Below are positions 1-64,000 of a stretch of 64,000 nucleotides of DNA, in pieces. The stretch covers positions 682,001-746,000 of the forward strand of contig NZ_OY782759.1 in the NCBI RefSeq assembly GCF_963678195.1, read 5' to 3'. Numbering within the stretch: position 1 is the stretch's first letter; each line of letters opens with the position of its first letter. The notes beneath the pieces were generated by a model, which saw only the letters and a list, made by a program, of their open reading frames with translations, made no database searches and was not told the origin of the DNA. This stretch comes from an uncultured Hyphomonas sp. Lineage in GTDB: Bacteria > Pseudomonadota > Alphaproteobacteria > Caulobacterales > Hyphomonadaceae. A program made the translations under genes and the position numbers.

Positions 1-488
1 CTGAGGGACGAGATACGCTTGGCGGCATCGGTTGTGGTGAGCCGTTCGGACGGATCATTGTTCAGCTGCTGCGGCGCAGTCAGCAGAAGATGAACCGGCA
101 TGTCGCGGCTGCCGGTATCGAGCGTGGCGGTTGCGGCATTGACCAGTTCGCTCCAGCGCGGGGCGGACGGCCAGCCATTGTCCATCACGATCAGGAGCGG
201 GCCGGACCCTTCCACAGACTCTGTCTTTGCGCCGGGGGCGTAAACCGGCTGGGACAGGCCGAGGATCGCAGCGGTGACGGCCAGTGTCCGGATCAGCCAG
301 ACCCACCAGGGCGTGCGGGCCGGGGTCTCCTCTTTGGGCTCCATCCCTTCGAGAATACGCAGGGAGGGCAGCTCAATGTCTTTCGGGGCGGGCGGCGTCG
401 CCCGCAGGATCCACCAGATCACCGGCAGGGCGATCAGGGCAGCGAGCGCCCAGGGCGCGCCGAACAGGAACGGGCCGAGCGCGGTCAT
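1..488 (-). CDS. DUF4159-type protein with BatA-like N-terminal membrane domain, N-terminal part only
   Basis: The gene runs off the left edge, so about 162 N-terminal residues are visible. The ATG at 488-486 overlaps the TGA of the upstream DUF58 gene (ATGA), which shows translational coupling. The start MTALGPFLFGAPWALAALIA is a membrane segment, and a second one lies near residues 60-83. This two-helix arrangement is typical of the N-terminal BatA-like domain (TIGR02226) of large alphaproteobacterial proteins found behind MoxR and DUF58. After the second helix comes a von Willebrand-like start (LLIVMDNGW). Role in the MoxR envelope system is inferred from family and position. The DUF4159 C-terminus itself lies outside the window. 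Confidence 0.8.
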   Translation of the reverse strand, partial: MTALGPFLFGAPWALAALIALPVIWWILRATPPAPKDIELPSLRILEGMEPKEETPARTPWWVWLIRTLAVTAAILGLSQPVYAPGAKTESVEGSGPLLIVMDNGWPSAPRWSELVNAATATLDTGSRDMPVHLLLTAPQQLNNDPSERLTTTDAAKRISSL

Positions 489-1351
489 AGCTTTGCCCCG
501 AAGCTTTCAAGCTGGGCCTTCAGACGCGTGGCGCTCTGCAACAGGGGCTGGCCCGACACATGGGAGACGAAGCGCCAGCCCATCCGGTTCGTCAGCTCGC
601 TGAGCGCGTCGCGCTGGGCAGCGAAGCGGCGGTGATAGTCCTCGCGGATCGTTTCGGCCCGGCCGAAGATGCGGGAGAGGGCAGACCCCGGCCGGCGCAG
701 CTTCACGCGGCCTTCGAAGGGGAAGTCGACCTCCACAGGCGAAGAGACGGCCAGCAGGATGCCTTCCGGGCATTTGCCTGCGAGTGGGGCGAGGCGTGCC
801 TGCCATTCCGGGATCGGATCATAAAAGTCAGAGGCGACAATCAGCGTCGCGGAGGAACGCGGCGGGGAAGGGAAATTGCCGCCGGTGCCGCGGGCGAGTT
901 CCTCTGACAGCCGGTCGACTGCGCGCTTGCCGAAACTTGCACCGCGCCCGCCGCCGAGGGCGCCGACGCGCTCGCCATCCTTGGACAGCATGATGGCGAG
1001 CGACAGCATCAGAACAGTCGCTTCCTCCGCCTTGGTGCGGAGCTCGCCGTCGGCCTTCCAGCGGAAGCCGGGATTGTCATCGCACCAGAAGAGGACCGTG
1101 CGAGCGGTTTCGAGTTCGGTCTCGCGGACGAAGAGCTCGTTGCCCTTGGCAGAGCGGCGCCAGTCGACCCGTTCGGCGGCGTCTTCCTGCGCATAGCGGC
1201 GGTATTGCCAGAAATGCTCGCCCGTGCCGGGGCGGCGACGTCCGGCCGAGCCGATATGCGCCGCTTCGCTGGCCTCGGCCTTGAAGTTCAGGCCGGGCAG
1301 CTGGCGGGCAAGGGCTTCGGCTTCGGCGCGAAGATCGGCAGCGGGAGTCAT
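485..1351 (-). CDS. DUF58 domain-containing protein
   Basis: A 288-residue protein carrying the DUF58 signature at residues 50-68 (YRRYAQEDAAERVDWRRSA), the conserved R-x-Y...D-x-x-R-x-x-W motif of the family. DUF58 proteins occur with MoxR ATPases and von Willebrand-type membrane proteins and are thought to help assemble or modify envelope complexes; the biochemical role is not established. The gene follows moxR by 9 bp and overlaps the next gene by 4 bp, so the three are very likely one leftward operon. No signal peptide or membrane helix is evident, so it is probably cytoplasmic. Confidence 0.9.
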   Translation of the reverse strand: MTPAADLRAEAEALARQLPGLNFKAEASEAAHIGSAGRRRPGTGEHFWQYRRYAQEDAAERVDWRRSAKGNELFVRETELETARTVLFWCDDNPGFRWKADGELRTKAEEATVLMLSLAIMLSKDGERVGALGGGRGASFGKRAVDRLSEELARGTGGNFPSPPRSSATLIVASDFYDPIPEWQARLAPLAGKCPEGILLAVSSPVEVDFPFEGRVKLRRPGSALSRIFGRAETIREDYHRRFAAQRDALSELTNRMGWRFVSHVSGQPLLQSATRLKAQLESFGAKL

Positions 1352-1360
1352 CGGGCTGCG

Positions 1361-2359
<999 letters not shown>

Positions 2360-2435
2360 ATTCTAAAAGCGTCTCCGGGTTTGCGTCATGTGCAATCAGA
2401 CCTATTTGTAAGGCCTCTTCAAGGCGGAGGAAGGT

Positions 2436-3023
2436 GTGACATCCAGTTCAACAACCACAATCAGCCTTGAAGAAACGCTGAAAGACATCCTGCCTGAGGG
2501 CAAGCTGGATGGAAAGCTGCCGCCTGTGCATCTCTGGAACCCGGAACACAGTGCCGACATCGGCATGGAAATCCACGCCGATGGCAGCTGGTGGCACGAC
2601 GGATCGCGCATTAACCGTGAGCGGCTGGTGAAGCTGTTTTCCCGCATCCTGCGTAAGGATGAAGACGGGCAGACCTGGCTGGTCACGCCCTATGAAAAAG
2701 TGATCGTGAAGGTCGAGGATGCCCCGTTCCAGGCCGTTCGGGTGGACCGCGTCGGCGAGCCGGGCAGGGATCAGACGCTCGCTTTCCTGACAAATCTGGA
2801 CGACATCACGCTTGCCGGGCCGGACGCGCCACTCCGCGTCGACACCGACCCGGAAACAGGCGAGCCGGCGCCTTATGTGCTTGTGCGCGGGCAGCTGGAG
2901 GCGAAGCTGACCCGGCCGGTGTTCTACGAACTGGTGGAGCTGGCCGAGCCATCGCCGGACGATCCGGACATTCTGGGCGTCTGGAGCCAGGGGACATTCT
3001 TTCCCATCGGGTCTGCCGCGTGA
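2436..3023 (+). CDS. DUF1285 domain-containing protein
   Basis: A 195-residue protein with the DUF1285 pattern: a WWHDGSRINRERLVKLFSRIL stretch followed by a TWLVTPYEKVIVKVEDAPF-type strand region. Start is GTG at 2436, preceded by GGAGGAAG. Function of the family is unknown. Its stop overlaps the GTG start of the NUDIX gene. The order DUF1285, NUDIX hydrolase, small membrane protein, CCA enzyme is a recurrent alphaproteobacterial arrangement, which suggests a housekeeping role, but the sequence does not reveal it. Confidence 0.88.
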   Translation: MTSSSTTTISLEETLKDILPEGKLDGKLPPVHLWNPEHSADIGMEIHADGSWWHDGSRINRERLVKLFSRILRKDEDGQTWLVTPYEKVIVKVEDAPFQAVRVDRVGEPGRDQTLAFLTNLDDITLAGPDAPLRVDTDPETGEPAPYVLVRGQLEAKLTRPVFYELVELAEPSPDDPDILGVWSQGTFFPIGSAA

Positions 3024-3655
3024 AGTCGAACATCATGTCCTGGTCAGGTCTCGAAGACTTTATTGCGCGCGTCGAAACGCGGCTCGATCCACCGGTCGGT
3101 GATGGACGGCTGGGCGAGACGGGCGACATGGATTTCCTTACGCCGGAAGAAGTCGCGATCATCCGGCCCGCGGCCGTGCTGGTCGGGGTCATTCCGCGCG
3201 TCTCCGGGCCGACGGCGCTGCTCACCGTTCGGCCGACCACGATGGCCGATCATGCCGGGCAGGTTGCTTTTCCGGGCGGGAAAGTCGATCCGATCGACCT
3301 CGACGAGGTGGCCGCGGCCCTCCGAGAATCGGAAGAGGAAGTCGGCGTCGCGCCGGACGATGTACAGGTGCTGGGCAAGGCTGCGCCCTATGTCACCGGT
3401 ACGCGCTATCGCATCACGCCGGTCGTGGGCCTGTTGCCGGCAGATTTCCAGCCTGTGCCGGACCCGACTGAAGTGGCCGACGTGTTCGAAACGCCGCTCG
3501 ATTTTCTGATGGATGCCCGTAACCACCGGGTGGGGGAGGCCGTCTATCGGGGCAAGCCGCGCCGCTATTACGAGATGCCTCACAATGGCTATCGCATCTG
3601 GGGCGTGACGGCCGGGATTATCCAGCGGCTCTATGAAACGCTCTATGAAGCGTAA
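3020..3655 (+). CDS. NUDIX hydrolase, CoA pyrophosphatase type
   Basis: A 211-residue NUDIX hydrolase starting at a GTG that overlaps the previous stop. The Nudix box spans about residues 86-110, beginning FPGGKVDPID and ending with LRESEEEVGV, so the metal-binding REx2EE core is intact. The segment before it, TALLTVRPTTMADHAGQVAF, matches the extended pattern of the CoA pyrophosphatase (NudL / Nudt7-like) subfamily, which cleaves coenzyme A and acyl-CoA to 4'-phosphopantetheine and 3',5'-ADP. Substrate assignment is by subfamily pattern only. It is cytoplasmic and part of the same operon as DUF1285 and probably the CCA enzyme. Confidence 0.9.
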   Translation: MKSNIMSWSGLEDFIARVETRLDPPVGDGRLGETGDMDFLTPEEVAIIRPAAVLVGVIPRVSGPTALLTVRPTTMADHAGQVAFPGGKVDPIDLDEVAAALRESEEEVGVAPDDVQVLGKAAPYVTGTRYRITPVVGLLPADFQPVPDPTEVADVFETPLDFLMDARNHRVGEAVYRGKPRRYYEMPHNGYRIWGVTAGIIQRLYETLYEA

Positions 3656-3732
3656 GTCTTTGTCTGTTTAGGGTATCGCTGGTTTCGGCAACTGCCTATC
3701 TTTAGGAATATCAATAGCGAGGAACCGGAACA

Positions 3733-4098
3733 TTGGCCGGACGGATACTCTTCGAACTCTTTTTCTTCTCGATCCCTTTCCTGGTGTTCGGGCTCTATGT
3801 GCTGGCCACGACGACGGCCGAGCATGAGGGGCGGCGGCAATGGCCGGTCAACATGCTGTTCCTGATCGGGCTTGGCCTGGCCGTCGTGGGCTTTTTCGCC
3901 ATGACCTTCCTGGAGAAACGCGAGCCGGAAATGTGCCAGAAGCCGACCCGCTATGTAGACGGCAAGCTGGTGCCGGGAGAGTTCTACCCGTGTGAGCACG
4001 ATCTCAGGGACGCCGGACGGGCGGGGAGTGACGACCCAGGCGGCACCGTCGAATTGCCCGCCGACGGGACGGACACTACGGGCGATGGCACAGACTGA
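3733..4098 (+). CDS. DUF6111 family small membrane protein
   Basis: A 121-residue protein with two hydrophobic helices (about residues 5-25 and 40-60) and a soluble acidic tail containing the pattern RYVDGKLVPGEFYP. That layout fits the DUF6111 family, found beside CCA-adding enzymes in alphaproteobacteria. The start is TTG at 3733 with AGCGAGGAACC upstream. No function is known. The 3' end overlaps the start of the CCA gene by 14 bp, indicating coupled expression. The C-terminal 25 residues are low-complexity Asp/Gly/Thr and may simply reflect the overlap. Confidence 0.72.
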   Translation: MAGRILFELFFFSIPFLVFGLYVLATTTAEHEGRRQWPVNMLFLIGLGLAVVGFFAMTFLEKREPEMCQKPTRYVDGKLVPGEFYPCEHDLRDAGRAGSDDPGGTVELPADGTDTTGDGTD

Positions 4099-5299
4099 GC
4101 GGATCGAAGCGGACTGGCTGACTGCGCCCGGCACACAAGCCGTGATGGCGGCACTGGAGGCGGCGCGCCCCGATGGCTCGCGCTTCGTGGGCGGCTGCGT
4201 GCGCAATACGCTGCGCGGCATTCCGGCAGACGACATCGACATCGCGACTCAGATCCTGCCGGAAGATGTGATGACGGCGATGAAAGCGGCAGGCATTCGC
4301 GCCCTGCCGACCGGGATCGAGCATGGCACCGTCACCGCGATCATCGACGGTGAGCCCTTCGAGATCACCAGCCTGCGGCGGGATGTGGAAACCGATGGCC
4401 GCCGCGCCGTCGTCGCCTTTACGGAAGACTGGGCGGAGGATGCCCAGCGGCGCGACTTCCGTCTGAATGCCATCTATGCCGGGCCGGACGGAACTCTGCA
4501 CGAAGTGGTTCCGGGCAGCATCGAGGATGCGCTGGCCGGGCGCGTGATCTTCATTGGCGATGCAGACCAGCGGCTGAGGGAAGACTATCTGCGCATCCTG
4601 CGCTTCTTCCGTTTCAATGCCTGGTATGGCGCCGAGGTTGATGCCGAAGGCCTTGCTGCCTGCACAAGGCAGAAGGATGGCCTGGCAAAGATCGCCCGCG
4701 AGCGGATCTGGAAAGAGCTGAAACGGCTGCTTGAGGCACCGGACCCATCGGATGCCATGCTGGCGATGGAAGAAAGCGGCGTTCTGGCGGCGATCCTTCC
4801 GGAGGCTTCGGCGGGCGCCCTGCCGGCGCTGGTCTCGGCCGAGCAGGGGGAGGGGCTCGGCCCTGATCCGATGCAGCGGCTGATGGCGCTGCTGCCTCGC
4901 CGCCTGAGGGAAGTGCGCGAGGCCGGCCGGATCCTGCGTCTGTCGAATGCCGAGCGTGACCGGCTTGCGGCCTGGGCCGATCCGGCGCTTGCCCATGTCG
5001 GGACGCTGAGCCCGGCAGACCTTGCCGAAGCTTTTTATCGCCATGGCACCGGGGCGGTCTGCGACCGGGCACTGATCGAGGCGGCAAGCGGGGCAGGGGA
5101 GAGCCTGAAACTCGTTCTGGCTTCCGCCGCGCGATGGTCCCGGCCGGTGTTTCCGGTTGGCGGGGAAGATGCTCTGGCCGCCGGCCTGTCCGGTCCTGCG
5201 GTCGGCAAGGCGCTGGCGCAGGCGGAGGAAGCCTGGATCGCTTCGGGGTTCACCCTGCCGCGCGAGGTGCTGGTCGCCCGGCTCAGCCAAGCGGATTAG
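4085..5299 (+). CDS. cca: CCA-adding tRNA nucleotidyltransferase (or poly(A) polymerase)
   Basis: A class II nucleotidyltransferase of 404 residues from the ATG at 4085. The head-domain signature is FVGGCVRN (34-41) with the catalytic aspartates in DDIDIAT (49-55). The RRDFRLNAI motif (122-130) and a downstream RLREDYLRILRFFRFNA stretch are also present. This enzyme adds or repairs the 3'-terminal CCA of tRNAs. Poly(A) polymerase of the same class cannot be ruled out from sequence, but a CCA enzyme is the norm in this operon. A longer in-frame reading back to 3992 was rejected because it would run through the DUF6111 gene. It converges with tspO and overlaps it by 17 bp. Confidence 0.9.
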   Translation: MAQTERIEADWLTAPGTQAVMAALEAARPDGSRFVGGCVRNTLRGIPADDIDIATQILPEDVMTAMKAAGIRALPTGIEHGTVTAIIDGEPFEITSLRRDVETDGRRAVVAFTEDWAEDAQRRDFRLNAIYAGPDGTLHEVVPGSIEDALAGRVIFIGDADQRLREDYLRILRFFRFNAWYGAEVDAEGLAACTRQKDGLAKIARERIWKELKRLLEAPDPSDAMLAMEESGVLAAILPEASAGALPALVSAEQGEGLGPDPMQRLMALLPRRLREVREAGRILRLSNAERDRLAAWADPALAHVGTLSPADLAEAFYRHGTGAVCDRALIEAASGAGESLKLVLASAARWSRPVFPVGGEDALAAGLSGPAVGKALAQAEEAWIASGFTLPREVLVARLSQAD

Positions 5300-5780
5300 C
5301 CGACCAGATATAAAGGTTCAGATAGGCTGCGAAGCTGACCCAGATCAGATAGGGCAGCTGGAGCCAGGCTGCGGCTTTCGAAATGCGCCCGAATTCGCCC
5401 ATCATGGCGAGGATCAGCAGCCAGAGCGCCATCAGTACACCAAGCGAGAGCTCGACCTGTTTCAGCCCGAAGAAAAACAGGCTCCAGCCGACATTCACCA
5501 TCAGCATCGCGAAATAGATGCCCATGGGACGGCTGGCTGCGTGAAGATCCTTTGCCCGCCAGAGCACGAGCAGGGCGCTCAGCGTCATCAGGGAAAACAG
5601 GCCCGGCCAGACGACACCGAATACCCAGTCGGGCGGTGTCAGGGCGGATTTCTGAAGACCGGAATACCAGAGCGCCTTGCCGGACCGGGTGACAATTCCA
5701 CCCATAGCGCCGGCCATAGCCGTCGTCAGCACCAGCACCAGACTGGCGCCCCAGGGAGGGGCCCGGCTGTCGTCCACCAT
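5283..5780 (-). CDS. tspO: TspO/MBR family protein (tryptophan-rich sensory protein)
   Basis: About 165 residues with five predicted membrane helices and the aromatic-rich TspO pattern, for example WYSGLQKSALTPPDWVFGVV and a final YLIWVSFAAYLNLYIW. TspO proteins bind porphyrins and affect tetrapyrrole-dependent regulation; the neighbouring hemF gene, transcribed the same way, fits that link. The start was placed at the ATG at 5780 because GGGAGG lies 4 bp upstream. An in-frame TTG at 5831 would add 17 residues without a comparable ribosome site. The 3' end overlaps the CCA gene on the other strand. Confidence 0.88.
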   Translation of the reverse strand: MVDDSRAPPWGASLVLVLTTAMAGAMGGIVTRSGKALWYSGLQKSALTPPDWVFGVVWPGLFSLMTLSALLVLWRAKDLHAASRPMGIYFAMLMVNVGWSLFFFGLKQVELSLGVLMALWLLILAMMGEFGRISKAAAWLQLPYLIWVSFAAYLNLYIWSANPLG

Positions 5781-5916
5781 CAGGCCTCCCATTATATGGG
5801 AAAACAGGAAAACGTCTCCGGCGTACTCCAAGCGCGGGAATTCCTTCCCGTCTGAGTGGAGGGACTGACTGCGGATCAGGCGTGACTGCCGGATTTACAG
5901 GCCGGTTATTGGCCGG

Positions 5917-6801
5917 TCAGGGCCACTTTACGACGGGCGGCATGGAAGAGAGAATGCTCGTCACATTGCCACCGGTCTTCAGGCCGAAGGTCGTGCCGCG
6001 GTCATAGAGCAGGTTGAACTCCACATAGCGGCCGCGCTGGATCAGCTGTTCTTCCCGTTCGGCTTCGCTCCAGGCCTGACGGAACCGTTTGCGCACCAGT
6101 TTGGGATAGATGTCCGCGAACTGCATGCCGACTTCCCGGGTAAAGGCGAAATCCGCATCCCAGTCGCCGGTATTGAAGCGGTCATAGAAGATGCCGCCGG
6201 TGCCGCGCGGTTCATCCCGGTGAGCAAGGTGGAAATAATTGTCGCAGGTTTCCTTCATCAGCGCATGGTCGGCGCCGGGGTGGACATCACAGGCCGCTTT
6301 CATGGCGGTGTGGAATTCCACAGAATCTTCGAAGGTCTGGTCGCGTTGGTAATCCAGCAGGGGGTTGAGGTCTCCGCCGCCGCCGAACCAGCTCTGGCTG
6401 GTCACCAGCATACGGGTATTCATGTGGGCCGCAGGCACATGCGGGTTGCGTGGATGGGCAATCAGGGAGAGTCCCGAGGCCCAGAATCGCCCTTCGGACT
6501 GGTCCGCGCCGGGAATTTGTGCAGCGAAAGCCTCTGAAAACGTACCGAAAACTTCGGAAAAGTGGACGCCGACCTTCTCGAAGACCTTTCCGCGCATCAG
6601 GCCCATCCGGCCACCGCCCAGATCTTCGGTGCCATCGCCGCGCTTCCATTCCGTCAGCTCGAATTTGCCCGGATCGCCCCGGTACAAGGGCGGTTCAGCC
6701 GCTTGCTCGATGGCTTCGAAGCGGCTGCAGATGTCTTCCTGGAGGGCACGGAACCAGTCGCGTGCGCGCTGTTTTTGCGTTTCGGGATCGGTGATCGTCA
6801 T
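5917..6801 (-). CDS. hemF: Oxygen-dependent coproporphyrinogen III oxidase
   Basis: A 294-residue aerobic coproporphyrinogen oxidase, which converts coproporphyrinogen III to protoporphyrinogen IX in heme synthesis. Typical segments are [17 protein letters not shown], the [10 protein letters not shown] stretch, and [19 protein letters not shown] near the active site. The length is normal for HemF. It reads away from petABC, which encodes heme proteins, with 186 bp between them. The gene probably shares a transcriptional direction with tspO, but the 136-bp gap leaves co-transcription open. Confidence 0.96.
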
Positions 6802-6841
6802 GGGATTTGTCTTGTGGCCTAAGCTGCACAGCTTGCAAGCC

Positions 6842-6857
6842 CCCTGTTGTCACAGGG
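6842..6857. promoter_or_regulatory. Inverted repeat in the hemF / petA divergent intergenic region
   Basis: CCCTGT and ACAGGG form a 6-bp perfect inverted repeat with a 4-bp spacer, in the 186-bp region from which hemF (leftward) and petABC (rightward) diverge. Position fits an operator or a 5' leader hairpin of hemF. It does not match a canonical FNR/FixK box (TTGAT-N4-ATCAA), so no regulator is named. Confidence 0.3.
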
Positions 6858-6987
6858 CTCAAGTCAGGATAACGCCCTTTTTCAGTGTATCTCAGGGGGC
6901 TGGCCCGCGCCCACTTGCCGCAATGTGCGAGGGGGCGGGGTTTTGTAATACGGGGCCAGAACTCTGCCTGTTGAGGACGGGAAAAGC

Positions 6988-7560
6988 GTGACCGATCAGA
7001 CATCACTTGAGCACGGCGGTGCTGTTGACGAGGACCGCCGTAACTTTATCCACATCGCGACGGGAGCGGCAGCTTTCGGCGGTGCTGCCATGTTCGGCTG
7101 GGTCGCTGTCGACCAGTGGAACCCGGCAGCAGACACCAGGGCCGCATCGGCTCTGGACGTCGACATCTCCAAGGTCCCGCTGGGCAGCGAAATTCGCGTG
7201 CTCATCGGCGGCAAGCCCTTCTTTATCCGGCACCGCACGCCGGCCGAGATTGCTGCCGCTGAAGCGGTGGACGTCAAATCCCTGCGTGACCCGGAGACGG
7301 ATGACGAGCGTCTGCGCCCGATGCAGAACGGCGAACTTAACCGCGCCATCCTGATCACGTCAGGCGCCTGTACGCACCTTGGCTGCGTGCCCGTCGGGCC
7401 GGCTCAGGGTAACACTGGCGAATATGGCGGCTGGTACTGCCCTTGCCACGGTTCGGAATACGATACGTCCGGCCGCATCCGCAAAGGCCCTGCGCCTCTC
7501 AATCTTCCGGTTCCGAACTACACCTATGTGTCGGACACCGTGGTCAACATCTCGCTGTAA
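6988..7560 (+). CDS. petA: Ubiquinol-cytochrome c reductase Rieske iron-sulfur subunit
   Basis: A 190-residue Rieske protein of the cytochrome bc1 complex. One membrane helix lies at about residues 20-42, preceded by a twin-arginine-like RRNFIHIATG. The [2Fe-2S] site is complete: CTHLGC at 128-133 and CPCHGS at 151-156, giving ligands C128, H130, C151, H154 and a disulfide C133-C153. The start is GTG at 6988, with GAGGACGGG upstream. It is the first gene of petABC and oxidises ubiquinol on the periplasmic side of the inner membrane. Confidence 0.97.
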   Translation: MTDQTSLEHGGAVDEDRRNFIHIATGAAAFGGAAMFGWVAVDQWNPAADTRAASALDVDISKVPLGSEIRVLIGGKPFFIRHRTPAEIAAAEAVDVKSLRDPETDDERLRPMQNGELNRAILITSGACTHLGCVPVGPAQGNTGEYGGWYCPCHGSEYDTSGRIRKGPAPLNLPVPNYTYVSDTVVNISL

Positions 7561-7572
7561 GGACGGTAGGAC

Positions 7573-9033
7573 ATGAGCGGACACGAATCCTCCTACACCC
7601 CGACCAACGGGTTTACCCGCTGGCTCGACTCGCGCCTGCCGATCATCCGGTTTGCCCAGGACACGGCGATCAATTTCCCGACTCCGAAGAACCTGAACTA
7701 TTGGTACACGTTCGGCGGCATTCTGGCGGTCTGCCTTGCTGTGCAGATCATCACCGGCATCATTCTGGCCATGCACTATGAAGCCAGCGTCGATGGCGCT
7801 TTTGCTTCGGTCGAGCGCATCATGCGCGACGTGCCTTATGGCTGGCTGCTGCGGTACATCCACGCCAACGGCGCATCGATGTTCTTCCTCGCGGTCTACA
7901 TCCACATGTTCCGCGGCCTCTATTACGGATCGTACAAGGCGCCCCGCGAAATTCTCTGGATCCTCGGCTGCGTGATCTATCTTCTGATGATGGCCACGGC
8001 CTTCCTCGGCTACATGCTGCCATGGGGCCAGATGTCCTTCCACGGCGCCAACGTGATCACCGGCCTGTTTGGTGCGATCCCGCTGATCGGCGAAAGCCTG
8101 CAGACCTGGATCCTTGGCGGACCGTCGATCGGTAACCAGACGCTGCAGCGTTTCTTCTCGCTGCACTATCTGCTGCCGTTCATGATTGCTGCTGTCGTGA
8201 TCCTGCACATCTGGGCGCTGCACGTGCCCGGCAACAACAACCCGACTGGTGTTGAAGTTCAGGATGTGGAGAAGGAAACGGTTCCGTTCCACCCGTATTA
8301 TACGGTGAAGGACGCCTTCGCGATCGTCATCTTCCTCATCATGTTCGCGGTGTTCGTCTTCTACGCACCGAACGTTCTGGGCCACGCTGACAACTATATC
8401 GAAGCCAACCCGCTGGTGACGCCTGCGCACATCGTGCCGGAATGGTACCTGCTGCCGTTCTATGCGATCCTGCGTGCCATCACCTTCGACCTCGGTCCGA
8501 TCCCGGCCAAGCTGCTCGGCGTGATCTTCATGTTTGCAGCGATCGCCGTTCTGTTTGTGCTGCCATGGCTCGACACGTCGAAAGTGAAGTCCATGCGCTA
8601 CCGTCCGGTGGCCAAGCAGTTCTTCTTCGGTTTCGTGGCAACCTGCATCCTGCTCGGCTGGTGCGGTGCGTCCGTGCCGACGGATCCGGTGATCAAGGCA
8701 CTTCAGGGCCCGCCGACGCTGGTTGTCACCTATTCGGAGAACGGTTCGGAAGTGACGAGCGAATATAAAGGCGGCGGTGAAGCCTATGAAGACGCGAAAA
8801 GCTTCATGGAAACGCTGCCGGCCGATGCCAGCCCGTCGCTGTCGGCCGTGCCGGCACCGACCTTCCAGTTCAAGCATCTCTCGCTGATCCTGACCTTCTG
8901 CTACTTCGGCTATTTCATCGTCCTGTTCTTCATCGGCCTGACCGAGAAGCCGAAAGACGTGCCGGAATCTATCCACAAATCGATCCTGAAACGCCACAAG
9001 GCGTCGACGGCGACCGCCATTCCGGCGGAATAG
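7573..9033 (+). CDS. petB: Cytochrome b subunit of the bc1 complex
   Basis: A 486-residue polytopic membrane protein with standard cytochrome b segments: [16 protein letters not shown] and [12 protein letters not shown] in the N-terminal half, [18 protein letters not shown] at the Qo site, and [15 protein letters not shown] (the PEWY motif) in the C-terminal half. It holds both b hemes and the two quinone sites. It is longer than many bacterial cytochromes b because of an extra hydrophilic stretch at about residues 375-430 before the last helix. It lies 12 bp downstream of petA and 15 bp upstream of petC. Confidence 0.97.
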
Positions 9034-9048
9034 GGAGCCAGGGGAACC

Positions 9049-9990
9049 ATGAAAGCGCTTCGACTCCTCACCGCCGGCCTGGCCGGACTCATCTTCACCG
9101 CTGCGGCACACGCCGCGGGTGGCGCGGCACACCCGCACCCGCCTGAAGACGGCTGGCCGTTCGAAGGCCCGACGGGCCAGTTCGACCAAGCCTCGCTGCA
9201 GCGCGGTTATCAGGTGTATCATCAGATCTGTTCTTCGTGTCACTCGATGAAGCTGATGAGCTACCGGAACCTCGGTGAGCCGGGCGGTCCGTTCTACGAT
9301 CCGGCCTATCCGAACCCGAACGACAACCCGTTCGTGAAAGCACTGGCAGCCGAGAACGAAATTCTCAGCCCGACGCCGAACGATGTTGGCGATTTCGATT
9401 TTCGTCCGGCCACGCCTGCTGACACGTTCCGCAGCCCGTATGCGAACGTGGAAGCAGCCCGCGCAGCCAATGGCGGCGCAGCACCGCCGGATCTGTCGGT
9501 CATAACCAAGGCCCGCCATGGCGGTGCCAGCTATGTCTACCACCTCCTGTCGGGCTACCCGCACGATGACGCGCTCGTTGAACGTGAAGTCGACGGCGAG
9601 ACGGCAACCTATGTCGACATGTCGAAAATGGGTGGCCATGGCGGCGAGCACGGCGAAGGCTTCCTGAAGCTGAACCCCGGCCAGTACTACAACCCGTACA
9701 TGGCTGGCGACACGACGCCGAACTTCGACGGTGACCCGCGTCACCCGCCGAAAGGTGGTTTCCTGGCCATGCCGCCGCAGCTGATCGAAGGCCGCGTCGA
9801 GTATATGGACGGCACCGAGGCAACGGTTGATCAGATGGCTTATGACGTCGCTCAGTTCCTGGCCTGGGCCGGGGAGCCGAAGCAGGAGCACCGCAAGTCG
9901 CTCGGCCTGGCTGTGATGGCCTACCTCCTCATTCTCGCTGTCCTGCTGTGGTTCTCCTACAAGCAGATCTGGCGGAAGATCGAACACTAG
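9049..9990 (+). CDS. petC: Cytochrome c1 subunit of the bc1 complex
   Basis: A 313-residue cytochrome c1. It has a cleavable signal peptide ending around AAAHAAGG (residue 23-24), the covalent heme site CSSCH at 61-65, and a C-terminal anchor helix LAVMAYLLILAVLLWFSYKQIW. The heme domain faces the periplasm and passes electrons from the Rieske centre to cytochrome c. It is the last bc1 gene; the next gene begins 15 bp after its stop with no terminator, so read-through into the acetyltransferase and mtnP is likely. Confidence 0.97.
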   Translation: MKALRLLTAGLAGLIFTAAAHAAGGAAHPHPPEDGWPFEGPTGQFDQASLQRGYQVYHQICSSCHSMKLMSYRNLGEPGGPFYDPAYPNPNDNPFVKALAAENEILSPTPNDVGDFDFRPATPADTFRSPYANVEAARAANGGAAPPDLSVITKARHGGASYVYHLLSGYPHDDALVEREVDGETATYVDMSKMGGHGGEHGEGFLKLNPGQYYNPYMAGDTTPNFDGDPRHPPKGGFLAMPPQLIEGRVEYMDGTEATVDQMAYDVAQFLAWAGEPKQEHRKSLGLAVMAYLLILAVLLWFSYKQIWRKIEH

Positions 9991-10004
9991 CCGATCGAAG
10001 TCAC

Positions 10005-10505
10005 ATGCGTGACCAGATAGCCATCCGCAGGGCAAGCCCGGCGGATGGCTTTCTCATTGAGGGCCTGACACGCCGGATCTGGACCGGGCGGGTGTCAGAG
10101 GAATCGACTGTTTTCACCGAAACGCCTGAATCCGTTGCTGCGCAGCTGGAGAAGGGCGGGGGCGTCATCCTCTGCGATGGGCCAGAGGCTATCGGGTCCG
10201 GCCGCTGGGTGCCTGTACCGGGGCCTTCAGGGCAGGGGCTCTGGATGGAGGTCAAACGGATCGGCGTGCTGGAAGCCTACAGCAAACGCGGTTTCGGGGA
10301 GGCCATCCTGAAAGCCCTCGAAGCGGCTGGCCGCGACGCCGGGGCAGAGGGCGCGCAGCTCGCGGTCCGTCACGACCAGGTGAGGCTGGTCGACTTCTAT
10401 GCCGGTCTTGGTTACGTGCTGGCGGATGATGTGGAACTGACCACGCCCAACCCGCGTTCCCCGCCACATGTCGGCATGCGCAAAGACTTCAGGACGAACA
10501 CATGA
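10005..10505 (+). CDS. GNAT family N-acetyltransferase
   Basis: A 166-residue protein with the GNAT fold pattern. The acetyl-CoA binding motif A region is VKRIGVLEAYSKRGFGEAIL, and the following helix and strand end in DFYAGLGYV, a common GNAT C-terminal motif. The substrate is unknown. The ATG at 10005 was chosen; an earlier in-frame codon would sit inside petC. Its stop overlaps the mtnP start (ATGA), so it is translationally coupled to mtnP. Confidence 0.82.
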   Translation: MRDQIAIRRASPADGFLIEGLTRRIWTGRVSEESTVFTETPESVAAQLEKGGGVILCDGPEAIGSGRWVPVPGPSGQGLWMEVKRIGVLEAYSKRGFGEAILKALEAAGRDAGAEGAQLAVRHDQVRLVDFYAGLGYVLADDVELTTPNPRSPPHVGMRKDFRTNT

Positions 10506-11380
10506 ACAAATGGACCCTCGGCATCATTGGCGGCTCCGGCCTGTATGAAATCGACGGGCTGGAAGACCGGCGTGAAGAGACGGTCGATACGCCCTGGGGC
10601 GCGCCGTCCGATGCGCTGGTGCATGGGCGGATCGGCGATGTGAAGCTGGTTTTCCTTCCGCGCCATGGCCGCGGCCACCGTTTGTCGCCAAGCGAAGTGC
10701 CCTACCGGGCGAACATCGCCGCGCTGAAAATGGCCGGGGTGACGGATGTGCTGGCCATCTCCGCCTGCGGCAGCCTGCAGGAACAGTATGCACCGGGGGA
10801 TTTTCTGGCCGCAGACCAGTTCATTGACCGCACTTTCGCGCGGGCCAAGACCTTTTTCGGGGAGGGGATGGTTGCTCACGTCTCCATGGCTCACCCGGTC
10901 TGTTCCCGGTTCAGCGCGATGGCTGCGGAGGCGGCTGAAGCGGTTGGGGCGAAGGTCCATCGCGGCGGGACCTATATCGCCATGGAAGGCCCGCAATTCT
11001 CGTCGCTCGCCGAATCAAAGCTCTATCGCCAGTGGGGCTGCGACGTGATCGGCATGACCGCGATGCCCGAAGCCAAGCTCGCCCGCGAAGCCGAGCTGCC
11101 TTATGCCGTACTGGGCATGGTGACGGATTATGATTGCTGGCGCGAAGAGGAAGAGGCGGTCACTGTGACCAATGTGCTGGAAGTCATGGCCCGCAACAGC
11201 GCGATCGGCCGGAAAGCCATTGTAAAACTGGCGGAAAGTCTGAGCGGAACGGAGCGTACGCCGAGCCCGGACGGGATCGATTCCTGCCTTGATTACGCAC
11301 TGATTACGGCCGAGGCGGCCCGGAATACGGAAACGATCCACAAGTTGCAGGTGATTGCGGGACGGGCACTCAGCGGCTAA
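10502..11380 (+). CDS. mtnP: S-methyl-5'-thioadenosine phosphorylase
   Basis: A 292-residue phosphorylase of the MTAP/PNP family, cleaving methylthioadenosine (a by-product of polyamine or homoserine lactone synthesis) to adenine and methylthioribose-1-phosphate. Visible motifs are IGGSGLYE at the N-terminus, PRHGRGHRLSPSEVPYRAN, ISACGSLQE, and MEGPQFSSLAE. These match the MTAP rather than the PNP branch. It is cytoplasmic and at the end of the petABC-GNAT-mtnP run. No apt or mtnA gene lies next to it, so the rest of the salvage pathway must be elsewhere. Confidence 0.92.
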   Translation: MNKWTLGIIGGSGLYEIDGLEDRREETVDTPWGAPSDALVHGRIGDVKLVFLPRHGRGHRLSPSEVPYRANIAALKMAGVTDVLAISACGSLQEQYAPGDFLAADQFIDRTFARAKTFFGEGMVAHVSMAHPVCSRFSAMAAEAAEAVGAKVHRGGTYIAMEGPQFSSLAESKLYRQWGCDVIGMTAMPEAKLAREAELPYAVLGMVTDYDCWREEEEAVTVTNVLEVMARNSAIGRKAIVKLAESLSGTERTPSPDGIDSCLDYALITAEAARNTETIHKLQVIAGRALSG

Positions 11381-11449
11381 GGTTTCCGTTCCATTAACCT
11401 GAACGGGCGCGGGGCTGGTGCGTTCGGGCTGATTGGAGGGGAGCTCAGA

Positions 11450-12487
11450 ATGAGTGAATCGCAGTTCTACACGTTCATCACCGGCGGGGTCTCTCTGATG
11501 ATCGCCGCCGGGTTGCTGGTTGCCTGGCATCTCTGGCGCATGCGCGAAGAGCATCAGGCGGGCATCGTTTCGGCCCTGGATGGGGTCAGCCATGAGCTGC
11601 GGATCAATCTCCAGCGCTTTGTCTCCGAACTTGGCCAGGTTCATGCCATTGAACAGGCTGGGCCAGACCTGCTGCTGCCGGTCCGCCATCCGCAGCTGGA
11701 CGGCGTGAATGCCTCTATGATCCGGGCCAACCGCAATGCGCTGGCCGTGATTGGCAACACTTATCAGGAACTCGAAGCCCGCAAGATGGCGCTGCGTGCG
11801 GCGCTGGCGCAGGGCCGTGATCCGGTCGATTCACTGGACGACGCGATGGATGCCACGATCAACGGCATCGCGACGCTTTATATGTGGGAAATGCACAATG
11901 GCGCCCGGCCGTCAGAAGTGGGCCGTGTCCGTTCCTGGGATGTCCGTGACTGGATGAAAGGGCACAATTTCACCCAGCAGTCGCTGCCCGGCATGTATCT
12001 GCGGGATGAAGTGGTGGAGCGCCTGCGGGCCTATGGCCTGCACCTTACGCCAAAGCCGCTGACCCATACGGCGCACGAATACTATTCCATGCAATACGAC
12101 CGGAAGGCCGATGTTCACGCGCCGTTCGGCCGCCGCAAGACGCCGGAGCAGCTGGAAGAGGCTGCGCGCAAGGCTGAGGAGAAGGCGGCGAAGAAAGCCG
12201 CCAAGCAAGCCGAGAAAGAGGCGCGCAAGGCTGCCAAGGCGGCTGAAAAAGCCGAAAAGGACGCCGCAGCCGAGGCGGAGAAAGATGCAAAAAAAGCCGC
12301 AGCACTCGCCGCCACGGATGAGGTGGTGGATGAGGGGCAGGCTTTTGCAGAGCAGCCCGTCGACGAGACCTATGAAGAAGGCCAGGTCTTCCATTCCTCC
12401 CATGACGAACCGTCAGACATGACAGACGAGGATGAAGACGAATTCGGGATGATGGAAGACGCCGAGACGAATACCCGTCCGAACTAG
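11450..12487 (+). CDS. Membrane-anchored protein of unknown function with Lys/Ala-rich region
   Basis: A 345-residue protein, not recognised. It has one N-terminal helix (about residues 9-27), a soluble middle part rich in helices (30-215), then a highly repetitive Lys/Ala/Glu block at about 225-290 made of short units such as KAAKKAAKQAEKEARKAAK, and an acidic tail. The block resembles a long charged single helix or a histone H1-like nucleic-acid binding tail, but with balanced charge. Strong ribosome site GGAGGGGAG precedes the ATG. It converges on the HerA-like gene with only 8 bp between stops. Confidence 0.75.
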   Translation: MSESQFYTFITGGVSLMIAAGLLVAWHLWRMREEHQAGIVSALDGVSHELRINLQRFVSELGQVHAIEQAGPDLLLPVRHPQLDGVNASMIRANRNALAVIGNTYQELEARKMALRAALAQGRDPVDSLDDAMDATINGIATLYMWEMHNGARPSEVGRVRSWDVRDWMKGHNFTQQSLPGMYLRDEVVERLRAYGLHLTPKPLTHTAHEYYSMQYDRKADVHAPFGRRKTPEQLEEAARKAEEKAAKKAAKQAEKEARKAAKAAEKAEKDAAAEAEKDAKKAAALAATDEVVDEGQAFAEQPVDETYEEGQVFHSSHDEPSDMTDEDEDEFGMMEDAETNTRPN

Positions 12488-12495
12488 AGTCCCGG

Positions 12496-14025
12496 TCAGC
12501 GCTTCATGCTGCCGAGAATCCCGCGGAGAATGTAGCGCGTGAATTCGCGGGCCGCGGTGCGGGCGGCCTGGTTGCCAGCCTTCTGAAGCGGCGACATACG
12601 GCGCGACCGGCTCGAACGGGTCTTCTTGGCGCGGGCTTTTTTCGCTTTGAGTTCTTTCGCCGCTTTTTCTTCCTCTTTGGCGAGGCGCTCGGCTTCCTTT
12701 TCAGCCCTGGCTTCCTTGGCTTCAAGGATTTCGTAGGCGGACTGCCGGTCGACGATGCCTTCATATTTCCCGGCCACGGGGCTTTCGTTTATCACCTTCT
12801 TGCGTTCGGCGTCTTCCGCAGGGCCGAGCCGTGAGGCCGGCGGGCGGACAACTGTATGCTGAACAATGCACGGCGCGCCTTTTGCATCGAGCGTCGAGAC
12901 CAGCGCTTCACCCACGCCGAGCGTCGTAATCACTTCTTCCGTGTCAAAAGCCGGGTTCGGACGGAAGGAATCTGCCGCCGCGCGAACGCCTTTGCGTTCA
13001 GCCGGCGTGTAGGCGCGCAGGGCATGCTGGAACCGGTTGCCGAGCTGCGCCAGCACGCTTTCCGGCAGGTCGCGCGGGTTCTGCGTCACGAAGAATACAC
13101 CGACGCCCTTGGAGCGGATCAGGCGCACGACCTGTTCGATTTTCTGGAGCAGGGCGGAGGGCGTATCGTCGAACAGAAGGTGGGCTTCGTCGAAGAAGAA
13201 GACGAGTTTCGGTTTGTCCGGGTCGCCCACTTCCGGCAGCTGTTCGAACAGTTCCGACAACAGCCAGAGCAGGAAAGTGGAGTAGAGTTTCGGGCTGTTG
13301 ATGAGGCGGGTGGAGTCCAGCACGCTGACGATGCCGCGGCCATCTGTGGTGGTGCGCATCATGTCCGCCAGTTCCAGTGCCGGTTCCCCGAAGAAATGCT
13401 CGGCCCCTTCGCGTTCCATGACCAGCAGGTTGCGCTGCACGGCGCCGAGCGACGCCGAGGCGATGTTGCCGTATTCCTTGCTGAGTTCGTCGCGGATTTC
13501 CTTGTCGCTCATATGGGCGAGCAGTTTACGCAGGTCTTTCAGGTCGAGCAGGGCAAGGCCATTGTCGTCGGCATATTCGAAGGCAATGTTCAGCACACCT
13601 TCCTGCGCATCGGTCAGTCCCATCAGGCGTGACAGCAGCAGCGGGCCCATTTCCGAAATGGTTGTGCGGACAGGGTGGCCTTTCTCCCCGAACAGATCCC
13701 AGAAAATCGTCGGGGCGCCGGCATAGGAATAGTCGGCCAGGCCGATCTTTTCAGCACGGGACACGAGCTTCGGATGCAGCGGGTGCTTCTCGCTGCCGGG
13801 CACGCAGATGCCGGACAGGTCGCCCTTCACATCGGCGCAGAAGACCGGCACGCCGGCATCGGAAAAGCCCTGGGCGAGGATCTGCAGCGTGACGGTCTTG
13901 CCTGTGCCGGTTGCGCCGGCGACCAGGCCGTGGCGGTTGGCGATCTTCAGCAGCAGTTCCTGTGCGACGTCCGGTTTGCCGGTTCCGTTCGCGTCTGCGC
14001 CGCCGATGAAAATGGAATTTGTCAT
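12496..14025 (-). CDS. HerA-like helicase / DUF853 ATPase
   Basis: A 509-residue P-loop ATPase of the HerA/FtsK superfamily, DUF853 type. Walker A GATGTGKT is at residues 37-44 and Walker B is in LVFFFDEAHLLFDD. Between them is the family stretch FWDLFGEKGHPVRTTISEMGP. The C-terminal 90 residues are Lys/Ala/Glu-rich (KEARAEKEAERLAKEEEKA) and end in a basic segment. DUF853 proteins are widespread and usually called putative DNA helicases or translocases; the role is not known. No nuclease (NurA-like) partner is adjacent, so a HerA-NurA repair pair is not supported here. Confidence 0.9.
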   Translation of the reverse strand: MTNSIFIGGADANGTGKPDVAQELLLKIANRHGLVAGATGTGKTVTLQILAQGFSDAGVPVFCADVKGDLSGICVPGSEKHPLHPKLVSRAEKIGLADYSYAGAPTIFWDLFGEKGHPVRTTISEMGPLLLSRLMGLTDAQEGVLNIAFEYADDNGLALLDLKDLRKLLAHMSDKEIRDELSKEYGNIASASLGAVQRNLLVMEREGAEHFFGEPALELADMMRTTTDGRGIVSVLDSTRLINSPKLYSTFLLWLLSELFEQLPEVGDPDKPKLVFFFDEAHLLFDDTPSALLQKIEQVVRLIRSKGVGVFFVTQNPRDLPESVLAQLGNRFQHALRAYTPAERKGVRAAADSFRPNPAFDTEEVITTLGVGEALVSTLDAKGAPCIVQHTVVRPPASRLGPAEDAERKKVINESPVAGKYEGIVDRQSAYEILEAKEARAEKEAERLAKEEEKAAKELKAKKARAKKTRSSRSRRMSPLQKAGNQAARTAAREFTRYILRGILGSMKR

Positions 14026-14185
14026 GGATGCCCCGCCTCTTTATTTCCTGCCGGGACGCTAGAGAATTCGCCGGATTCGGCAAGAGGCGGGGTGTAACGG
14101 GCCAGTCTGAGTCCGGGCAGCTATGAGCTGCTTGACGCCGGGCGGGGCTGGCGCCACGCTTGGCCAAAGCCAAGGGGGAACGGAA

Positions 14186-15307
14186 ATGAGCCGCGCTGCC
14201 ACCACCGGAATCTGGGTCATCGCAACAGGTGTGATCATCGCATTCCTGTACTGGACGCGGGCCATACTGGCGCCGTTCGCGCTGGCCGTTTTCCTGTTCC
14301 TGACCATCGAGGGCTTTGCCACGATGATCGACAACTGGACCCGTTTCCTGAAGATCGGCCATGCGCGCGTCATCGCGATCCTGCTGGTGCTCAGCGGCTT
14401 CATCGGCTTCATCGGATTGATGGCCAATGGCATCGCAGAGTTCGGGCGCGATGCCGGGGAATATGAGACCAAGATCAATGGCCTGATTAACGACGCCTAT
14501 GAAGTCGTGCACATGACCGGGGCGCCGACTTTGCAGGAATTGCTGTTCAACGAGACGGGCCAGCGTTTCTTCGCCACGATTGCCAATGCGACGGGAGACC
14601 TGTCGGGCGATGTGGTGCTGATCCTGATCTATGTCGCTTTCCTGTTCCTTGCCCAATCCGGCTGGACGCGGAAGCTGGACAACATGTTCCCGGAGACCGG
14701 AACCCGTGCCCAGGTCCGGGCAGTAGGGGAAGAGGCCCGCCGGGGAATTGAAAGCTATCTCTGGACGCAGACCGTGATTTCAGCCCTCATCACGGTGCTT
14801 ACCTATTGTTCACTGCTGGTGCTGGGCGTGAAGAATGCGCTGTTTTTGTCAGCGCTGATTTTCGTCCTGAACTATATCCCGACCGTCGGATCGATCGTTG
14901 CGGCGATGGTGCCGCCGCTCTTTGCGCTGGTGCAGCCCAGCATGCCGGCCTGGGTGCCGGGCCTGCCGCCGCAGGATACCTACATCTATGCCGGGCTGGT
15001 CCTGGCGGTTGTCAGCTTCTGGCAGTTCTCGATCGGGAACTTCATTCAGCCACGCATGATGGGAGAATCACTCAACCTGTCGTCGTTGGTCGTGTTGCTG
15101 GCGCTGGCCATCTGGGGCGTGGTCTGGGGCATTCCGGGCATGTTCCTGTCAGCCCCGCTGACCGTACTGATGATGGTGCTGTTCGCGCAGTCCGAAGCGA
15201 CGCGCTGGATTGCGATCCTGTTGTCCTCAGACGGCAACCCGCAGGGCAAGGGAGGGCTTCAGCCAGAGCGAGTTACAGCTGGTGCTGCACAAGACGGTGG
15301 AGCCTAA
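14186..15307 (+). CDS. AI-2E family transporter (PerM-like permease)
   Basis: A 373-residue integral membrane protein of the AI-2E / UPF0118 family. It starts with two helices (residues 8-50), has a long loop, and ends in the conserved half that includes LNYIPTVGSIVAAMVPPLFAL and IQPRMMGESLNLSSLVVLLA. Members export varied small solutes or ions; only a few were linked to autoinducer 2, so no substrate is claimed. The ATG at 14186 has AAGGGGGAACGG upstream. It is divergent from the HerA-like gene. Confidence 0.9.
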   Translation: MSRAATTGIWVIATGVIIAFLYWTRAILAPFALAVFLFLTIEGFATMIDNWTRFLKIGHARVIAILLVLSGFIGFIGLMANGIAEFGRDAGEYETKINGLINDAYEVVHMTGAPTLQELLFNETGQRFFATIANATGDLSGDVVLILIYVAFLFLAQSGWTRKLDNMFPETGTRAQVRAVGEEARRGIESYLWTQTVISALITVLTYCSLLVLGVKNALFLSALIFVLNYIPTVGSIVAAMVPPLFALVQPSMPAWVPGLPPQDTYIYAGLVLAVVSFWQFSIGNFIQPRMMGESLNLSSLVVLLALAIWGVVWGIPGMFLSAPLTVLMMVLFAQSEATRWIAILLSSDGNPQGKGGLQPERVTAGAAQDGGA

Positions 15308-15429
15308 AACCAATTCATGGCAATCCACAACTGTACCGCGATCTGAACGGCTCACGCTTTCAGTATTTCAGGAATTTGCAAGTGGACTGATTTGCCGCTC
15401 TTGCGCATAAAATGTCCGACATAATATAC

Positions 15430-15535
15430 GATATAAAGCGATCAGGCCTCCGCGTGCGTCCCCCCACCCAGCCTGCGGACCAAAGGCCTGTAGGACCCGC
15501 CGGACACGTCCCCGTTCGGCGGGTCCGTTTTATTT
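15430..15535 (+). ncRNA. Candidate small RNA or short leader transcript
   Basis: A promoter-like block (TTGCGC at 15401-15406, then TAATATACGATATAA at 15422-15436) is followed about 60 bp later by a strong intrinsic terminator. A short transcript of roughly 100 nt is a reasonable reading. It matches no RNA family I recognise. The alternative is that the terminator simply ends the permease transcript 186 bp after its stop. The 5' end given is a guess. Confidence 0.35.
15493..15535 (+). terminator. Strong intrinsic terminator
   Basis: GGACCCGCCG (15493-15502) pairs perfectly with CGGCGGGTCC (15517-15526) around a 14-nt loop, followed by GTTTTATTT. A 10-bp GC-rich stem with a T-rich tail is a textbook rightward terminator, ending either the permease transcript or the candidate small RNA. 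Confidence 0.88.
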
Positions 15536-15573
15536 GGGCAGAAATGTTCCCTGTTCGCCAGCGCAACACGAAA

Positions 15574-15587
15574 GTTTCAATTGAAAC
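15574..15587. promoter_or_regulatory. 14-bp perfect palindrome upstream of the glutamate dehydrogenase gene
   Basis: GTTTCAATTGAAAC reads identically on both strands and lies 80 bp before the ATG of the glutamate dehydrogenase gene. The core TTCAATTGAA is the type of symmetric AT-rich site bound by dimeric winged-helix regulators, but no regulator is assigned. Being continuous with no spacer, it is better suited to a protein dimer than to an RNA hairpin. Confidence 0.5.
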
Positions 15588-15666
15588 CACCAAGTTGAAG
15601 GAATAGGTGACCCGCGTTAGACCGGAGCAACACCGAATCCTTCCCCTTTGTGTGTGAGTCATTTCC

Positions 15667-18600
15667 ATGAACAATCAGACTGCCGCCGCCGATCCGCTTG
15701 ATCAGGTGCTGACGCAGGTCCGGCTGGAGTCAGGCAATGAAGACCTGAGCGGCCTGGAGCCGGCCGATATCGAGAGGCTGGCCCGCGGCTTGTGGAGCTG
15801 GGCTGCAGAGCTCCCGGCCGGTGAGCAGAAGGTCCGTATCCTCGCCGATGCGGAGGGCGCGTCTGGCAAACTGGGCCGCAGCATTCTCGAGACAGCCAGT
15901 CCGGACATGCCGTTCCTGGTCGATTCGCTGCTGGGGGAGTGTGCCGACCAGGGCTTTGAAGTGCGCACCCTGTTCCACCCGGTTGTCCGGTTGACGGACG
16001 GGCGCATGATTTCTGTCATCCAGATTCATCTGCCGCGCCTGACAGACCGCGAGGCGGCCCGTCTGGAGGAGGGCGCCCGCAAGACGCTGAAGGATGCGGC
16101 CCAGGCCGTTGCCGACTTCAAACCGATGAAAGAGCGGATGCGTGAAGAAATCCGCCGCCTGTCCGTTCTGGAAGAGCCCCGGCATGCCGATACGCATGAG
16201 GCGGTCGCATTCCTGGAATGGCTGACCAAGAACCATTTCGTCTTCCTCGGCTGCCGTGAATACCGGTTCGAAACCGATTCTGAAGGCCGTGTCCTGCCGG
16301 AAGAACCGATCATGATCGAAGGCAGCAATCTGGGCCTGCTGCGGGATGAGGATCTGAACGTCCTGTCCCGCGATGCCGAGCCGCTTGTGCTGACCCCCGG
16401 TATCGGCGAACTCCTTGAGGAGCCTTTCCCCCTGATTGTGGCCAAGTCGACCCTGATCAGCCGCATCCATCGCCGCGTTGCGTGCGATTATGTGGGCGTC
16501 AAACAGTATGACGAACAGGGCCGGGTGAATGGCGAGGTCCGCTTCCTCGGCCTGTTTACCGCAGAAGCCTATGACGAGACGGCCCGCTCCATCCCGTTCA
16601 TCCGCCGCCGTGTGCTGAAGGTGATCGCGTCCTCCGGTGCGACGCCGGGTGGCCATACCGAAAAAGCGATTGCGAACCTTCTGGAAACTTGGCCGCGCGA
16701 CGAGCTGTTCCAGACCGGTTCGAAAGTGCTGGCCCCGATGATCATGGGGGCCCTGCATCTGATCGGGCGGCCGCGGACGCGACTGTTCCTGCGCCGCGAT
16801 CAGTTCGACCGCTTTGCTTCCGCAATTGTGTACGTGCCGCGTGAGGCCTACGACACCACGCTCCGTGAACGCATCACAGAGACGCTTGAGCGTGCCTATA
16901 ATGGCCACCTGATCCGCTTCCAGCCCTATTTCGATACCGGGCCGCTGGCGCGGGTTCACTTCCAGATCGCCATTGACCGAAGCCATCCGGAACCGGATGT
17001 CGAGGAATTGGAGGCGGAAATTACCCGTCTTGCCCGCACCTGGGACCAGGCCTTGCGCGAAGCCATGATGCAGGCCGACTTCGACCCGGCTGACGCGGAA
17101 GGGGCCCGAACCTTCATCGGCGCATTCAACGCTGCCTATCGCGAGGCGTTCACGCCGGAAGAGGCAATGCGCGATGTTGCCATGATGGCACGTCTCAGCT
17201 CCGGCGCGCCGATCGTGGCGCGGGCATACCGGGCCGGGCAGGAAGACGCCGACAAGATCCGGGTGAAGATTTACTCCCGGAACGGATCGATCCCGCTGTC
17301 GCGCTGCGTGCCGGTCTTCGAGAAAATGGGCCTGTTTGCGGCCTTCGAGACCGGGTATCCGATCCGTCCGACCGAGCCCCCGGTTCCAGGCGCGCCGGAT
17401 GTTTACTGGGTCCACGACCTGTCGATGCGCACCGAAAACGCAGCGTCCATCGATCTCGACGAAGTGGCCCGGCGTCTTGAAGACGCGTTCGTGGCTGTCT
17501 GGAGCGGGTATGCGGAGAATGACGGGTTCAACCGGCTTATCCTTTCGGCTGGTGCGACCTGGCGCGAAGCGGCGCTGATCCGCACCTTGTGCGCCTATCG
17601 CCGGCAGACCGGGCTGGACCAGCCCCAGGATGTCCAGGAGGCGGCGCTCGCCCGCTATCCGCAACTTACCCGCCAGTTGATCGAGCTTTTCGCCTGCCGC
17701 TTCGACCCGGCGAAGGACCTCAGTCTACGCCAGCGGGAAGAGGCGTGCCGTGAGATTTGCGGCCGGATCGAGACGAGCCTGCGGGACGTGTCCGCACTGG
17801 CGGACGATCAGGTCCTGCGCCGTCTGACAGACCTGATCCTTGGTGTGCAGCGGACCAATTTCTACCAGGCCGCCGCCGATGGCGGGCCGCACAGTTTTGT
17901 CAGCCTGAAGATCGCCAGCCGCGTGCTGCGCGAAATCCCGGAACCCAAACCGTTCCGCGAGATCTACATGTCCAGCCCGAAGGTCGAAGGGGTTCACCTG
18001 CGCTTCGGCCCGGTTGCCCGGGGCGGCCTGCGCTGGTCGGACCGCGCCGCCGACTATCGCACCGAAGTGCTGGGCCTGGTCAAAGCGCAGCAGGTGAAGA
18101 ACGCCGTGATCGTGCCGGTTGGCTCAAAAGGCGGCTTCTATCCAAAACAATTGCCCGACCGGTCGGACCGCAATGCCTGGTTCGAGGCCGGACGCGAGGC
18201 CTACAAGGAATTCATCACCGCACTGCTGGAACTGACGGACAATCTCGTGGACGGTGAGGTCGTGCATCCGGCGGACACGGTCATCTGGGATGGAGAGGAT
18301 CCGTACCTCGTCGTCGCCGCAGACAAGGGCACTGCCACCTTCTCCGATACCGCCAATGCGATCAGCCTCGCCAAAGGCCACTGGCTGGGCGATGCATTCG
18401 CTTCCGGCGGGTCGGCAGGGTATGATCACAAAAAGATGGGCATCACCGCGCGCGGCGCGTGGGAAGCGGTCAAGCGCCACTTCCGGGAAATGGGTAAGGA
18501 CATCCAGACAGAGCCTTTCACCGTGATCGGTGTTGGCGACATGAGCGGCGATGTCTTCGGCAACGGCATGCTGTTGTCGCCCGAAATCCGCCTCGTCGCC

Positions 18601-20394
18601 GCATTCAACCACATGCATGTCTTTGTCGATCCGGACCCGGTCGATTCCGCGAAGAACCTCGCCGAGCGCCAGCGCCTGTTCGACCTGCCGCAATCGAGCT
18701 GGGAAGATTATGATACCAGCCTCATTTCCGAAGGCGGCGGCGTGTTTGCCCGGTCTGCCAAGTCGATCAAGCTGAGCGATGAGATCAAGTCACTGACAGG
18801 CCTCAGCGCGGATGAGGTCACGCCCGACCAGCTGATCCACGCCTTGCTGAAGACGCAGGCAGACCTGCTCTGGTTCGGCGGCATCGGCACGTATGTGAAG
18901 TCCGACAAGGAAACCCATGGCGATGTGGGCGACCGCGCCAATGACGCGATCCGGGTCGATGCGCACAAGCTGCGCGTCCGGGTTGTGGGCGAGGGCGCCA
19001 ATCTCGGCCTGACGCAAGCTGCGCGGATCGAATTCGCGCTGGCAGGCGGACGGATCAACACCGACGCCATCGACAACTCTGCCGGCGTCGACTCCTCTGA
19101 CCACGAAGTGAATATCAAAATCCTCGCGGCAGATGCGATCCGGCTTGGCAAGCTGAAGGAAGAGGACCGCAACAGCCTGCTGGCCGAAATGACCGATGAT
19201 GTGGCCGCACACGTGCTGCGCCACAATTACGACCAGACGGCGGCACTGACGCTGGCGGAAGCGACCGTGAAACAGGACCATGAGGCGCTTGAGCGGCTTA
19301 TGGTGCATCTGGAAGACCGGGGTGTCCTGAACCGTGAACTGGAAGTGCTGCCCGATACCGGCGACATGAAAATGCGCGCCGATCAGGGGCAGGGGCTGAC
19401 CAGGCCGGAACTTGCCGTGGTGCTTGCCTGGTCGAAGATCACCCTGTTCGACGATCTTGTTGCCTCTGACCTTCCGGATGATCCCTTCTTTGAGGATGTC
19501 CTCAAGGCGTACTTCCCGAGCCCGATCGATGCATTCGGCGAGGCGATGGACGCCCACCGCCTGAAGCGGGAAATCATCGCCACGGTCCTCGCCAACCGGT
19601 CTCTGGATATGGGCGGGCCGGTGACGATCTTCCGTATGCGGGAGATGACCGACACGACCGATATGGCAGCCATTGTCCGCGGTCTGGAGGCGGCCCGTGT
19701 CGTGCTGGACTTCGATGGCTTCCAGCGGGAAGTCGACGCCCTCGACAATGTCGTCCATGCCGATGTCCAGACGGATCTGCGCCTTCTGGCCGCTCAGGCG
19801 ATGAGTGCGGCTGCGGCCTGGTTCGTGACATCCATGCCGAAAGGCACACTGAAGGACCTGGTCGATGCCACGCATGCGCCGCTGAATGAGTTCAAGGCCG
19901 CGCTGGCGGACATTCACACGCATTTCCCGGCCGCGCAGATCGAACGGTCCACGCGTACGCTGATGCGCCGCGGCGCACCGGAGGAACTGGCGCGCTGGGC
20001 CTCGGCCATGAGCCTGTTCGCCCAGGGCCTAGTGGTTGTCGATCTCGCCCGGTCCACCGGCAAGACTGTGCCGGAGGCGGGGGAATGCTTCTTCCAGATC
20101 GGGGAGGCGCTGCGCCTCGACCGGCTTCGCGTGTCGGCGCTGGACGGCCTTGCCAAGGCCGGCTTCTGGGACCGTGTCGCAGGCCGCCGCCTGATTGTGG
20201 AACTGGTTCAGACCCAGGCCGATGCAGCGCGCGATGCGCTGGCTGTCGGCGGGGCAGGGCCATGGCTTTCCCACCATCAGGAAGGCCGCCGCGACATGCT
20301 GGCGACGCTGGCTGAGCTCGGCAAGGAAAAGGCATGGAGCTTTGCGAAGTTCGCGCTCGCCGCCGATGCGGTGCGCCACTTCATGAAACGCTAG
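15667..20394 (+). CDS. gdhB: NAD-specific glutamate dehydrogenase, large GDH-180 type
   Basis: A 1575-residue protein matching the length of the giant bacterial NAD-glutamate dehydrogenases, which deaminate glutamate to 2-oxoglutarate and ammonia for amino-acid catabolism. The N-terminal 700 residues are the regulatory extension (LEWLTKNHFVFLGCREY is characteristic). The catalytic core follows with GPVARGGLRWSDRAADYRTE, VPVGSKGGFYPKQLPDR (substrate-binding lysines) and the dinucleotide-binding region with VIGVGDMSGDVFGNGM. The C-terminal extension is all-alpha. The gene stands alone between an intrinsic terminator and a convergent peptidase gene. Confidence 0.96.
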   Translation: MNNQTAAADPLDQVLTQVRLESGNEDLSGLEPADIERLARGLWSWAAELPAGEQKVRILADAEGASGKLGRSILETASPDMPFLVDSLLGECADQGFEVRTLFHPVVRLTDGRMISVIQIHLPRLTDREAARLEEGARKTLKDAAQAVADFKPMKERMREEIRRLSVLEEPRHADTHEAVAFLEWLTKNHFVFLGCREYRFETDSEGRVLPEEPIMIEGSNLGLLRDEDLNVLSRDAEPLVLTPGIGELLEEPFPLIVAKSTLISRIHRRVACDYVGVKQYDEQGRVNGEVRFLGLFTAEAYDETARSIPFIRRRVLKVIASSGATPGGHTEKAIANLLETWPRDELFQTGSKVLAPMIMGALHLIGRPRTRLFLRRDQFDRFASAIVYVPREAYDTTLRERITETLERAYNGHLIRFQPYFDTGPLARVHFQIAIDRSHPEPDVEELEAEITRLARTWDQALREAMMQADFDPADAEGARTFIGAFNAAYREAFTPEEAMRDVAMMARLSSGAPIVARAYRAGQEDADKIRVKIYSRNGSIPLSRCVPVFEKMGLFAAFETGYPIRPTEPPVPGAPDVYWVHDLSMRTENAASIDLDEVARRLEDAFVAVWSGYAENDGFNRLILSAGATWREAALIRTLCAYRRQTGLDQPQDVQEAALARYPQLTRQLIELFACRFDPAKDLSLRQREEACREICGRIETSLRDVSALADDQVLRRLTDLILGVQRTNFYQAAADGGPHSFVSLKIASRVLREIPEPKPFREIYMSSPKVEGVHLRFGPVARGGLRWSDRAADYRTEVLGLVKAQQVKNAVIVPVGSKGGFYPKQLPDRSDRNAWFEAGREAYKEFITALLELTDNLVDGEVVHPADTVIWDGEDPYLVVAADKGTATFSDTANAISLAKGHWLGDAFASGGSAGYDHKKMGITARGAWEAVKRHFREMGKDIQTEPFTVIGVGDMSGDVFGNGMLLSPEIRLVAAFNHMHVFVDPDPVDSAKNLAERQRLFDLPQSSWEDYDTSLISEGGGVFARSAKSIKLSDEIKSLTGLSADEVTPDQLIHALLKTQADLLWFGGIGTYVKSDKETHGDVGDRANDAIRVDAHKLRVRVVGEGANLGLTQAARIEFALAGGRINTDAIDNSAGVDSSDHEVNIKILAADAIRLGKLKEEDRNSLLAEMTDDVAAHVLRHNYDQTAALTLAEATVKQDHEALERLMVHLEDRGVLNRELEVLPDTGDMKMRADQGQGLTRPELAVVLAWSKITLFDDLVASDLPDDPFFEDVLKAYFPSPIDAFGEAMDAHRLKREIIATVLANRSLDMGGPVTIFRMREMTDTTDMAAIVRGLEAARVVLDFDGFQREVDALDNVVHADVQTDLRLLAAQAMSAAAAWFVTSMPKGTLKDLVDATHAPLNEFKAALADIHTHFPAAQIERSTRTLMRRGAPEELARWASAMSLFAQGLVVVDLARSTGKTVPEAGECFFQIGEALRLDRLRVSALDGLAKAGFWDRVAGRRLIVELVQTQADAARDALAVGGAGPWLSHHQEGRRDMLATLAELGKEKAWSFAKFALAADAVRHFMKR

Positions 20395-20434
20395 AAAAAA
20401 ATGGTCCCGCACCGGAGGATGTCCGGTGCGGGAC
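20394..20434 (-). terminator. Leftward intrinsic terminator between gdhB and the M1 peptidase
   Basis: A perfect 13-bp stem, GTCCCGCACCGGA (20404-20416) and TCCGGTGCGGGAC (20422-20434), with a 5-nt loop. On the minus strand it is followed by a run of eight T (20401-20394), so it terminates the leftward M1 aminopeptidase transcript. The T run overlaps the last base of the gdhB stop codon. The hairpin may also slow rightward transcription, but there is no T tail on that side. Confidence 0.92.
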
Positions 20435-20441
20435 AGTTTCA

Positions 20442-23171
20442 TCAATCTTCCGAGAAAACAGCCTTGATGCTGTCAGCTGTGCTGGCCTTCTCGGCGCTGC
20501 ACAGCTCGCCGCGCTCGACGCCCTGCTTGAGGGAGCGTTCATAGCCGGGGATCAGGTCTGCCTGGCTTTCAAAGAAGGCCTTTGCGTCCGCGACGTCTTC
20601 AGCGGTGCAGAAATAGCCGGTGACGCTCGCGGTCTGCGGTTTGCGGATCGACGGGATCTTCGCGACGATGGAGGCGAAATTTGTTTTCATCATCGGCCAG
20701 ATCGCCGGGCGGACTTCCGAATTGGCCAGCGCGGCGCGATAGATCGTGTAGAGCTCATTGCCCGAGATCTCGTCGCCAAGGGCGCGCTTGAACAGGTCGG
20801 TCGCGACCGCTTCCGATCCGTTGCCCGCGAGGGCTGCCAGAATGGTGGCACGTTCCGTCTGGTTCTGCGATGCAAGGACATAGGCGAGGGCGCCCTCATA
20901 GAAGGCCTGTCCCTGATCCTTCACGCCGATGGCGACCGCGGCACCGAGGTCTGCGGCGGGCAGGGCCGATGGGTCCGCATCCTGACCGATCCCGAGATAG
21001 GCTTTTGCCTGCCCGGCGAAGGCGGCCCGGTCGTCGGCCCGGTTGCCCTCGTTCAGGAGAAGGTTCCAGAGTTTCGGTGCTAGCAGACGTTCAGACGTGG
21101 TCAGAGCCGTGGCCGGGCGGTCGAACAGGTATTCGCCGACAGGGCCGTAATTCGCTTCGACCCAATCGGCCAGTTTGGCCTTGCCGTCCTTGTCGAGCGA
21201 GGCTTTCAGTGTTCCGATCATATCGATCGACGTGCTGATCGCGGGAGCCGATCCGGTCGTCGCGGCTTCCAGCCCGGCCACCATGTCTGCGGCGCTGACT
21301 TTGCCGGCGCTGAAGCCGGCATTGATGGAATCGGTCAGCATCATCTGTTCGGCTGGCTTGAGAGACGCATAGTTCTCACGCAGTGCCGCGGCATTGCCGG
21401 CATCGGTGACAAAGCGCCAATAGCCGGCGCCGCCCGCATTCGGCATCACCCAGTCCGGGCAGCTATCCAGCGCAATCGTGCTGGACTTGCCGGACAGCAT
21501 CTGCCGGACGATGTGATCGCCGGATGCGTCATGCACGCGGGCCGCAAACGGGATTTCCCAGGTCTGGGCTTCGGTGTCGATGGCCGACCCGAGCGGCGCG
21601 TAGCGGCTTTGCGTGATAGCCAGTTCACCGGTCCTGCCGGTGCAGCTGACCTGCACGTCCAGGAATGGAATACCCGGCTGGGCAATGAAGGAGGTGAAAG
21701 ACGACACGACCTCCGGCTGGCCGGATCCGTCAGCAAGGCTCTGCATGAAGTCCTCGGCCGTGGCGACATCATCCTCGAAGCGGCGCATGTACAGGCGCAA
21801 GCCATCGCGGAACGCGTCCTCGCCGAGATAGGTCTCGAACATGTTCAGTACGCTGCCGCCCTTGCGGTAGGTGATGGAGTCGAACGCATCATTGATGTCG
21901 CCATTCGTCCGGATCGGGTTCCGGATCTGGCGGGTCGAAGCAAGGCTGTCGGTCGGCATGGCCGTCAGGCTGGACTGGATCGGAGCCAGGTCCCATTCCC
22001 CGTCCGGATCGATGCCGTTCATCGTCTTGGAACTGATCCAGGTCGCGAAGGCTTCGTTCAGCCAGATGTCATTCCACCAGGCCGGGGTGACGAGGTTGCC
22101 GAACCATTGGTGGCCGAGCTCGTGCGCATGCGTGTTGAAGATGGCGCGCCGGCGGGCGAGCGACGTGCGGTCGTCGATCAGCAAGGCACTTTCGCGGTAG
22201 ACGATGGCACCGGCATTTTCCATCGCGCCATAGGCAAAGTCTGCGGCGGCGATCAGGTCGAGTTTTCCATAAGGATAGGGATAGTCGAAATAGGCTTCCT
22301 GCCACTCGACCATTTCATCGGTTATGCTCAGCGCATCGACGAGTTTCTCGCCTTTTCCGGCGGCCGCGAACCCGCGCAGCGGCACCGGCTCTGCCCGGAC
22401 TTCCGTCGCCGGGATCGGCTCTGCGATCACCTCGTCATAGGGGCCGACCATCAGGGCAACGAGATAGGACTGGATCGGACGCGTCGTTGCAAAGCTGTGG
22501 CGGACCATGCCGTTGCCGAGGTCTTCAGAGCCGGCCTCCGCCCCGTTTGCGGTCACCTCCATGCCTTCCGGCGCGGTGACCGTCAGCGTGTAGGGCGTCT
22601 TGAAGCGCGGTTCGTCGAAGGAGGGGAACATGCGGCGGGCATCGATCGGCTCCATCTGCGTGACGAGATAGGGGAGGCCGGCCTGTTCCACCTTGTAAAG
22701 CCCGGCGAGGTTGAGATTGTAAGGCGCTTCATAGTCGATCACGAGTGTCGCCGGGCCGGCAGGAAGCGGCGCGGCAAAGTCGATGCGGGAGACGCCATCG
22801 GCGGCTTCATCCCCGGTGAATGTAGCAGCGATCTCCATCCCGTCCGGCAGCACAGCCTTTACGGAGGAAACGACCGGGCCAAGCGCATGCATCCAGATGC
22901 GGGCGTGGGGCTTTTCCAGTGCCAGGTCGATTTCCTCATGTCCGGTGAAGCTTGCCGCGTTCGGGTCGGTGACCAGGTCCAGCCGGTAGGCCGTCGGGCG
23001 GACACCTTCAGGCAGCTGGCCGGTCGGCGCTTCGGCCTGGAGCACCGGCGCCTGCATTGGCGCAGCGGCTTCCGCGGCAGCGATCTCGGTATCAGCCGGC
23101 GTGCTGCAGGCGGAAAGCAGGACAAAAGAAGCGGCACCTGTGAGGAGAGCGGTCGCAAGTCTGGATTTCAT
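20442..23171 (-). CDS. M1 family zinc aminopeptidase lipoprotein
   Basis: A 909-residue M1 metallopeptidase. The zinc site is HELGHQWFGN (HExxH, around residue 350) with the third ligand in WLNEAFATW 18 residues later, and the substrate-binding GAMENAG motif lies upstream. It starts with a lipoprotein signal peptide whose lipobox is LLSAC (cysteine 22), so it is predicted to be anchored in the envelope and exported, unlike cytoplasmic PepN. The C-terminal ERAP-like domain is complete. It trims N-terminal residues from peptides, probably for nutrient uptake. Monocistronic, closed by its own terminator. Confidence 0.94.
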   Translation of the reverse strand: MKSRLATALLTGAASFVLLSACSTPADTEIAAAEAAAPMQAPVLQAEAPTGQLPEGVRPTAYRLDLVTDPNAASFTGHEEIDLALEKPHARIWMHALGPVVSSVKAVLPDGMEIAATFTGDEAADGVSRIDFAAPLPAGPATLVIDYEAPYNLNLAGLYKVEQAGLPYLVTQMEPIDARRMFPSFDEPRFKTPYTLTVTAPEGMEVTANGAEAGSEDLGNGMVRHSFATTRPIQSYLVALMVGPYDEVIAEPIPATEVRAEPVPLRGFAAAGKGEKLVDALSITDEMVEWQEAYFDYPYPYGKLDLIAAADFAYGAMENAGAIVYRESALLIDDRTSLARRRAIFNTHAHELGHQWFGNLVTPAWWNDIWLNEAFATWISSKTMNGIDPDGEWDLAPIQSSLTAMPTDSLASTRQIRNPIRTNGDINDAFDSITYRKGGSVLNMFETYLGEDAFRDGLRLYMRRFEDDVATAEDFMQSLADGSGQPEVVSSFTSFIAQPGIPFLDVQVSCTGRTGELAITQSRYAPLGSAIDTEAQTWEIPFAARVHDASGDHIVRQMLSGKSSTIALDSCPDWVMPNAGGAGYWRFVTDAGNAAALRENYASLKPAEQMMLTDSINAGFSAGKVSAADMVAGLEAATTGSAPAISTSIDMIGTLKASLDKDGKAKLADWVEANYGPVGEYLFDRPATALTTSERLLAPKLWNLLLNEGNRADDRAAFAGQAKAYLGIGQDADPSALPAADLGAAVAIGVKDQGQAFYEGALAYVLASQNQTERATILAALAGNGSEAVATDLFKRALGDEISGNELYTIYRAALANSEVRPAIWPMMKTNFASIVAKIPSIRKPQTASVTGYFCTAEDVADAKAFFESQADLIPGYERSLKQGVERGELCSAEKASTADSIKAVFSED

Positions 23172-23293
23172 GGGAGGATCTCTTTGGTGAATATTCAGGC
23201 CTTTTTTGAACCACAGCTTTTTCCGTTCGGATAGACGTTCTTTACTCCTCTGGATTAACTATCGTGTGACGACAGCCTGGGGGCTTGCAGCCC

Positions 23294-23968
23294 ATGATCA
23301 GACTTTATCACTGGAACCTTGATCCGGCCGGACGGCTGGTCCGCCTTTGCCTCGCCGAGAAGGGGCTGGGATTTGAGACCGTGGAGTCCGCACCCTGGTC
23401 GCCGCATCCGGACCTGAAACTGCTCGGTCCCGGCGCTGTTGCCCCGGCGCTGTTACAGGATGGGACGGGCGGCCGTATCGTGGCGGTGGGGACGCGGGCA
23501 ATCTGCGAATTCCTCGAGGAGTCGGTCGAAGGCCAGCACCTGCTGCCGCTGCATCCCGGCCAGAGGGCCGAAGCGCGGCGCCTCTGGGCCTGGGTCGAGG
23601 AGGGCTTCGAGGAGGTCACCGACAAGCTGCTGACCGAGCGGGTGATGCAGTGGGTCCGGCGTGACCGCCAGCCGGATTCCGAAAAGCTCCGCCGGGGTGC
23701 CCACACGCTGCGCGGGCGGCTGACCTTCCTGAATGCGCTGGTCGAGACGCATGGGTTCATTGCCGGGCGGGACCTGACGCTGGCAGACCTTGCGGCCGCG
23801 GCGCACCTCTCGGCCTGCGATTATTTCGGTGACGTGGAATGGGCCGCCGTGCCGGACCTGCGCACCTGGTATGCGCGGCTGAAATCACGGCCGAGCTTCC
23901 GTCCGCTGCTTGCCGACCGGCTGGATGCCGTGCGACCGTCTCCGCACTATGCCGACCTTGATTTCTGA
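23294..23968 (+). CDS. Glutathione S-transferase family protein
   Basis: A 224-residue GST. The thioredoxin-like N-terminal domain (1-80) begins MIRLYHWNLDPAGRLVRLCLAEKG-like and the all-helical C-terminal domain contains GFIAGRDLTLADLAAAAHLS, the family N-capping and Asp motif. The usual catalytic Ser/Cys after the first strand is replaced by a NLDPAGR loop, so activity is uncertain. The ATG at 23294 was preferred to a TTG 9 bp upstream. Its 3' end overlaps queG by 20 bp. Confidence 0.87.
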   Translation: MIRLYHWNLDPAGRLVRLCLAEKGLGFETVESAPWSPHPDLKLLGPGAVAPALLQDGTGGRIVAVGTRAICEFLEESVEGQHLLPLHPGQRAEARRLWAWVEEGFEEVTDKLLTERVMQWVRRDRQPDSEKLRRGAHTLRGRLTFLNALVETHGFIAGRDLTLADLAAAAHLSACDYFGDVEWAAVPDLRTWYARLKSRPSFRPLLADRLDAVRPSPHYADLDF

Positions 23969-25082
23969 TCCGGCGGGCCGCGCCGAATTTGCCAGACAGC
24001 ACGCCCTGACGCTCGGCTTCGATGCGGTCGGCATTGCGCGGGCCGATGAAGCCTGGGCGGCGTCTGAGCGGCTGGAGGCGTTCGTCGAGGCCGGCCATCA
24101 TGGCTCGATGGAGTGGATGGAGACGACGCTGGAACGGCGCCGCACACCGGTTTCTATGTGGGAGGGTGCAAAATCCGCCATCACCGTTGCCCTGAATTAT
24201 GGTCCCGATCACGACCCGATGGAGACGCTGAAGCAGCGCGAGGCGGGGAACATCTCTGTCTATGCGCGGGGGAGGGATTATCACGATACGCTGAAATCCC
24301 GCCTGAAACAGCTCGCCCGGGAGTTCGTGGCGAAGACCGGCGCGGAGGTGAAAGTCTTTGTCGATACCGCCCCGCTAATGGAGAAGCCGCTGGCCGCGAA
24401 GGCCGGGCTTGGCTGGCAGGGCAAGCACACGAACCTTGTCAGCCGGGAGCTGGGCTCCTGGTTCTTCCTCGGCGTGATGCTGACCGATGCGGAACTCCCC
24501 CCTGATACGCCGGAGACAGACCATTGCGGCAGCTGCCGGAACTGCCTCGACATCTGTCCGACCAAGGCTTTCCCTGCGCCATACCAGCTCGATGCGCGGC
24601 GGTGCATTTCGTATCTCACCATCGAGCACAAAGGCCCGATCCCGGAGGAATTCCGCGCGGCGATGGGCAACCGGATATATGGCTGTGACGATTGTCTCGC
24701 CGTCTGCCCGTGGAACAAGTTCGCCAGCGCAGCCAGCGAAGCGGCCTTCCATGCGCGGGCCGAGCTGAAGCTGCCGGGCCTCGACGAACTCGCGGCACTG
24801 GACGATGCGACCTTCCGCGAAGTCTTCTCCGGATCGCCCATCAAGCGGATCGGGCGGGACCGGTTTGTGCGCAATGTCTGCATCGCGATTGGGAACTCCG
24901 GCGCCTCCCGGTTCGTTCCGCAGCTTGAAGGTCTGACGCGGGATGCGTCTGCGCTGGTGCGCGGGGCGGCTGCATGGGCCCTCTTGCAACTGGATGCGGA
25001 GCGGTTCTCTCTCGCGCGGGCGCAGAACGCGTCCGGGGAAACAGACCCCGATGTGCTGAGGGAATGGAACAGAGGCGCATGA
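23949..25082 (+). CDS. queG: Epoxyqueuosine reductase
   Basis: A 377-residue cobalamin-dependent Fe-S enzyme for the last step of queuosine tRNA modification, reducing epoxyqueuosine to queuosine. The two ferredoxin-like [4Fe-4S] motifs are visible: CGSCRNCLDICPTKAF (about residue 192) and CDDCLAVCPWNKF (about 245). Upstream are the family stretches RGRDYHDTLKSRLKQL and PLAAKAGLGWQGKHTNL. A HEAT-like C-terminal part ends the protein. The start at 23949 overlaps the GST gene; the stop overlaps the start of the transglycosylase gene. Confidence 0.95.
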   Translation: MPTLISDPAGRAEFARQHALTLGFDAVGIARADEAWAASERLEAFVEAGHHGSMEWMETTLERRRTPVSMWEGAKSAITVALNYGPDHDPMETLKQREAGNISVYARGRDYHDTLKSRLKQLAREFVAKTGAEVKVFVDTAPLMEKPLAAKAGLGWQGKHTNLVSRELGSWFFLGVMLTDAELPPDTPETDHCGSCRNCLDICPTKAFPAPYQLDARRCISYLTIEHKGPIPEEFRAAMGNRIYGCDDCLAVCPWNKFASAASEAAFHARAELKLPGLDELAALDDATFREVFSGSPIKRIGRDRFVRNVCIAIGNSGASRFVPQLEGLTRDASALVRGAAAWALLQLDAERFSLARAQNASGETDPDVLREWNRGA

Positions 25083-26161
25083 AGAAGAAGCCGCCAGCAA
25101 AGCCGCCAGAAAAGTCTCAGGGCCGCAGCCTGATGACCTATCTGGGCTGGGCCCTGAAATTCGCGCTCGGCCTGTTCGTGGGCGTGCATATCTATGCCCT
25201 CGTGCTGAAGGCGGCGCCGGTGCCCGGCACGGTGCTGATGATGCAGCGCGCGATTGGCGGCGAGCAGATCAAACGTAACCTGGTCTCCATCGACGATATT
25301 TCTCCCAATCTGGTCCTCGCGGTAATCGCGGCGGAGGACACGCGCTTCTGCCAGCATACCGGCGTTGACCCGGACGCGATCGAGCAGGCGATCAGCGACT
25401 ACAAGCAGGGCAAGGGCCTGCGCGGGGCCTCTACCATCACCCAGCAGACGGCGAAAAACGTCTTCCTCTGGAATGGTGGCGGTTTTGCCCGCAAGGCGGT
25501 CGAGGCCTGGTTTGCGACATTCATCGACGGCATGTGGGGCAAGCGCCGGGTGATGGAGGTCTATCTGAACGTCGCCGAATGGGGCGACGGGATTTTCGGG
25601 GCCGAGGCCGCGGCGCGCGCCCGGTTCGGCAAGTCGGCGGCGGACCTGACAGAGCGCGAAGCGGCGCTGCTGGCGGCTGTCCTGCCGAGCCCGAACAAAT
25701 GGCGCCTCGATCCGCCGGGGCCGTATGTCTCCAAACGCGCCAGCACGCTGCAGGCCCGTATGCGGGTGGTCCGTTCCGAAGGCCTCGCGGCCTGTGTGCT
25801 GGACGGGCAGGCGGTGCGCCGCTCTGCACCGAAACGTCCGGCAGAGCCGGCGCCTGTCGCGCCGCAGGAGACCCGCCCCGAGGTCCAGCCGGAAACGCCC
25901 GCTGCGCGGCCCTCCCTGCCGGACCTGCCGCCGCCACCGGAAGAGGGGGCTGATGACGCGCAGGATGGGGCGGTGACGGAGACGCCGGATGAGTTCGACA
26001 ATTTCCTTCAGGATGCCGAGGACCGGTTCCGCGAGCAGGAGACACCGCCCGCGCCTGCACCTGCTGCAGACCCGGCCCCGGAACCGGACAGCACAGATCC
26101 GGGTGAAGCACCAAGTTCCGGCCCGGCCGACCTGCGCCCGAAGCCACTGGAGCCGGAATAG
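25079..26161 (+). CDS. mtgA: Monofunctional peptidoglycan transglycosylase (MtgA-like) with long acidic Pro-rich tail
   Basis: A 360-residue GT51 glycosyltransferase. A membrane anchor lies at about residues 20-45. The catalytic glutamate is E86 in AAEDTRF, followed by GASTITQQTAKN (116-127) and KRRVMEVYLNVAEWG. It polymerises lipid II glycan strands in the periplasm. Typical MtgA proteins end near residue 235-250; here about 110 extra residues rich in Pro, Glu, Asp and Ala follow (for example LPDLPPPPEEGADD). No transpeptidase domain follows, so this is not a class A PBP. ATG overlaps the queG stop (ATGA). Confidence 0.93.
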   Translation: MKKKPPAKPPEKSQGRSLMTYLGWALKFALGLFVGVHIYALVLKAAPVPGTVLMMQRAIGGEQIKRNLVSIDDISPNLVLAVIAAEDTRFCQHTGVDPDAIEQAISDYKQGKGLRGASTITQQTAKNVFLWNGGGFARKAVEAWFATFIDGMWGKRRVMEVYLNVAEWGDGIFGAEAAARARFGKSAADLTEREAALLAAVLPSPNKWRLDPPGPYVSKRASTLQARMRVVRSEGLAACVLDGQAVRRSAPKRPAEPAPVAPQETRPEVQPETPAARPSLPDLPPPPEEGADDAQDGAVTETPDEFDNFLQDAEDRFREQETPPAPAPAADPAPEPDSTDPGEAPSSGPADLRPKPLEPE

Positions 26162-26230
26162 GCGCCAGCACGTGCGACGCCCGTGAAGGCGCTTTGTGGG
26201 TGAGCTGAATTTTCAGGTCAGGTCCGCCGG

Positions 26231-26617
26231 TCAGGTTTCCGGCAGAGGCAAGTCCCATCTCGCGCAGCCTTGCGAAGACAAGCGAACACGTTGCGTTTGC
26301 CCGAGCGAGGGCGTGGGGATTGCGCGCAGCGTGCGCAAGTGTTCTGGCACCGCCATCCGCCCGTCGCACGCGGCGGCCAGACGGGCGGAGGCATGCGCCG
26401 CGGGTTTCAGGATCGCGTGATCTTTCTTCTGTCCGGGGATCCAGTCGATCCGGACCAGATAGACCCGCAAATTCGGCGTCAGGCTCCAGCGATACACGAC
26501 CCCGCGCCCATAGGCGACCCGGATCTGCGCGCGCAGCATCAGCACCTGGACCCAGATCAGGGGCCAGAGGAAGGTGAGCTGCGGCGGGAGCCAGGCGGGT
26601 GGATGAAAGAGTGACAT
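26231..26617 (-). CDS. Small protein of unknown function
   Basis: A 128-residue protein, not recognised. It begins MSLFHPPAWLPPQLTFLWPL and contains a hydrophobic segment (residues 9-28) followed by VVYRWSLTPNLRVYLVRIDW and a basic C-terminal half. Codon use looks normal for this genome, and the ATG at 26617 gives a sensible N-terminus. It is transcribed toward the mtgA gene and ends 70 bp from its stop. It could be a real peripheral membrane protein; no function is proposed. Confidence 0.55.
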   Translation of the reverse strand: MSLFHPPAWLPPQLTFLWPLIWVQVLMLRAQIRVAYGRGVVYRWSLTPNLRVYLVRIDWIPGQKKDHAILKPAAHASARLAAACDGRMAVPEHLRTLRAIPTPSLGQTQRVRLSSQGCARWDLPLPET

Positions 26618-26724
26618 GGCGGGGACTATACATCCGGACACGGAGGTGTCGGATAAGTTTGTTTTTGGGGCCGTGGTTGCTGCAGGATGGGGTGGGTCTT
26701 GTGGTGGATAAGCCCCCCTCCACG

Positions 26725-26963
26725 TGTCATCCCGGAAAGCGCGCAGCGCTTATCCGGGACCCTGTTTAAGGCTGCGCCCTTGCATCCCCCTCCGTCGCCT
26801 TCGGCGCCACCTCCCCCGCAAGCGGTGGAGGATGAAGGGCGGTGCGGGCGGTAGGGGCATCCTCCCTCGCTTGCGGGGGAGGTGGGCCGCGAAGCGGGTC
26901 GGAGGGGGCTGTTGCAGCCAGCGGGAAGGTCCCGGATATTTGCTGCGCAAATTCCGGGATGAC
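26725..26963. repeat. Nested inverted-repeat intergenic element (about 240 bp)
   Basis: The outer pair is 26725-26762 (TGTCATCCCGGAA...TATCCGGGACC) and its inverse at about 26926-26963. Each arm is itself imperfectly symmetric around GCGCAGC. The inner pair is about 26784-26833 (CCCCCTCCG...CACCTCCCCCGCAAGCG) and its inverse at about 26858-26909. The arms are similar rather than identical. This is the shape of a non-coding repeat family (REP/BIME or MITE-like) rather than a gene. No transposase is nearby and no clear target duplication was seen. Confidence 0.75.
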
Positions 26964-27065
26964 AGGGCCGTGCTTGGGAGTGACTGGCGGAGGATTACAT
27001 CCGTCTACGCCATGACCATGCATGACTGCCCATGACTATACCGGACTATAATGGACCAGATGTGC

Positions 27066-27093
27066 AAACGCCCCGGAACCTAAGTCCGGGGCG
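27066..27093 (-). terminator. Leftward terminator of the short-chain dehydrogenase gene
   Basis: CGCCCCGGA (27069-27077) and TCCGGGGCG (27085-27093) form a perfect 9-bp stem with a 7-nt loop, followed on the minus strand by TTT. It sits 30 bp after the stop of the leftward gene. The T tail is short, so efficiency is uncertain. Confidence 0.6.
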
Positions 27094-27122
27094 CGCAGGC
27101 ATGATCAGATCGGATCGCCGGA

Positions 27123-28040
27123 TCAGATCGGGTCGTATGGGAAGACGCTGGACGTGGCGCCGAGGTCGGTGAAGTCGGCCTGCATGGCCGGCATGCACTG
27201 GTCGAGCAGGGTTTCCGGGTTCCAGCCTTCCAGGCGCGCAACGGATTTCACCGGGCGCGGCTGGTCGAACAGGACGACTTCATTGCCGCGCACGCCGAAG
27301 ATCTGGCCGGAGACGTCTTTCGCCTTGTCGGCGCAGAGGGCGACAGCGACCTGCGCGACCTGGTCGGCGCGCATGCCGTTCTTCATCCGCTCGACGCGCT
27401 GGGCGCCGGCCTCGTCCTTCACCGGGATGGAGGCGATCATGCGCGTCCAGGCGAAGGGCGCGATGACGTTCGAGCGGACATTCTTGCGCGCGCCTTCCAT
27501 GGCGACGATGCGGCTGAGGCCGACAATGCCCATCTTGGCGGCGGCATAGTTCGCCTGGCCGATATTGCCGATCAGGCCCGAAGTGGAGGTGAAGAGAACG
27601 AACGCGCCTTTTTCCTGTTCCCGGAACAGTTCGACCGCGGCGCGGGTGACGTTGAAGCTGCCGCGCAGGTGCACGTCGATCACGGCGTCCCAGTCGCTTT
27701 CGCTCATCTTGTGGAACATCGTGTCCCGCAGGATGCCGGCCGGGTTGATGATGGCGTCGAGGGCGCCGAACGAGTCTTTCGCCTGTTCGACCATGCCTTC
27801 GACGGCTTTCATGTCGGTCACGCTTTCAGAGTTCGACACCGCTTCGCCGCCGGCGGCGCGGATTTCGGCGGCCACTTTCTCGGCCGGGCCGGCATCGCCC
27901 TCATCGCCGCCGGAGAGGCCGCCGCCAAGGTCGTTGACCACGACTTTCGCGCCTTCTTTTGCGGCGAGCAGCGCCGTTTCCTTGCCGATCCCGTTACCGC
28001 CGCCGGTGACCAGCACCACTTTGCCTTCAAGCACGCCCAT
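27123..28040 (-). CDS. Short-chain dehydrogenase resembling the HSD17B4 / multifunctional-enzyme-2 type
   Basis: A 305-residue SDR oxidoreductase. The nucleotide-binding motif TGGGNGIG is at residues 12-19 and the catalytic YAAAK is near residue 165. The segment VVVNDLGGG followed by a Gly/Asp-rich loop and AAEIRAAGGEAVSNSESV is typical of the (3R)-hydroxyacyl-CoA dehydrogenase domain of peroxisomal multifunctional enzyme type 2. This suggests action on acyl-CoA or steroid-like substrates, an inference from similarity. The ATG at 28040 starts MGVLEGKVVLV. It is divergent from the HAD-family gene, which also belongs to a fatty-acid-linked subfamily. Confidence 0.9.
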   Translation of the reverse strand: MGVLEGKVVLVTGGGNGIGKETALLAAKEGAKVVVNDLGGGLSGGDEGDAGPAEKVAAEIRAAGGEAVSNSESVTDMKAVEGMVEQAKDSFGALDAIINPAGILRDTMFHKMSESDWDAVIDVHLRGSFNVTRAAVELFREQEKGAFVLFTSTSGLIGNIGQANYAAAKMGIVGLSRIVAMEGARKNVRSNVIAPFAWTRMIASIPVKDEAGAQRVERMKNGMRADQVAQVAVALCADKAKDVSGQIFGVRGNEVVLFDQPRPVKSVARLEGWNPETLLDQCMPAMQADFTDLGATSSVFPYDPI

Positions 28041-28153
28041 CTGTCGTTTCTCCTTCGATTGTCGCGTCTGTTTGTTGTTCTGGCGCCACCCTAAGAGCGG
28101 CCCGGCAATCTTCAAGGTTTGAAAGTTCCTGCAGGCGCGGCTAGACGTCTCGC

Positions 28154-28804
28154 ATGACAAAGACTTTCAAGGCCGTGATCTGGGATTTCGGGGGCGTTTT
28201 TACCTCCTCACCCTTCGATGCATTCGCCCGTTATGAAGCCGAGCAGGGGCTGCCCCGGAACTTTATCCGGACCGTCAACGCCACCAATCCGCTGGATAAT
28301 GCCTGGGCCAAGCTCGAACAGAGCAAGGTGAGCGGCGAGGAATTCGACAGCCTGTTCCGGGAAGAGTCGAAGGCGCTGGGCCATGAAGTGCCGGGCGCCG
28401 ACGTGCTGAAGCTTCTGTCCGGCAGCTTGCGTCCCCGCGTCGTGGAGGCGCTGAAGGTCTGCAAGCAGCACGGCAAGGTCGGCTGCATCACGAACAATGC
28501 GCCGGTCGGCAAGGGCGCCTCGATGACGAATGACGCCGAAAAGGCCGCCCAGCTCGCGCATGTGTTCGATCAGTTCGACCATCTGATCGAAAGCTCCAAG
28601 ATCGGCATCCGCAAGCCGGACCCGCAGATCTACAAGCTGATGTGCGAGGCGCTGGATGTGGCGCCGGAAGACTGTGTCTATCTGGACGATCTCGGCATCA
28701 ATCTGAAACCGGCCCGCGCCATGGGCATGACCACGATCAAGGTGCTGGACGAAGACCAGCTGCTCGAAGATCTCAAATCGGCGACGGGATATGACGTGGT
28801 CTAG
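28154..28804 (+). CDS. HAD-superfamily protein, ACAD10/EPHX-N type
   Basis: A 216-residue HAD-like protein. Motif I is IWDFGGVF, motif II the CITNNAP region, motif III the lysine in SSKIGIRKPDP, and motif IV YLDDLGINLKPA. The usual second aspartate of motif I (DxD) is glycine, as in the HAD domain fused to acyl-CoA dehydrogenases of the ACAD10 type, whose pattern F-G-G-V-x-T-S-P-F it shares. Phosphatase activity is therefore doubtful; substrate unknown. Its 3' end overlaps the next gene by 14 bp. Confidence 0.85.
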   Translation: MTKTFKAVIWDFGGVFTSSPFDAFARYEAEQGLPRNFIRTVNATNPLDNAWAKLEQSKVSGEEFDSLFREESKALGHEVPGADVLKLLSGSLRPRVVEALKVCKQHGKVGCITNNAPVGKGASMTNDAEKAAQLAHVFDQFDHLIESSKIGIRKPDPQIYKLMCEALDVAPEDCVYLDDLGINLKPARAMGMTTIKVLDEDQLLEDLKSATGYDVV

Positions 28805-29399
28805 GCTGCGCGCGTCTGCGCTTCGTGGGGCCCTTCCCGGGGTCCTGGCGGCCGGCCTGATGCTGGGCGCGGCCTGTTCGCCGCCCCCGGAGGAACCGGT
28901 CTATCCGCCGGAATCCCTGTCGCAGGACCCGCAGGCGCCAGAGCCGGTCGAGATTCCGGACGCCGTGGCGGCCACGCGGGACGAGATGCTGGGCTATGCA
29001 AAGCGCGGCTCGCTGTCCGGCCTGTCGCGGCTGGCGCGGCGGAATGAGGGCTTTGTCTCGAACCTCGGCGGCCAGGATCACCGCGCCTATTGGGACCTGA
29101 TGCGCCGGATCGGCGTCGATCCGAACCGCCAGCTGCGGGCGTTGATGGAGCTGCCCGTGGGCGTGCGCGAGGTCGACGGGATGAAATGGTATGTCTGGCC
29201 GGACCTCGCTGCGAAGAATGCCGAGGACCTGATCCCGGAGAAACTCTCCTTCCGCGACCGCAAGCGGTTGCAGGATCTGGTCGGCGAGGACGGGATCGCG
29301 GAGATCCGGGAAGGCAAGGGCTATCCCGGCATGCGCACCGCGATCACAGAGGACGGGCGCTGGGTGTATTTCGTGCTGGGCCAGGATGCGGAGGAATAG
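28791..29399 (+). CDS. Lipoprotein of unknown function
   Basis: A 202-residue protein with an N-terminal signal peptide and lipobox GAAC (cysteine near residue 29), followed by a Pro/Glu-rich spacer, PPPEEPVYPPESLSQDPQ. The remainder looks like a compact soluble domain, with LMRRIGVDPNRQLRALM and a conserved-looking VDGMKWYVWPDLAAK stretch ending in GRWVYFVLGQD. I do not recognise the family. It is predicted to sit in the outer or inner membrane facing the periplasm. It overlaps the HAD gene upstream and abuts the pterin dehydratase gene, so all three are one operon. Confidence 0.78.
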   Translation: MTWSRLRASALRGALPGVLAAGLMLGAACSPPPEEPVYPPESLSQDPQAPEPVEIPDAVAATRDEMLGYAKRGSLSGLSRLARRNEGFVSNLGGQDHRAYWDLMRRIGVDPNRQLRALMELPVGVREVDGMKWYVWPDLAAKNAEDLIPEKLSFRDRKRLQDLVGEDGIAEIREGKGYPGMRTAITEDGRWVYFVLGQDAEE

Positions 29400-29696
29400 A
29401 TGATGACCAAGACAATCGGTGCTGATGCGGCCGTGCTGGCCCTCAAGGGCTGGACGAAAGGCGAGGGCGAGCGCGACGAGATCACCCGCACGTTCCGCTT
29501 CGACGATTTCAAGCAGGCCTTCGCCTTCATGAGCGCCGTGGCCCTGAAGGCCGAGCAGATGGATCACCATCCTGAATGGTCGAATGTCTACAACCGTGTC
29601 GAGGTCGTGCTGACCACGCATGACGCGGACGGTGTCACGACGCGGGACCTGGAACTCGCCGGGTACATGGACGCGCTGGCGGCCCGGCTGGCCTGA
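29400..29696 (+). CDS. phhB: 4a-hydroxytetrahydrobiopterin dehydratase
   Basis: A 98-residue pterin-4a-carbinolamine dehydratase. The active-site pattern [19 protein letters not shown] contains the paired histidines and the following histidine-binding region, and the [13 protein letters not shown] helix is typical. It dehydrates the carbinolamine formed by phenylalanine hydroxylase and regenerates the pterin cofactor. No phhA gene lies in the window. The start is the first of two adjacent ATG codons right after the preceding stop. Confidence 0.93.
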
Positions 29697-29741
29697 CCGG
29701 TTAACCTGACTGGCGGGGCAATCCGGCAGACGCGGGCGGTC

Positions 29742-29769
29742 CATATGCGTTGCAAATACTACGCATATG
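29742..29769. promoter_or_regulatory. Inverted repeat upstream of the PhyR-like gene
   Basis: CATATGCGT (29742-29750) and ACGCATATG (29761-29769) form a perfect 9-bp inverted repeat with a 10-bp spacer, so the two half-sites lie about two helical turns apart, as expected for a dimeric regulator. A third copy of the half-site, ATATGCGT, is at 29835-29842. The region is AT-rich and lies 135 bp before the start of the gene. Confidence 0.5.
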
Positions 29770-29850
29770 TAATTTTCCCTATTTATATACCACATAAAAT
29801 AGTAAATCTGGTGCTGCAGGCCAAACGTGCGCGAATATGCGTCAGGCCTG

Positions 29851-29870
29851 TGTCACTGGGTCAGGTGACA
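29851..29870. promoter_or_regulatory. TGTCAC / GTGACA inverted repeat before the PhyR-like gene
   Basis: TGTCAC (29851-29856) and GTGACA (29865-29870) are a perfect 6-bp inverted repeat with an 8-bp spacer. They end 33 bp before the ATG at 29904, close to where a promoter or leader would lie. It is either an operator or a weak leader hairpin. Confidence 0.35.
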
Positions 29871-29903
29871 TACTGCCTGTCCAAAGCGCGCTAAGAGACG
29901 CAG

Positions 29904-30635
29904 ATGATCTGGGAACAACCCTACGAGACCAATCTGGACCGGCTCCGGCGCTATGCGGCTTTTGCGTGCGGCAGCCAGGGGCTGGGCGATGGTGTCCTGT
30001 CGGAAGCGCTGGAAGACGTGCTGGACACGGTCTCCTCCGCCCGCAGCACCAATCTGGTCCTGTTGTTCGAGATTCTGGACGCAACCCTGCGCAAGACACC
30101 GCCGGGCGCCGAGTCGCTGTTTGAAGGCCTTGGCCGATGGCAGAAGCTGAGCCCGCTGGAGCGCCGCGTGACCCTCCTGTGCCTGCTCGAAGAGTTCGAC
30201 TTCCGGGAAGTGGCGCGGATCACCTGTCTTGGCCGGGGGGAGGTCAAAGCCATGTTCGGGCGCGCCCGCATGCTTTATGCGGATCGCTTTCCGGCGCGGA
30301 TTGGCCTTGTCGGCGGCAGTGAAGCCGACCGCGCCGCCATCGGGGCTGCGGCCCAGACGTGCGGGTACAGGCTGCTCTGGACGGCAGAGCCGGATGGCGA
30401 AGCCACCCTGGACGGGCTGCCGCCTGCCAGCCTGATCCTGGTCGCGCATGAGGGGACCGATCCGGAGCAGGGGCTCAGCCTCTGCCGGGGCTATGCCGGT
30501 CCGGTCGTCCTGGCACATACGGGCGCAGAAAATGTGCGGCTGAGCGCCCGGCACTGGACACTGCCGCCCGCTGACCTGCAAGACGCGACCCTGCTGAACA
30601 GCGTTTTCATCCGCGCGCTGCTTTTTTCCGACTGA
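29904..30635 (+). CDS. PhyR-like protein with degenerate receiver domain
   Basis: A 243-residue protein with the architecture of PhyR, the anti-anti-sigma response regulator of the alphaproteobacterial general stress response. Residues 1-125 form a sigma-factor-like domain, including a sigma-4-like LSPLERRVTLLCLLEEFDFREVARI-type segment (82-106). Residues 132-243 match the receiver by length and hydrophobic pattern (ARIGLVGGSEADRAAIG). The phosphorylation site is lost: the acidic pocket is GGSE (137-140), the phospho-Asp position reads VAHEG (180-184), and the conserved lysine is absent. A constitutive or phosphorylation-independent role is inferred. No nepR or ecfG gene is adjacent. Confidence 0.7.
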   Translation: MIWEQPYETNLDRLRRYAAFACGSQGLGDGVLSEALEDVLDTVSSARSTNLVLLFEILDATLRKTPPGAESLFEGLGRWQKLSPLERRVTLLCLLEEFDFREVARITCLGRGEVKAMFGRARMLYADRFPARIGLVGGSEADRAAIGAAAQTCGYRLLWTAEPDGEATLDGLPPASLILVAHEGTDPEQGLSLCRGYAGPVVLAHTGAENVRLSARHWTLPPADLQDATLLNSVFIRALLFSD

Positions 30636-30743
30636 GCCGGCGGGATTCTCGCCGGTTTCCCTTAAGTCCATCTTGGCGGGGTTGCCCGCGACCTGTTAGC
30701 TGCGCCCAGAAAAACTGGCTGCAGAAAACAGGAGGATACCGGC

Positions 30744-31520
30744 ATGGGACGGGTTTCAGGCAAAATGGCATTCATCACCGGCGGCGCGCAGGGGCTGGGT
30801 GAAGCGACCGCCCGCATGTTCGCGCGCGAAGGGGCGAAGGTCACCGTGACCGACATCAATGGCGCAGGCGCCGAAGCCGTCGCGGCCTCCATCAATAAAG
30901 AACACGGCGCCGGAACGGCCTTTGCCTGGCAGCATGACGTCACCGATGGCGAGCGCTGGCAGGAAGTCCTGAAAGGCGCCTATGAGGCGATGGGCGGCCT
31001 GAACGTGCTGGTCAACAATGCCGGCATCGGTTCGCTCGGCTCTGTTGAAGACGAGAGCTACGAGACTTTCAAACACGTCCAGACCGTGGACGTGGATTCG
31101 ATCTTCCTCGGTTGCAAATACGCCATCCCGATGATGCGCGATCATGGGCTCGGCTCGATCATCAACATCTCGTCCATCGCCGGCATCATCGCGAGCGGAA
31201 ACTATGTGTCCTACAACACGGCCAAGGCGGCGGTGCGGCACATTTCGAAGTCGATCGCGCTGCATTGCGCCAAGTCGACCGGCGGCCAGATCCGCTGCAA
31301 CTCGGTGCACCCGGTCTTCATCAATACGCCGATCCTGGACCGCACCAAGGAAATGTTCGGCGAGGAAGAAGCCCTTGCGAAACTCGGCCGCCAGATCCCG
31401 CTCGGCAAGGTCGGCGAGCCGGACGACATCGCCTATGCCGTGCTCTATCTCGCCTCGGACGAGTCGAAACTCGTCACCGGCATCGAGCTGAAGGTGGATG
31501 GCGGCATCTCTGCGATGTAG
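30744..31520 (+). CDS. Classical short-chain dehydrogenase/reductase
   Basis: A 258-residue classical SDR. Motifs are TGGAQGLG near the N-terminus, NNAGIG, the catalytic serine in IINISSIAG, YNTAK, and a C-terminal GIELKVDGG. The D-I-N after the second strand (VTVTDING) suggests NAD rather than NADP preference. The substrate is unknown; the pattern is like 3-hydroxyacyl or 3-beta/20-beta hydroxysteroid dehydrogenases. A strong AGGAGG ribosome site precedes the ATG. A lipoprotein gene follows 33 bp later. Confidence 0.92.
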   Translation: MGRVSGKMAFITGGAQGLGEATARMFAREGAKVTVTDINGAGAEAVAASINKEHGAGTAFAWQHDVTDGERWQEVLKGAYEAMGGLNVLVNNAGIGSLGSVEDESYETFKHVQTVDVDSIFLGCKYAIPMMRDHGLGSIINISSIAGIIASGNYVSYNTAKAAVRHISKSIALHCAKSTGGQIRCNSVHPVFINTPILDRTKEMFGEEEALAKLGRQIPLGKVGEPDDIAYAVLYLASDESKLVTGIELKVDGGISAM

Positions 31521-31553
31521 GCTGGCCCCCGATTCAGAAGGGGGGACACCAGC

Positions 31554-32306
31554 ATGAGATTCCAGACACTTTGCGCCGGCCTGGCGCTGGCGCTTGCGGC
31601 CTGCCAAAGCGCGGACGATGCGTCCGGCAGCGCCACTGTGGCAGATGCCCTGCAGCCGACTTTGTCCGGCGAGGCCTGTCCGGACACCGGTGACCGGGCC
31701 TATTTCTTCTGGATGGAGCCCCGCTCCGCTGAGCCCGGCGACAAAGTCGCCCTGACCCCGTACTGGACGGACATGCCGGGCGGTTACAACAGGCTGCCGG
31801 CCGGATGTCTGGATGACCTCAGCGTCTATCCTGAAGGTGCGGCGACGTTCACGCGTCAGGAAGACGGCCTCGCCATCGCGACGATCAGCGAAGACGTTGA
31901 GACAGGCACGCGCGTGCGCCTCGATGGCACCTATCGGGGCCATGGCCTGTCGGGGCAGGTGGAGGTGTTCCGCGCAGCAGACAATCCGCTGGTCGGCACA
32001 TGGCGGCAGGACGGGGAAAACTGTCCGGCCAGCAGCGCCATTCAGGAACTGGTGTTTACGGGTGGCGGGGATTTCTCCGTCACCTGGACGCCGTTTGAAG
32101 TCTACAAGGATTATTGGGGCACCTATACCTATGACGCGGAGACGGGCGCGATCCATCTGGACGTCGAAAGCGGCAACCAGATCCCGGAAGACATTGTGCC
32201 GGACGGCACGGTGGTGCTGAGCGACGATGCGCTCCGTTTCGAGACGCTGAGCTTCGGTACACCGGGGCAGGCCGAAGGCGTCTGCACAGGCAGCTTCCCG
32301 CGATAG
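31554..32306 (+). CDS. Lipoprotein of unknown function
   Basis: A 250-residue protein with a lipoprotein signal (LALAAC, cysteine near residue 17). The mature part is mostly beta strands with no membrane helix, for example FTGGGDFSVTWTPFEVYKDYWGTYTYD, a lipocalin-like or copper-resistance NlpE-like pattern often seen in small outer-membrane lipoproteins. The family was not identified. It is close behind the SDR gene and probably shares its transcript. Confidence 0.75.
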   Translation: MRFQTLCAGLALALAACQSADDASGSATVADALQPTLSGEACPDTGDRAYFFWMEPRSAEPGDKVALTPYWTDMPGGYNRLPAGCLDDLSVYPEGAATFTRQEDGLAIATISEDVETGTRVRLDGTYRGHGLSGQVEVFRAADNPLVGTWRQDGENCPASSAIQELVFTGGGDFSVTWTPFEVYKDYWGTYTYDAETGAIHLDVESGNQIPEDIVPDGTVVLSDDALRFETLSFGTPGQAEGVCTGSFPR

Positions 32307-32381
32307 ACATTCCACAAGCTTTCGACTTGCCGGAAAATATTGTTCACGTTATGTTCTAAGTCCAAGCAAGGAGGCTGGAGC

Positions 32382-32750
32382 ATGATTGGATATGTAACTC
32401 TCGGCACGAAGGATCTGGCGCGCGGCGCGAAGTTCTATGATGCCATCGCAAAAGAGATGGGCGTCGGCCGGATGATGGAAGACCCGCAATTCATCGCCTG
32501 GGGCGAGCCCGGCGGTGCGGCGGGCATCGGCCTGACCCTTCCATGGGACAAGAACCCCGCGTCTGTCGGCAATGGCACGATGGTGGCGCTGGAAGCCAAG
32601 AGCAAGGAACAGGTCGACCGGATCTACGAAATTGCCATCGCCAATGGCGGCACGGATGAAGGCGCGCCGGGCCAGCGTTTCGAGAATTTCTATGCCGGAT
32701 ATTTCCGTGATCTCGACGGCAACAAGCTGAACGCATTCTTCTCCGGCTGA
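32382..32750 (+). CDS. VOC family protein (glyoxalase / bleomycin-resistance fold)
   Basis: A 122-residue protein beginning MIGYVTLGTKDLARGAKFYD, the first beta-alpha-beta module of the vicinal oxygen chelate fold, and ending YFRDLDGNKLNAFF, the second module's metal-ligand strand. Members include dioxygenases, glyoxalases and drug-binding proteins; the function here is not determined. The ATG at 32382 follows AAGGAGGCTGGAG, a strong ribosome site. Confidence 0.9.
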   Translation: MIGYVTLGTKDLARGAKFYDAIAKEMGVGRMMEDPQFIAWGEPGGAAGIGLTLPWDKNPASVGNGTMVALEAKSKEQVDRIYEIAIANGGTDEGAPGQRFENFYAGYFRDLDGNKLNAFFSG

Positions 32751-32760
32751 GGCCGGGCGG

Positions 32761-34014
32761 TTATCCAGGACTGAGCGGGCGCCTGCCGGTTACCAGCAGG
32801 GCATAGGCGCTCAGTATGCTGAAGACGATGGCGGCGGCCAGGAAGGGCAGGCTGGGATTGGTCATGTAGAGGACCGAGCCGAGCAGGGGCCCGACGACAA
32901 ATCCGGCAGGCGGGGCAGAAGCGAGCAGCGCCGCAGCCCCCGCCTGTTCGGAGCGGCCGACCGAAAGACTGCCGAGGGCATTGGCCGACGGCACGGCCAG
33001 CGCTGCGCCGATCCCGACAATGAGGAAGCTGACCATCACCATCCAGAAAGGATGGAACAGGTCAGCGGAAATATAGCCGATCGCCAGCAGGCCGAGGCCG
33101 ATGGGCAGGATACGCCGCGGGTCCGGGCTGCGCCGGGAGACATAGCCGAACTGGACAATGATGATGGCGACCGACGTGCACGCCATGGTCAGGCCGGTGT
33201 AAAGCACGACAGCCTGTTTGGCCGTCTGGGCGGCGGTGTCGGTGAACTCATAGCGGTCCGCGATGAACCAGCCGATGGTCTGCTGGATCATGCCGACAGC
33301 GACGAAATAGACGAACAGAAAGACCAGATGCGGGAGGACCCGGGGGTCGCGCATCGACAGCGAGGGTGGCCGGTCGTGATGGTGCGGCAGGGGCCGGGTG
33401 GGGGGCAGGGCCACGGCAATCAGGACGGCAACAATCAGGTTGAGGGCGATCGTGCCCCAGAGCGGTGCCAGCGCCCCGACCCGGGCGAGCACGGCGGCAC
33501 CTGCCGGGCCGAGAATGGAGCCGAGGCTCATCGCAGCGCCCAGCATGCCGAGCCCGCCGGCGCGGGTTGCAGGCGTGGTGGCGTCCGTCATGGCCGCCAT
33601 CGCGGCAGGCTGAAGGCCGGGCGCGAGGAAGCCGAACCATGTTCTGACAAAGGCCAGCAGGGCGAAGGCGGTTATGCCGGTAACGAGGCCCGCCAGCGCG
33701 GCGTTCAGTGCAAACAGGAAGGCCATATTGGCGAGGCCCATGGCGGTCAGCGAAAACACCATGACGCGCTTGCGTCCGACCCGGTCGGCGATCCGGCCCC
33801 AGATGGGCGTGAAGATCGTGTAGAGCACCGAGGAGAAGGTGAGGATGCCGGCAATCTCGATTTCGGTCAGCCCGGCCTCGCGGGCGAGGGGGGCGACGAC
33901 GACAAAATTGATCGTCATGCCCGCGCCCATGGACACGGTGCCGAGCGCGATCATCATTTTCTGGAACCGGGTGAGCGGCAACAGGGGGGTATCGGAGTCC
34001 ATGTATTCCGTCAC
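32761..34014 (-). CDS. MFS transporter, TetA-like
   Basis: A 417-residue, 12-helix major facilitator. The loop 2-3 motif GRIADRVGRKRVMVFSL and the FGFLAPGLQPAAMA region with the downstream GLGMLGAAMSLGSILGPA (motif C of drug/H+ antiporters) point to an exporter of the DHA1 group. The substrate is unknown. Start is ambiguous: GTG at 34014 or ATG at 34002 four codons later; both leave the first helix intact. It converges with the VOC gene. Confidence 0.9.
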   Translation of the reverse strand: MTEYMDSDTPLLPLTRFQKMMIALGTVSMGAGMTINFVVVAPLAREAGLTEIEIAGILTFSSVLYTIFTPIWGRIADRVGRKRVMVFSLTAMGLANMAFLFALNAALAGLVTGITAFALLAFVRTWFGFLAPGLQPAAMAAMTDATTPATRAGGLGMLGAAMSLGSILGPAGAAVLARVGALAPLWGTIALNLIVAVLIAVALPPTRPLPHHHDRPPSLSMRDPRVLPHLVFLFVYFVAVGMIQQTIGWFIADRYEFTDTAAQTAKQAVVLYTGLTMACTSVAIIIVQFGYVSRRSPDPRRILPIGLGLLAIGYISADLFHPFWMVMVSFLIVGIGAALAVPSANALGSLSVGRSEQAGAAALLASAPPAGFVVGPLLGSVLYMTNPSLPFLAAAIVFSILSAYALLVTGRRPLSPG

Positions 34015-34201
34015 CCGCCGTCTGTGCCTCCCGCTGATCCTGCCCCGAACCGGATGACGCTAGAACGCCCTGCGCGGCTTGCCAAACCCTTTCCTTGCGA
34101 GAGGGCACTGCGACAGGGGCTGGCTTGCAGGGAAGGGGCACACCAGTTTAAGGACGAACAAACCCTGGCCGAAACCCTGGCTGAAACCACGGACCCCGCG
34201 C

Positions 34202-34522
34202 ATGCATTCTCTTCTTGTGGCGATCTATATCTATTTCCTGAGCCCGCTTCTCACGCTGCTCCTGTTCCTGATCTTTGCTTATGTCATCATGAGCTGGCTG
34301 GTCGCCTTCGGCGTCGTGTCGATGCGCAACCAGACCGTCCGGCAGATCCAGTATGCGCTGGACAGCGTGATGCTGCCCATGCTGCGCCCGATCCAGCGCT
34401 ATGTGCCTCCGCTTGGCCAGCTGGACCTCTCGGTCTTCCTGCTGGCGCTGGGCATCATGTTCACCAAGGACTGGCTGCTGCCCACGATCATCAACATGAC
34501 GGCGCCTTCTATCGGATACTGA
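34202..34522 (+). CDS. YggT family membrane protein
   Basis: A 106-residue protein with two hydrophobic segments and the YggT signature MLPMLRPIQRYVPPLGQLDLSVF. YggT proteins are small inner-membrane proteins of uncertain role, linked to cell division or osmotic stress in some bacteria. The ATG at 34202 fits the family start. Just upstream is a 12-bp tandem repeat (34160-34191). It is followed closely by DUF167 and folD; YggT-DUF167 pairing is common, which supports the call. Confidence 0.9.
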   Translation: MHSLLVAIYIYFLSPLLTLLLFLIFAYVIMSWLVAFGVVSMRNQTVRQIQYALDSVMLPMLRPIQRYVPPLGQLDLSVFLLALGIMFTKDWLLPTIINMTAPSIGY

Positions 34523-34529
34523 GGCCGGA

Positions 34530-34811
34530 TTGCTGCATCGCCTTACCGTTCGCGTTCAGCCCAAGGCCTCGGCCGACCGGATCGAGGACTGGGCGGAAGA
34601 CGATGCCGGGCGGAAATTCCTGAAAGTGCGGGTGCGCGCGGTGCCGGAGGACGGCAAGGCGAATAGTGCTGTCCAGAAACTGGTCGCCAAGTGGCTTGGC
34701 CTGCCGAAGTCTGCGGTCAGAGTCGTGACAGGCGGCAAGACTCGGCTAAAAGGCCTCGAAATAGATGGGCCGCCGGACCTCGCGGCTCGCTTAAGCGGGG
34801 ACGATTCATGA
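34530..34811 (+). CDS. DUF167 / YggU family protein
   Basis: A 93-residue protein of the UPF0235/YggU family. Conserved segments are [14 protein letters not shown] and [21 protein letters not shown], followed by [13 protein letters not shown]. Function unknown; structures of relatives show a small alpha/beta fold. The start is TTG at 34530. Its stop overlaps the folD start (ATGA). Confidence 0.92.
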
Positions 34812-35695
34812 CCGCCATCCGGATCAGTGGAAAAGACATCGCGGCCGACGTGCGTGCCAAAGTGGCGGCCGTGGTCGCGGGCCTGCCGGAGAAACCCAGC
34901 CTGGCGGTGATCCTGGTCGGCGAAGACCCGGCCAGCGAAGTTTATGTCCGCGGCAAGCTGAAGGACACCGAAGAGGCCGGCATGATCTCGGTGCACCATC
35001 GCCTTCCGGCGACGGCCTCCCAGACCGAAATCGAAGACCTGATCGCCAGCCTCAATGGCGATGACTCCGTTGATGGCATCCTACTGCAGCTGCCGCTGCC
35101 GAAGGGCCTCGATGCGGATGCCGCGATCGAGCGGATCGACCCGTCCAAGGATGTCGACGGCCTGACGGAAGTCTCCGCCGGGCGCCTGTCGCTGGGCAAA
35201 CCGGGGCTGCGCTCGTGCACGCCGTCCGGCTGTGTGATCATGGCGAAGCGTGCCCTCGGCGACGACCTCTCCGGCAAGCATGTCGTGGTGATCGGCCGCT
35301 CGATCCTCGTCGGCAAACCGGCCGCGCTCCTGTTCCTGGCCGAGAACTGCACCGTCACCATCGCTCATTCGCGCACGAAAGACCTGCCGGCGGTGTGCCG
35401 CGAGGCCGATATTCTCGTGCCGGCGGTGGGGCGCCCGCAAATGGTGAAAGGCGACTGGCTGAAGCCCGGCGCCATGGTCATCGATGTCGGCATCAACCGT
35501 ATTCCCGCCCCCGAGAAAGGGGAGGGCAAGACGCGCCTCGTCGGCGATGCGGACTATGACAGCTGCGCGGAAATTGCCGGGCACATTACGCCGGTGCCGG
35601 GCGGGGTGGGCCTGATGACGCGGGCCTGTCTGCTGGTGAATACGCTGTATGCGGCCTGTGCGCGGCGTGGCTGGCAGACACCGGAAATCGGATGA
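34808..35695 (+). CDS. folD: Bifunctional methylenetetrahydrofolate dehydrogenase / cyclohydrolase
   Basis: A 295-residue FolD, interconverting 5,10-methylene-, methenyl- and 10-formyl-tetrahydrofolate. Motifs include [17 protein letters not shown] with the catalytic lysine, [30 protein letters not shown] (NADP-binding) and [16 protein letters not shown]. Length is standard. It overlaps both neighbours by 4 bp and so is coupled to DUF167 and the HNH gene. Confidence 0.97.
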
Positions 35696-35967
35696 GCCAG
35701 CCTTACGCCCCGACCGAGACGCCGCTGTTCAAGGCCTTGTGGGAAGCCCAGGAAGGGCGCTGCGCCCTGTGCGGGCAGTCGATGCCGTCCAACCGGTTCG
35801 ACCTGGCCCACTCCACGCTCTGGAAACACCAGCGCCCGACTTATGACCATATCATCGCGGTTGCCCGCGGCGGGCCGGATACGGCCGACAATCTCCAGCT
35901 GGCGCATGCGCGCTGCAACAAGGTGAAGGGCATGGGCAATGTCCGCCCGCCCCTCCGGAAAGACTAG
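35692..35967 (+). CDS. Small HNH endonuclease family protein
   Basis: A 91-residue HNH domain protein. The zinc-binding cysteines are C24 and C27 (CALC), with the second pair around C75. The catalytic core is YDHII (D52-H53), NLQLAH (N67, H72) and CNKVKG. It is a stand-alone domain with no intein or intron nearby, so its DNA target and biological role are unknown. It is the last gene of the YggT-DUF167-folD operon and overlaps folD by 4 bp. Confidence 0.88.
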
Positions 35968-35988
35968 GCAGAACTGACCAGGCGATGC

Positions 35989-36010
35989 GGCTTCCTGCGG
36001 GGAGCCTCTT
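35989..36010 (+). terminator. Weak intrinsic terminator after the folD-HNH operon
   Basis: GGCTTCC (35989-35995) and GGGAGCC (36000-36006) form a 7-bp stem with one G-U pair and a TGCG loop, followed by TCTT. The stem is short and the tail poor, so it may be only partly effective. Confidence 0.4.
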
Positions 36011-36016
36011 GATCTA

Positions 36017-36038
36017 ATCATATTGTACACAATATGAT
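36017..36038. promoter_or_regulatory. OhrR-type operator upstream of ohr
   Basis: ATCATATTGT (36017-36026) and ACAATATGAT (36029-36038) are perfect inverted arms separated by AC. The site lies 26 bp before the ohr ATG, next to ohrR, and the TATTGTA/TACAATA core resembles known OhrR sites. The neighbouring ACAATTA at 36045 may be part of a second partial site. The expected effect is repression relieved by organic hydroperoxides. Confidence 0.8.
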
Positions 36039-36063
36039 TGCGCACAATTAAAGAGGATGTGAC

Positions 36064-36489
36064 ATGACGACATTGTACAGCACGAAGGTGACGGCGGTCG
36101 GCGGCCGCGCCGGCGCAATCAAGAGCGATGATGGCTTGCTTGAACTGCCGCTGGCGCTCCCAAAGGCGCTTGGCGGCAAGGGCGATGCGACCAACCCCGA
36201 ACAGCTCTTCGCGGGTGGCTATGCGGCCTGTTTTGAAAATGCCGTCATCCATGTCACGCGCGCATCCGACACAAGGGTGAAGGACGACGATATTGTCGTC
36301 GTGGCGACTGTGGGAATGGAACCGAATGGCAATCAGGGCTTCGCATTGACTGTGGCGCTGGACGTGACGATCACGGGCGTCGACCAGTCAAAGGCGGAAG
36401 AGATTGTTGCCAAGGCGCATGCGGCCTGCCCGTATTCGAATGCGGTCAAAGGCAATATCGATGTTGAGATAACGGTGACAACGAACTGA
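36064..36489 (+). CDS. ohr: Organic hydroperoxide resistance peroxidase Ohr
   Basis: A 141-residue Ohr of the OsmC/Ohr family, a lipoyl-dependent thiol peroxidase that reduces organic hydroperoxides. The two reactive cysteines are C56 in GGYAACFENA and C122 in AACPYSNA, and the conserved glutamate is in NPEQLFAGGY. Ohr rather than OsmC is indicated by the CPYSNA motif and the adjacent ohrR gene. It is cytoplasmic and the first gene of a two-gene operon behind an OhrR operator. Confidence 0.96.
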   Translation: MTTLYSTKVTAVGGRAGAIKSDDGLLELPLALPKALGGKGDATNPEQLFAGGYAACFENAVIHVTRASDTRVKDDDIVVVATVGMEPNGNQGFALTVALDVTITGVDQSKAEEIVAKAHAACPYSNAVKGNIDVEITVTTN

Positions 36490-36494
36490 GGCGT

Positions 36495-36962
36495 ATGAAG
36501 ATGGACCTGGCTGACAATGACGATCCGCTCGATCTCGACAGGCAGGTCTGTTTTCCGCTCTATGCTGCGTCGAACCTGCTGAACCGGCTGTACCGGCCGA
36601 TCCTGTCCGAACTCGGCCTTACCTATCCGCAATATCTGGTCATGCTGGTGCTCTGGAAGCAGGCGCCACAAACCGTCGGATCGCTGGGAGACATGCTCTT
36701 CCTCGACAGCGGAACACTGACGCCCCTGCTGAAGCGCATGGAAGCCGGCGGTCTGATTACCCGGACCCGGGACCCGGAGGACGAGCGGCGTGTCCTGATC
36801 GGTCTGACGCAGAAGGGCCGCGATTTGCGCGCATCTGCCGTCCACGTCCCCGAAGCGCTGGGGGAGGGTCTCGACATCGCCCCCGGGGAAGTCATCGAGC
36901 TTCGTGATCAGGTGCGCAGCCTGATCGCGTCCCTGCACAAGCCGTCCCGCGAAACCTCATGA
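36495..36962 (+). CDS. ohrR: MarR-family organic hydroperoxide sensor OhrR, one-cysteine type
   Basis: A 155-residue MarR-type repressor. The peroxide-sensing cysteine is C19 in LDRQVCFPLYAASN, as in OhrR, and the winged helix follows (LGDMLFLDSGTLTPLLKRME with the wing at RDPEDERRVLIGLT). No other cysteine is present, so it would be of the one-cysteine type that is oxidised to a mixed disulfide with a small thiol. It lies 5 bp after ohr and presumably represses both genes through the palindrome at 36017-36038. Confidence 0.93.
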   Translation: MKMDLADNDDPLDLDRQVCFPLYAASNLLNRLYRPILSELGLTYPQYLVMLVLWKQAPQTVGSLGDMLFLDSGTLTPLLKRMEAGGLITRTRDPEDERRVLIGLTQKGRDLRASAVHVPEALGEGLDIAPGEVIELRDQVRSLIASLHKPSRETS

Positions 36963-37055
36963 AACCATAAATCAGCGAGAGACAATCATGCTGACCGTGC
37001 CCTGCGAACTCGTGCTCTACAAACGCGAGGCCGGGACAGGGGGATTGTCCGCAGC

Positions 37056-37796
37056 CTAGGCGAGCCCGGCGTCCTTTGCGGCGGCCTGATAGGTGCGCGA
37101 GACCGGCACATCGGTGCCATTCTTCAGGACCAGCACCAGCTTGCCATTGTCGCGCCGCGTCTCGCTGACGCCATCCTTTGCCACCCACCAGGACCGGTGC
37201 ACCTGCACGCCCGCGGCGCTGTCCAGTTCGCGCACCGCATCGGCCAGCCGCATCAGGATCAGCTCCTCGCCGAGATTGGTGTAGACCCGCAGGTAATGGT
37301 CTTCCGATGACACCGCCCAGAGCTCGGCCTGGCGGAACTTGACCGGCAGCCGGTCCAGAAAGCGCTGCCGCGAATCGACCGTTTCAGACCCTCCGGCAGC
37401 CGCCGGTCCCCGGGCCCTCGAGATCAGCAAGCCGGTCAGCGTCAGCACCAGCGAGATCGCAAAGACATAGACATATTGCAGCGGCAGGAGATGGACCGGC
37501 ACCCAGATGCCGAAGGCACCCATGTAGAGGTAGAGCGAGGCGAGTACGGGCACAGATATGAGCGCCGCCGCTGCCGCCGCCTGAACCGGCACCAGCTTGC
37601 CGACGAGTTCGCGATCAAAAATGGCCGGGATGACGAAAACGGATGCGGTGCCGCCCACCGTGCAGGTGATCACCCACATCAGGAACCGGACCCAGACGGG
37701 CGAGTCCTGATCGTAGACGCCGAAAAAGGTGAGCAGCGCCGAGATCCCGAGGATCACCGCCACATCCCGCAGCAGGTTCTTCAGGGAATCGGGCAT
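37056..37796 (-). CDS. Membrane-bound LytTR-domain transcriptional regulator
   Basis: A 246-residue protein with four predicted membrane helices (residues 8-130) and a cytoplasmic LytTR DNA-binding domain (about 145-240), with typical segments LWAVSSEDHYLRVYTNLGEELI and VQVHRSWWVAKDGV. It has no receiver domain, so it probably senses through its membrane part. The ATG at 37796 follows AAGGAGCAGAC; a longer start at 37811 is less well supported. It faces the DUF2141-DUF2306 genes across a 175-bp gap holding repeated TTCGCGAA sites. Confidence 0.9.
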   Translation of the reverse strand: MPDSLKNLLRDVAVILGISALLTFFGVYDQDSPVWVRFLMWVITCTVGGTASVFVIPAIFDRELVGKLVPVQAAAAAALISVPVLASLYLYMGAFGIWVPVHLLPLQYVYVFAISLVLTLTGLLISRARGPAAAGGSETVDSRQRFLDRLPVKFRQAELWAVSSEDHYLRVYTNLGEELILMRLADAVRELDSAAGVQVHRSWWVAKDGVSETRRDNGKLVLVLKNGTDVPVSRTYQAAAKDAGLA

Positions 37797-37810
37797 GTCT
37801 GCTCCTTGCA

Positions 37811-37849
37811 TTTCGCGCTTCGCGAACCGTTCTGGCCGTATTTCGCGAA
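37811..37849. promoter_or_regulatory. Repeated TTCGCGAA sites upstream of the LytTR gene
   Basis: TTCGCGAA occurs at 37819-37826 and 37842-37849, 23 bp apart start to start, with a further partial copy TTTCGCG at 37811-37817. LytTR proteins usually bind two direct repeats about two helical turns apart, so this spacing fits. The sites lie just upstream of the LytTR gene and about 120 to 160 bp from the divergent DUF2141 gene. Confidence 0.55.
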
Positions 37850-37971
37850 GGATTCCAGCCTCTCCGCGTAGTTGGCGTGGCAGGGGCGGCAGGGCCCGCG
37901 CACTCTCTCCTCATCGACCGCCGGACAGGGCCTCAGCAGGCTGCTTCCGGTCACCAACGAGGAGACACCTT

Positions 37972-38391
37972 ATGAAACGCATTCTGAAGTCCATCATCGC
38001 CGCTGCCCTTGCTGCCGGGATCGCCGGACAGGCCGCCGCCGCGGATCTGACCGTCCGCATCGAAGGCGTGGAGGAGGCGACCGGCACGTTCCATGTCGTC
38101 GTGTTCGGCGCTGATGGCTGGGACGAAAACGATGCCGTGACCAGCCAACTGGCCCCGGCAGCAGAAGGCGCCGAGCTGGTCTTCACCGGCCTCGAACCGG
38201 GCGCTTACGGCATCAAGGTCTATCAGGATGTCGACGAGAACGGCGAGCTGAACCTCGGCATGTGGCGCATCCCGACCGAGCCGTACGGGTTTTCCAATGA
38301 TGCACCGGCCCGGATGGGGCCGCCCAAATTCGACAAGGCAGGCTTCGAACTCACCGAGGCCGGCACCGTGCAGACCATCACGCTTCAGTAA
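37972..38391 (+). CDS. DUF2141 domain-containing periplasmic protein
   Basis: A 139-residue secreted protein with a Sec signal peptide cleaved near AAAADL (residue 24). The mature domain shows the DUF2141 pattern: a beta-sandwich with GTFHVVVFGADGWD, LEPGAYGIKVYQDVDENGELN and a final EPYGFSNDAPARMGPPKF. The DxDxNGxL part may bind calcium. Function unknown. Preceded by GAGGAGACACCT. It is paired with the membrane protein gene downstream and faces the LytTR regulator. Confidence 0.92.
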   Translation: MKRILKSIIAAALAAGIAGQAAAADLTVRIEGVEEATGTFHVVVFGADGWDENDAVTSQLAPAAEGAELVFTGLEPGAYGIKVYQDVDENGELNLGMWRIPTEPYGFSNDAPARMGPPKFDKAGFELTEAGTVQTITLQ

Positions 38392-38426
38392 CTCACAGAC
38401 CCCACGCCAGACCGGGAGCCTCCGCC

Positions 38427-38972
38427 ATGACTGATCTCGCCCAGACTTTCCGCCGCTTCGTCCTGCCCAGACGGCCAGGCCGCATGACAATCCTGCTGCT
38501 CATCGCGGCCATCGCCTATGGGCTGGTCAGCTGGATGATCCTGAATTCGGCCGGCAATCCGCCGGTCCGCTTCCGGATCGATGTCACGCCCTTCCTTCAG
38601 GCCAGTTTCGTGATCAAGCTTCATGTGCTGGGCGCGGTGACGGCGTTTGCCATCGGGGTCGTGCTGCTGCGCGGGGTGAAAGGGTCAGGCTTGCATCGCA
38701 AGCTTGGCTACACCTGGGTCGCGGCGATGGCGGTGACGGCGATCAGCTCTTTCTTCATCACGGGGCTGAACGGAGCGAATTTCAGCGTCATTCACGGCCT
38801 TTCGGCCTGGACGATCATCGGCCTGCCAATGGGCATCGCGGCGGCGCGGCGCAAAAATATCCGCAAGCATTCGAAGAATATGACCAACATGTTCGTGGGC
38901 GGCCTCCTGATCGCCGGCCTGTTCACTTTCCTGCCCGGACGCATGCTCTGGTCGATTTTCTTTGCGGTGTGA
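38427..38972 (+). CDS. DUF2306-like membrane protein
   Basis: A 181-residue protein with four predicted helices and well-placed histidines (KLHVLGAVTAF, LHRKLGYTWVA, IHGLSAWTII, RKHSKNM), the pattern of the DUF2306 family. The histidines on successive helices suggest a heme- or metal-binding bundle, which is inference. It lies 35 bp after the DUF2141 gene and is probably co-transcribed and regulated by the LytTR protein. Confidence 0.82.
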   Translation: MTDLAQTFRRFVLPRRPGRMTILLLIAAIAYGLVSWMILNSAGNPPVRFRIDVTPFLQASFVIKLHVLGAVTAFAIGVVLLRGVKGSGLHRKLGYTWVAAMAVTAISSFFITGLNGANFSVIHGLSAWTIIGLPMGIAAARRKNIRKHSKNMTNMFVGGLLIAGLFTFLPGRMLWSIFFAV

Positions 38973-39041
38973 CGGTGTAGGCCCTTACCGCTCCGCCGAA
39001 AGGCCGCTACACGAAGGTGTAACCAGAAAAGAGAGCGGGAG

Positions 39042-40208
39042 ATGAAAAGGGCAGCCTTATTGGTATCATTGATCGGTCTTGCCGCCTGCCAGGCGCCGGG
39101 ACCGATTTCCATTCCGGGGATTACGCGCGCACCTCAAAGTGCCGAAGAGGCGCTGGAAGCGTATTATCGCGCACTGCCGGATGACTATTACCCCGAGGCG
39201 CCCCCCGGCTTGCCGCTGCCGCCCTCAGACCAGGCGATCAGCCGTATCCTGGTCGGCTCCTGCCTCGATGAGGAGCAGGGCGACAATGAAGCCCTGCGCT
39301 CGGTCGCGGCCACACCGGCGGACCTGTTCCTGATGATCGGGGACAATGTCTATGGCGATACCGACGGGCGGGCCTATCGCACCGGCGATGCCGACCTGAC
39401 CGAACTGCGCGAGAGCTTTGCCGATCTTGCCGCGCGTCCGGATTTCCAGGCCGTCCGCAAGGCCCATCCGATGATGGTGGCTTGGGATGATCATGATTAT
39501 GGCCAGAACGATGGCGGCAAGCATTTCGCTTTCCGCCGCCTGTCGGAGCGGATCCATGAGCGCTTCTGGGGGCTCGCGAACAAGGATGTCGGTGCGTGGC
39601 CCGGCACCTATTATGCCCGCAGCTTCGGCCCGGAAGGGCAGCGCACCCAGATCATCATGCTGGACACGCGCTTTTTCCGGTCTGACCTGACCGATACCGA
39701 CGATTCCAGTGTGGAGGGCCAGGAGCGCTACCTGCCGTCCAGCGATCCCAATCAGGACATGCTGGGCAATGACCAGTGGACCTGGCTGGAGAACGAGCTG
39801 CAGAAGCCGGCCGACGTTCGCCTGATCGTGTCGTCGGTACAGGTGATTTCAAACGCGCATGGCTGGGAGGCCTGGTCGCGCCTGCCGGCAGAGCGGGACC
39901 GGCTCTACAGCCTGATCCGCGAGACGGGCGCGCAAGGCGTCGTGTTCGTGTCGGGCGACCGGCACACAGGTTTTCTCTACCGGGCAGACGATGTGCTGCC
40001 TTACCCGGCCTATGAGCTGACCGCGTCCTCGTTCAACAAATCCTACAGGGATACGACGGACGAGATGGACGCCGACCAGATCGGGGCGGGTTATGCGAAG
40101 GAGAATTTCGGATCACTGGATATTAACTGGACCGAGGGTACGGTGACGCTCGCAATCCACGCCAGTGACGGTTCAACTGTCGAGGAAGCAACCGACAAGT
40201 TCAGGTAG
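39042..40208 (+). CDS. PhoD-like alkaline phosphatase family lipoprotein
   Basis: A 388-residue metallophosphatase of the PhoD/DUF type. It begins with a lipoprotein signal (LAAC, cysteine 16). Metal-site motifs are MIGDNVYGD, VAWDDHDYGQNDGG and VFVSGDRHTGFLYR. The core matches the PhoD-like domain, but the N-terminal immunoglobulin-like domain of classical PhoD is absent. It probably hydrolyses phosphodiesters or monoesters in the periplasm; substrate unknown. The MFS gene begins 5 bp after the stop. Confidence 0.88.
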   Translation: MKRAALLVSLIGLAACQAPGPISIPGITRAPQSAEEALEAYYRALPDDYYPEAPPGLPLPPSDQAISRILVGSCLDEEQGDNEALRSVAATPADLFLMIGDNVYGDTDGRAYRTGDADLTELRESFADLAARPDFQAVRKAHPMMVAWDDHDYGQNDGGKHFAFRRLSERIHERFWGLANKDVGAWPGTYYARSFGPEGQRTQIIMLDTRFFRSDLTDTDDSSVEGQERYLPSSDPNQDMLGNDQWTWLENELQKPADVRLIVSSVQVISNAHGWEAWSRLPAERDRLYSLIRETGAQGVVFVSGDRHTGFLYRADDVLPYPAYELTASSFNKSYRDTTDEMDADQIGAGYAKENFGSLDINWTEGTVTLAIHASDGSTVEEATDKFR

Positions 40209-40213
40209 GCAGA

Positions 40214-41566
40214 ATGCCGCTCAGTCCCTCGATGTCCGACACGCGTAACGTGATCGTTCTCATCATCGCCGTGATGATCCTTCAGATCGCCGGCGGTTTG
40301 ATCAGCGTGCTGACTCCTCTCGGCCTTGAAGCCATGGGCACGCCGCCGCAGGCGATCGGCCTGATCGCCGCGCTCTATGCTGCTGGTTTCATGCTGGGCG
40401 CCTGGCTGGCGCCGCGCACGCTGGCCACGATCGGACATATCCGCCTGTTCGCCGCCGCATCGGCCACCAATGCCGTCAGCGTGCTGTCGCTGTCGCTGGT
40501 CCATGATGAGATGTTCTGGGCGCCGGTCCGGGTGATCATGGGCATGTCACTCGCTTTCAGCTTCACCAGTATCGAAAGCTGGCTCGGCAGCGTGGTGCCG
40601 GAGAAGTCTCGCGGAAATGTGATGGGGATCTATCACACCGGCGCAAAGCTCTCGCTGATCATCGGCCCGTTCTTCGTGGCGGGCCTGTCGCCGCTGGACA
40701 CGCGGGCCTACACCTGGGCGGCGCTGTTTCTGTCGCTCGCCCTCGTACCGGTCTGCCTGACGCGCAAGGAACAGCCTGTCCTGCCGGAGCGCCGGTCGAT
40801 GCCGCTGATCGCGCTGTACCAGCTGGCCCCGGCGGCCGTGCTGGGCGCGCTGATTGCCGGAATCGTGAACACGGGCACCCAGTCGCTGCTGCCTATCTAT
40901 TTCGAAGGCTTCAGGATCGGGGGAGGGGGCACCACGGCTGCTGCCATCGCGAGTGGCGCCGCATGGGCCGGCGGGCTGCTGCTGCAATGGCCGGCCGGGC
41001 GGCTGTCTGACCGGATCGAACGCCGCCTCGTGATTGCGGGCCTGGGTGGCATGTCGGCGCTGGCAGCTCTTTTCATTGCTTTTTTCGGGACGCGGCTGAG
41101 CGAGGTCAGCGTCATTATCGCGCTCGGCTTCTGGGGCGCCGGGGCGCTGTCTTTCTACAGCCTGTGCGTGGCGCACGCGATCGACCGGACACCGAAAGTG
41201 CTGATCCCGCAGGTCATGTCGGGCTTGCTGTTCGTCTGGGCCGGCGGGTCGATCATCGGGCCGCTCCTGTCAGGCTTCGCGATGCGGGCGGATGGCGAGT
41301 TCGGCCTGTTCGGCCTGGCGGGTCTGCTGTTGTTGGTGCTGACCGTTGTGATGGTCGTGCGCGTGCGCTCCAAACCTGTCGCAATCGAGGACAAGCTGGC
41401 CGAATGGAGCCCCGTCCTGCCGACCCCGCTGGCCAGTGTGAAGCTCGATCCGCGCATGTCGGATGCGCCCGACAAAGCAGAACCGGAAACCGGTGAAGAC
41501 GCAGACGGGGAAGAGGGACCGGATTCCCCGGCCGATATGGAAGACAGCCCTAAGTCCAAAGTTTAG
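40214..41566 (+). CDS. MFS transporter, YcaD-like
   Basis: A 450-residue 12-helix permease. The first half has an A-x-Y-A-A-G-F-M-L-G start and VRVIMGMSLAFSFTSIESWL, the region typical of the YcaD/UMF MFS subgroup. The last 55 residues form a hydrophilic acidic tail (DKAEPETGEDADGEEGPD). Substrate unknown. It lies 5 bp behind the PhoD-like phosphatase gene, so import of a hydrolysis product is possible but speculative. Confidence 0.88.
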   Translation: MPLSPSMSDTRNVIVLIIAVMILQIAGGLISVLTPLGLEAMGTPPQAIGLIAALYAAGFMLGAWLAPRTLATIGHIRLFAAASATNAVSVLSLSLVHDEMFWAPVRVIMGMSLAFSFTSIESWLGSVVPEKSRGNVMGIYHTGAKLSLIIGPFFVAGLSPLDTRAYTWAALFLSLALVPVCLTRKEQPVLPERRSMPLIALYQLAPAAVLGALIAGIVNTGTQSLLPIYFEGFRIGGGGTTAAAIASGAAWAGGLLLQWPAGRLSDRIERRLVIAGLGGMSALAALFIAFFGTRLSEVSVIIALGFWGAGALSFYSLCVAHAIDRTPKVLIPQVMSGLLFVWAGGSIIGPLLSGFAMRADGEFGLFGLAGLLLLVLTVVMVVRVRSKPVAIEDKLAEWSPVLPTPLASVKLDPRMSDAPDKAEPETGEDADGEEGPDSPADMEDSPKSKV

Positions 41567-41671
41567 TACCCAGCTGGTTGCCGCGTGGCGCAGGCCTGTT
41601 ATACAGCCCCCCACCACGCTGGGGCAGGGAACCTGCCGGGGCGGGCCAGGCAAACAAGGCAAGAGCACAGA

Positions 41672-42868
41672 ATGAACATCCACGAATACCAGGCCAAAGC
41701 CGTGCTGAAATCTTTCGGTGCGCCGGTCGCGGACGGCGTTCCCGTCCTGTCTCTGGACGATGTCCAGAAAGCTGTCGACACACTCCCGGGCCCGCTCTGG
41801 GTCGTTAAATCGCAGATCCACGCAGGTGGCCGCGGCAAGGGCAAGTTCGTGGAGCCCGAAGCTGGTGAAAAGGGCGGCGTCCGCCTTGCCTTCAGCAAGG
41901 AAGACGTAATGACCTTCGCCAAGCAGATGCTTGGCAACCACCTCGTCACCGCCCAGACCGGCGCAGACGGCAAGCAGGTCAATCGCCTCTACATCGAAGA
42001 CGGCGCCGACATCGACCGCGAACTCTATCTTTCCATGCTGGTTGACCGCTCCACCTCGCGCGTCGCCTTCATGGTCTCCACCGAAGGCGGCATGGACATC
42101 GAACAGGTGGCCCACGACACGCCGGAGAAAATCCTGACGCTCAGCATCGACCCGGACACCGGCGTCACCGATGCGGACATTGCCAAGCTCAATGAAGCGC
42201 TGAAGCTGGAAGGCACGGCGGCTGAAGACGGCAAGAAACTGTTCCCGATCCTCTACAAGGCCTTCACCGAGAAGGACATGAGCCTCCTCGAAGTGAACCC
42301 GCTGATCGTGATGGAAGACGGCCACCTGCGCGTCCTCGACGCCAAGGTCTCCTTCGATGGCAACGCCCTGTTCCGCCACCCGGACATCGTCGACCTCCGT
42401 GACAAGACCGAGGAAGACGAGAAGGAAATCGAGGCCTCCGAATGGGACCTCGCCTATATCGCCCTCGACGGCACCATCGGCTGCATGGTCAACGGCGCAG
42501 GCCTCGCCATGGCGACGATGGACATCATCAAGCTGTACGGCGAAGAGCCGGCCAATTTCTGTGACGTCGGCGGCGGCGCCGGCAAGGAGAAAGTGGCAGC
42601 CGCCTTCAAGATCATCATGAAGGACCCGAACGTGAAGGGCATCCTCGTGAACATCTTCGGCGGCATCATGAAGTGCGACGTGATCGCCGAAGGCGTGATC
42701 GCAGCCGTGAAAGAAACCAATCTGGCGGTTCCCCTGGTCGTTCGCCTCGAAGGCACGAATGTCGACCTCGGCAAGAAAATCATCGCGGAGAGCGGCCTGA
42801 ACGTCATTCCGGCCGACGACCTCGACGACGCCGCCCAGAAAATCGTGAACGCAGTTAAAGGCGCCTGA
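41672..42868 (+). CDS. sucC: Succinyl-CoA ligase (ADP-forming), beta subunit
   Basis: A 398-residue ATP-grasp subunit starting [19 protein letters not shown]. It contains [17 protein letters not shown] (nucleotide-binding), the LEVNPLIV segment with metal ligands, and [16 protein letters not shown] near the C-terminus. It catalyses the substrate-level phosphorylation step of the TCA cycle with SucD. sucD begins 8 bp after its stop. Unlike many alphaproteobacteria there is no mdh gene directly upstream; an MFS gene is there instead. Confidence 0.98.
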
Positions 42869-42876
42869 GACCAGAT

Positions 42877-43779
42877 ATGTCCATTCTCATCGACAAGAAT
42901 ACCAAGATCCTCACTCAGGGCATGACCGGCAACACCGGGTCGTTCCACACCAATCAGGCGCTGGCTTATTTCGGCACCCAGATGGTGGGCGGTATCCACC
43001 CGAAGAAGGGCGGCACCAACTGGACCGCCGATAACGGCCAGGAACTGCCAATCTTCGCATCGGTTGCCGAAGGCAAGGAAAAGACCGGCGCGGATGCGTC
43101 CGTGGTCTACGTGCCGCCAGCCGGCGCAGCTGCTGCCATCGAAGAAGCCATTGATGCCGAAATCCCGCTGATCGTCTGCATCACGGAAGGCGTTCCGGTG
43201 CTCGACATGGTGCGCGTGAAGGCGAAGCTGGAAAAATCCAAGTCGCGCCTGATCGGCCCGAACTGCCCGGGCCTCATCACGGCCAATGAGTGCAAGATCG
43301 GCATCATGCCGGGCTCCATCTTCAAGAAGGGCTCCGTCGGCGTCGTCTCGCGTTCGGGCACGCTGACCTATGAGGCCGTGTTCCAGACCACCCAGGTGGG
43401 CCTCGGACAGACATCTGCTGTCGGAATCGGCGGCGACCCGGTCAAAGGCACGGAATTTATCGATATCCTCGAAATGTACCTTGCCGACGACGAAACCGAA
43501 TCCATCATCATGATCGGTGAGATCGGCGGCAGCGCGGAAGAAGAAGCCGCGCAGTTCCTGATCGACGAGGCCAAGAAAGGCCGCAAGAAACCGATGGTCG
43601 GCTTCATCGCCGGCCGGACCGCGCCTCCGGGCCGGACGATGGGCCATGCCGGTGCCATCGTTTCCGGCGGCAAAGGCGATGCGGAGAGCAAGATTGCTGC
43701 AATGGAAGCAGCCGGCATCCGTGTCTCGCCGTCGCCGGCACGCCTTGGTACGACCATGGTCGAGGTACTTAAGGGCTAG
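42877..43779 (+). CDS. sucD: Succinyl-CoA ligase, alpha subunit
   Basis: A 300-residue CoA-binding subunit. Segments include [20 protein letters not shown] (CoA site), [20 protein letters not shown] and the phosphohistidine loop [20 protein letters not shown]. Length and order are typical. It forms the heterodimer with SucC. A 167-bp structured intergenic region separates it from sucA. Confidence 0.98.
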
Positions 43780-43799
43780 AAAGCCCTGATAAATTAGCC

Positions 43800-43862
43800 A
43801 GGACGGCCCTTGGCGGGGCCTACTCTGGCGTGGCCAGGATCTGACCCCGCCCAGGCCGTCCT
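43800..43862 (+). terminator. Long stem-loop between sucD and sucA (terminator or attenuator)
   Basis: AGGACGGCC (43800-43808) pairs with GGCCGTCCT (43854-43862), and inside it GGCGGGG (43812-43818) pairs with CCCCGCC (43845-43851). The stem thus totals 16 pairs with a small internal bulge and a 26-nt apical loop. A CTCTTATG tail follows, poor in T. It may trim or attenuate sucCD transcripts before sucAB rather than fully terminate. Confidence 0.6.
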
Positions 43863-43894
43863 CTTATGTGCACCCGGTAGGTACCGGGAAACCA

Positions 43895-43922
43895 TTACGT
43901 TCCTAAATAGTGGGGAACGTAA
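43895..43922. promoter_or_regulatory. Inverted repeat just before the sucA ribosome site
   Basis: TTACGTTCC (43895-43903) and GGAACGTAA (43914-43922) are perfect 9-bp arms with a 10-bp spacer, 25 bp before the sucA ATG. A further near-palindrome, CCCGGTA / TACCGGG, lies at 43873-43888. The site could be an operator or a leader hairpin controlling sucAB. Confidence 0.55.
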
Positions 43923-43946
43923 ATTGTCCCAGAGGACGAATTGGAC

Positions 43947-46900
43947 ATGGCAGACGACGGCAGCCCGATGAATGGTTCGCGCAGCAAGGGCAATTCGGCC
44001 CTTCTGGACACGGCCTTCCTGTATGGCGGCTCGGCCCAGTGGATCGAGCAGATGCAGGCGGCATATGCGAAGAATCCCAACTCTGTCCCGGAGAGTTGGC
44101 GGGCCTTCTTCGCAGACATGGGCGACGATTCATCGAGTGCAGAGCGCAATGCCGAAGGCGCGACCTGGAAACGCAGCGACTGGCCCCGCCCGGCGCTGGA
44201 CGAACAGGTCGCCGCCTTTGACGGCAACTGGGCGCTGCTGGAACCGAAGCTTGAGAAGAAGATCAAGGGTGCCCGCCCGGCGGCGTCCGAAGAGGATGTG
44301 CACCGTGCGGTGAAGGATTCGATCCGCGCGATCATGATGATCCGTGCCTATCGTATGCGCGGCCACCTGGCTGCCCAGCTCGATCCGCTGCGTCTGGACA
44401 ATCCGGGCGACCAGCCGGAGCTGGACCCGGCCACCTATGGCTTCTTGCCCGAAGATATGGACCGCCGCATCTTCATCGATGGCTATCTCGGCCTCGAAAC
44501 GGCGACGATCCCGGAAATGCTGGAGATCCTGCAGCGGACCTACTGCTCCACGATCGGCATCGAGTTCATGCATATCTCCGATCCGGAAGAGAAATCCTGG
44601 CTGCAGGAACGGATCGAGGGCCCGGACAAGGGCGTTGCCTTCACCGATCAGGGCAAGAAGGCGATCCTGGCCAAGCTGATTGAAGCGGAAACCTTCGAAC
44701 GCTTCCTGCACAAGCGCTATCCGGGCACCAAGCGTTTCGGCCTGGATGGCGGCGAAGCGGCCGTGCCGGCGCTGGAACAGATCATCAAGCGCGGCGGCGC
44801 GCTCGGCGTGAAGGAAATCGTGGTCGGCATGCCGCACCGCGGACGCCTCAACATGCTGGCCGCCGTGATGGGCAAGCCCTATGAGCAGATCTTCCACGAA
44901 TTCCAGGGCGGCAACACGCAGGGCGCCGATGCCTTCGGCTCCGGCGATGTGAAATACCACCTCGGGGCGTCCTCCGACCGTGAGTTCGACGGCAACAAGG
45001 TGCACCTGTCGATGAACGCCAACCCGTCCCACCTTGAGGCGGTGGATCCGGTCGTGCTCGGCAAGTCCCGCTCCAAGCAGGAGATGGCGCACCGCGAAAC
45101 CGGTACGCTGGACCGTTCCATCGTTCTGCCGCTGCTGCTGCATGGCGACGCTGCCTTTGCAGGGCAGGGGGTTGTGTCCGAGTGTTTCGCCCTGTCCGGC
45201 CTGCAGGGCTACCGTACAGGCGGCACGATCCACTTTATCGTGAACAACCAGATCGGCTTCACGACTAGCCCGATGTATTCGCGCTCTTCTCCGTACCCGT
45301 CCGATGTGGCGTTGATGGTTCAGGCCCCGATCTTCCACGTCAATGGCGATGACCCCGAAGCGGTGACCTATGCCGCCAAGGTGGCGACCGAATACCGGCA
45401 GAAGTTCCACAAGGACGTTGTCATCGACATGTTCTGCTACCGGCGCTTCGGACACAATGAGGGCGACGAGCCCATGTTCACCCAGCCGGTGATGTACAAG
45501 AAGATCAAGGGCCATGTCTCGACGCGCGAGATCTACGCCAAACGCCTCGTCGAGGAAGGTCTTCTGACGGCAGAGCAGGTCGAGCAACAGGTGACCGACT
45601 TCGAATCCTATCTCGATAGTGAGTTTGACGCCGGCAAGAACTTCAAGGCGAAGAAAGCCGACTGGCTCGATGGCGAATGGAAGGGCCTCGGCCTTCCGCA
45701 TGATGATGAACGCCGCGGCAAGACGGGCGTTGCCAAGAAGCGCCTGCAGGCGCTTGGCCAGTCCATCACCACCGTGCCGGAAGGTGTGGACATCCACCGT
45801 ACGCTGGCCCGGGTCATCGACAACCGTGCCCAGACGATCTCGAAGGGGCAGGGGCTCGACTGGGCCACCGCCGAGCATCTCGCCTTTGCGACGCTGGTGG
45901 ATGAGGGCTTCCCGGTGCGTCTCTCCGGCCAGGATTGCGGCCGCGGCACGTTCTCCCAGCGCCACAGCCACATTGTCGACCAGACGACCGGCGAGAAATA
46001 CACGCCGCTGAACAATATCAGCGACGAGCAGGCCCAGTATGAAGTGATCGACTCGCTGCTCTCGGAAGAGGCGGTGCTCGGTTACGAATACGGTTACTCG
46101 CTGGCCGACCCGAACACACTGACCCTGTGGGAAGCCCAGTTCGGCGACTTCTCGAACGGTGCGCAGGTCTTCTTCGACCAGTTCATCTCCTCGGCCGAAC
46201 GGAAATGGCTGCGCATGAGCGGCCTGACGATCCTGCTCCCGCACGGTTATGAAGGTCAGGGGCCGGAGCACTCTTCCGCCCGCCTTGAGCGCTTCCTGCA
46301 GATGTGCGCCGAAGACAATTGGCAGGTCTGCAACCTGACGACGCCGGCGAACTATTTCCACGCCCTGCGCCGCCAGATCCACCGCGACTTCCGCAAGCCG
46401 CTGATCATCATGACGCCGAAATCGCTTCTGCGTCACAAGCTGGCGACCTCGGCGCTGGACGATATGGGGTCCAAGACGAGCTTCCACCGCGTCCTCTGGG
46501 ACGATGCGGAGACCGAGGGCCGCGAAGGCAAGGTCAAGCTGGTGAAGGACAACAAGATCCGCCGCGTCGTGCTCTGCTCGGGCAAGGTCTACTACGACCT
46601 GTTCGAAAAGCGCGAAGAGCTGGGCATCGACGATGTCTACCTGATGCGGATCGAACAGTTCTATCCTGTGCCGCGCAAATCCATGATGAAGGAAATGTCC
46701 CGCTTCAAGCAGGCCGAATTCGTCTGGTGCCAGGAAGAACCGCGCAATATGGGCGGCTGGACGTTCATTCGCGACGAGATCGAATGGTGTGCCGGCCAGA
46801 TCGGTGCGAAAATCCCGCGTCCGCGCTATGCAGGCCGTGCCCCTTCGGCGGCGACGGCCACCGGCCTTCTGTCGAAGCACAATGCCGAGCAGAACGCCCT

Positions 46901-46955
46901 CGTCATGACAGCCCTGTCAACCGATCCGGTCGATGACCGTATCGTTTCGCCCTGA
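43947..46955 (+). CDS. sucA: 2-oxoglutarate dehydrogenase E1 component
   Basis: A 1002-residue thiamine diphosphate enzyme that decarboxylates 2-oxoglutarate and transfers the succinyl group to the SucB lipoyl domain. Recognisable parts are the N-terminal [50 protein letters not shown], the ThDP motif [11 protein letters not shown]...[10 protein letters not shown] and the late [24 protein letters not shown] at 43947 follows AGAGGACG. It is followed by sucB after 35 bp. Confidence 0.98.
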
Positions 46956-46990
46956 CTTTCAGAAAAATAATAACGCATACGGATCATAAC

Positions 46991-48505
46991 ATGACCGACA
47001 TTACTGTTCCCACACTCGGCGAAAGCATCACCGAGGCCACGGTTGGCCAGTGGCTGAAAGCCGAGGGCGACGCCGTTAAAAAAGACGACGTGCTCGTCGA
47101 GCTCGAAACCGACAAGGTCTCCGTGGAAGTCTCCGCCACCGAAGACGGTGTACTTGGCGCCATCACTGCCCAGCCGGGCGACACGGTTGAAATCGGCGCA
47201 GTGCTTGGCCGCATTGATGGCGGGGCAGGCGGTGCGAAACCGGCTGCGGCCGCACCTGCCAAGCAAGAGGCCAAGGAAGAGTCAAAGCCTGCCGGTGCGC
47301 CGGCTGCTTCCGGCGGCGAGACCACCGATATCGTTGTTCCGGTGATGGGCGAGAGCGTTGCTGAAGGCACGCTGTCCACCTTCCTCAAGAAGCCAGGCGA
47401 AGCCGTCAAGAAAGACGAGACCATCGCCGAGATCGAAACCGACAAGGTCGCGCTGGAAGTGCCGGCCCCGGCTGATGGCGTGATCGCCGAATGGACCGTT
47501 GCAGAGGGCACGTCCGTGACGCCGGGCTCCGTGATCGGACGGGTCAGCGCGTCTGCTGGCGCCGCTGCTGCACCTGCCGCCTCTGCGCCCGCGCAGAAAG
47601 CCGCTGCCCCAGCCGCTACTTCGGGTGACCGCCCGGTCGCCCCGTCGGTTCGCCGGATCTCGGCAGAAGCCGGGGTCGATCCGCAGAATATCCCAGGCAC
47701 CGGCCGCGACGGCCGCGCAACGAAGGCTGATGCCATGGCTTATGTAAACGCCCCCAAAGCCCCGGCAGCTGCGCCTGCCGCCCCGAGCGCGCCGCGCGAA
47801 ACCGGCCCGCGGGAAGAGCGTGTGCGGATGACCCGCCTGCGCCAGACCATCGCGCGGCGCCTGAAAGAGGCCCAGGACACGGCCGCCATGCTGACGACAT
47901 TCAACGATGTCGATATGGGCGCCATCATGGACCTGCGGAAGAAGCACCAGGAAAGCTTCGTCGCCAAGCACGGCATCAAGCTCGGCTTCATGAGCTTCTT
48001 CGTGAAGGCCTGCGTCAACGCGCTGAAAGAGGTTCCGGCGGTCAATGCCGAGATCGATGGCCAGGACATCATCTACAAGAACTTCTATGACATCGGCGTT
48101 GCCGTCGGCACCGAGAAGGGCCTCGTCGTGCCGGTCGTGCGCGATTCCGACGACCTGTCCCTCGCCGGGATCGAGAAGGCGATTGCCAATCTCGGCAAGA
48201 AGGCCCGCGATGGCGAACTGACCATCGGCGACATGCAGGGCGGCACGTTCACGATCTCGAACGGCGGCATCTATGGCTCGCTGATGTCGACGCCGATCCT
48301 CAACCCGCCGCAGTCCGGCGTGCTGGGCATGCACCGGATCGAACAGCGCCCGGTCGCCGTGAATGGTGAGGTCAAGATCCGCCCGATGATGTATCTCGCG
48401 CTCTCCTATGACCACCGCATCGTCGACGGCAAGGAAGCGGTGACCTTCCTCGTCCGCGTCAAGGAAGCGCTGGAAGATCCGGAGCGGATGCTTCTGGAAG
48501 TCTGA
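46991..48505 (+). CDS. sucB: 2-oxoglutarate dehydrogenase E2 (dihydrolipoamide succinyltransferase) with two lipoyl domains
   Basis: A 504-residue E2 with two tandem lipoyl domains: 2-77 (lipoylated lysine K42 in ETDKV) and about 112-187 (K152 in a second ETDKV). An Ala/Pro linker, a peripheral-subunit-binding domain at about 215-252 ([20 protein letters not shown]) and the catalytic domain with [12 protein letters not shown] near residue 475 follow. Most SucB proteins have a single lipoyl domain. The strong terminator 23 bp after the stop means no lpd gene is co-transcribed here. Confidence 0.97.
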
Positions 48506-48527
48506 TCCATCCGGCACAGATGATTTC

Positions 48528-48562
48528 AAAAAGCCCTCCCGCGCACCGGGAGGGCTTTTTTC
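48528..48562 (+). terminator. Strong intrinsic terminator after sucB
   Basis: AAGCCCTCCCG (48531-48541) and CGGGAGGGCTT (48547-48557) form a perfect 11-bp stem with a CGCAC loop, flanked by A and T runs on each side, so it may work in both directions. It ends the suc operon. Confidence 0.95.
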
Positions 48563-48671
48563 GTTATCAGGCCGTCTTCACGATAGGTTGAGTGCTCCTG
48601 ATTGCGCGCGCCCTTGCATTGCGCATGGCGCGCCACAGCTTAAGCTGAACGAAAACGCAGGAAGGAACGCC

Positions 48672-49547
48672 ATGACCGATCCCACTTACACGCCGCCGAA
48701 AGTCTGGACCTGGGACAAGGAGAGCGGCGGGCGCTTCGCCAATATCAACCGTCCGATCGCCGGGCCGACGCATGACAAGGAACTGCCGGTCGGCAAGCAT
48801 CCGTTCCAGCTCTACTCCCTCGGTACGCCGAATGGGGTGAAGGTGACGATCATGTTCGAGGAGCTGCTCGCCGCCGGGCACAAGGATGCCGAATATGATG
48901 CCTGGCTGATCAATATCGGGGAAGGGGACCAGTTCGGCTCCGGCTTCGTCGATATCAATCCGAATTCCAAGATCCCGGCCCTGATGGACCATTCCACCAA
49001 TCCGCCGACGCGTCTGTTCGAATCCGGCTCGATGCTGCTGTATCTCGCCGAGAAGTTCGGTGCCTTCCTGCCGACGGACCATTACAAGCGCACCGAAGCG
49101 ATCAACTGGCTGATGTGGCAGATGGGCTCTGCGCCCTTCCTCGGCGGCGGTTTCGGCCATTTCTACGCCTATGCGCCGGAGAAGTACGAATACCCGATCA
49201 ACCGTTACGCCATGGAAGTGAAGCGCCAGCTGGACGTGCTGGACCGGCGCCTGAAAGACAATGAATACCTTGCGGGCGACGAATACTCGATTGCCGATAT
49301 GGCTGTGTGGCCCTGGTATGGCGCGCTGGTTACCGGCGCTGTCTATGATGCGGGCGAGTTCCTGCAGGTGCAGGACTATACGAACGTTATCCGCTGGATG
49401 AAGCAGGTCGGCGCCCGGCCGGCTGTCAGACGCGGCCAGATGGTGAACCGCACCTTCGGTAAGCCGGAATCCCAGCTGCGAGAGCGCCACGATGCCAGCG
49501 ACTTCGACACGAAGACGCAGGACAAGCTGGAACCCCAAGGCGGCTGA
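48672..49547 (+). CDS. yghU: YghU-type glutathione S-transferase / disulfide reductase
   Basis: A 291-residue nu-class GST resembling E. coli YghU in length and pattern. It begins with a long N-terminal arm (YTPPKVWTWDKESGGRFANI) that is typical of the group, then the thioredoxin-like domain with FQLYSLGTPNGVKVTIMFEE and the T-x-N-G-x-K loop that binds two glutathiones. The helical domain follows with EYLAGDEYSIADMAVWPW. The enzyme reduces disulfide-type substrates with glutathione. Stand-alone gene. Confidence 0.92.
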   Translation: MTDPTYTPPKVWTWDKESGGRFANINRPIAGPTHDKELPVGKHPFQLYSLGTPNGVKVTIMFEELLAAGHKDAEYDAWLINIGEGDQFGSGFVDINPNSKIPALMDHSTNPPTRLFESGSMLLYLAEKFGAFLPTDHYKRTEAINWLMWQMGSAPFLGGGFGHFYAYAPEKYEYPINRYAMEVKRQLDVLDRRLKDNEYLAGDEYSIADMAVWPWYGALVTGAVYDAGEFLQVQDYTNVIRWMKQVGARPAVRRGQMVNRTFGKPESQLRERHDASDFDTKTQDKLEPQGG

Positions 49548-49655
49548 CCGGCCCTGGGGCGGTAAATCACAGTGTCGGACTGCGGCGTCTCAGCGCCTTT
49601 GCTTGCGGCCAGCGCAAAGCCCATATAGGCAAGGCGATCAGTTCTGAGAGGCCGC

Positions 49656-50000
49656 ATGACGACCTATACTTCCGACCCGCGCCGGCACACTGCCGAGACC
49701 GCAGAGACGATGACCGATGTCCGCTATGAGGTCGACCGGATCGACCGCCTCTTGGTGGAGATCCTGGCCGAACGCCAGTCCTTCATGGACGCAGCGGCCC
49801 GGATCAAGGGCGACCGCAACATCGTGCATGACCGCGCCCGGATTGAGGATGTGGTGGCCAAGGTGAAAGCGGCCTGCGAAGCGGCGGGCCTGTCTCCGGC
49901 CATCGCAGAGCCTGTCTGGCGGACACTTATCGACCGCTGCATCGCCTATGAATTCGAGAGCTATGACGCTCTGAGCGCGCCTTTGCCAGCCAGTTCGTGA
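49656..50000 (+). CDS. Chorismate mutase, AroQ type
   Basis: A 114-residue all-helical protein: VRYEVDRIDRLLVEILAERQSFMDAAARIK is the first AroQ helix with catalytic Arg and Lys, and the C-terminal helix contains WRTLIDRCIAYEF. It converts chorismate to prephenate for Phe/Tyr synthesis. The alternative is isochorismate-pyruvate lyase of the same fold, which is less likely in this setting. Its last 40 bp overlap the 3' end of the convergent Hpt gene. Confidence 0.9.
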   Translation: MTTYTSDPRRHTAETAETMTDVRYEVDRIDRLLVEILAERQSFMDAAARIKGDRNIVHDRARIEDVVAKVKAACEAAGLSPAIAEPVWRTLIDRCIAYEFESYDALSAPLPASS

Positions 50001-50341
50001 GCGGCTTTCGCCACTTCTTCCATCGTGGCGCTCAGACAGTCGCGCACATCTCCCAGAAGAACGGCGGCGGCGGTTGTGCTGGGCGGCGTTTCTGAACGCC
50101 CCGCTTTTTCGGCAAGCTCGCAATAGCTGGCAAGGCGCAGCGCGCCCAGCGAGAGACAGGCGCCTTTCAGCGTGTGGGCCGCGTCTGCCCATTGTTTCGG
50201 CTCGGCTTTCGGATCCATCAGGCGCATCCAGAGCCCGGTCTGCTCCCGGAAAATGTCGATGACCTCAAGGGCGAGATCCCTGTCTCCGCCGGTCATGGCG
50301 TTCAGGTGATCTCGGTCGAGCAGGGCAAGTGTAGACGACAT
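49961..50341 (-). CDS. Stand-alone Hpt (histidine phosphotransfer) domain protein
   Basis: A 126-residue helical protein with the Hpt motif AAHTLKGACLSLGA; the phosphorylated histidine is H56. It would relay phosphate between a hybrid histidine kinase and a response regulator, neither of which is adjacent. The ATG at 50341 has GGAG 9 bp upstream; a TTG at 50359 is a less likely start. The 3' end overlaps the chorismate mutase gene. It is upstream of, and divergent from, the TipN-like gene. Confidence 0.85.
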   Translation of the reverse strand: MSSTLALLDRDHLNAMTGGDRDLALEVIDIFREQTGLWMRLMDPKAEPKQWADAAHTLKGACLSLGALRLASYCELAEKAGRSETPPSTTAAAVLLGDVRDCLSATMEEVAKAAHELAGKGALRAS

Positions 50342-50503
50342 GACTGGAATCTCCGGCAATTGCAGAGAGTTTTACACAAGCCGCTTTGTAACGAGGTTAA
50401 CGGGTCCGAAATGCTACGATTTATGGTTTGTCGGTGAACCGATTTCGCGTTATAGAGCCGGGAAGAGGGCGATAATACCCCCTCCATTAACACATCTGAC
50501 GTC

Positions 50504-50659
50504 ATGGGGGCCGTTGTGGCTATCATCATCCTGATCCGGAATCTTGTCATTGCTGGTGTTCTGGCCTGGCTGGGAATCGAATACGCCCCGGATGACAATT
50601 CAGACAGATCCGAGCCCGGCCCTCAAAGCGCCTTGATTCTCGGTCATTCTCTTAAATAA
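50504..50659 (+). CDS. Possible 51-residue single-helix membrane protein
   Basis: A short reading frame of 51 codons whose N-terminal half is one strong membrane helix (VVAIIILIRNLVIAGVLAWL), followed by a charged hydrophilic tail with DDNSDRSEPG. It lies in the 390-bp gap between the Hpt and TipN-like genes, ends in a TAA, and is not a shadow of another gene. No good ribosome site precedes the ATG, which lowers confidence. Confidence 0.4.
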   Translation: MGAVVAIIILIRNLVIAGVLAWLGIEYAPDDNSDRSEPGPQSALILGHSLK

Positions 50660-50733
50660 GTTCTGTCGCCAGGCCCGCTGCTGTTAAGCAATCCGGTCTC
50701 GCGCCGGACGCTATGACGCGGTATAAGGGTGGT

Positions 50734-52887
50734 ATGAGCGAAAATCCCGAAGCTCGGCCCTCTGGCCGGGATTTGCTGGCCAGGCAAGAGGCCTCGGAAT
50801 ATTTCGAGCTGGCACAGTCAGGTGGCAGCTGGATGGTCGTGGGCGGATTCATCGCCGCGTCCATGTGGGTCGGTGCGGCCGCCGGTGTGATCCTCGGCTA
50901 TTATGGTGTGCCGGCGCTGATGGCGCTCAATCCCTTCATTCTGGCAGGTGGTGCGATGGGCATTGCCGTGCCGGCGCTGCTTCTGGTCATGGCCGGCTAT
51001 ATGGGGCGCACCAACCGCCGGGCGAGCGCGGCGAATGCGCTGGTCATGTCGGCGGCGACCCGCCTGATGGCCCCAGCGCGCGAGGCTGGTACCGAAGGCA
51101 TCACCTTTGCCGAACAGATGAAGCAGGCCGCTGCTGAGATCGACCATGCCATGGCCCATGCGCTGACGGCGATGAAGGCCATGTCCGGCGAGATCGGCGA
51201 CGAGCGCATGCGCCTCGAATCCGTTGCCTATGCCAGCGCCGACAATGCGCGCGACCTGACCGAACGCCTGTCTTCTGAACGCCAGGCGCTGGAGGGCCTC
51301 GCCCGGGACCTGCGCAGCCAGCTCAATGAAATGAACGATGCGATCCCGCGCCAGGCCGAGGCCATGGTCGCGGCGGCGCGCGCGGCGACAACGGAAATCG
51401 GCCAGGCCGACGAGACGCTCGACAACCAGCTCGAAGCCATGCGCTCGGCCAGTGAGGCGCTGGCAGCCCGGCTGGCAGACCTCGACAATCTCGCCCGCGA
51501 GGCCGGGGCACGTACCGAAACATTGACCTTCGCGATCAGCCGGATCGAGGAAAAGCTCGACCAGTCCCGCCGCACCGTCGACACGGCCGTGCGGGCAGGG
51601 GAGATCGCCGCGGCCGCTGCAATGACGACGGGCGATGCGCTGAAGGATGCTGTTTCGTCCGCTATCGAAGGCGCCCGTCAGGCCAATCACGAGATCAACC
51701 AGTCGACCCGTGCGGCCGCCGAAGAGGCCGCCCAGGCGCTGGCCCGGCTGCGTCAGGCAGGCCAGGAAACGGCCGCCTCCCTTCGCAGCACCGAATTTGC
51801 CGCCCGTGCCGAAGTCGCCCGGATCGAGCGCACGGCCATGATCGAAGGCCAGAAGCCGAGACCGCCCGCAGATGACCCGCCGCCCGTGATCCAGCCGGCG
51901 GCTGCGGCGGAACCTGTTGAGGAAGAGCCGGCCCCGGCCCCAACCGTCACCCCACCGCCGCGCGCCGCCGAACCGGCTGCTCCGCCGCGGTCCAGCCAGG
52001 TGCCCGGTCAGGTGAACGGTAAAGGCCACACCAATGGTCACTCGCTGACCAATGGGCACTCCCTGAAGGACGAGACGCCGAAGCGTCCGATGCCGCCGCG
52101 CCGGGCGACCGATCCGGATGAGGATCTGTTCGATGCCGCAGCCGACATTCTCGCTTCGGCAGACCGCTACGGCAAAGAAGAGAAGACTCCTGAGATCCGG
52201 CCTGAGACGCGGCCAGAAACCTCGCCCGAGACCAGGCCTGAACCGGAATCCGGCGCCTCGCCGCTGGAACTCGGCAAATCGGTCGATCCGAAAGACCCGG
52301 GTCCGGTCACGCTGCGCCGCCGTTTCGACGATGTGCAGGACGAACCTGAGACGCCACCGCATCCGCTGCGCCGCGCAACAGATTTCCCTCAGACAGAAGC
52401 CGGTGCGGGCATGGAAACGACGCCGGAGCCCCCGGCCAAAGAGCCGCCGCCATCGGTCGTCACGCCGCCTGCGTCAAAGGCGGAGCAGGGCGGCGAAATG
52501 GGCTGGCGGGACATCATCTCCGATATGAGCCGGGACGACCCGCTGCCGCGTGACCGCGAGGAAGTGGCTGACCGGCTGATCGCGCGCCTGCAGTCCTCCG
52601 GCATCCAGCTGCCGGAGACCTTCAAGCCGAAGATGAAGCGCAAGATCGCCGAGGCCGCCCGGAAGGGCGAGCAGCAGCGCAAGGCTGCGATCCTCGAACA
52701 TGCGAGCCGTCAGGTGGAGCGTGTGACCCAGCGCCTGCGCAATGATGACGATCTGCGTACGCTGGCGGAAAGCTTCATCGAGATGGAGCAGGACGATGCG
52801 CTGAACGCGCTGGAGCAGACGCAGCGGACCAGCCGCAATGCCAGCCCGCGCCTTGCGGCCTATCTGCTGCTCGACGCGGCGCTCTAG
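50734..52887 (+). CDS. TipN-like membrane coiled-coil protein
   Basis: A 717-residue protein with two membrane helices (about 33-56 and 66-90), a long Ala/Glu/Arg-rich coiled coil (about 95-360, for example NARDLTERLSSERQALEGLA), a Pro/Glu/Thr-rich linker (365-570, with several ETRPET-like short repeats) and a helical C-terminal domain. This layout matches the cell-polarity marker TipN of Caulobacter, but the assignment is by architecture, not confirmed similarity. The ATG at 50734 follows AAGGGTGGT. It lies alone between the Hpt gene and the LysR gene. Confidence 0.6.
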   Translation: MSENPEARPSGRDLLARQEASEYFELAQSGGSWMVVGGFIAASMWVGAAAGVILGYYGVPALMALNPFILAGGAMGIAVPALLLVMAGYMGRTNRRASAANALVMSAATRLMAPAREAGTEGITFAEQMKQAAAEIDHAMAHALTAMKAMSGEIGDERMRLESVAYASADNARDLTERLSSERQALEGLARDLRSQLNEMNDAIPRQAEAMVAAARAATTEIGQADETLDNQLEAMRSASEALAARLADLDNLAREAGARTETLTFAISRIEEKLDQSRRTVDTAVRAGEIAAAAAMTTGDALKDAVSSAIEGARQANHEINQSTRAAAEEAAQALARLRQAGQETAASLRSTEFAARAEVARIERTAMIEGQKPRPPADDPPPVIQPAAAAEPVEEEPAPAPTVTPPPRAAEPAAPPRSSQVPGQVNGKGHTNGHSLTNGHSLKDETPKRPMPPRRATDPDEDLFDAAADILASADRYGKEEKTPEIRPETRPETSPETRPEPESGASPLELGKSVDPKDPGPVTLRRRFDDVQDEPETPPHPLRRATDFPQTEAGAGMETTPEPPAKEPPPSVVTPPASKAEQGGEMGWRDIISDMSRDDPLPRDREEVADRLIARLQSSGIQLPETFKPKMKRKIAEAARKGEQQRKAAILEHASRQVERVTQRLRNDDDLRTLAESFIEMEQDDALNALEQTQRTSRNASPRLAAYLLLDAAL

Positions 52888-52888
52888 A

Positions 52889-53821
52889 TCAGACGCCGAC
52901 GACTTCCGTCTGGGCGGCTTCTGCCTTGATCCATTTGATGAATTCGCGGACGTCCGGGCTAAGGTGGCGGCCTTTGGGCCAGACCAGCCAATAGCCGAAA
53001 TCGATACTGGTCGACCCGTCTGCAAACGGCGCGACGAGCCGGCCTGAGGCAAGGTCGGAAGCGGCGATCGCCTGCTTGGCCAGCGCCACGCCGCGCCCGG
53101 CGGCAGCAGCCTCGATCACGAGAATGGCCTGGTTGAAGCGCGGGCCGCGGCTGGCATCGACGCCGTCCACTTTTCGCGCGCGCAGCCAGCTGGCCCAGTC
53201 GGGGCAGGAGGGGTCCACCTCGGTGCTCTCATCGTGCAGCAGCGTGTGGTTCTTCAGATCTTCCGGCCGGCGGATGGCGTCCGGCCCGTCCAGCATGGCG
53301 GGCGAGCAGACCGGAAGCACTGTTTCATCAAGCAATTTTTCCGATTTCAGCCCGTCATAGCTGCCCCGGCCATAGCGGATCGCGAAGTCCGCATCGGCGG
53401 TGGTGAAGTCCGTCAGACCCGTATCGGCGCTGATCCAGGCCTCGGTTCCGCTGTGGAGCTGGTGGAATTTGTCGAGGCGGGGGGCCAGCCATTTGGCGGC
53501 GAAGCTGGGGGCGCAGGAGACCATGACCCGGCCTTTGCGGGCGGGCGATTGCATGATGCGGCCGGCTTCAGAAATTCTCTCAAACGCTTCGCGCACGAGC
53601 GGCAGGCTGGCCTGCGCGGCATCTGTGAGCAAAACTGAACGTCCGGTGCGCTTGAACAGCGGCGTTCCGGCATAGTCTTCCAGCTGGCGGATCTGCTGTG
53701 AGATGGCGCCGGGGGTCACATTCAGTTCATCGGCAGCCTGTGTAAATGACAGGCGCCGGGCGGCTGCTTCGAAGGCACGTAGGGCATTCAGCGGGGGCAA
53801 ACGGTCTGTTGGTTCGGCCAT
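52889..53821 (-). CDS. LysR-family regulator, GcvA-like, divergent from the cys operon
   Basis: A 310-residue LysR protein. The winged helix spans residues about 8-67 (LPPLNALRAFEAAARRLSF, with the recognition helix VTPGAISQQIRQLE), followed by a substrate-binding domain containing FAIRYGRGSYDGLKSE, a GcvA-group segment. The ATG at 53821 gives MAEPTDRLPPLNALR; longer readings extend into the cysG promoter. It faces cysG across 109 bp, which suggests control of the sulfate reduction genes, although the GcvA-like sequence is not typical of CysB or Cbl. Confidence 0.88.
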   Translation of the reverse strand: MAEPTDRLPPLNALRAFEAAARRLSFTQAADELNVTPGAISQQIRQLEDYAGTPLFKRTGRSVLLTDAAQASLPLVREAFERISEAGRIMQSPARKGRVMVSCAPSFAAKWLAPRLDKFHQLHSGTEAWISADTGLTDFTTADADFAIRYGRGSYDGLKSEKLLDETVLPVCSPAMLDGPDAIRRPEDLKNHTLLHDESTEVDPSCPDWASWLRARKVDGVDASRGPRFNQAILVIEAAAAGRGVALAKQAIAASDLASGRLVAPFADGSTSIDFGYWLVWPKGRHLSPDVREFIKWIKAEAAQTEVVGV

Positions 53822-53930
53822 AAATAGTTTCTCTAAAGCATCGCTGTAGGGGTTGCCAGTTGTGTCTCTCCCGTCAAGAGCCATTTTGGCAGCGTGTTGA
53901 TCAGCTTTGCTAAATAGGGGCTCTGTGCCC

Positions 53931-55334
53931 ATGCGCCAGTTTCCAGCGTTTTTTAATTTGTCCGGCCAGCGGGTCGTCATCGTCGGCAGCGGCGAGGAGG
54001 CCCTTCGCAAGCTGCGCCTGTTCGTGTCTGCGGGCGCCTTGCCCGTGATCATATCGGATCATACCGGACCAGCGCATGATCATGAGGCGGCCTCGAAGGC
54101 GACCGCCATGACCATGGATGACCTGCCTGGCGTCCTCGAAACCGCACGGCTTGCCATCGTCGCAGAGGACAATCCGGAGGCCATCGCCGCCATCCGCGCT
54201 GCCCGCGTGCCGCTGAACGTGGTCGACCGGCCGGAGCTCTGCGATTTCACCGTGCCCTCCATTCTGGACCGGGGCGACATTGTCGCCGCCATCGGCTCCA
54301 ACGGTACGGCGCCGGTGCTGGCGAAATCCATCCGCACGAAACTGGAAGCGCTGCTGCCCGCCCGTATCGGAGACCTTGCCGCGCTGGCCGGCCGTCTGCG
54401 CGGGACGGTGAAAGCCGCGCTGCCGGACTTTTCCGCCCGCCGCAAATTCTGGGAGCGCACGCTGACGGGCCGCGCCGCAGAGCTGGCCTATGCCGGAGAC
54501 CTCACCGGCGCTGAGGCCGCGATGCGCGCCGAGCTGGCCACACCGGCGGGCACGGGCGTCGTGCACATTGTCGGCGCCGGTCCCGGCGATCCGGAACTCC
54601 TGACCCTGAAGGCCCTTCGTCTGATCCAGGAAGCGGACATCGTATATTACGACCGCCTCGTCTCGGATGGGATTCTCTCCCTCATCCGCCGCGATGCTGA
54701 CCGCGTCTCCGTGGGGAAGGCGAAGGGCAACCATTCCGTGCCGCAGGGCCAGATCCATGAGCTGCTGATCGCGTCGGCCCGCGAGGGCAAGCGCGTCGTG
54801 CGCCTGAAGGGCGGCGACCCGTTCGTCTTCGGGCGGGGCGGGGAGGAGCTGGACGCGGTCGAGGCGGCAGGCATTGAGGCCTTTGTCGTGCCGGGCATTT
54901 CCTCCGCCCTCGGATGCGCGGCCAGTGCTGGCATTCCGCTGACCCATCGCGACCATGCGCAGGCCGTCACCTTCGTCACCGGTCACGCCAAGGCTGGCGG
55001 CGTGCCGGACCTCGACTGGCCATCGCTGGCCAAACGCGGGCAGACGGTCAGCGTCTATATGGGTGTCGGCACGGCGGGCACGATTGCCGAGAAACTGATC
55101 GAGGCTGGCCGCGCGCCGCAGACGCCGGTGGCCGTGATCGAGAACGGCACACGGGAAAATGAAGTCCGCGCCTATGGCATGCTGGAAGAACTGCCCCAGC
55201 TGATCGAGGCGCATGGCATCAAGGGCCCGGCGCTGCTGATCATTGGCGAAGTGGCAGGCCTGCGTGCTGGGCCTGTTGCCGCCACTGTTTCCACTGAAGC
55301 CTCCATTCCCACCAAGAAGGTTGTCTCCGCATGA
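53931..55334 (+). CDS. cysG: Siroheme synthase
   Basis: A 467-residue fusion. Residues 1-205 are the precorrin-2 dehydrogenase/ferrochelatase part (NLSGQRVVIVGSGEEALRK; DIVAAIGSNGTAPVLAK). Residues about 210-455 are the uroporphyrinogen-III methyltransferase (VVHIVGAGPGDPELLTLKA, VVRLKGGDPFVFGRGGEE, VVPGISSALGCAASAGIP). It makes siroheme, the cofactor of the sulfite reductase encoded downstream. ATG at 53931. Stop overlaps DUF2849 (ATGA). Confidence 0.96.
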   Translation: MRQFPAFFNLSGQRVVIVGSGEEALRKLRLFVSAGALPVIISDHTGPAHDHEAASKATAMTMDDLPGVLETARLAIVAEDNPEAIAAIRAARVPLNVVDRPELCDFTVPSILDRGDIVAAIGSNGTAPVLAKSIRTKLEALLPARIGDLAALAGRLRGTVKAALPDFSARRKFWERTLTGRAAELAYAGDLTGAEAAMRAELATPAGTGVVHIVGAGPGDPELLTLKALRLIQEADIVYYDRLVSDGILSLIRRDADRVSVGKAKGNHSVPQGQIHELLIASAREGKRVVRLKGGDPFVFGRGGEELDAVEAAGIEAFVVPGISSALGCAASAGIPLTHRDHAQAVTFVTGHAKAGGVPDLDWPSLAKRGQTVSVYMGVGTAGTIAEKLIEAGRAPQTPVAVIENGTRENEVRAYGMLEELPQLIEAHGIKGPALLIIGEVAGLRAGPVAATVSTEASIPTKKVVSA

Positions 55335-55636
55335 CGTCCGTCCGCCCCAAACTGAAGCCTGAAACCCCGAAGGCCGTCACCGCCTGGGAGACCGCCACCG
55401 GCAAATGCGTCTGGATGACGGAGGTTGGCACCTGGTCTGAAGATGCCAACAAGGCCGCGGCCTTTACCGGCGAAGTGGCCGAGGTCCGCCTTGCCGAAGC
55501 CTTCAAGCAGGAAGGCAAGGTGACCGATCCTTATTTCATGGAAGTGACGGAAACCGGTGGCATCACCGGGCGCGAGACGATCCGTGAAACCATCCGGGCC
55601 ACCGGCCCGACCGTGGCCTATGGAGAGGGTGCCTGA
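55331..55636 (+). CDS. DUF2849 family protein
   Basis: A 101-residue protein with the DUF2849 pattern PKAVTAWETATGKCVWM near the N-terminus and a final EVTETGGITGRETIRETIRA. The family occurs almost only between cysG and the sulfite/nitrite reductase gene in proteobacteria, so it is thought to take part in sulfite reduction, but its function is unknown. It overlaps cysG by 4 bp and the GST by 1 bp (TGATG). Confidence 0.92.
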   Translation: MTSVRPKLKPETPKAVTAWETATGKCVWMTEVGTWSEDANKAAAFTGEVAEVRLAEAFKQEGKVTDPYFMEVTETGGITGRETIRETIRATGPTVAYGEGA

Positions 55637-56265
55637 TGCCGACCCGTGAGATCACCCGCCTGACCCTTTATGGCGACTCCATTTCCGGCAATTGCCAGAA
55701 GCCGAAATGGACGGCTGACTATCTGGGCATTCCATTCGACTGGGTTGAAGTGGATATCCTGAAAGGCGGCACACAGACGGAAGACTTTCTGGCCGTGAAC
55801 CCGGTGGGGCAGGTGCCTGTGGCGCGCTGGCCGGACGGGCGGACGCTCGCCCAGTCGAACGCCATCATGCTCTACCTTGCCGAAGAGGCCGGCAGCGAGT
55901 TGATCCCCGAGGACAGCTTCCGCCGGGCGCAGATGATGAGCTGGTTGTTCTGGGAGCAATATTCCCACGAGACGGCCATCGCCGTGCGCCGGTTCCACAA
56001 GCACTATCTGAAGAAATCCGAGGACGAGATCGATCCGAACCTGATGGCCAAGGGCCGCCGGGCCCTCGGCGTGATGGAGATGCAGCTGACTTTCACTGAC
56101 TGGATTGTCGGGGATGCCATGACGCTGGCCGACATCGCCCTCGTCGCCTACACGCGCCTCGCGCATGAGGGCGGCTTCGATCTTTCCGAGTTCCCGTCGG
56201 TTGAGCGCTGGGTCAGCCGCACCGAAGCGGCGCTCGGCATTCCCCACGCCAAAGAGGCTGCCTGA
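55636..56265 (+). CDS. Glutathione S-transferase inside the cys operon
   Basis: A 209-residue GST. The N-terminal thioredoxin-like domain has LTLYGDSISGNCQKPKW with a serine at the usual catalytic position, then VNPVGQVPVARWPDGRTLAQSNAI, the cis-proline loop and glutathione gamma-glutamyl site. The C-terminal helices carry TDWIVGDAMTLADIALVAY. It is translationally coupled to DUF2849 and cysI by 1-bp overlaps. A GST is not a normal member of this operon. Confidence 0.92.
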   Translation: MPTREITRLTLYGDSISGNCQKPKWTADYLGIPFDWVEVDILKGGTQTEDFLAVNPVGQVPVARWPDGRTLAQSNAIMLYLAEEAGSELIPEDSFRRAQMMSWLFWEQYSHETAIAVRRFHKHYLKKSEDEIDPNLMAKGRRALGVMEMQLTFTDWIVGDAMTLADIALVAYTRLAHEGGFDLSEFPSVERWVSRTEAALGIPHAKEAA

Positions 56266-57920
56266 TGTACAGATATGATGAATTTGATGCCCGGCTCGTG
56301 AAAGACCGGGTGGAACAGTTCCGGGGGCAGGTGACCCGCCGCCTGTCCGGCGAATTGCTGGAAGATGAGTTCAAGCCCCTACGCCTGCAGAATGGCGTGT
56401 ACCTGCAGCTGCACGCCTACATGCTGCGCGTCGCCATTCCCTATGGCCAGCTGAACGGGGCGAAGCTGCGCCGGCTGGCGGAGGTCGCCACCAAATATGA
56501 CCGGGGCTATGGTCATTTCACGACGCGCCAGAACATCCAGTACAATTGGGTGGGCCTGAAGGATATTCCGGATGCGCTGAATGATCTGGCCGAGGTGGAG
56601 CTGCATGCCATCCAGACCTCCGGCAACTGTATCCGCAACGTGACGAGTGACCATTTCGCGGGCGCGGCCGCAGATGAAGTGATGGACCCGCGCCCCTGGT
56701 GCGAGATCATCCGCCAGTGGAGCACGTTCCATCCGGAATTCGCCTTCCTGCCGCGCAAGTTCAAATTCGCGGTGACGGCGGCCGCGCATGACCGGGCGGC
56801 GATTGCCGTGCATGATATCGGCCTGCGCATCGTGAAGCGCGGCGATGAGGTGGGCTTTGAAGTCTATGTCGGCGGGGGGCAGGGGCGCACGCCATTGCTG
56901 GCCACGCTGGTCAATGAGTTTGTTCCGGAGGCGGAGCTTCTGGATTATGTCGAAGCCATCATGCGCGTCTATAACCGCCATGGCCGCCGGGACAACAAGT
57001 ACAAGGCGCGGATCAAGATCCTGGTTTCAGAGCTTGGCGCGGAAGAGTTCACGCGCCAGGTCGAAGCCGAATATGCCGCCCAGCGCAGCCACGAAAAGAT
57101 CGACCTGCCGCAGGCAGAGATCGACCGCATCCATGCCTATTTCGCCCCGCCGGCCTTCGCTGCCGAAGACGGCACGGAGGCGTTCGAGGCCGCCAAGGCC
57201 GCAGAGCCGGACTTTGCCCAATGGGCGGAGGTGAATCTCCACCCGCACAAGCAGGCGGGCCATGCCTCCGTCACCGTCAGCCTGAAGCCGATTGGCGGGG
57301 CGGCGGGCGATGCGACCGACCGGCAGATGGAGATCGTTGCCGATCTGGCCGAACGCTATGCCTATGACGACATCCGCGTTTCCCACGCGCAGAACCTTGT
57401 CCTGCCGCATGTGCCGGTGAAGCATCTCTATGCGATCTGGCAGGCGCTGGACGCCGCCGGCCTCGCGACGCCGAACGAGAGCCTGATCACGGACCTGATC
57501 GTTTGCCCCGGTCTCGATTACTGCAACCTCGCCAATGCGCGCTCCATTCCAATTGGCCAGGCGGTGCAGGACGTGTTCGCCGATCCGAAATACCAGCGCG
57601 AGATCGGGCGGCTGCACATCAATATTTCCGGCTGCATCAATGCCTGCGGGCATCACCATGTCGGCCATATCGGCATTCTGGGCGTCGACCGGAAAGGCGA
57701 GGAATTCTACCAGATCAGCCTCGGCGGACGGGCTGACGAGAAAGCGGCAATTGGCGCCATTGCGGGCCCGGCGCTCAAGGGCGAAGACGTGCCCGGCGCT
57801 GTCAAACGAATCGTCGACGCCTATATGGCGCTGCGCACCTCGCCCGATGAGCTGTTCATCGACACGCTGGACCGCACAGGCGCGGAGCCGTTCAAGGAGG
57901 CCCTCTATGCCACTGCTTAA
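56265..57920 (+). CDS. cysI: Siroheme-dependent sulfite (or nitrite) reductase
   Basis: A 551-residue hemoprotein with both ferredoxin-like halves and the siroheme/[4Fe-4S] cysteines in CPGLDYCNLA (about residue 414) and CINACGHHH (about 457). The HFTTRQNIQYNW stretch near the N-terminus belongs to the siroheme site. The enzyme performs six-electron reduction, sulfite to sulfide here given the adjacent cysG and cysH. There is no flavoprotein CysJ gene, so ferredoxin is the likely donor. Confidence 0.93.
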   Translation: MYRYDEFDARLVKDRVEQFRGQVTRRLSGELLEDEFKPLRLQNGVYLQLHAYMLRVAIPYGQLNGAKLRRLAEVATKYDRGYGHFTTRQNIQYNWVGLKDIPDALNDLAEVELHAIQTSGNCIRNVTSDHFAGAAADEVMDPRPWCEIIRQWSTFHPEFAFLPRKFKFAVTAAAHDRAAIAVHDIGLRIVKRGDEVGFEVYVGGGQGRTPLLATLVNEFVPEAELLDYVEAIMRVYNRHGRRDNKYKARIKILVSELGAEEFTRQVEAEYAAQRSHEKIDLPQAEIDRIHAYFAPPAFAAEDGTEAFEAAKAAEPDFAQWAEVNLHPHKQAGHASVTVSLKPIGGAAGDATDRQMEIVADLAERYAYDDIRVSHAQNLVLPHVPVKHLYAIWQALDAAGLATPNESLITDLIVCPGLDYCNLANARSIPIGQAVQDVFADPKYQREIGRLHINISGCINACGHHHVGHIGILGVDRKGEEFYQISLGGRADEKAAIGAIAGPALKGEDVPGAVKRIVDAYMALRTSPDELFIDTLDRTGAEPFKEALYATA

Positions 57921-58401
57921 GGATGGTGCAGAAATCGAGAATCTCTGGCTGTTTGTCGATCAGGATCATGAAGCAGATCTAAAGCCTGACCAGGCCGTGA
58001 CCCTGCCGCTCGGCCGTTTCCTGGAACAGGCAGACAGCCTCGCCGGGCGCAACGCACCGGTCGGTGTACGCCTCGTTCCGGAAGACGATCCGGAGCTTTT
58101 GGGTCCATTTCTTGAATGGATTCAACTGGTTGAGGTCTCGTTCCCCAAATATACCGATGGCCGTGGCTACTCCCAGGCCCAGCTGCTGCGCCGCCGTCAT
58201 GGCTATACGGGCGAGCTGCGCGCGGTGGGACACGTGCTGCGCGATCAGATTTTCTACATGAACCGTTCAGGCTTCGACGCTTACGAGACGGCCCGTGCTG
58301 ACCTACCTAGTGTTCTGGAAGCCCTGAATGAATTCCGGGACGCCTACCAGCCCGCCGCCGATGGCCGGGTGCCGGTGTTCCACGCAAGACACGGAAGCTG
58401 A
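57907..58401 (+). CDS. DUF934 family protein of the sulfite reduction operon
   Basis: A 164-residue protein with the DUF934 pattern VSFPKYTDGRGYSQAQLLRRRHGYTGELRAVG, which is the strongest signature of the family. DUF934 proteins are almost always next to sulfite reductase and are thought to supply or stabilise its electron input; the mechanism is unknown. It overlaps cysI by 14 bp and lies 4 bp before cysH. Confidence 0.95.
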   Translation: MPLLKDGAEIENLWLFVDQDHEADLKPDQAVTLPLGRFLEQADSLAGRNAPVGVRLVPEDDPELLGPFLEWIQLVEVSFPKYTDGRGYSQAQLLRRRHGYTGELRAVGHVLRDQIFYMNRSGFDAYETARADLPSVLEALNEFRDAYQPAADGRVPVFHARHGS

Positions 58402-58405
58402 GCTC

Positions 58406-59149
58406 ATGCCCTATGGCGATACATCTCTCCGCCGGAAAGAGGACACCGAAACCCGCCTGGCCCGCCTGAATGGCGAGCTGCGTGAGGCCTCGGCCCAGAC
58501 CATCCTGCGCGTCGCCATGGTGCGCGAATGGCCCGAGCAGCTGACCTATGTGTCGAGCTTCGGGGCAGAGAGCGTCGCCATGCTGTCGCTGATCGCCGAA
58601 GTGGACCCCAGCCTGCCGGTGATCTTCCTCGATACGGGCATGCATTTCCCGCAGACGCTGGACTATCGCGACGAGGTGATTGAGCGGCTAGGCCTGACCG
58701 GCGTGCGGTCGATCCCGCCGAACGAAACCGAGCGCAAAGTGCTCGATCCGGACAACAAGCTCTGGCAGAGCGAGCCCGATGCCTGCTGCGCCCTGCGTAA
58801 GGTGCGTCCGCTGGAGCCGGCACTGGAAGGCTTCAGCGCCTGGATCACCGGCCGCAAACGCTTCCATGGCGGCGAGCGGATGAAGCTGCCGGTCTTCGAG
58901 TTTGCGAATGGCCGCTACAAGGTGAACCCGATGGCGGGCTGGACGGCCGACGACGTCGACCTGTTCATGAAACAGCGCAACCTGCCGCGTCACCCGCTGG
59001 TCGATCAGGGCTATCCGTCCATCGGCTGCTGGCCATGCACGCGTCCGGCGTCGGATCCGATGGACCCGCGCTCCGGCCGCTGGGCAGGCCAGAACAAGTC
59101 CGAGTGCGGTCTCCATCTCGACAAGGCGGAACGTCCGCGGGTATTCTAA
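58406..59149 (+). CDS. cysH: Fe-S cluster adenylyl-sulfate (APS) reductase
   Basis: A 247-residue APS/PAPS reductase. The nucleotide part has VSSFGAESVAML and FLDTGMHFPQTLDYRDEV. The iron-sulfur ligands are a CC pair (DACCALRK) and CWPC (GCWPCTRP), and the catalytic cysteine is in the C-terminal KSECGLH. The two Cys pairs indicate the [4Fe-4S] type that normally reduces APS directly. It produces sulfite for CysI and closes the operon, followed by a terminator. Confidence 0.95.
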   Translation: MPYGDTSLRRKEDTETRLARLNGELREASAQTILRVAMVREWPEQLTYVSSFGAESVAMLSLIAEVDPSLPVIFLDTGMHFPQTLDYRDEVIERLGLTGVRSIPPNETERKVLDPDNKLWQSEPDACCALRKVRPLEPALEGFSAWITGRKRFHGGERMKLPVFEFANGRYKVNPMAGWTADDVDLFMKQRNLPRHPLVDQGYPSIGCWPCTRPASDPMDPRSGRWAGQNKSECGLHLDKAERPRVF

Positions 59150-59190
59150 GGCTCTCTCGGGGCAGCTCTTTCACACCAGGGGGCCCCATT

Positions 59191-59225
59191 CGCCCTTCCC
59201 GGCACAATCGGGGAGGGCGTTTTCT
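59191..59225 (+). terminator. Intrinsic terminator after cysH
   Basis: CGCCCTTCCC (59191-59200) and GGGGAGGGCG (59210-59219) form a 10-bp stem with one G-U pair and a 9-nt loop, followed by TTTTCTT. It ends the cys operon 42 bp after the cysH stop. Confidence 0.9.
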
Positions 59226-59233
59226 TGAGCGGC

Positions 59234-60049
59234 TCAGCCCTGTTTTTCCCCAAATACGTGTGCCAGCGCGATCGCCCCGGCGGTCGCGACATTGATGCTG
59301 TCGAAGCCTGCAGACATGGGAATGCGCACCGGTGTTGCCGCCGCGATCAGCGCGTCCGGCAGGCCCGGCCCCTCGGCGCCGAGCAGGATGGCGAGCTTGT
59401 CCGGCACGGGCAGGGACTGCATCGGCGCGGCATCTGCGCGGGGCGTCATCGCCCAGACCGTATAGCCCGCGTTTAAGACGGCATTTACCATGTCCAGGCC
59501 CGTCCCGCCTTGGGCATAGGGCAAAAAGAGGCTCGCCCCGGAAGAGACGCGGATGGCCTTCCGGTAGAGCGGATCGCAGCAGCGTTCGTCCAGCAGCACG
59601 CCAGCCGCGCCAAAGGCGGCCGCATTGCGGAAGCAGGCGCCGGTATTGTCGTGGTTGGAGATGTCGGAGAGCAGGAGGAGCGGGCCTGAACGGGGCTCAT
59701 CCTCCGAAAGAAATTCGCCTGGTAGGGGAATGTCGCCTTTCAACCCGCAGGCGAGTACGCCGCGGTGCATGGGGAAGCCCGCCACCTGGTCCATCACATC
59801 CTGCGGGGCGGTATAGATGGGTACATCGGCAGGCACTTTTGACAGCAGGTCCGCCAGCGGTTCCAGCCGGGACCCGGCCAGAAACAGGCTCTCCACGGCA
59901 AAACGCGACCGCGTCAGCAGCGTCTCCAGCGTTACCTTGCCCTCGACAATGAACCGCCCGCCATGGCCGGACGTCAGATCCTTCTCGCGGATGGACGTGT
60001 AGGCAGCGAGGCGCGGATCGGTGGGGGCGGTGATGTGGATCAGGGGCAT
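59234..60049 (-). CDS. SpoU-family (TrmH-like) RNA 2'-O-methyltransferase
   Basis: A 271-residue SPOUT methyltransferase. The three SpoU motifs are visible: ISNHDNTGACFRNAAAFG, LAILLGAEGPGLPD and IPMSAGFDSINVATAGAIAL, together forming the knotted SAM site. The N-terminal 110 residues are a substrate-binding domain (GRFIVEGKVTLETLL). It methylates a ribose 2'-OH in tRNA or rRNA; the target base is not predictable from sequence. Convergent with cysH. Confidence 0.94.
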   Translation of the reverse strand: MPLIHITAPTDPRLAAYTSIREKDLTSGHGGRFIVEGKVTLETLLTRSRFAVESLFLAGSRLEPLADLLSKVPADVPIYTAPQDVMDQVAGFPMHRGVLACGLKGDIPLPGEFLSEDEPRSGPLLLLSDISNHDNTGACFRNAAAFGAAGVLLDERCCDPLYRKAIRVSSGASLFLPYAQGGTGLDMVNAVLNAGYTVWAMTPRADAAPMQSLPVPDKLAILLGAEGPGLPDALIAAATPVRIPMSAGFDSINVATAGAIALAHVFGEKQG

Positions 60050-60140
60050 GCGAGAGCCTTGCCCGCTGTGCGGCGCTGAATCAATTCACGCGTCCAGCTT
60101 TAGCTTCCGGAAAGCGTAAGCGTGTAAATCAGAGATAGTA

Positions 60141-60797
60141 ATGGGGGTGTCCATGCGGGATCCTGAAGCCATCATCAGCCGTTACTGGTTGAGAGTGCTG
60201 GCGGTGGCCGGGCTGGTCGCGGTTGCGGTATTTTTTTGGACGCGGAACCCTTATCCGGCCGCGGAGGTGGAGCATGTCGCCGCCCGGCAGGAGGCGTTCG
60301 ATGCTGCGCTGGCGGCCAACTGGCAAGCCCATCCTTCGGAAGACCTGCTGGGCTTTGTCCGCAAGGACGTCGCAGAGGAGTTGTTGTCGCACCTGACGGT
60401 GGACGAGCGGAACCGGATCAGCCAGTCGTCCTGCGGCTGGGTCACCCGCAAATGCCTTGATCACAACCGAAAGACGGGGTTGCTCACGTGCATGGCTTAT
60501 CCGGAAGAGACCCAAGTCGGGGATATTGTCTGCCGGGCCTCTTTCCCCGCGGACAGGCGCACATTTCCGCCGAGTGGCAAAATGCTCGGATTTGTCCTGT
60601 CGGGTAAGCGGTGTTTTCTCACCACCTGGTCGCATGACGGCGAGGATTGGCGGGTGCGAAGCGCAACGTCCGGCTCGGTCGTGGACCTGAATGCAACGGC
60701 GGAAAACCGCATCGCTGAGAAGGGTATGTCTGATCCCACGGCATTGCGCTTGTCGTTCATGCCCATTCTTGCGGCAACGCCTAAAGGCTGTCCCTAG
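60141..60797 (+). CDS. Protein of unknown function with N-terminal membrane helix
   Basis: A 218-residue protein with one N-terminal membrane helix (about residues 17-34), so probably anchored with a periplasmic domain. That domain contains at least six cysteines, in SSCGWVTRKCLDH, LLTCMAY, DIVCRASF, GKRCFL and KGCP, suggesting disulfides. Not recognised. A start at 60153 four codons later is also possible, with GGGGGT in front of it. It converges with the RcnB-like gene across a terminator. Confidence 0.65.
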   Translation: MGVSMRDPEAIISRYWLRVLAVAGLVAVAVFFWTRNPYPAAEVEHVAARQEAFDAALAANWQAHPSEDLLGFVRKDVAEELLSHLTVDERNRISQSSCGWVTRKCLDHNRKTGLLTCMAYPEETQVGDIVCRASFPADRRTFPPSGKMLGFVLSGKRCFLTTWSHDGEDWRVRSATSGSVVDLNATAENRIAEKGMSDPTALRLSFMPILAATPKGCP

Positions 60798-60809
60798 CTT
60801 CCCGCCGAG

Positions 60810-60840
60810 AAAAACGGGCATGGGAAGAACCCATGCCCGT
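60810..60840 (-). terminator. Leftward terminator after the RcnB-like gene
   Basis: ACGGGCATGGG (60814-60824) and CCCATGCCCGT (60830-60840) form a perfect 11-bp stem with a 5-nt loop. On the minus strand it is followed by a run of five T (60814-60810). Confidence 0.9.
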
Positions 60841-60874
60841 CCATGCATCCCGATCAATCGCTTGGGGTTTACGA

Positions 60875-61207
60875 TCAGTCGAGAAGATCAATGATGGCGT
60901 TGGCGACGAGGCCGGTGGTGACCTGCATCAGATAGGCATCCTGGTCGACCACGACCCAGCGATATCCCGGCGGAGCCGGTTCCAGATCATAGCGGCGCCA
61001 GTCTTCGAGATAGTGGCCGGTGCGATAGTCCACGGGCAGGTATTCGCCCTTCTTCCACATCTTCTTGGCGTGGCCCGGCGGGATCTTGCCCTGTTTGGCC
61101 AGGCCCGGCGGCAGGTCGCCCGAACGGGAATGCGGCGGGTCGGCATGGGCCATCAGGCCTGCGCCCATGATGGCGGCAAGTGATGCGGTGACGAGTCTGA
61201 TCGTCAT
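60875..61207 (-). CDS. RcnB-family periplasmic protein
   Basis: A 110-residue secreted protein. A signal peptide ends near AGLMAHADPP (residue 22). The mature part has the RcnB pattern: a Pro-rich GDLPPGLAKQGKIPPGHAKK, then LPPGY-like PAPPGYRWVVVDQDAYLMQVTTGLV. The family includes the nickel/cobalt homeostasis protein RcnB, but many members have no metal link, and no metal efflux gene is adjacent. ATG at 61207 follows AAGGAGCC. Confidence 0.85.
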   Translation of the reverse strand: MTIRLVTASLAAIMGAGLMAHADPPHSRSGDLPPGLAKQGKIPPGHAKKMWKKGEYLPVDYRTGHYLEDWRRYDLEPAPPGYRWVVVDQDAYLMQVTTGLVANAIIDLLD

Positions 61208-61392
61208 TTCAAGGCTCCTTCCAGTGCATGCGGGCGGGGCACCCATGCGGGTCTTGGGGGATCAACGGCTGACGACGCCGGAGAGTTCCCGGAAATCGAC
61301 CGCGATAGGGCTAATCCGATCCGCTGTGTTGTCTGCACGGACGATTGCGTTAGGAGTAAGGCACCGCAGAAGGCGGAAGGGGAGATCCGCAC

Positions 61393-62619
61393 ATGACGAA
61401 AACGCATCTGGCCACACGGGTGGCAGTGACCATCGTGTTCACCTTCCTGTACCTCGCCTTCCTGACGGAGACCGGCGTGCTGGTGCAGGAGTTCGGCGCC
61501 TCGGGGCTCGCCCTGCGGCTGGCGTCTCTGGATTCCCAGAATTTCATCTTCTTCCCGGTCGCGGGCCTGCTGGCGCTGGTCGCCTTCTGGCAGCCCGCCG
61601 TGCTGCTGGTGGATGCCATGTGGCGCGGGCAGCTGAAATTCGGGCGGATCGTGCTGGGCGGCAGCCTGGTGGTCGCGCTGATCGGGGCCTGGCTCATTTC
61701 CGGCGCGTTTGAATCGTCTGAAGCCCGGTCCGTCTTCGAGATCGCGCCAAAAGCTCTCGCGGCGGATGATGGCGCGCCTGCAACGGCCGAGGCCCCGCCG
61801 CTTGCGCCGGTGACCGAAGTGCTGGCCCGCATGCGCATCCTGTCGGGCGTTGACGGCGGCCTCGGGGAATACCAGGCCCAGTGCGACCGGGAGTGGCTGC
61901 AATATTCCGTCGCGGCGGAGGTCGAGATGCTGTGCTTCCCGTCAGGCGAGCGCCTGTCTGTGCGGGCCTGCTGCACGGCCAAGGCCGCGTTTCGCCAGCA
62001 TCTGAACCGGCTGGCGGCAGAGGCGCCGTCGCGCACCGGCGCGGTGCACCGCTGGGTGATGCCGGTGAAGATTTTCTTCCTGTTGCTTCTGCTCGGCATC
62101 GGCATCCTGCTGGTGCAGTACCGCAAGGGGCTGGAGCGTCTGCACGGGGCGACGCCGTCCGGCATCTCGTTCGGCCTGGCACTGGGCGGGGCGGTGATGC
62201 TGATCTGGCCGCTGCTGAACGCTGCGTATCTGCAGACCATGGCGCTGCTGACGGGCTCAGGCTCGGCCAGTGCCTATACGATCGTTGCGCCGCTCATCGC
62301 GCTCGGCTTTGGTGTGTGGACACTGCTGCTCGTTTTCTTCCACCTGCGGTCCTATCCCAGCCAGATCGAATATGCGGCCAAGGTCGGCGGCTTCATCGCG
62401 GCGGCGATTGGCGTGTTCCGCTATGAGGAAATCACGAACTATCTCGCCCGCACGCTGGGCGTCGGCGGCGGGCTGGTCGCGATCATCGTGTTTGCGGTGG
62501 GTGTGGGCGCGCTCATTATCAGCGTGATCCTCGGCGTGGACCCGACGGACATCAAACTGGATGACGAGGATGTGGAAGAGGCCGTGAAAAACGTGGCGGA
62601 GACCGCCAGCGGGGATTAA
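61393..62619 (+). CDS. Integral membrane protein of unknown function
   Basis: A 408-residue protein, not recognised. It has about eight helices: two to three before residue 105, and four to five after residue 222. Between them lies a soluble loop of about 115 residues with four cysteines (C164, C181, C193, C194) and a conserved-looking YQAQCDREW and RACCTAK, which suggests a metal or disulfide site outside the membrane. The C-terminal tail is acidic (DIKLDDEDVEEAV). Its stop overlaps that of rpoH by 4 bp on the opposite strand. Confidence 0.75.
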   Translation: MTKTHLATRVAVTIVFTFLYLAFLTETGVLVQEFGASGLALRLASLDSQNFIFFPVAGLLALVAFWQPAVLLVDAMWRGQLKFGRIVLGGSLVVALIGAWLISGAFESSEARSVFEIAPKALAADDGAPATAEAPPLAPVTEVLARMRILSGVDGGLGEYQAQCDREWLQYSVAAEVEMLCFPSGERLSVRACCTAKAAFRQHLNRLAAEAPSRTGAVHRWVMPVKIFFLLLLLGIGILLVQYRKGLERLHGATPSGISFGLALGGAVMLIWPLLNAAYLQTMALLTGSGSASAYTIVAPLIALGFGVWTLLLVFFHLRSYPSQIEYAAKVGGFIAAAIGVFRYEEITNYLARTLGVGGGLVAIIVFAVGVGALIISVILGVDPTDIKLDDEDVEEAVKNVAETASGD

Positions 62620-63515
62620 GCCCCCGCCGGCAGGCCCTGTTCCTTGGCCATGCGCTTCATGGCCTTTTGCAGTTTCTCGAAGGCGCGGACCTCGATCTGG
62701 CGGATGCGCTCGCGGGAGACATTGTATTCTTCCGACAGCTCTTCCAGCGTTTTCGGGTCGTCCGTCAGGCGGCGCTCGGTCAGGATGTGGCGTTCGCGCT
62801 CGTTGAGGTCTTCCATGGCCGCGGAGAGGAGGGTCATGCGGGCATCGAATTCCTGCTGGTTGGCGAATTCCTCGGCCTGGCCCGGCTCGTCATCGGCCAG
62901 CCAGTCCTGCCATTCCATGTCGCCATCGGTGCCCATCGGCACGTTCAGCGAGGCATCCGAGCCGGACATGCGCCCGTTCATCGAATAGACTTCGCTTTCC
63001 GAGACGTTGAGCTTTTCGGCGATTAGCTTGGCCTGTTCCGGCTTCAGGTCGCCTTCTTCCAGCGCCTGCATCTCGCCCTTCAGGCGGCGCAGATTGAAGA
63101 ACAGCTTCTTCTGCGCGGCCGTCGTGCCGAGCTTCACCAGGCTCCACGAGCGCAGGATATATTCCTGGATCGCGGCGCGGATCCACCACATCGCATAGGT
63201 GGCCAGGCGGAAGCCCTTGTCCGGGTCGAACTTCTTCACGGCCTGCATCAGGCCGACATTGCCCTCGGAGATCACCTCGGCCATCGGCAGGCCATAGCCG
63301 CGATAGCCCATGGCGATCTTGGCGACGAGACGCAGGTGGGAGGTCACCATCTTCTCGGCGGCCTGAGTGTCTTCCTGCTCGCGCCAGCGCCGGGCCAGCA
63401 TGAATTCCTCGTTCTTCTCGAGCATCGGGAATTTGCGAATTTCGGTGAGATAACGGCTGAGGCCCTGTTCCGGGCTGAGCGTCATGCTCGTGCTGGCAGA
63501 AATCTTGTTTGCCAT
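62616..63515 (-). CDS. rpoH: RNA polymerase heat-shock sigma factor RpoH
   Basis: A 299-residue group 3 sigma-70 factor. Region 2 spans about 55-125 (GYGLPMAEVISEGNVGLMQAV, then ATYAMWWIRAAIQEYIL). The RpoH box QKKLFFNLR is at 135-143, which separates it from other sigma factors. Region 4 (LNERERHILTERRL ... VSRERIRQIEVRAFEKL) closes it. It directs heat-shock gene transcription. The ribosome site AGGAGG is strong. The promoter region (63516-63730) contains several symmetric GGAAC/TTCC sites. Confidence 0.97.
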   Translation of the reverse strand: MANKISASTSMTLSPEQGLSRYLTEIRKFPMLEKNEEFMLARRWREQEDTQAAEKMVTSHLRLVAKIAMGYRGYGLPMAEVISEGNVGLMQAVKKFDPDKGFRLATYAMWWIRAAIQEYILRSWSLVKLGTTAAQKKLFFNLRRLKGEMQALEEGDLKPEQAKLIAEKLNVSESEVYSMNGRMSGSDASLNVPMGTDGDMEWQDWLADDEPGQAEEFANQQEFDARMTLLSAAMEDLNERERHILTERRLTDDPKTLEELSEEYNVSRERIRQIEVRAFEKLQKAMKRMAKEQGLPAGA

Positions 63516-63531
63516 ATCTAAAAATCCTCCT

Positions 63532-63585
63532 TCCGGAACCTATCCCGTGAAACCGGCAATGGTTCCAATTTGGAATGTCCGGAAC
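63532..63585. promoter_or_regulatory. Symmetric TTCC/GGAA motifs upstream of rpoH
   Basis: TCCGGAAC occurs at 63532-63539 and 63578-63585, and TTCCAATTTGGAA (63563-63575) is a perfect odd palindrome between them. The first copy overlaps the rpoH ribosome site region and the others lie 45 to 70 bp upstream of the start. They may be operators or promoter parts for rpoH autoregulation; no match to a canonical sigma-32 or EcfG promoter was found. Confidence 0.35.
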
Positions 63586-63728
63586 TGTTTAGCCCCGTCT
63601 GGCGGCGGCGTCTTGTACCGGAATGCGCATGATTATCATCGCGCTCGGGTATAGATAGGAATTGCGGCCTTCTTAGGGAAGGGGCGGGACCTATAGGTTT
63701 TTCGAGGGATTTCAGGGGAATTTCACCC

Positions 63729-63766
63729 AAAAAAAGCCCCGCGCCTGGAGAGAGGTGGCGCGGGGC
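63729..63766 (-). terminator. Leftward terminator between the STAS gene and rpoH
   Basis: GCCCCGCGCC (63736-63745) and GGCGCGGGGC (63757-63766) form a perfect 10-bp stem with an 11-nt loop. On the minus strand it is followed by a run of seven T (63735-63729). It ends the gene at the right edge before rpoH. Confidence 0.92.
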
Positions 63767-63794
63767 GTAAGGTCAGGAACGGGGGTCTATCCTG

Positions 63795-64000
63795 TTATTC
63801 GGCCGGTACGGGGTTCGGCTTCTCATCTAGGCGGTTGAGGGCGGCGCTCAGGGCGTCGCGGCGCTTGCCGAAACGTTTGTCCTCGCTGCCCGGAACCTGG
63901 TCGGCGGCGAAGCGGTGGAGGACGGCTTCGACCTCCTCGCTCATGCCGGTGAAGTAGACATCCTTGCCGGCGTCGTGGGCGTCTTCGATGATCGTCTCGA
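63795..64000 (-). CDS. C-terminal end of a probable SulP-type transporter (STAS domain)
   Basis: Only the last 67 codons lie in the window. They read ETIIEDAHDAGKDVYFTG, then MSEEVEAVLHRFAADQVPG, and a hydrophilic tail ending in PVPAE. An alpha-beta-alpha pattern with DVYFTGMSEEV is typical of the last part of a STAS domain as found at the C-terminus of SulP anion transporters. A stand-alone STAS protein cannot be excluded because the rest is outside the window. Confidence 0.55.
   Translation of the reverse strand, partial: ETIIEDAHDAGKDVYFTGMSEEVEAVLHRFAADQVPGSEDKRFGKRRDALSAALNRLDEKPNPVPAE

Follow-up and report, generated by a model that had tools for sequence, protein, structure and literature searches.

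In the accepted model, the general stress response is gated by phosphorylation of PhyR. Work on Rubellimicrobium thermophilum casts doubt on phosphorylation as the gate: RT-PhyR′ binds NepR in its unphosphorylated state and a phosphorylation-independent function is proposed for it, although the protein still has its aspartate (D191) and a response to BeF3, and sits in a typical GSR locus (PMC12148442). The two PhyRs of Sinorhizobium meliloti, RsiB1 and RsiB2, are described as redundant in vivo (PMC4814048), and NepR2 of S. melonis provides an example of a paralogue acting as a brake (PMC6599016). Searches of the open-licence literature on PhyR variants, on stress and LuxR regulators in Hyphomonas, and on PhyR together with quorum sensing gave no PhyR without the phospho-accepting aspartate among the matches listed.

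Here we describe a Hyphomonas protein, referred to as dead PhyR, that shares its domain order, sigma-like motifs and predicted receiver fold with the canonical PhyRs of Caulobacter, Brucella, Bartonella and Sphingomonas, but that lacks the acidic pair, the phospho-accepting Asp, the conserved Thr and Lys, adjacency to nepR and ecfG, and a detectable EcfG-type promoter. RT-PhyR′ is the nearest measured precedent, although dead PhyR, unlike RT-PhyR′, is without the residues for phosphorylation chemistry. Like RsiB1 and RsiB2 of Sinorhizobium meliloti, it has PhyR paralogues in the same genome. We propose, with a probability of about 0.5, that dead PhyR is a phosphorylation-independent, PhyR-derived anti-anti-sigma factor that binds NepR and whose amount is set by transcription, possibly through a LuxR-type regulator. 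A natural PhyR without these residues, kept in a lineage and furnished with its own conserved putative control site, allows unphosphorylated NepR binding in the cell to be asked about directly, as well as whether the stress response can be entered by transcription; should the LuxR link hold, cell–cell or chemical signalling would be joined to stress in these bacteria.

The DNA analysed (the window) is a 64,000-nt stretch from an uncultured Hyphomonas sp. (GCF_963678195.1, NZ_OY782759.1, positions 682,001–746,000) and forms part of a single contig of 3.67 Mb assigned to the genus Hyphomonas. Translation bore out the reading frame given in an initial annotation, together with the motifs GGSE (residues 137–140) and VAHEG (180–184) read from it. 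Neither nepR nor ecfG is nearby; the neighbours of the gene are phhB and an SDR oxidoreductase gene (Table 1).

Table 1 Features of the dead PhyR locus, in window positions
Feature	Position	Strand	Basis
Dead-receiver PhyR-like gene, ATG start, 243 aa	29904..30635	+	ORF; orthologues; conserved gene order
Sigma-like half, residues 1–130, sigma2-like and sigma4-like regions	29904..30293	+	Profile matches, conserved columns
Degenerate receiver half, residues 131–243	30294..30632	+	Conserved columns, AlphaFold model, structural matches
G137-G138 replacing the acidic pair Glu-Asp	30312..30317	+	Alignments
A181 replacing the phospho-accepting Asp	30444..30446	+	Alignments
phhB, pterin-4a-carbinolamine dehydratase, upstream neighbour	29400..29696	+	Pfam PF01329; conserved neighbour
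SDR oxidoreductase, downstream neighbour	30744..31520	+	Pfam PF13561; conserved neighbour
20-bp palindrome TGTCACTGGGTCAGGTGACA, putative operator	29851..29870	.	Fixed place in 10/10 orthologues
TAAGAG, possible −10 element	29892..29897	+	TA invariant 21 bp after the palindrome, 10/10 orthologues

The gene occurs in 10 of the 120 genomes searched, its own included, and the nine other carriers are all Hyphomonas, with proteins 37–94% identical to dead PhyR. Forty-two of the 120 genomes belong to the genus, and 32 of these have no orthologue at E 1e-6 or better; the 12 other genomes with a match at this threshold show other PhyRs only. A pattern-based scan of 84,980 named species returned five relatives (Hyphomonas or Hyphomonadaceae), which correspond to G036, G006, G033, G032 and G027, and no new orthologue; the scan missed the known orthologues of G041, G007, G019 and G004 and so is no proof of absence. 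A search of plasmids gave no match.

The order phhB, dead PhyR gene, SDR gene recurs at all nine other orthologous loci, with more than 1 kb of extra DNA between the first two in G027. We read 30 phhB loci, 10 with and 20 without the gene; among the latter, phhB and the SDR gene are adjacent in four (G028, G017, G009 and G013, separated by 106–112 bp), and 16 have no such SDR gene downstream. In a tree of seven neighbouring genes G028 groups with the 10 gene-carrying genomes, either as the first branch or inside them, so that the gene may have been gained after G028 split off or may have been precisely lost from it; the distribution is explained by a single gain, with or without one loss. Descent from a PhyR gene lying 7–12 kb from phhB in other Hyphomonas, G016, G023 and G039 among them, was considered and set aside: the tree leaves the join open, the two genes are not oriented alike and their closeness to phhB is perhaps fortuitous. 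The PhyRs of G016, G023 and G039 (L183–L185), 8–12 kb from phhB, have an intact receiver and stand beside a kinase-like gene. The PhyR near phhB is shortened in G014 and in pieces in G024 and G038; in the last two genomes, which also give no NepR match at E 0.001, PhyR matches fall in separate pieces, which would be consistent with a stress system in decay.

The first half of the protein is recognisably PhyR, which upholds that part of the layout proposed in the initial annotation. NCBIfam model NF006623 matches residues 9–134 (E 2.8e-10; 40.4 bits against a curated cut-off of 240). Pfam PhyR_sigma2 (PF22029) reaches E 3.2e-05 and 24.3 bits on the protein, against a cut-off of 27, and 27.0 bits, just at that cut-off, in a six-frame search of the genome, and PF22233 matches under its curated cut-off (E 0.0083). 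Profile–profile comparison of this half with the corresponding half of canonical PhyRs gave E 2.2e-20. Nine matches were found among solved structures, eight of them named as PhyRs or PhyR parts; the ninth is 3t0y, which we take to be another PhyR or part of one. A tree places dead PhyR on the PhyR side, not the EcfG side, of a branch with 100/100 support, in an alignment of few columns in which the dead PhyR clade is a long branch. On sequence grounds, then, the protein is PhyR-derived.

Conservation within this half bears on what the protein might do. With a conserved column defined as one that is at least 90% conserved in 58 canonical full-length PhyRs (L038 left out), 16 of 23 such columns are kept in at least nine of the 10 orthologues and five are kept in at most one, so that affinity for NepR may have changed. 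These five changed columns, along with a long clade stem (2.71 changes per column, a figure that carries the same few columns and a long-branch warning), would suit an antagonist or decoy that competes with the true PhyRs for NepR without freeing EcfG, or that is locked shut by its degenerate receiver and acts as a brake, and an antagonist on the NepR side is known in NepR2 of S. melonis (PMC6599016). Against such a role, the orthologues retain the core motif RLxRYA...CG....GD and most of the conserved sigma4-like positions, and we regard it as unlikely.

In the second half, the residues of phosphorylation chemistry are gone. A search of the dead PhyR protein up to E 10 listed no receiver Pfam; run against the same library, each of the genome's three canonical PhyRs hits Response_reg above cut-off. 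The position of the Glu-Asp pair reads G-G in eight of the 10 orthologues, G-A in one and G-V in one, and the phospho-Asp position reads A in seven, V in two and D in one (L023, in which the rest of the pocket is lost). Lys persists in one orthologue (L018; this position was aligned by eye with residue 222), as does Thr (L024, in an alignment with gaps at Thr and Lys). In L024, insertions blur the register near beta3, one alignment giving D and the other V, and the V alignment is the one used. No orthologue has the full phosphorylation set, single residues surviving in L018, L023 and L024. Of the other full-length PhyRs compared (distinct rows among the fetched loci, 58 from the genus and L031 from a related genus), 57 of 59 have the complete set of E-D, D, T and K; L036, which has lost Lys, and L038 do not. 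An alternative phospho-accepting Asp was also sought and rejected: the sole acidic column common to all 10 orthologues in this half is D/E227, which adjoins the C-terminal helix. The earlier reading is supported on this point, the protein being without the acidic pair, phospho-Asp, Thr and Lys of normal phosphorylation.

In this half, 6 of 41 canonical-conserved columns are kept in at least nine of the 10 orthologues and 25 of 41 in at most one. By profile, similarity to canonical receivers is weak (score 17.6, probability 1.8%, E 0.027, with 20 column shuffles at 8.98–15.14). Modelled alone, the receiver half gave an AlphaFold prediction with pLDDT 85.7 and pTM 0.81, and this model matches receiver structures, although its best E value from Foldseek alone is 0.0022. 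Confidence in the model of the whole protein is moderate (pLDDT 72.8), and its best structural matches include the PhyR entries 9by5, 9cb6, 5uxw, 3n0r and 4g97. In the models the helix is absent after beta2 and after beta4. A placement outside the receiver family did not appear, and the predicted fold agrees with the receiver half of the layout first proposed. The second half thus seems to keep the receiver fold without the residues for phosphorylation, and dead PhyR, as modelled, fits the atypical (pseudo-receiver) response regulators. Because the defining PhyR chemistry is lost and the full-length match lies below its cut-off, we do not class it as a PhyR response regulator. It may work as a permanently active or a dosage-controlled PhyR.

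The gene does not appear to be a relic. The reading frame is intact in all 10 orthologues, and dN/dS is below 1 in the nine pairs computed, which were chosen from 45 and of which the most distant has dS above 1. In the N-terminal half dN/dS is 0.17–0.36 in eight of the nine pairs and 0.60 in one pair with few changes; in the C-terminal half it is 0.19–0.70. Mean identity among orthologues is 62% for the N-terminal and 46% for the C-terminal half, and the seven more distant orthologues are 36–60% identical, whereas their neighbours are mostly 70–98% identical, with one down to 52%. Judged from these comparisons, the gene is kept in one Hyphomonas lineage under purifying selection. Fast change, and the absence of an orthologue at E 1e-6 from 32 of the 42 genus genomes, might be taken as marks of a decaying or useless gene; given intact frames, dN/dS below 1 and a conserved promoter-like site, we consider this reading very improbable.

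The same figures bear on the possibility that the receiver half has become a sensor of a ligand or partner protein, which would then be the main input in place of expression. That half is not evolving neutrally, its invariant residues in the orthologues include W159, W218 and A238–F241, and the two helices noted above are absent from the models; we recognised no conserved pocket or motif in it, however, and it changes faster than the N-terminal half, which leaves a sensor improbable as the main input.

The genome was searched for further components of the pathway, a check already named in the initial annotation. It encodes three canonical PhyRs and three NepRs, and dead PhyR is therefore not the sole PhyR. 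Beside phyR1 lie nepR1 and genes for an EcfG-like protein and a histidine kinase, and beside phyR2 lie nepR2 and further genes for an EcfG-like protein and a kinase, the names of genes other than those of PhyR and NepR being our reading of the translations. phyR3 is an orphan, as is nepR3 (69 aa; G000:C1:3505265-3505363, L078:7197-7403), which lies about 27 kb from it, and the distance is similar in several relatives. There is no NepR match within the 64-kb window. Orphan canonical PhyRs such as L002 exist too, so adjacency to nepR and ecfG is not a strict criterion for a PhyR. NepR is encoded by all 10 genomes with dead PhyR, in two or three copies, and by 24 of the 32 without it. Eight of the 42 Hyphomonas genomes (G021, G038, G018, G001, G010, G011, G024 and G022, two of them less than 90% complete) have no NepR match at E 0.001.

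Upstream of the gene we found a palindrome that is new here, having been missed by the earlier reading. It follows the consensus TGTC(A/C)C-N8-G(G/T)GACA and begins 52–54 bp upstream of the ATG in all 10 orthologues, being exact in eight and having one mismatch in L018 and L023. In 300 mononucleotide shuffles of each orthologue's sequence, no match was as good; because these same orthologues supplied the pattern, its fixed place and the genome-wide counts outweigh the shuffles. Among distant orthologues the 200 bp upstream are hardly conserved, the palindrome excepted. TAAGAG, downstream of it, is a possible −10 element. A second copy lies 74–105 bp upstream in L022, L023 and L024 (with one mismatch in L024). 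An RNA hairpin was also considered: over 75 nt z was −1.15, a value reached by 28 of 200 shuffles, and over 36 nt it was −2.02, reached by 8 of 200, and the second upstream copies fit a DNA site better than an mRNA hairpin. Its conservation hints at a shift of the input to the transcriptional level.

The window contains one match to the palindrome at up to one mismatch, for a chance expectation of 0.40, and 33 of 100 shuffles have one, so that a single match of this quality in 64 kb is not unusual by chance. Across the whole genome it occurs exactly in three places. The 10 gene-carrying genomes hold 29 exact palindromes (19 excluding those before the gene), against 4 for a reversed-pattern control, and the 32 genomes without the gene hold 24, against 15 for the control; sites shared by descent are counted once per genome in these figures. 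By our sorting, the 29 sites comprise 10 before dead PhyR genes, nine at what we call site B, three before LuxR1, one before a second LuxR-type gene, four inside reading frames and two others. At site B the palindrome lies about 275 bp before a conserved but unrelated gene for an 80-aa protein with no Pfam match, and a tRNA-Val gene lies on the other side in five of the six loci scanned. Six of the nine site-B places were read, and for G007, G036 and G041 the assignment was made from the letters of the spacer. The half-sites at site B are kept while the spacer changes, and the site is also present in G025, which is without dead PhyR. The site-B loci are L201 (G000:C1:2633445-2633464), L203, L204, L211, L215, L219 and L249. 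Site D (G000, G036, G041 and G033) lies, as we read it, inside a reading frame and was rejected as a regulatory site.

Control by EcfG itself is disfavoured. The EcfG promoter pattern GGAAC-N15-17-CGTT has no match upstream of the dead PhyR gene, and even the closest approaches to it before the orthologous genes carry two or three mismatches in nine letters and are scattered, with no common place near the start codon. The missing EcfG promoter, the position of the gene away from nepR and ecfG, and its faster change than that of neighbouring genes would fit a sigma-like half that serves another partner, such as the anti-sigma factor of a different ECF sigma factor, and no longer belongs to the general stress response. 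The neighbouring genes read include no recognisable candidate for such a partner, and the presence of NepR in every dead-PhyR genome points, weakly given its presence in 24 of 32 others, towards a continued place in that response; we consider a change of partner rather unlikely.

The other places in which the palindrome occurs suggest what might bind it. It ends 4 bp upstream of the start codon of LuxR1, a protein with Autoind_bind and GerE domains, in G004, G006 and G007, and a copy with one mismatch stands there in G019; it is absent from this place in the remaining nine of the 13 LuxR1 orthologues checked, that of the genome studied here included. In G032 the same 4-bp spacing separates it from the likely GTG start codon of a LuxR-type gene whose product is 35% identical to LuxR1; this start is our choice, a longer frame running through the palindrome, and the protein was placed by similarity. 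None of six further LuxR-type genes checked is preceded by the palindrome. As it is absent before most of the LuxR-type genes checked, the LuxR link rests on few relatives. Nine of the 10 dead-PhyR genomes encode a LuxR1 at least 75% identical to that of G007, the remaining genome, G027 (74% complete), having a match of only 37%; it occurs at 67–83% identity in G028, G013, G017 and G009, which are without dead PhyR, and so is probably older than dead PhyR in the lineage. No luxI was seen among the three open reading frames around luxR.

A textbook lux box is a 20-bp dyad close to the promoter, near −42. The palindrome described here is likewise a 20-bp dyad near a candidate promoter, centred about 43 bp upstream of the dead PhyR start codon, and it stands before two kinds of LuxR-type genes, but its letters differ from those of the textbook lux box; it is a putative operator. 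Because the same palindrome precedes two kinds of LuxR-type genes, and because its placement, with the possible −10 element between it and the start codon, would suit an activator of this kind, we propose a regulator of the LuxR type; the palindrome is plausibly its operator and the dead PhyR gene its target.

We infer both NepR binding by dead PhyR and its control by a LuxR-type protein, and the mechanism that we envisage would run as follows. The sigma-like half would still bind at least one of the three NepRs in the unphosphorylated protein, which we propose because the degenerate receiver would no longer keep that half closed as a normal receiver does; the missing phosphorylation residues are by themselves compatible with an open or a closed protein. 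The input would be the amount of protein, set by a regulator acting on the palindrome, whose placement would suit activation by a LuxR-type protein. Production of dead PhyR would then titrate NepR and free EcfG to some degree, with no kinase involved. Through such putative NepR binding, a new branch of the general stress response, as the initial annotation suggested, is plausible. More tentatively, and with considerably less confidence than in NepR binding under transcriptional control as such, the chain might begin with a cell-density or small-molecule signal that acts through the LuxR-type regulator on dead PhyR and thence on NepR, giving a second, kinase-free stress input in which dosage replaces phosphorylation.

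Damage to PhyR receivers in the genus is not confined to dead PhyR. L036 (G005) is a PhyR with acidic pair, Asp and Thr intact and the conserved Lys replaced by Thr. In L038 (G033:C2:282391-282945), the second damaged receiver, E-D has become K-G, the phospho-Asp has become E and the Lys T. Both L038 and dead PhyR are thus PhyRs with a damaged receiver, but L038 is of the phyR2 type and keeps its Thr; it groups with that type (L004, 100/99), so that its receiver damage arose independently of dead PhyR. The Glu at its phospho-Asp position could mimic phosphorylation.
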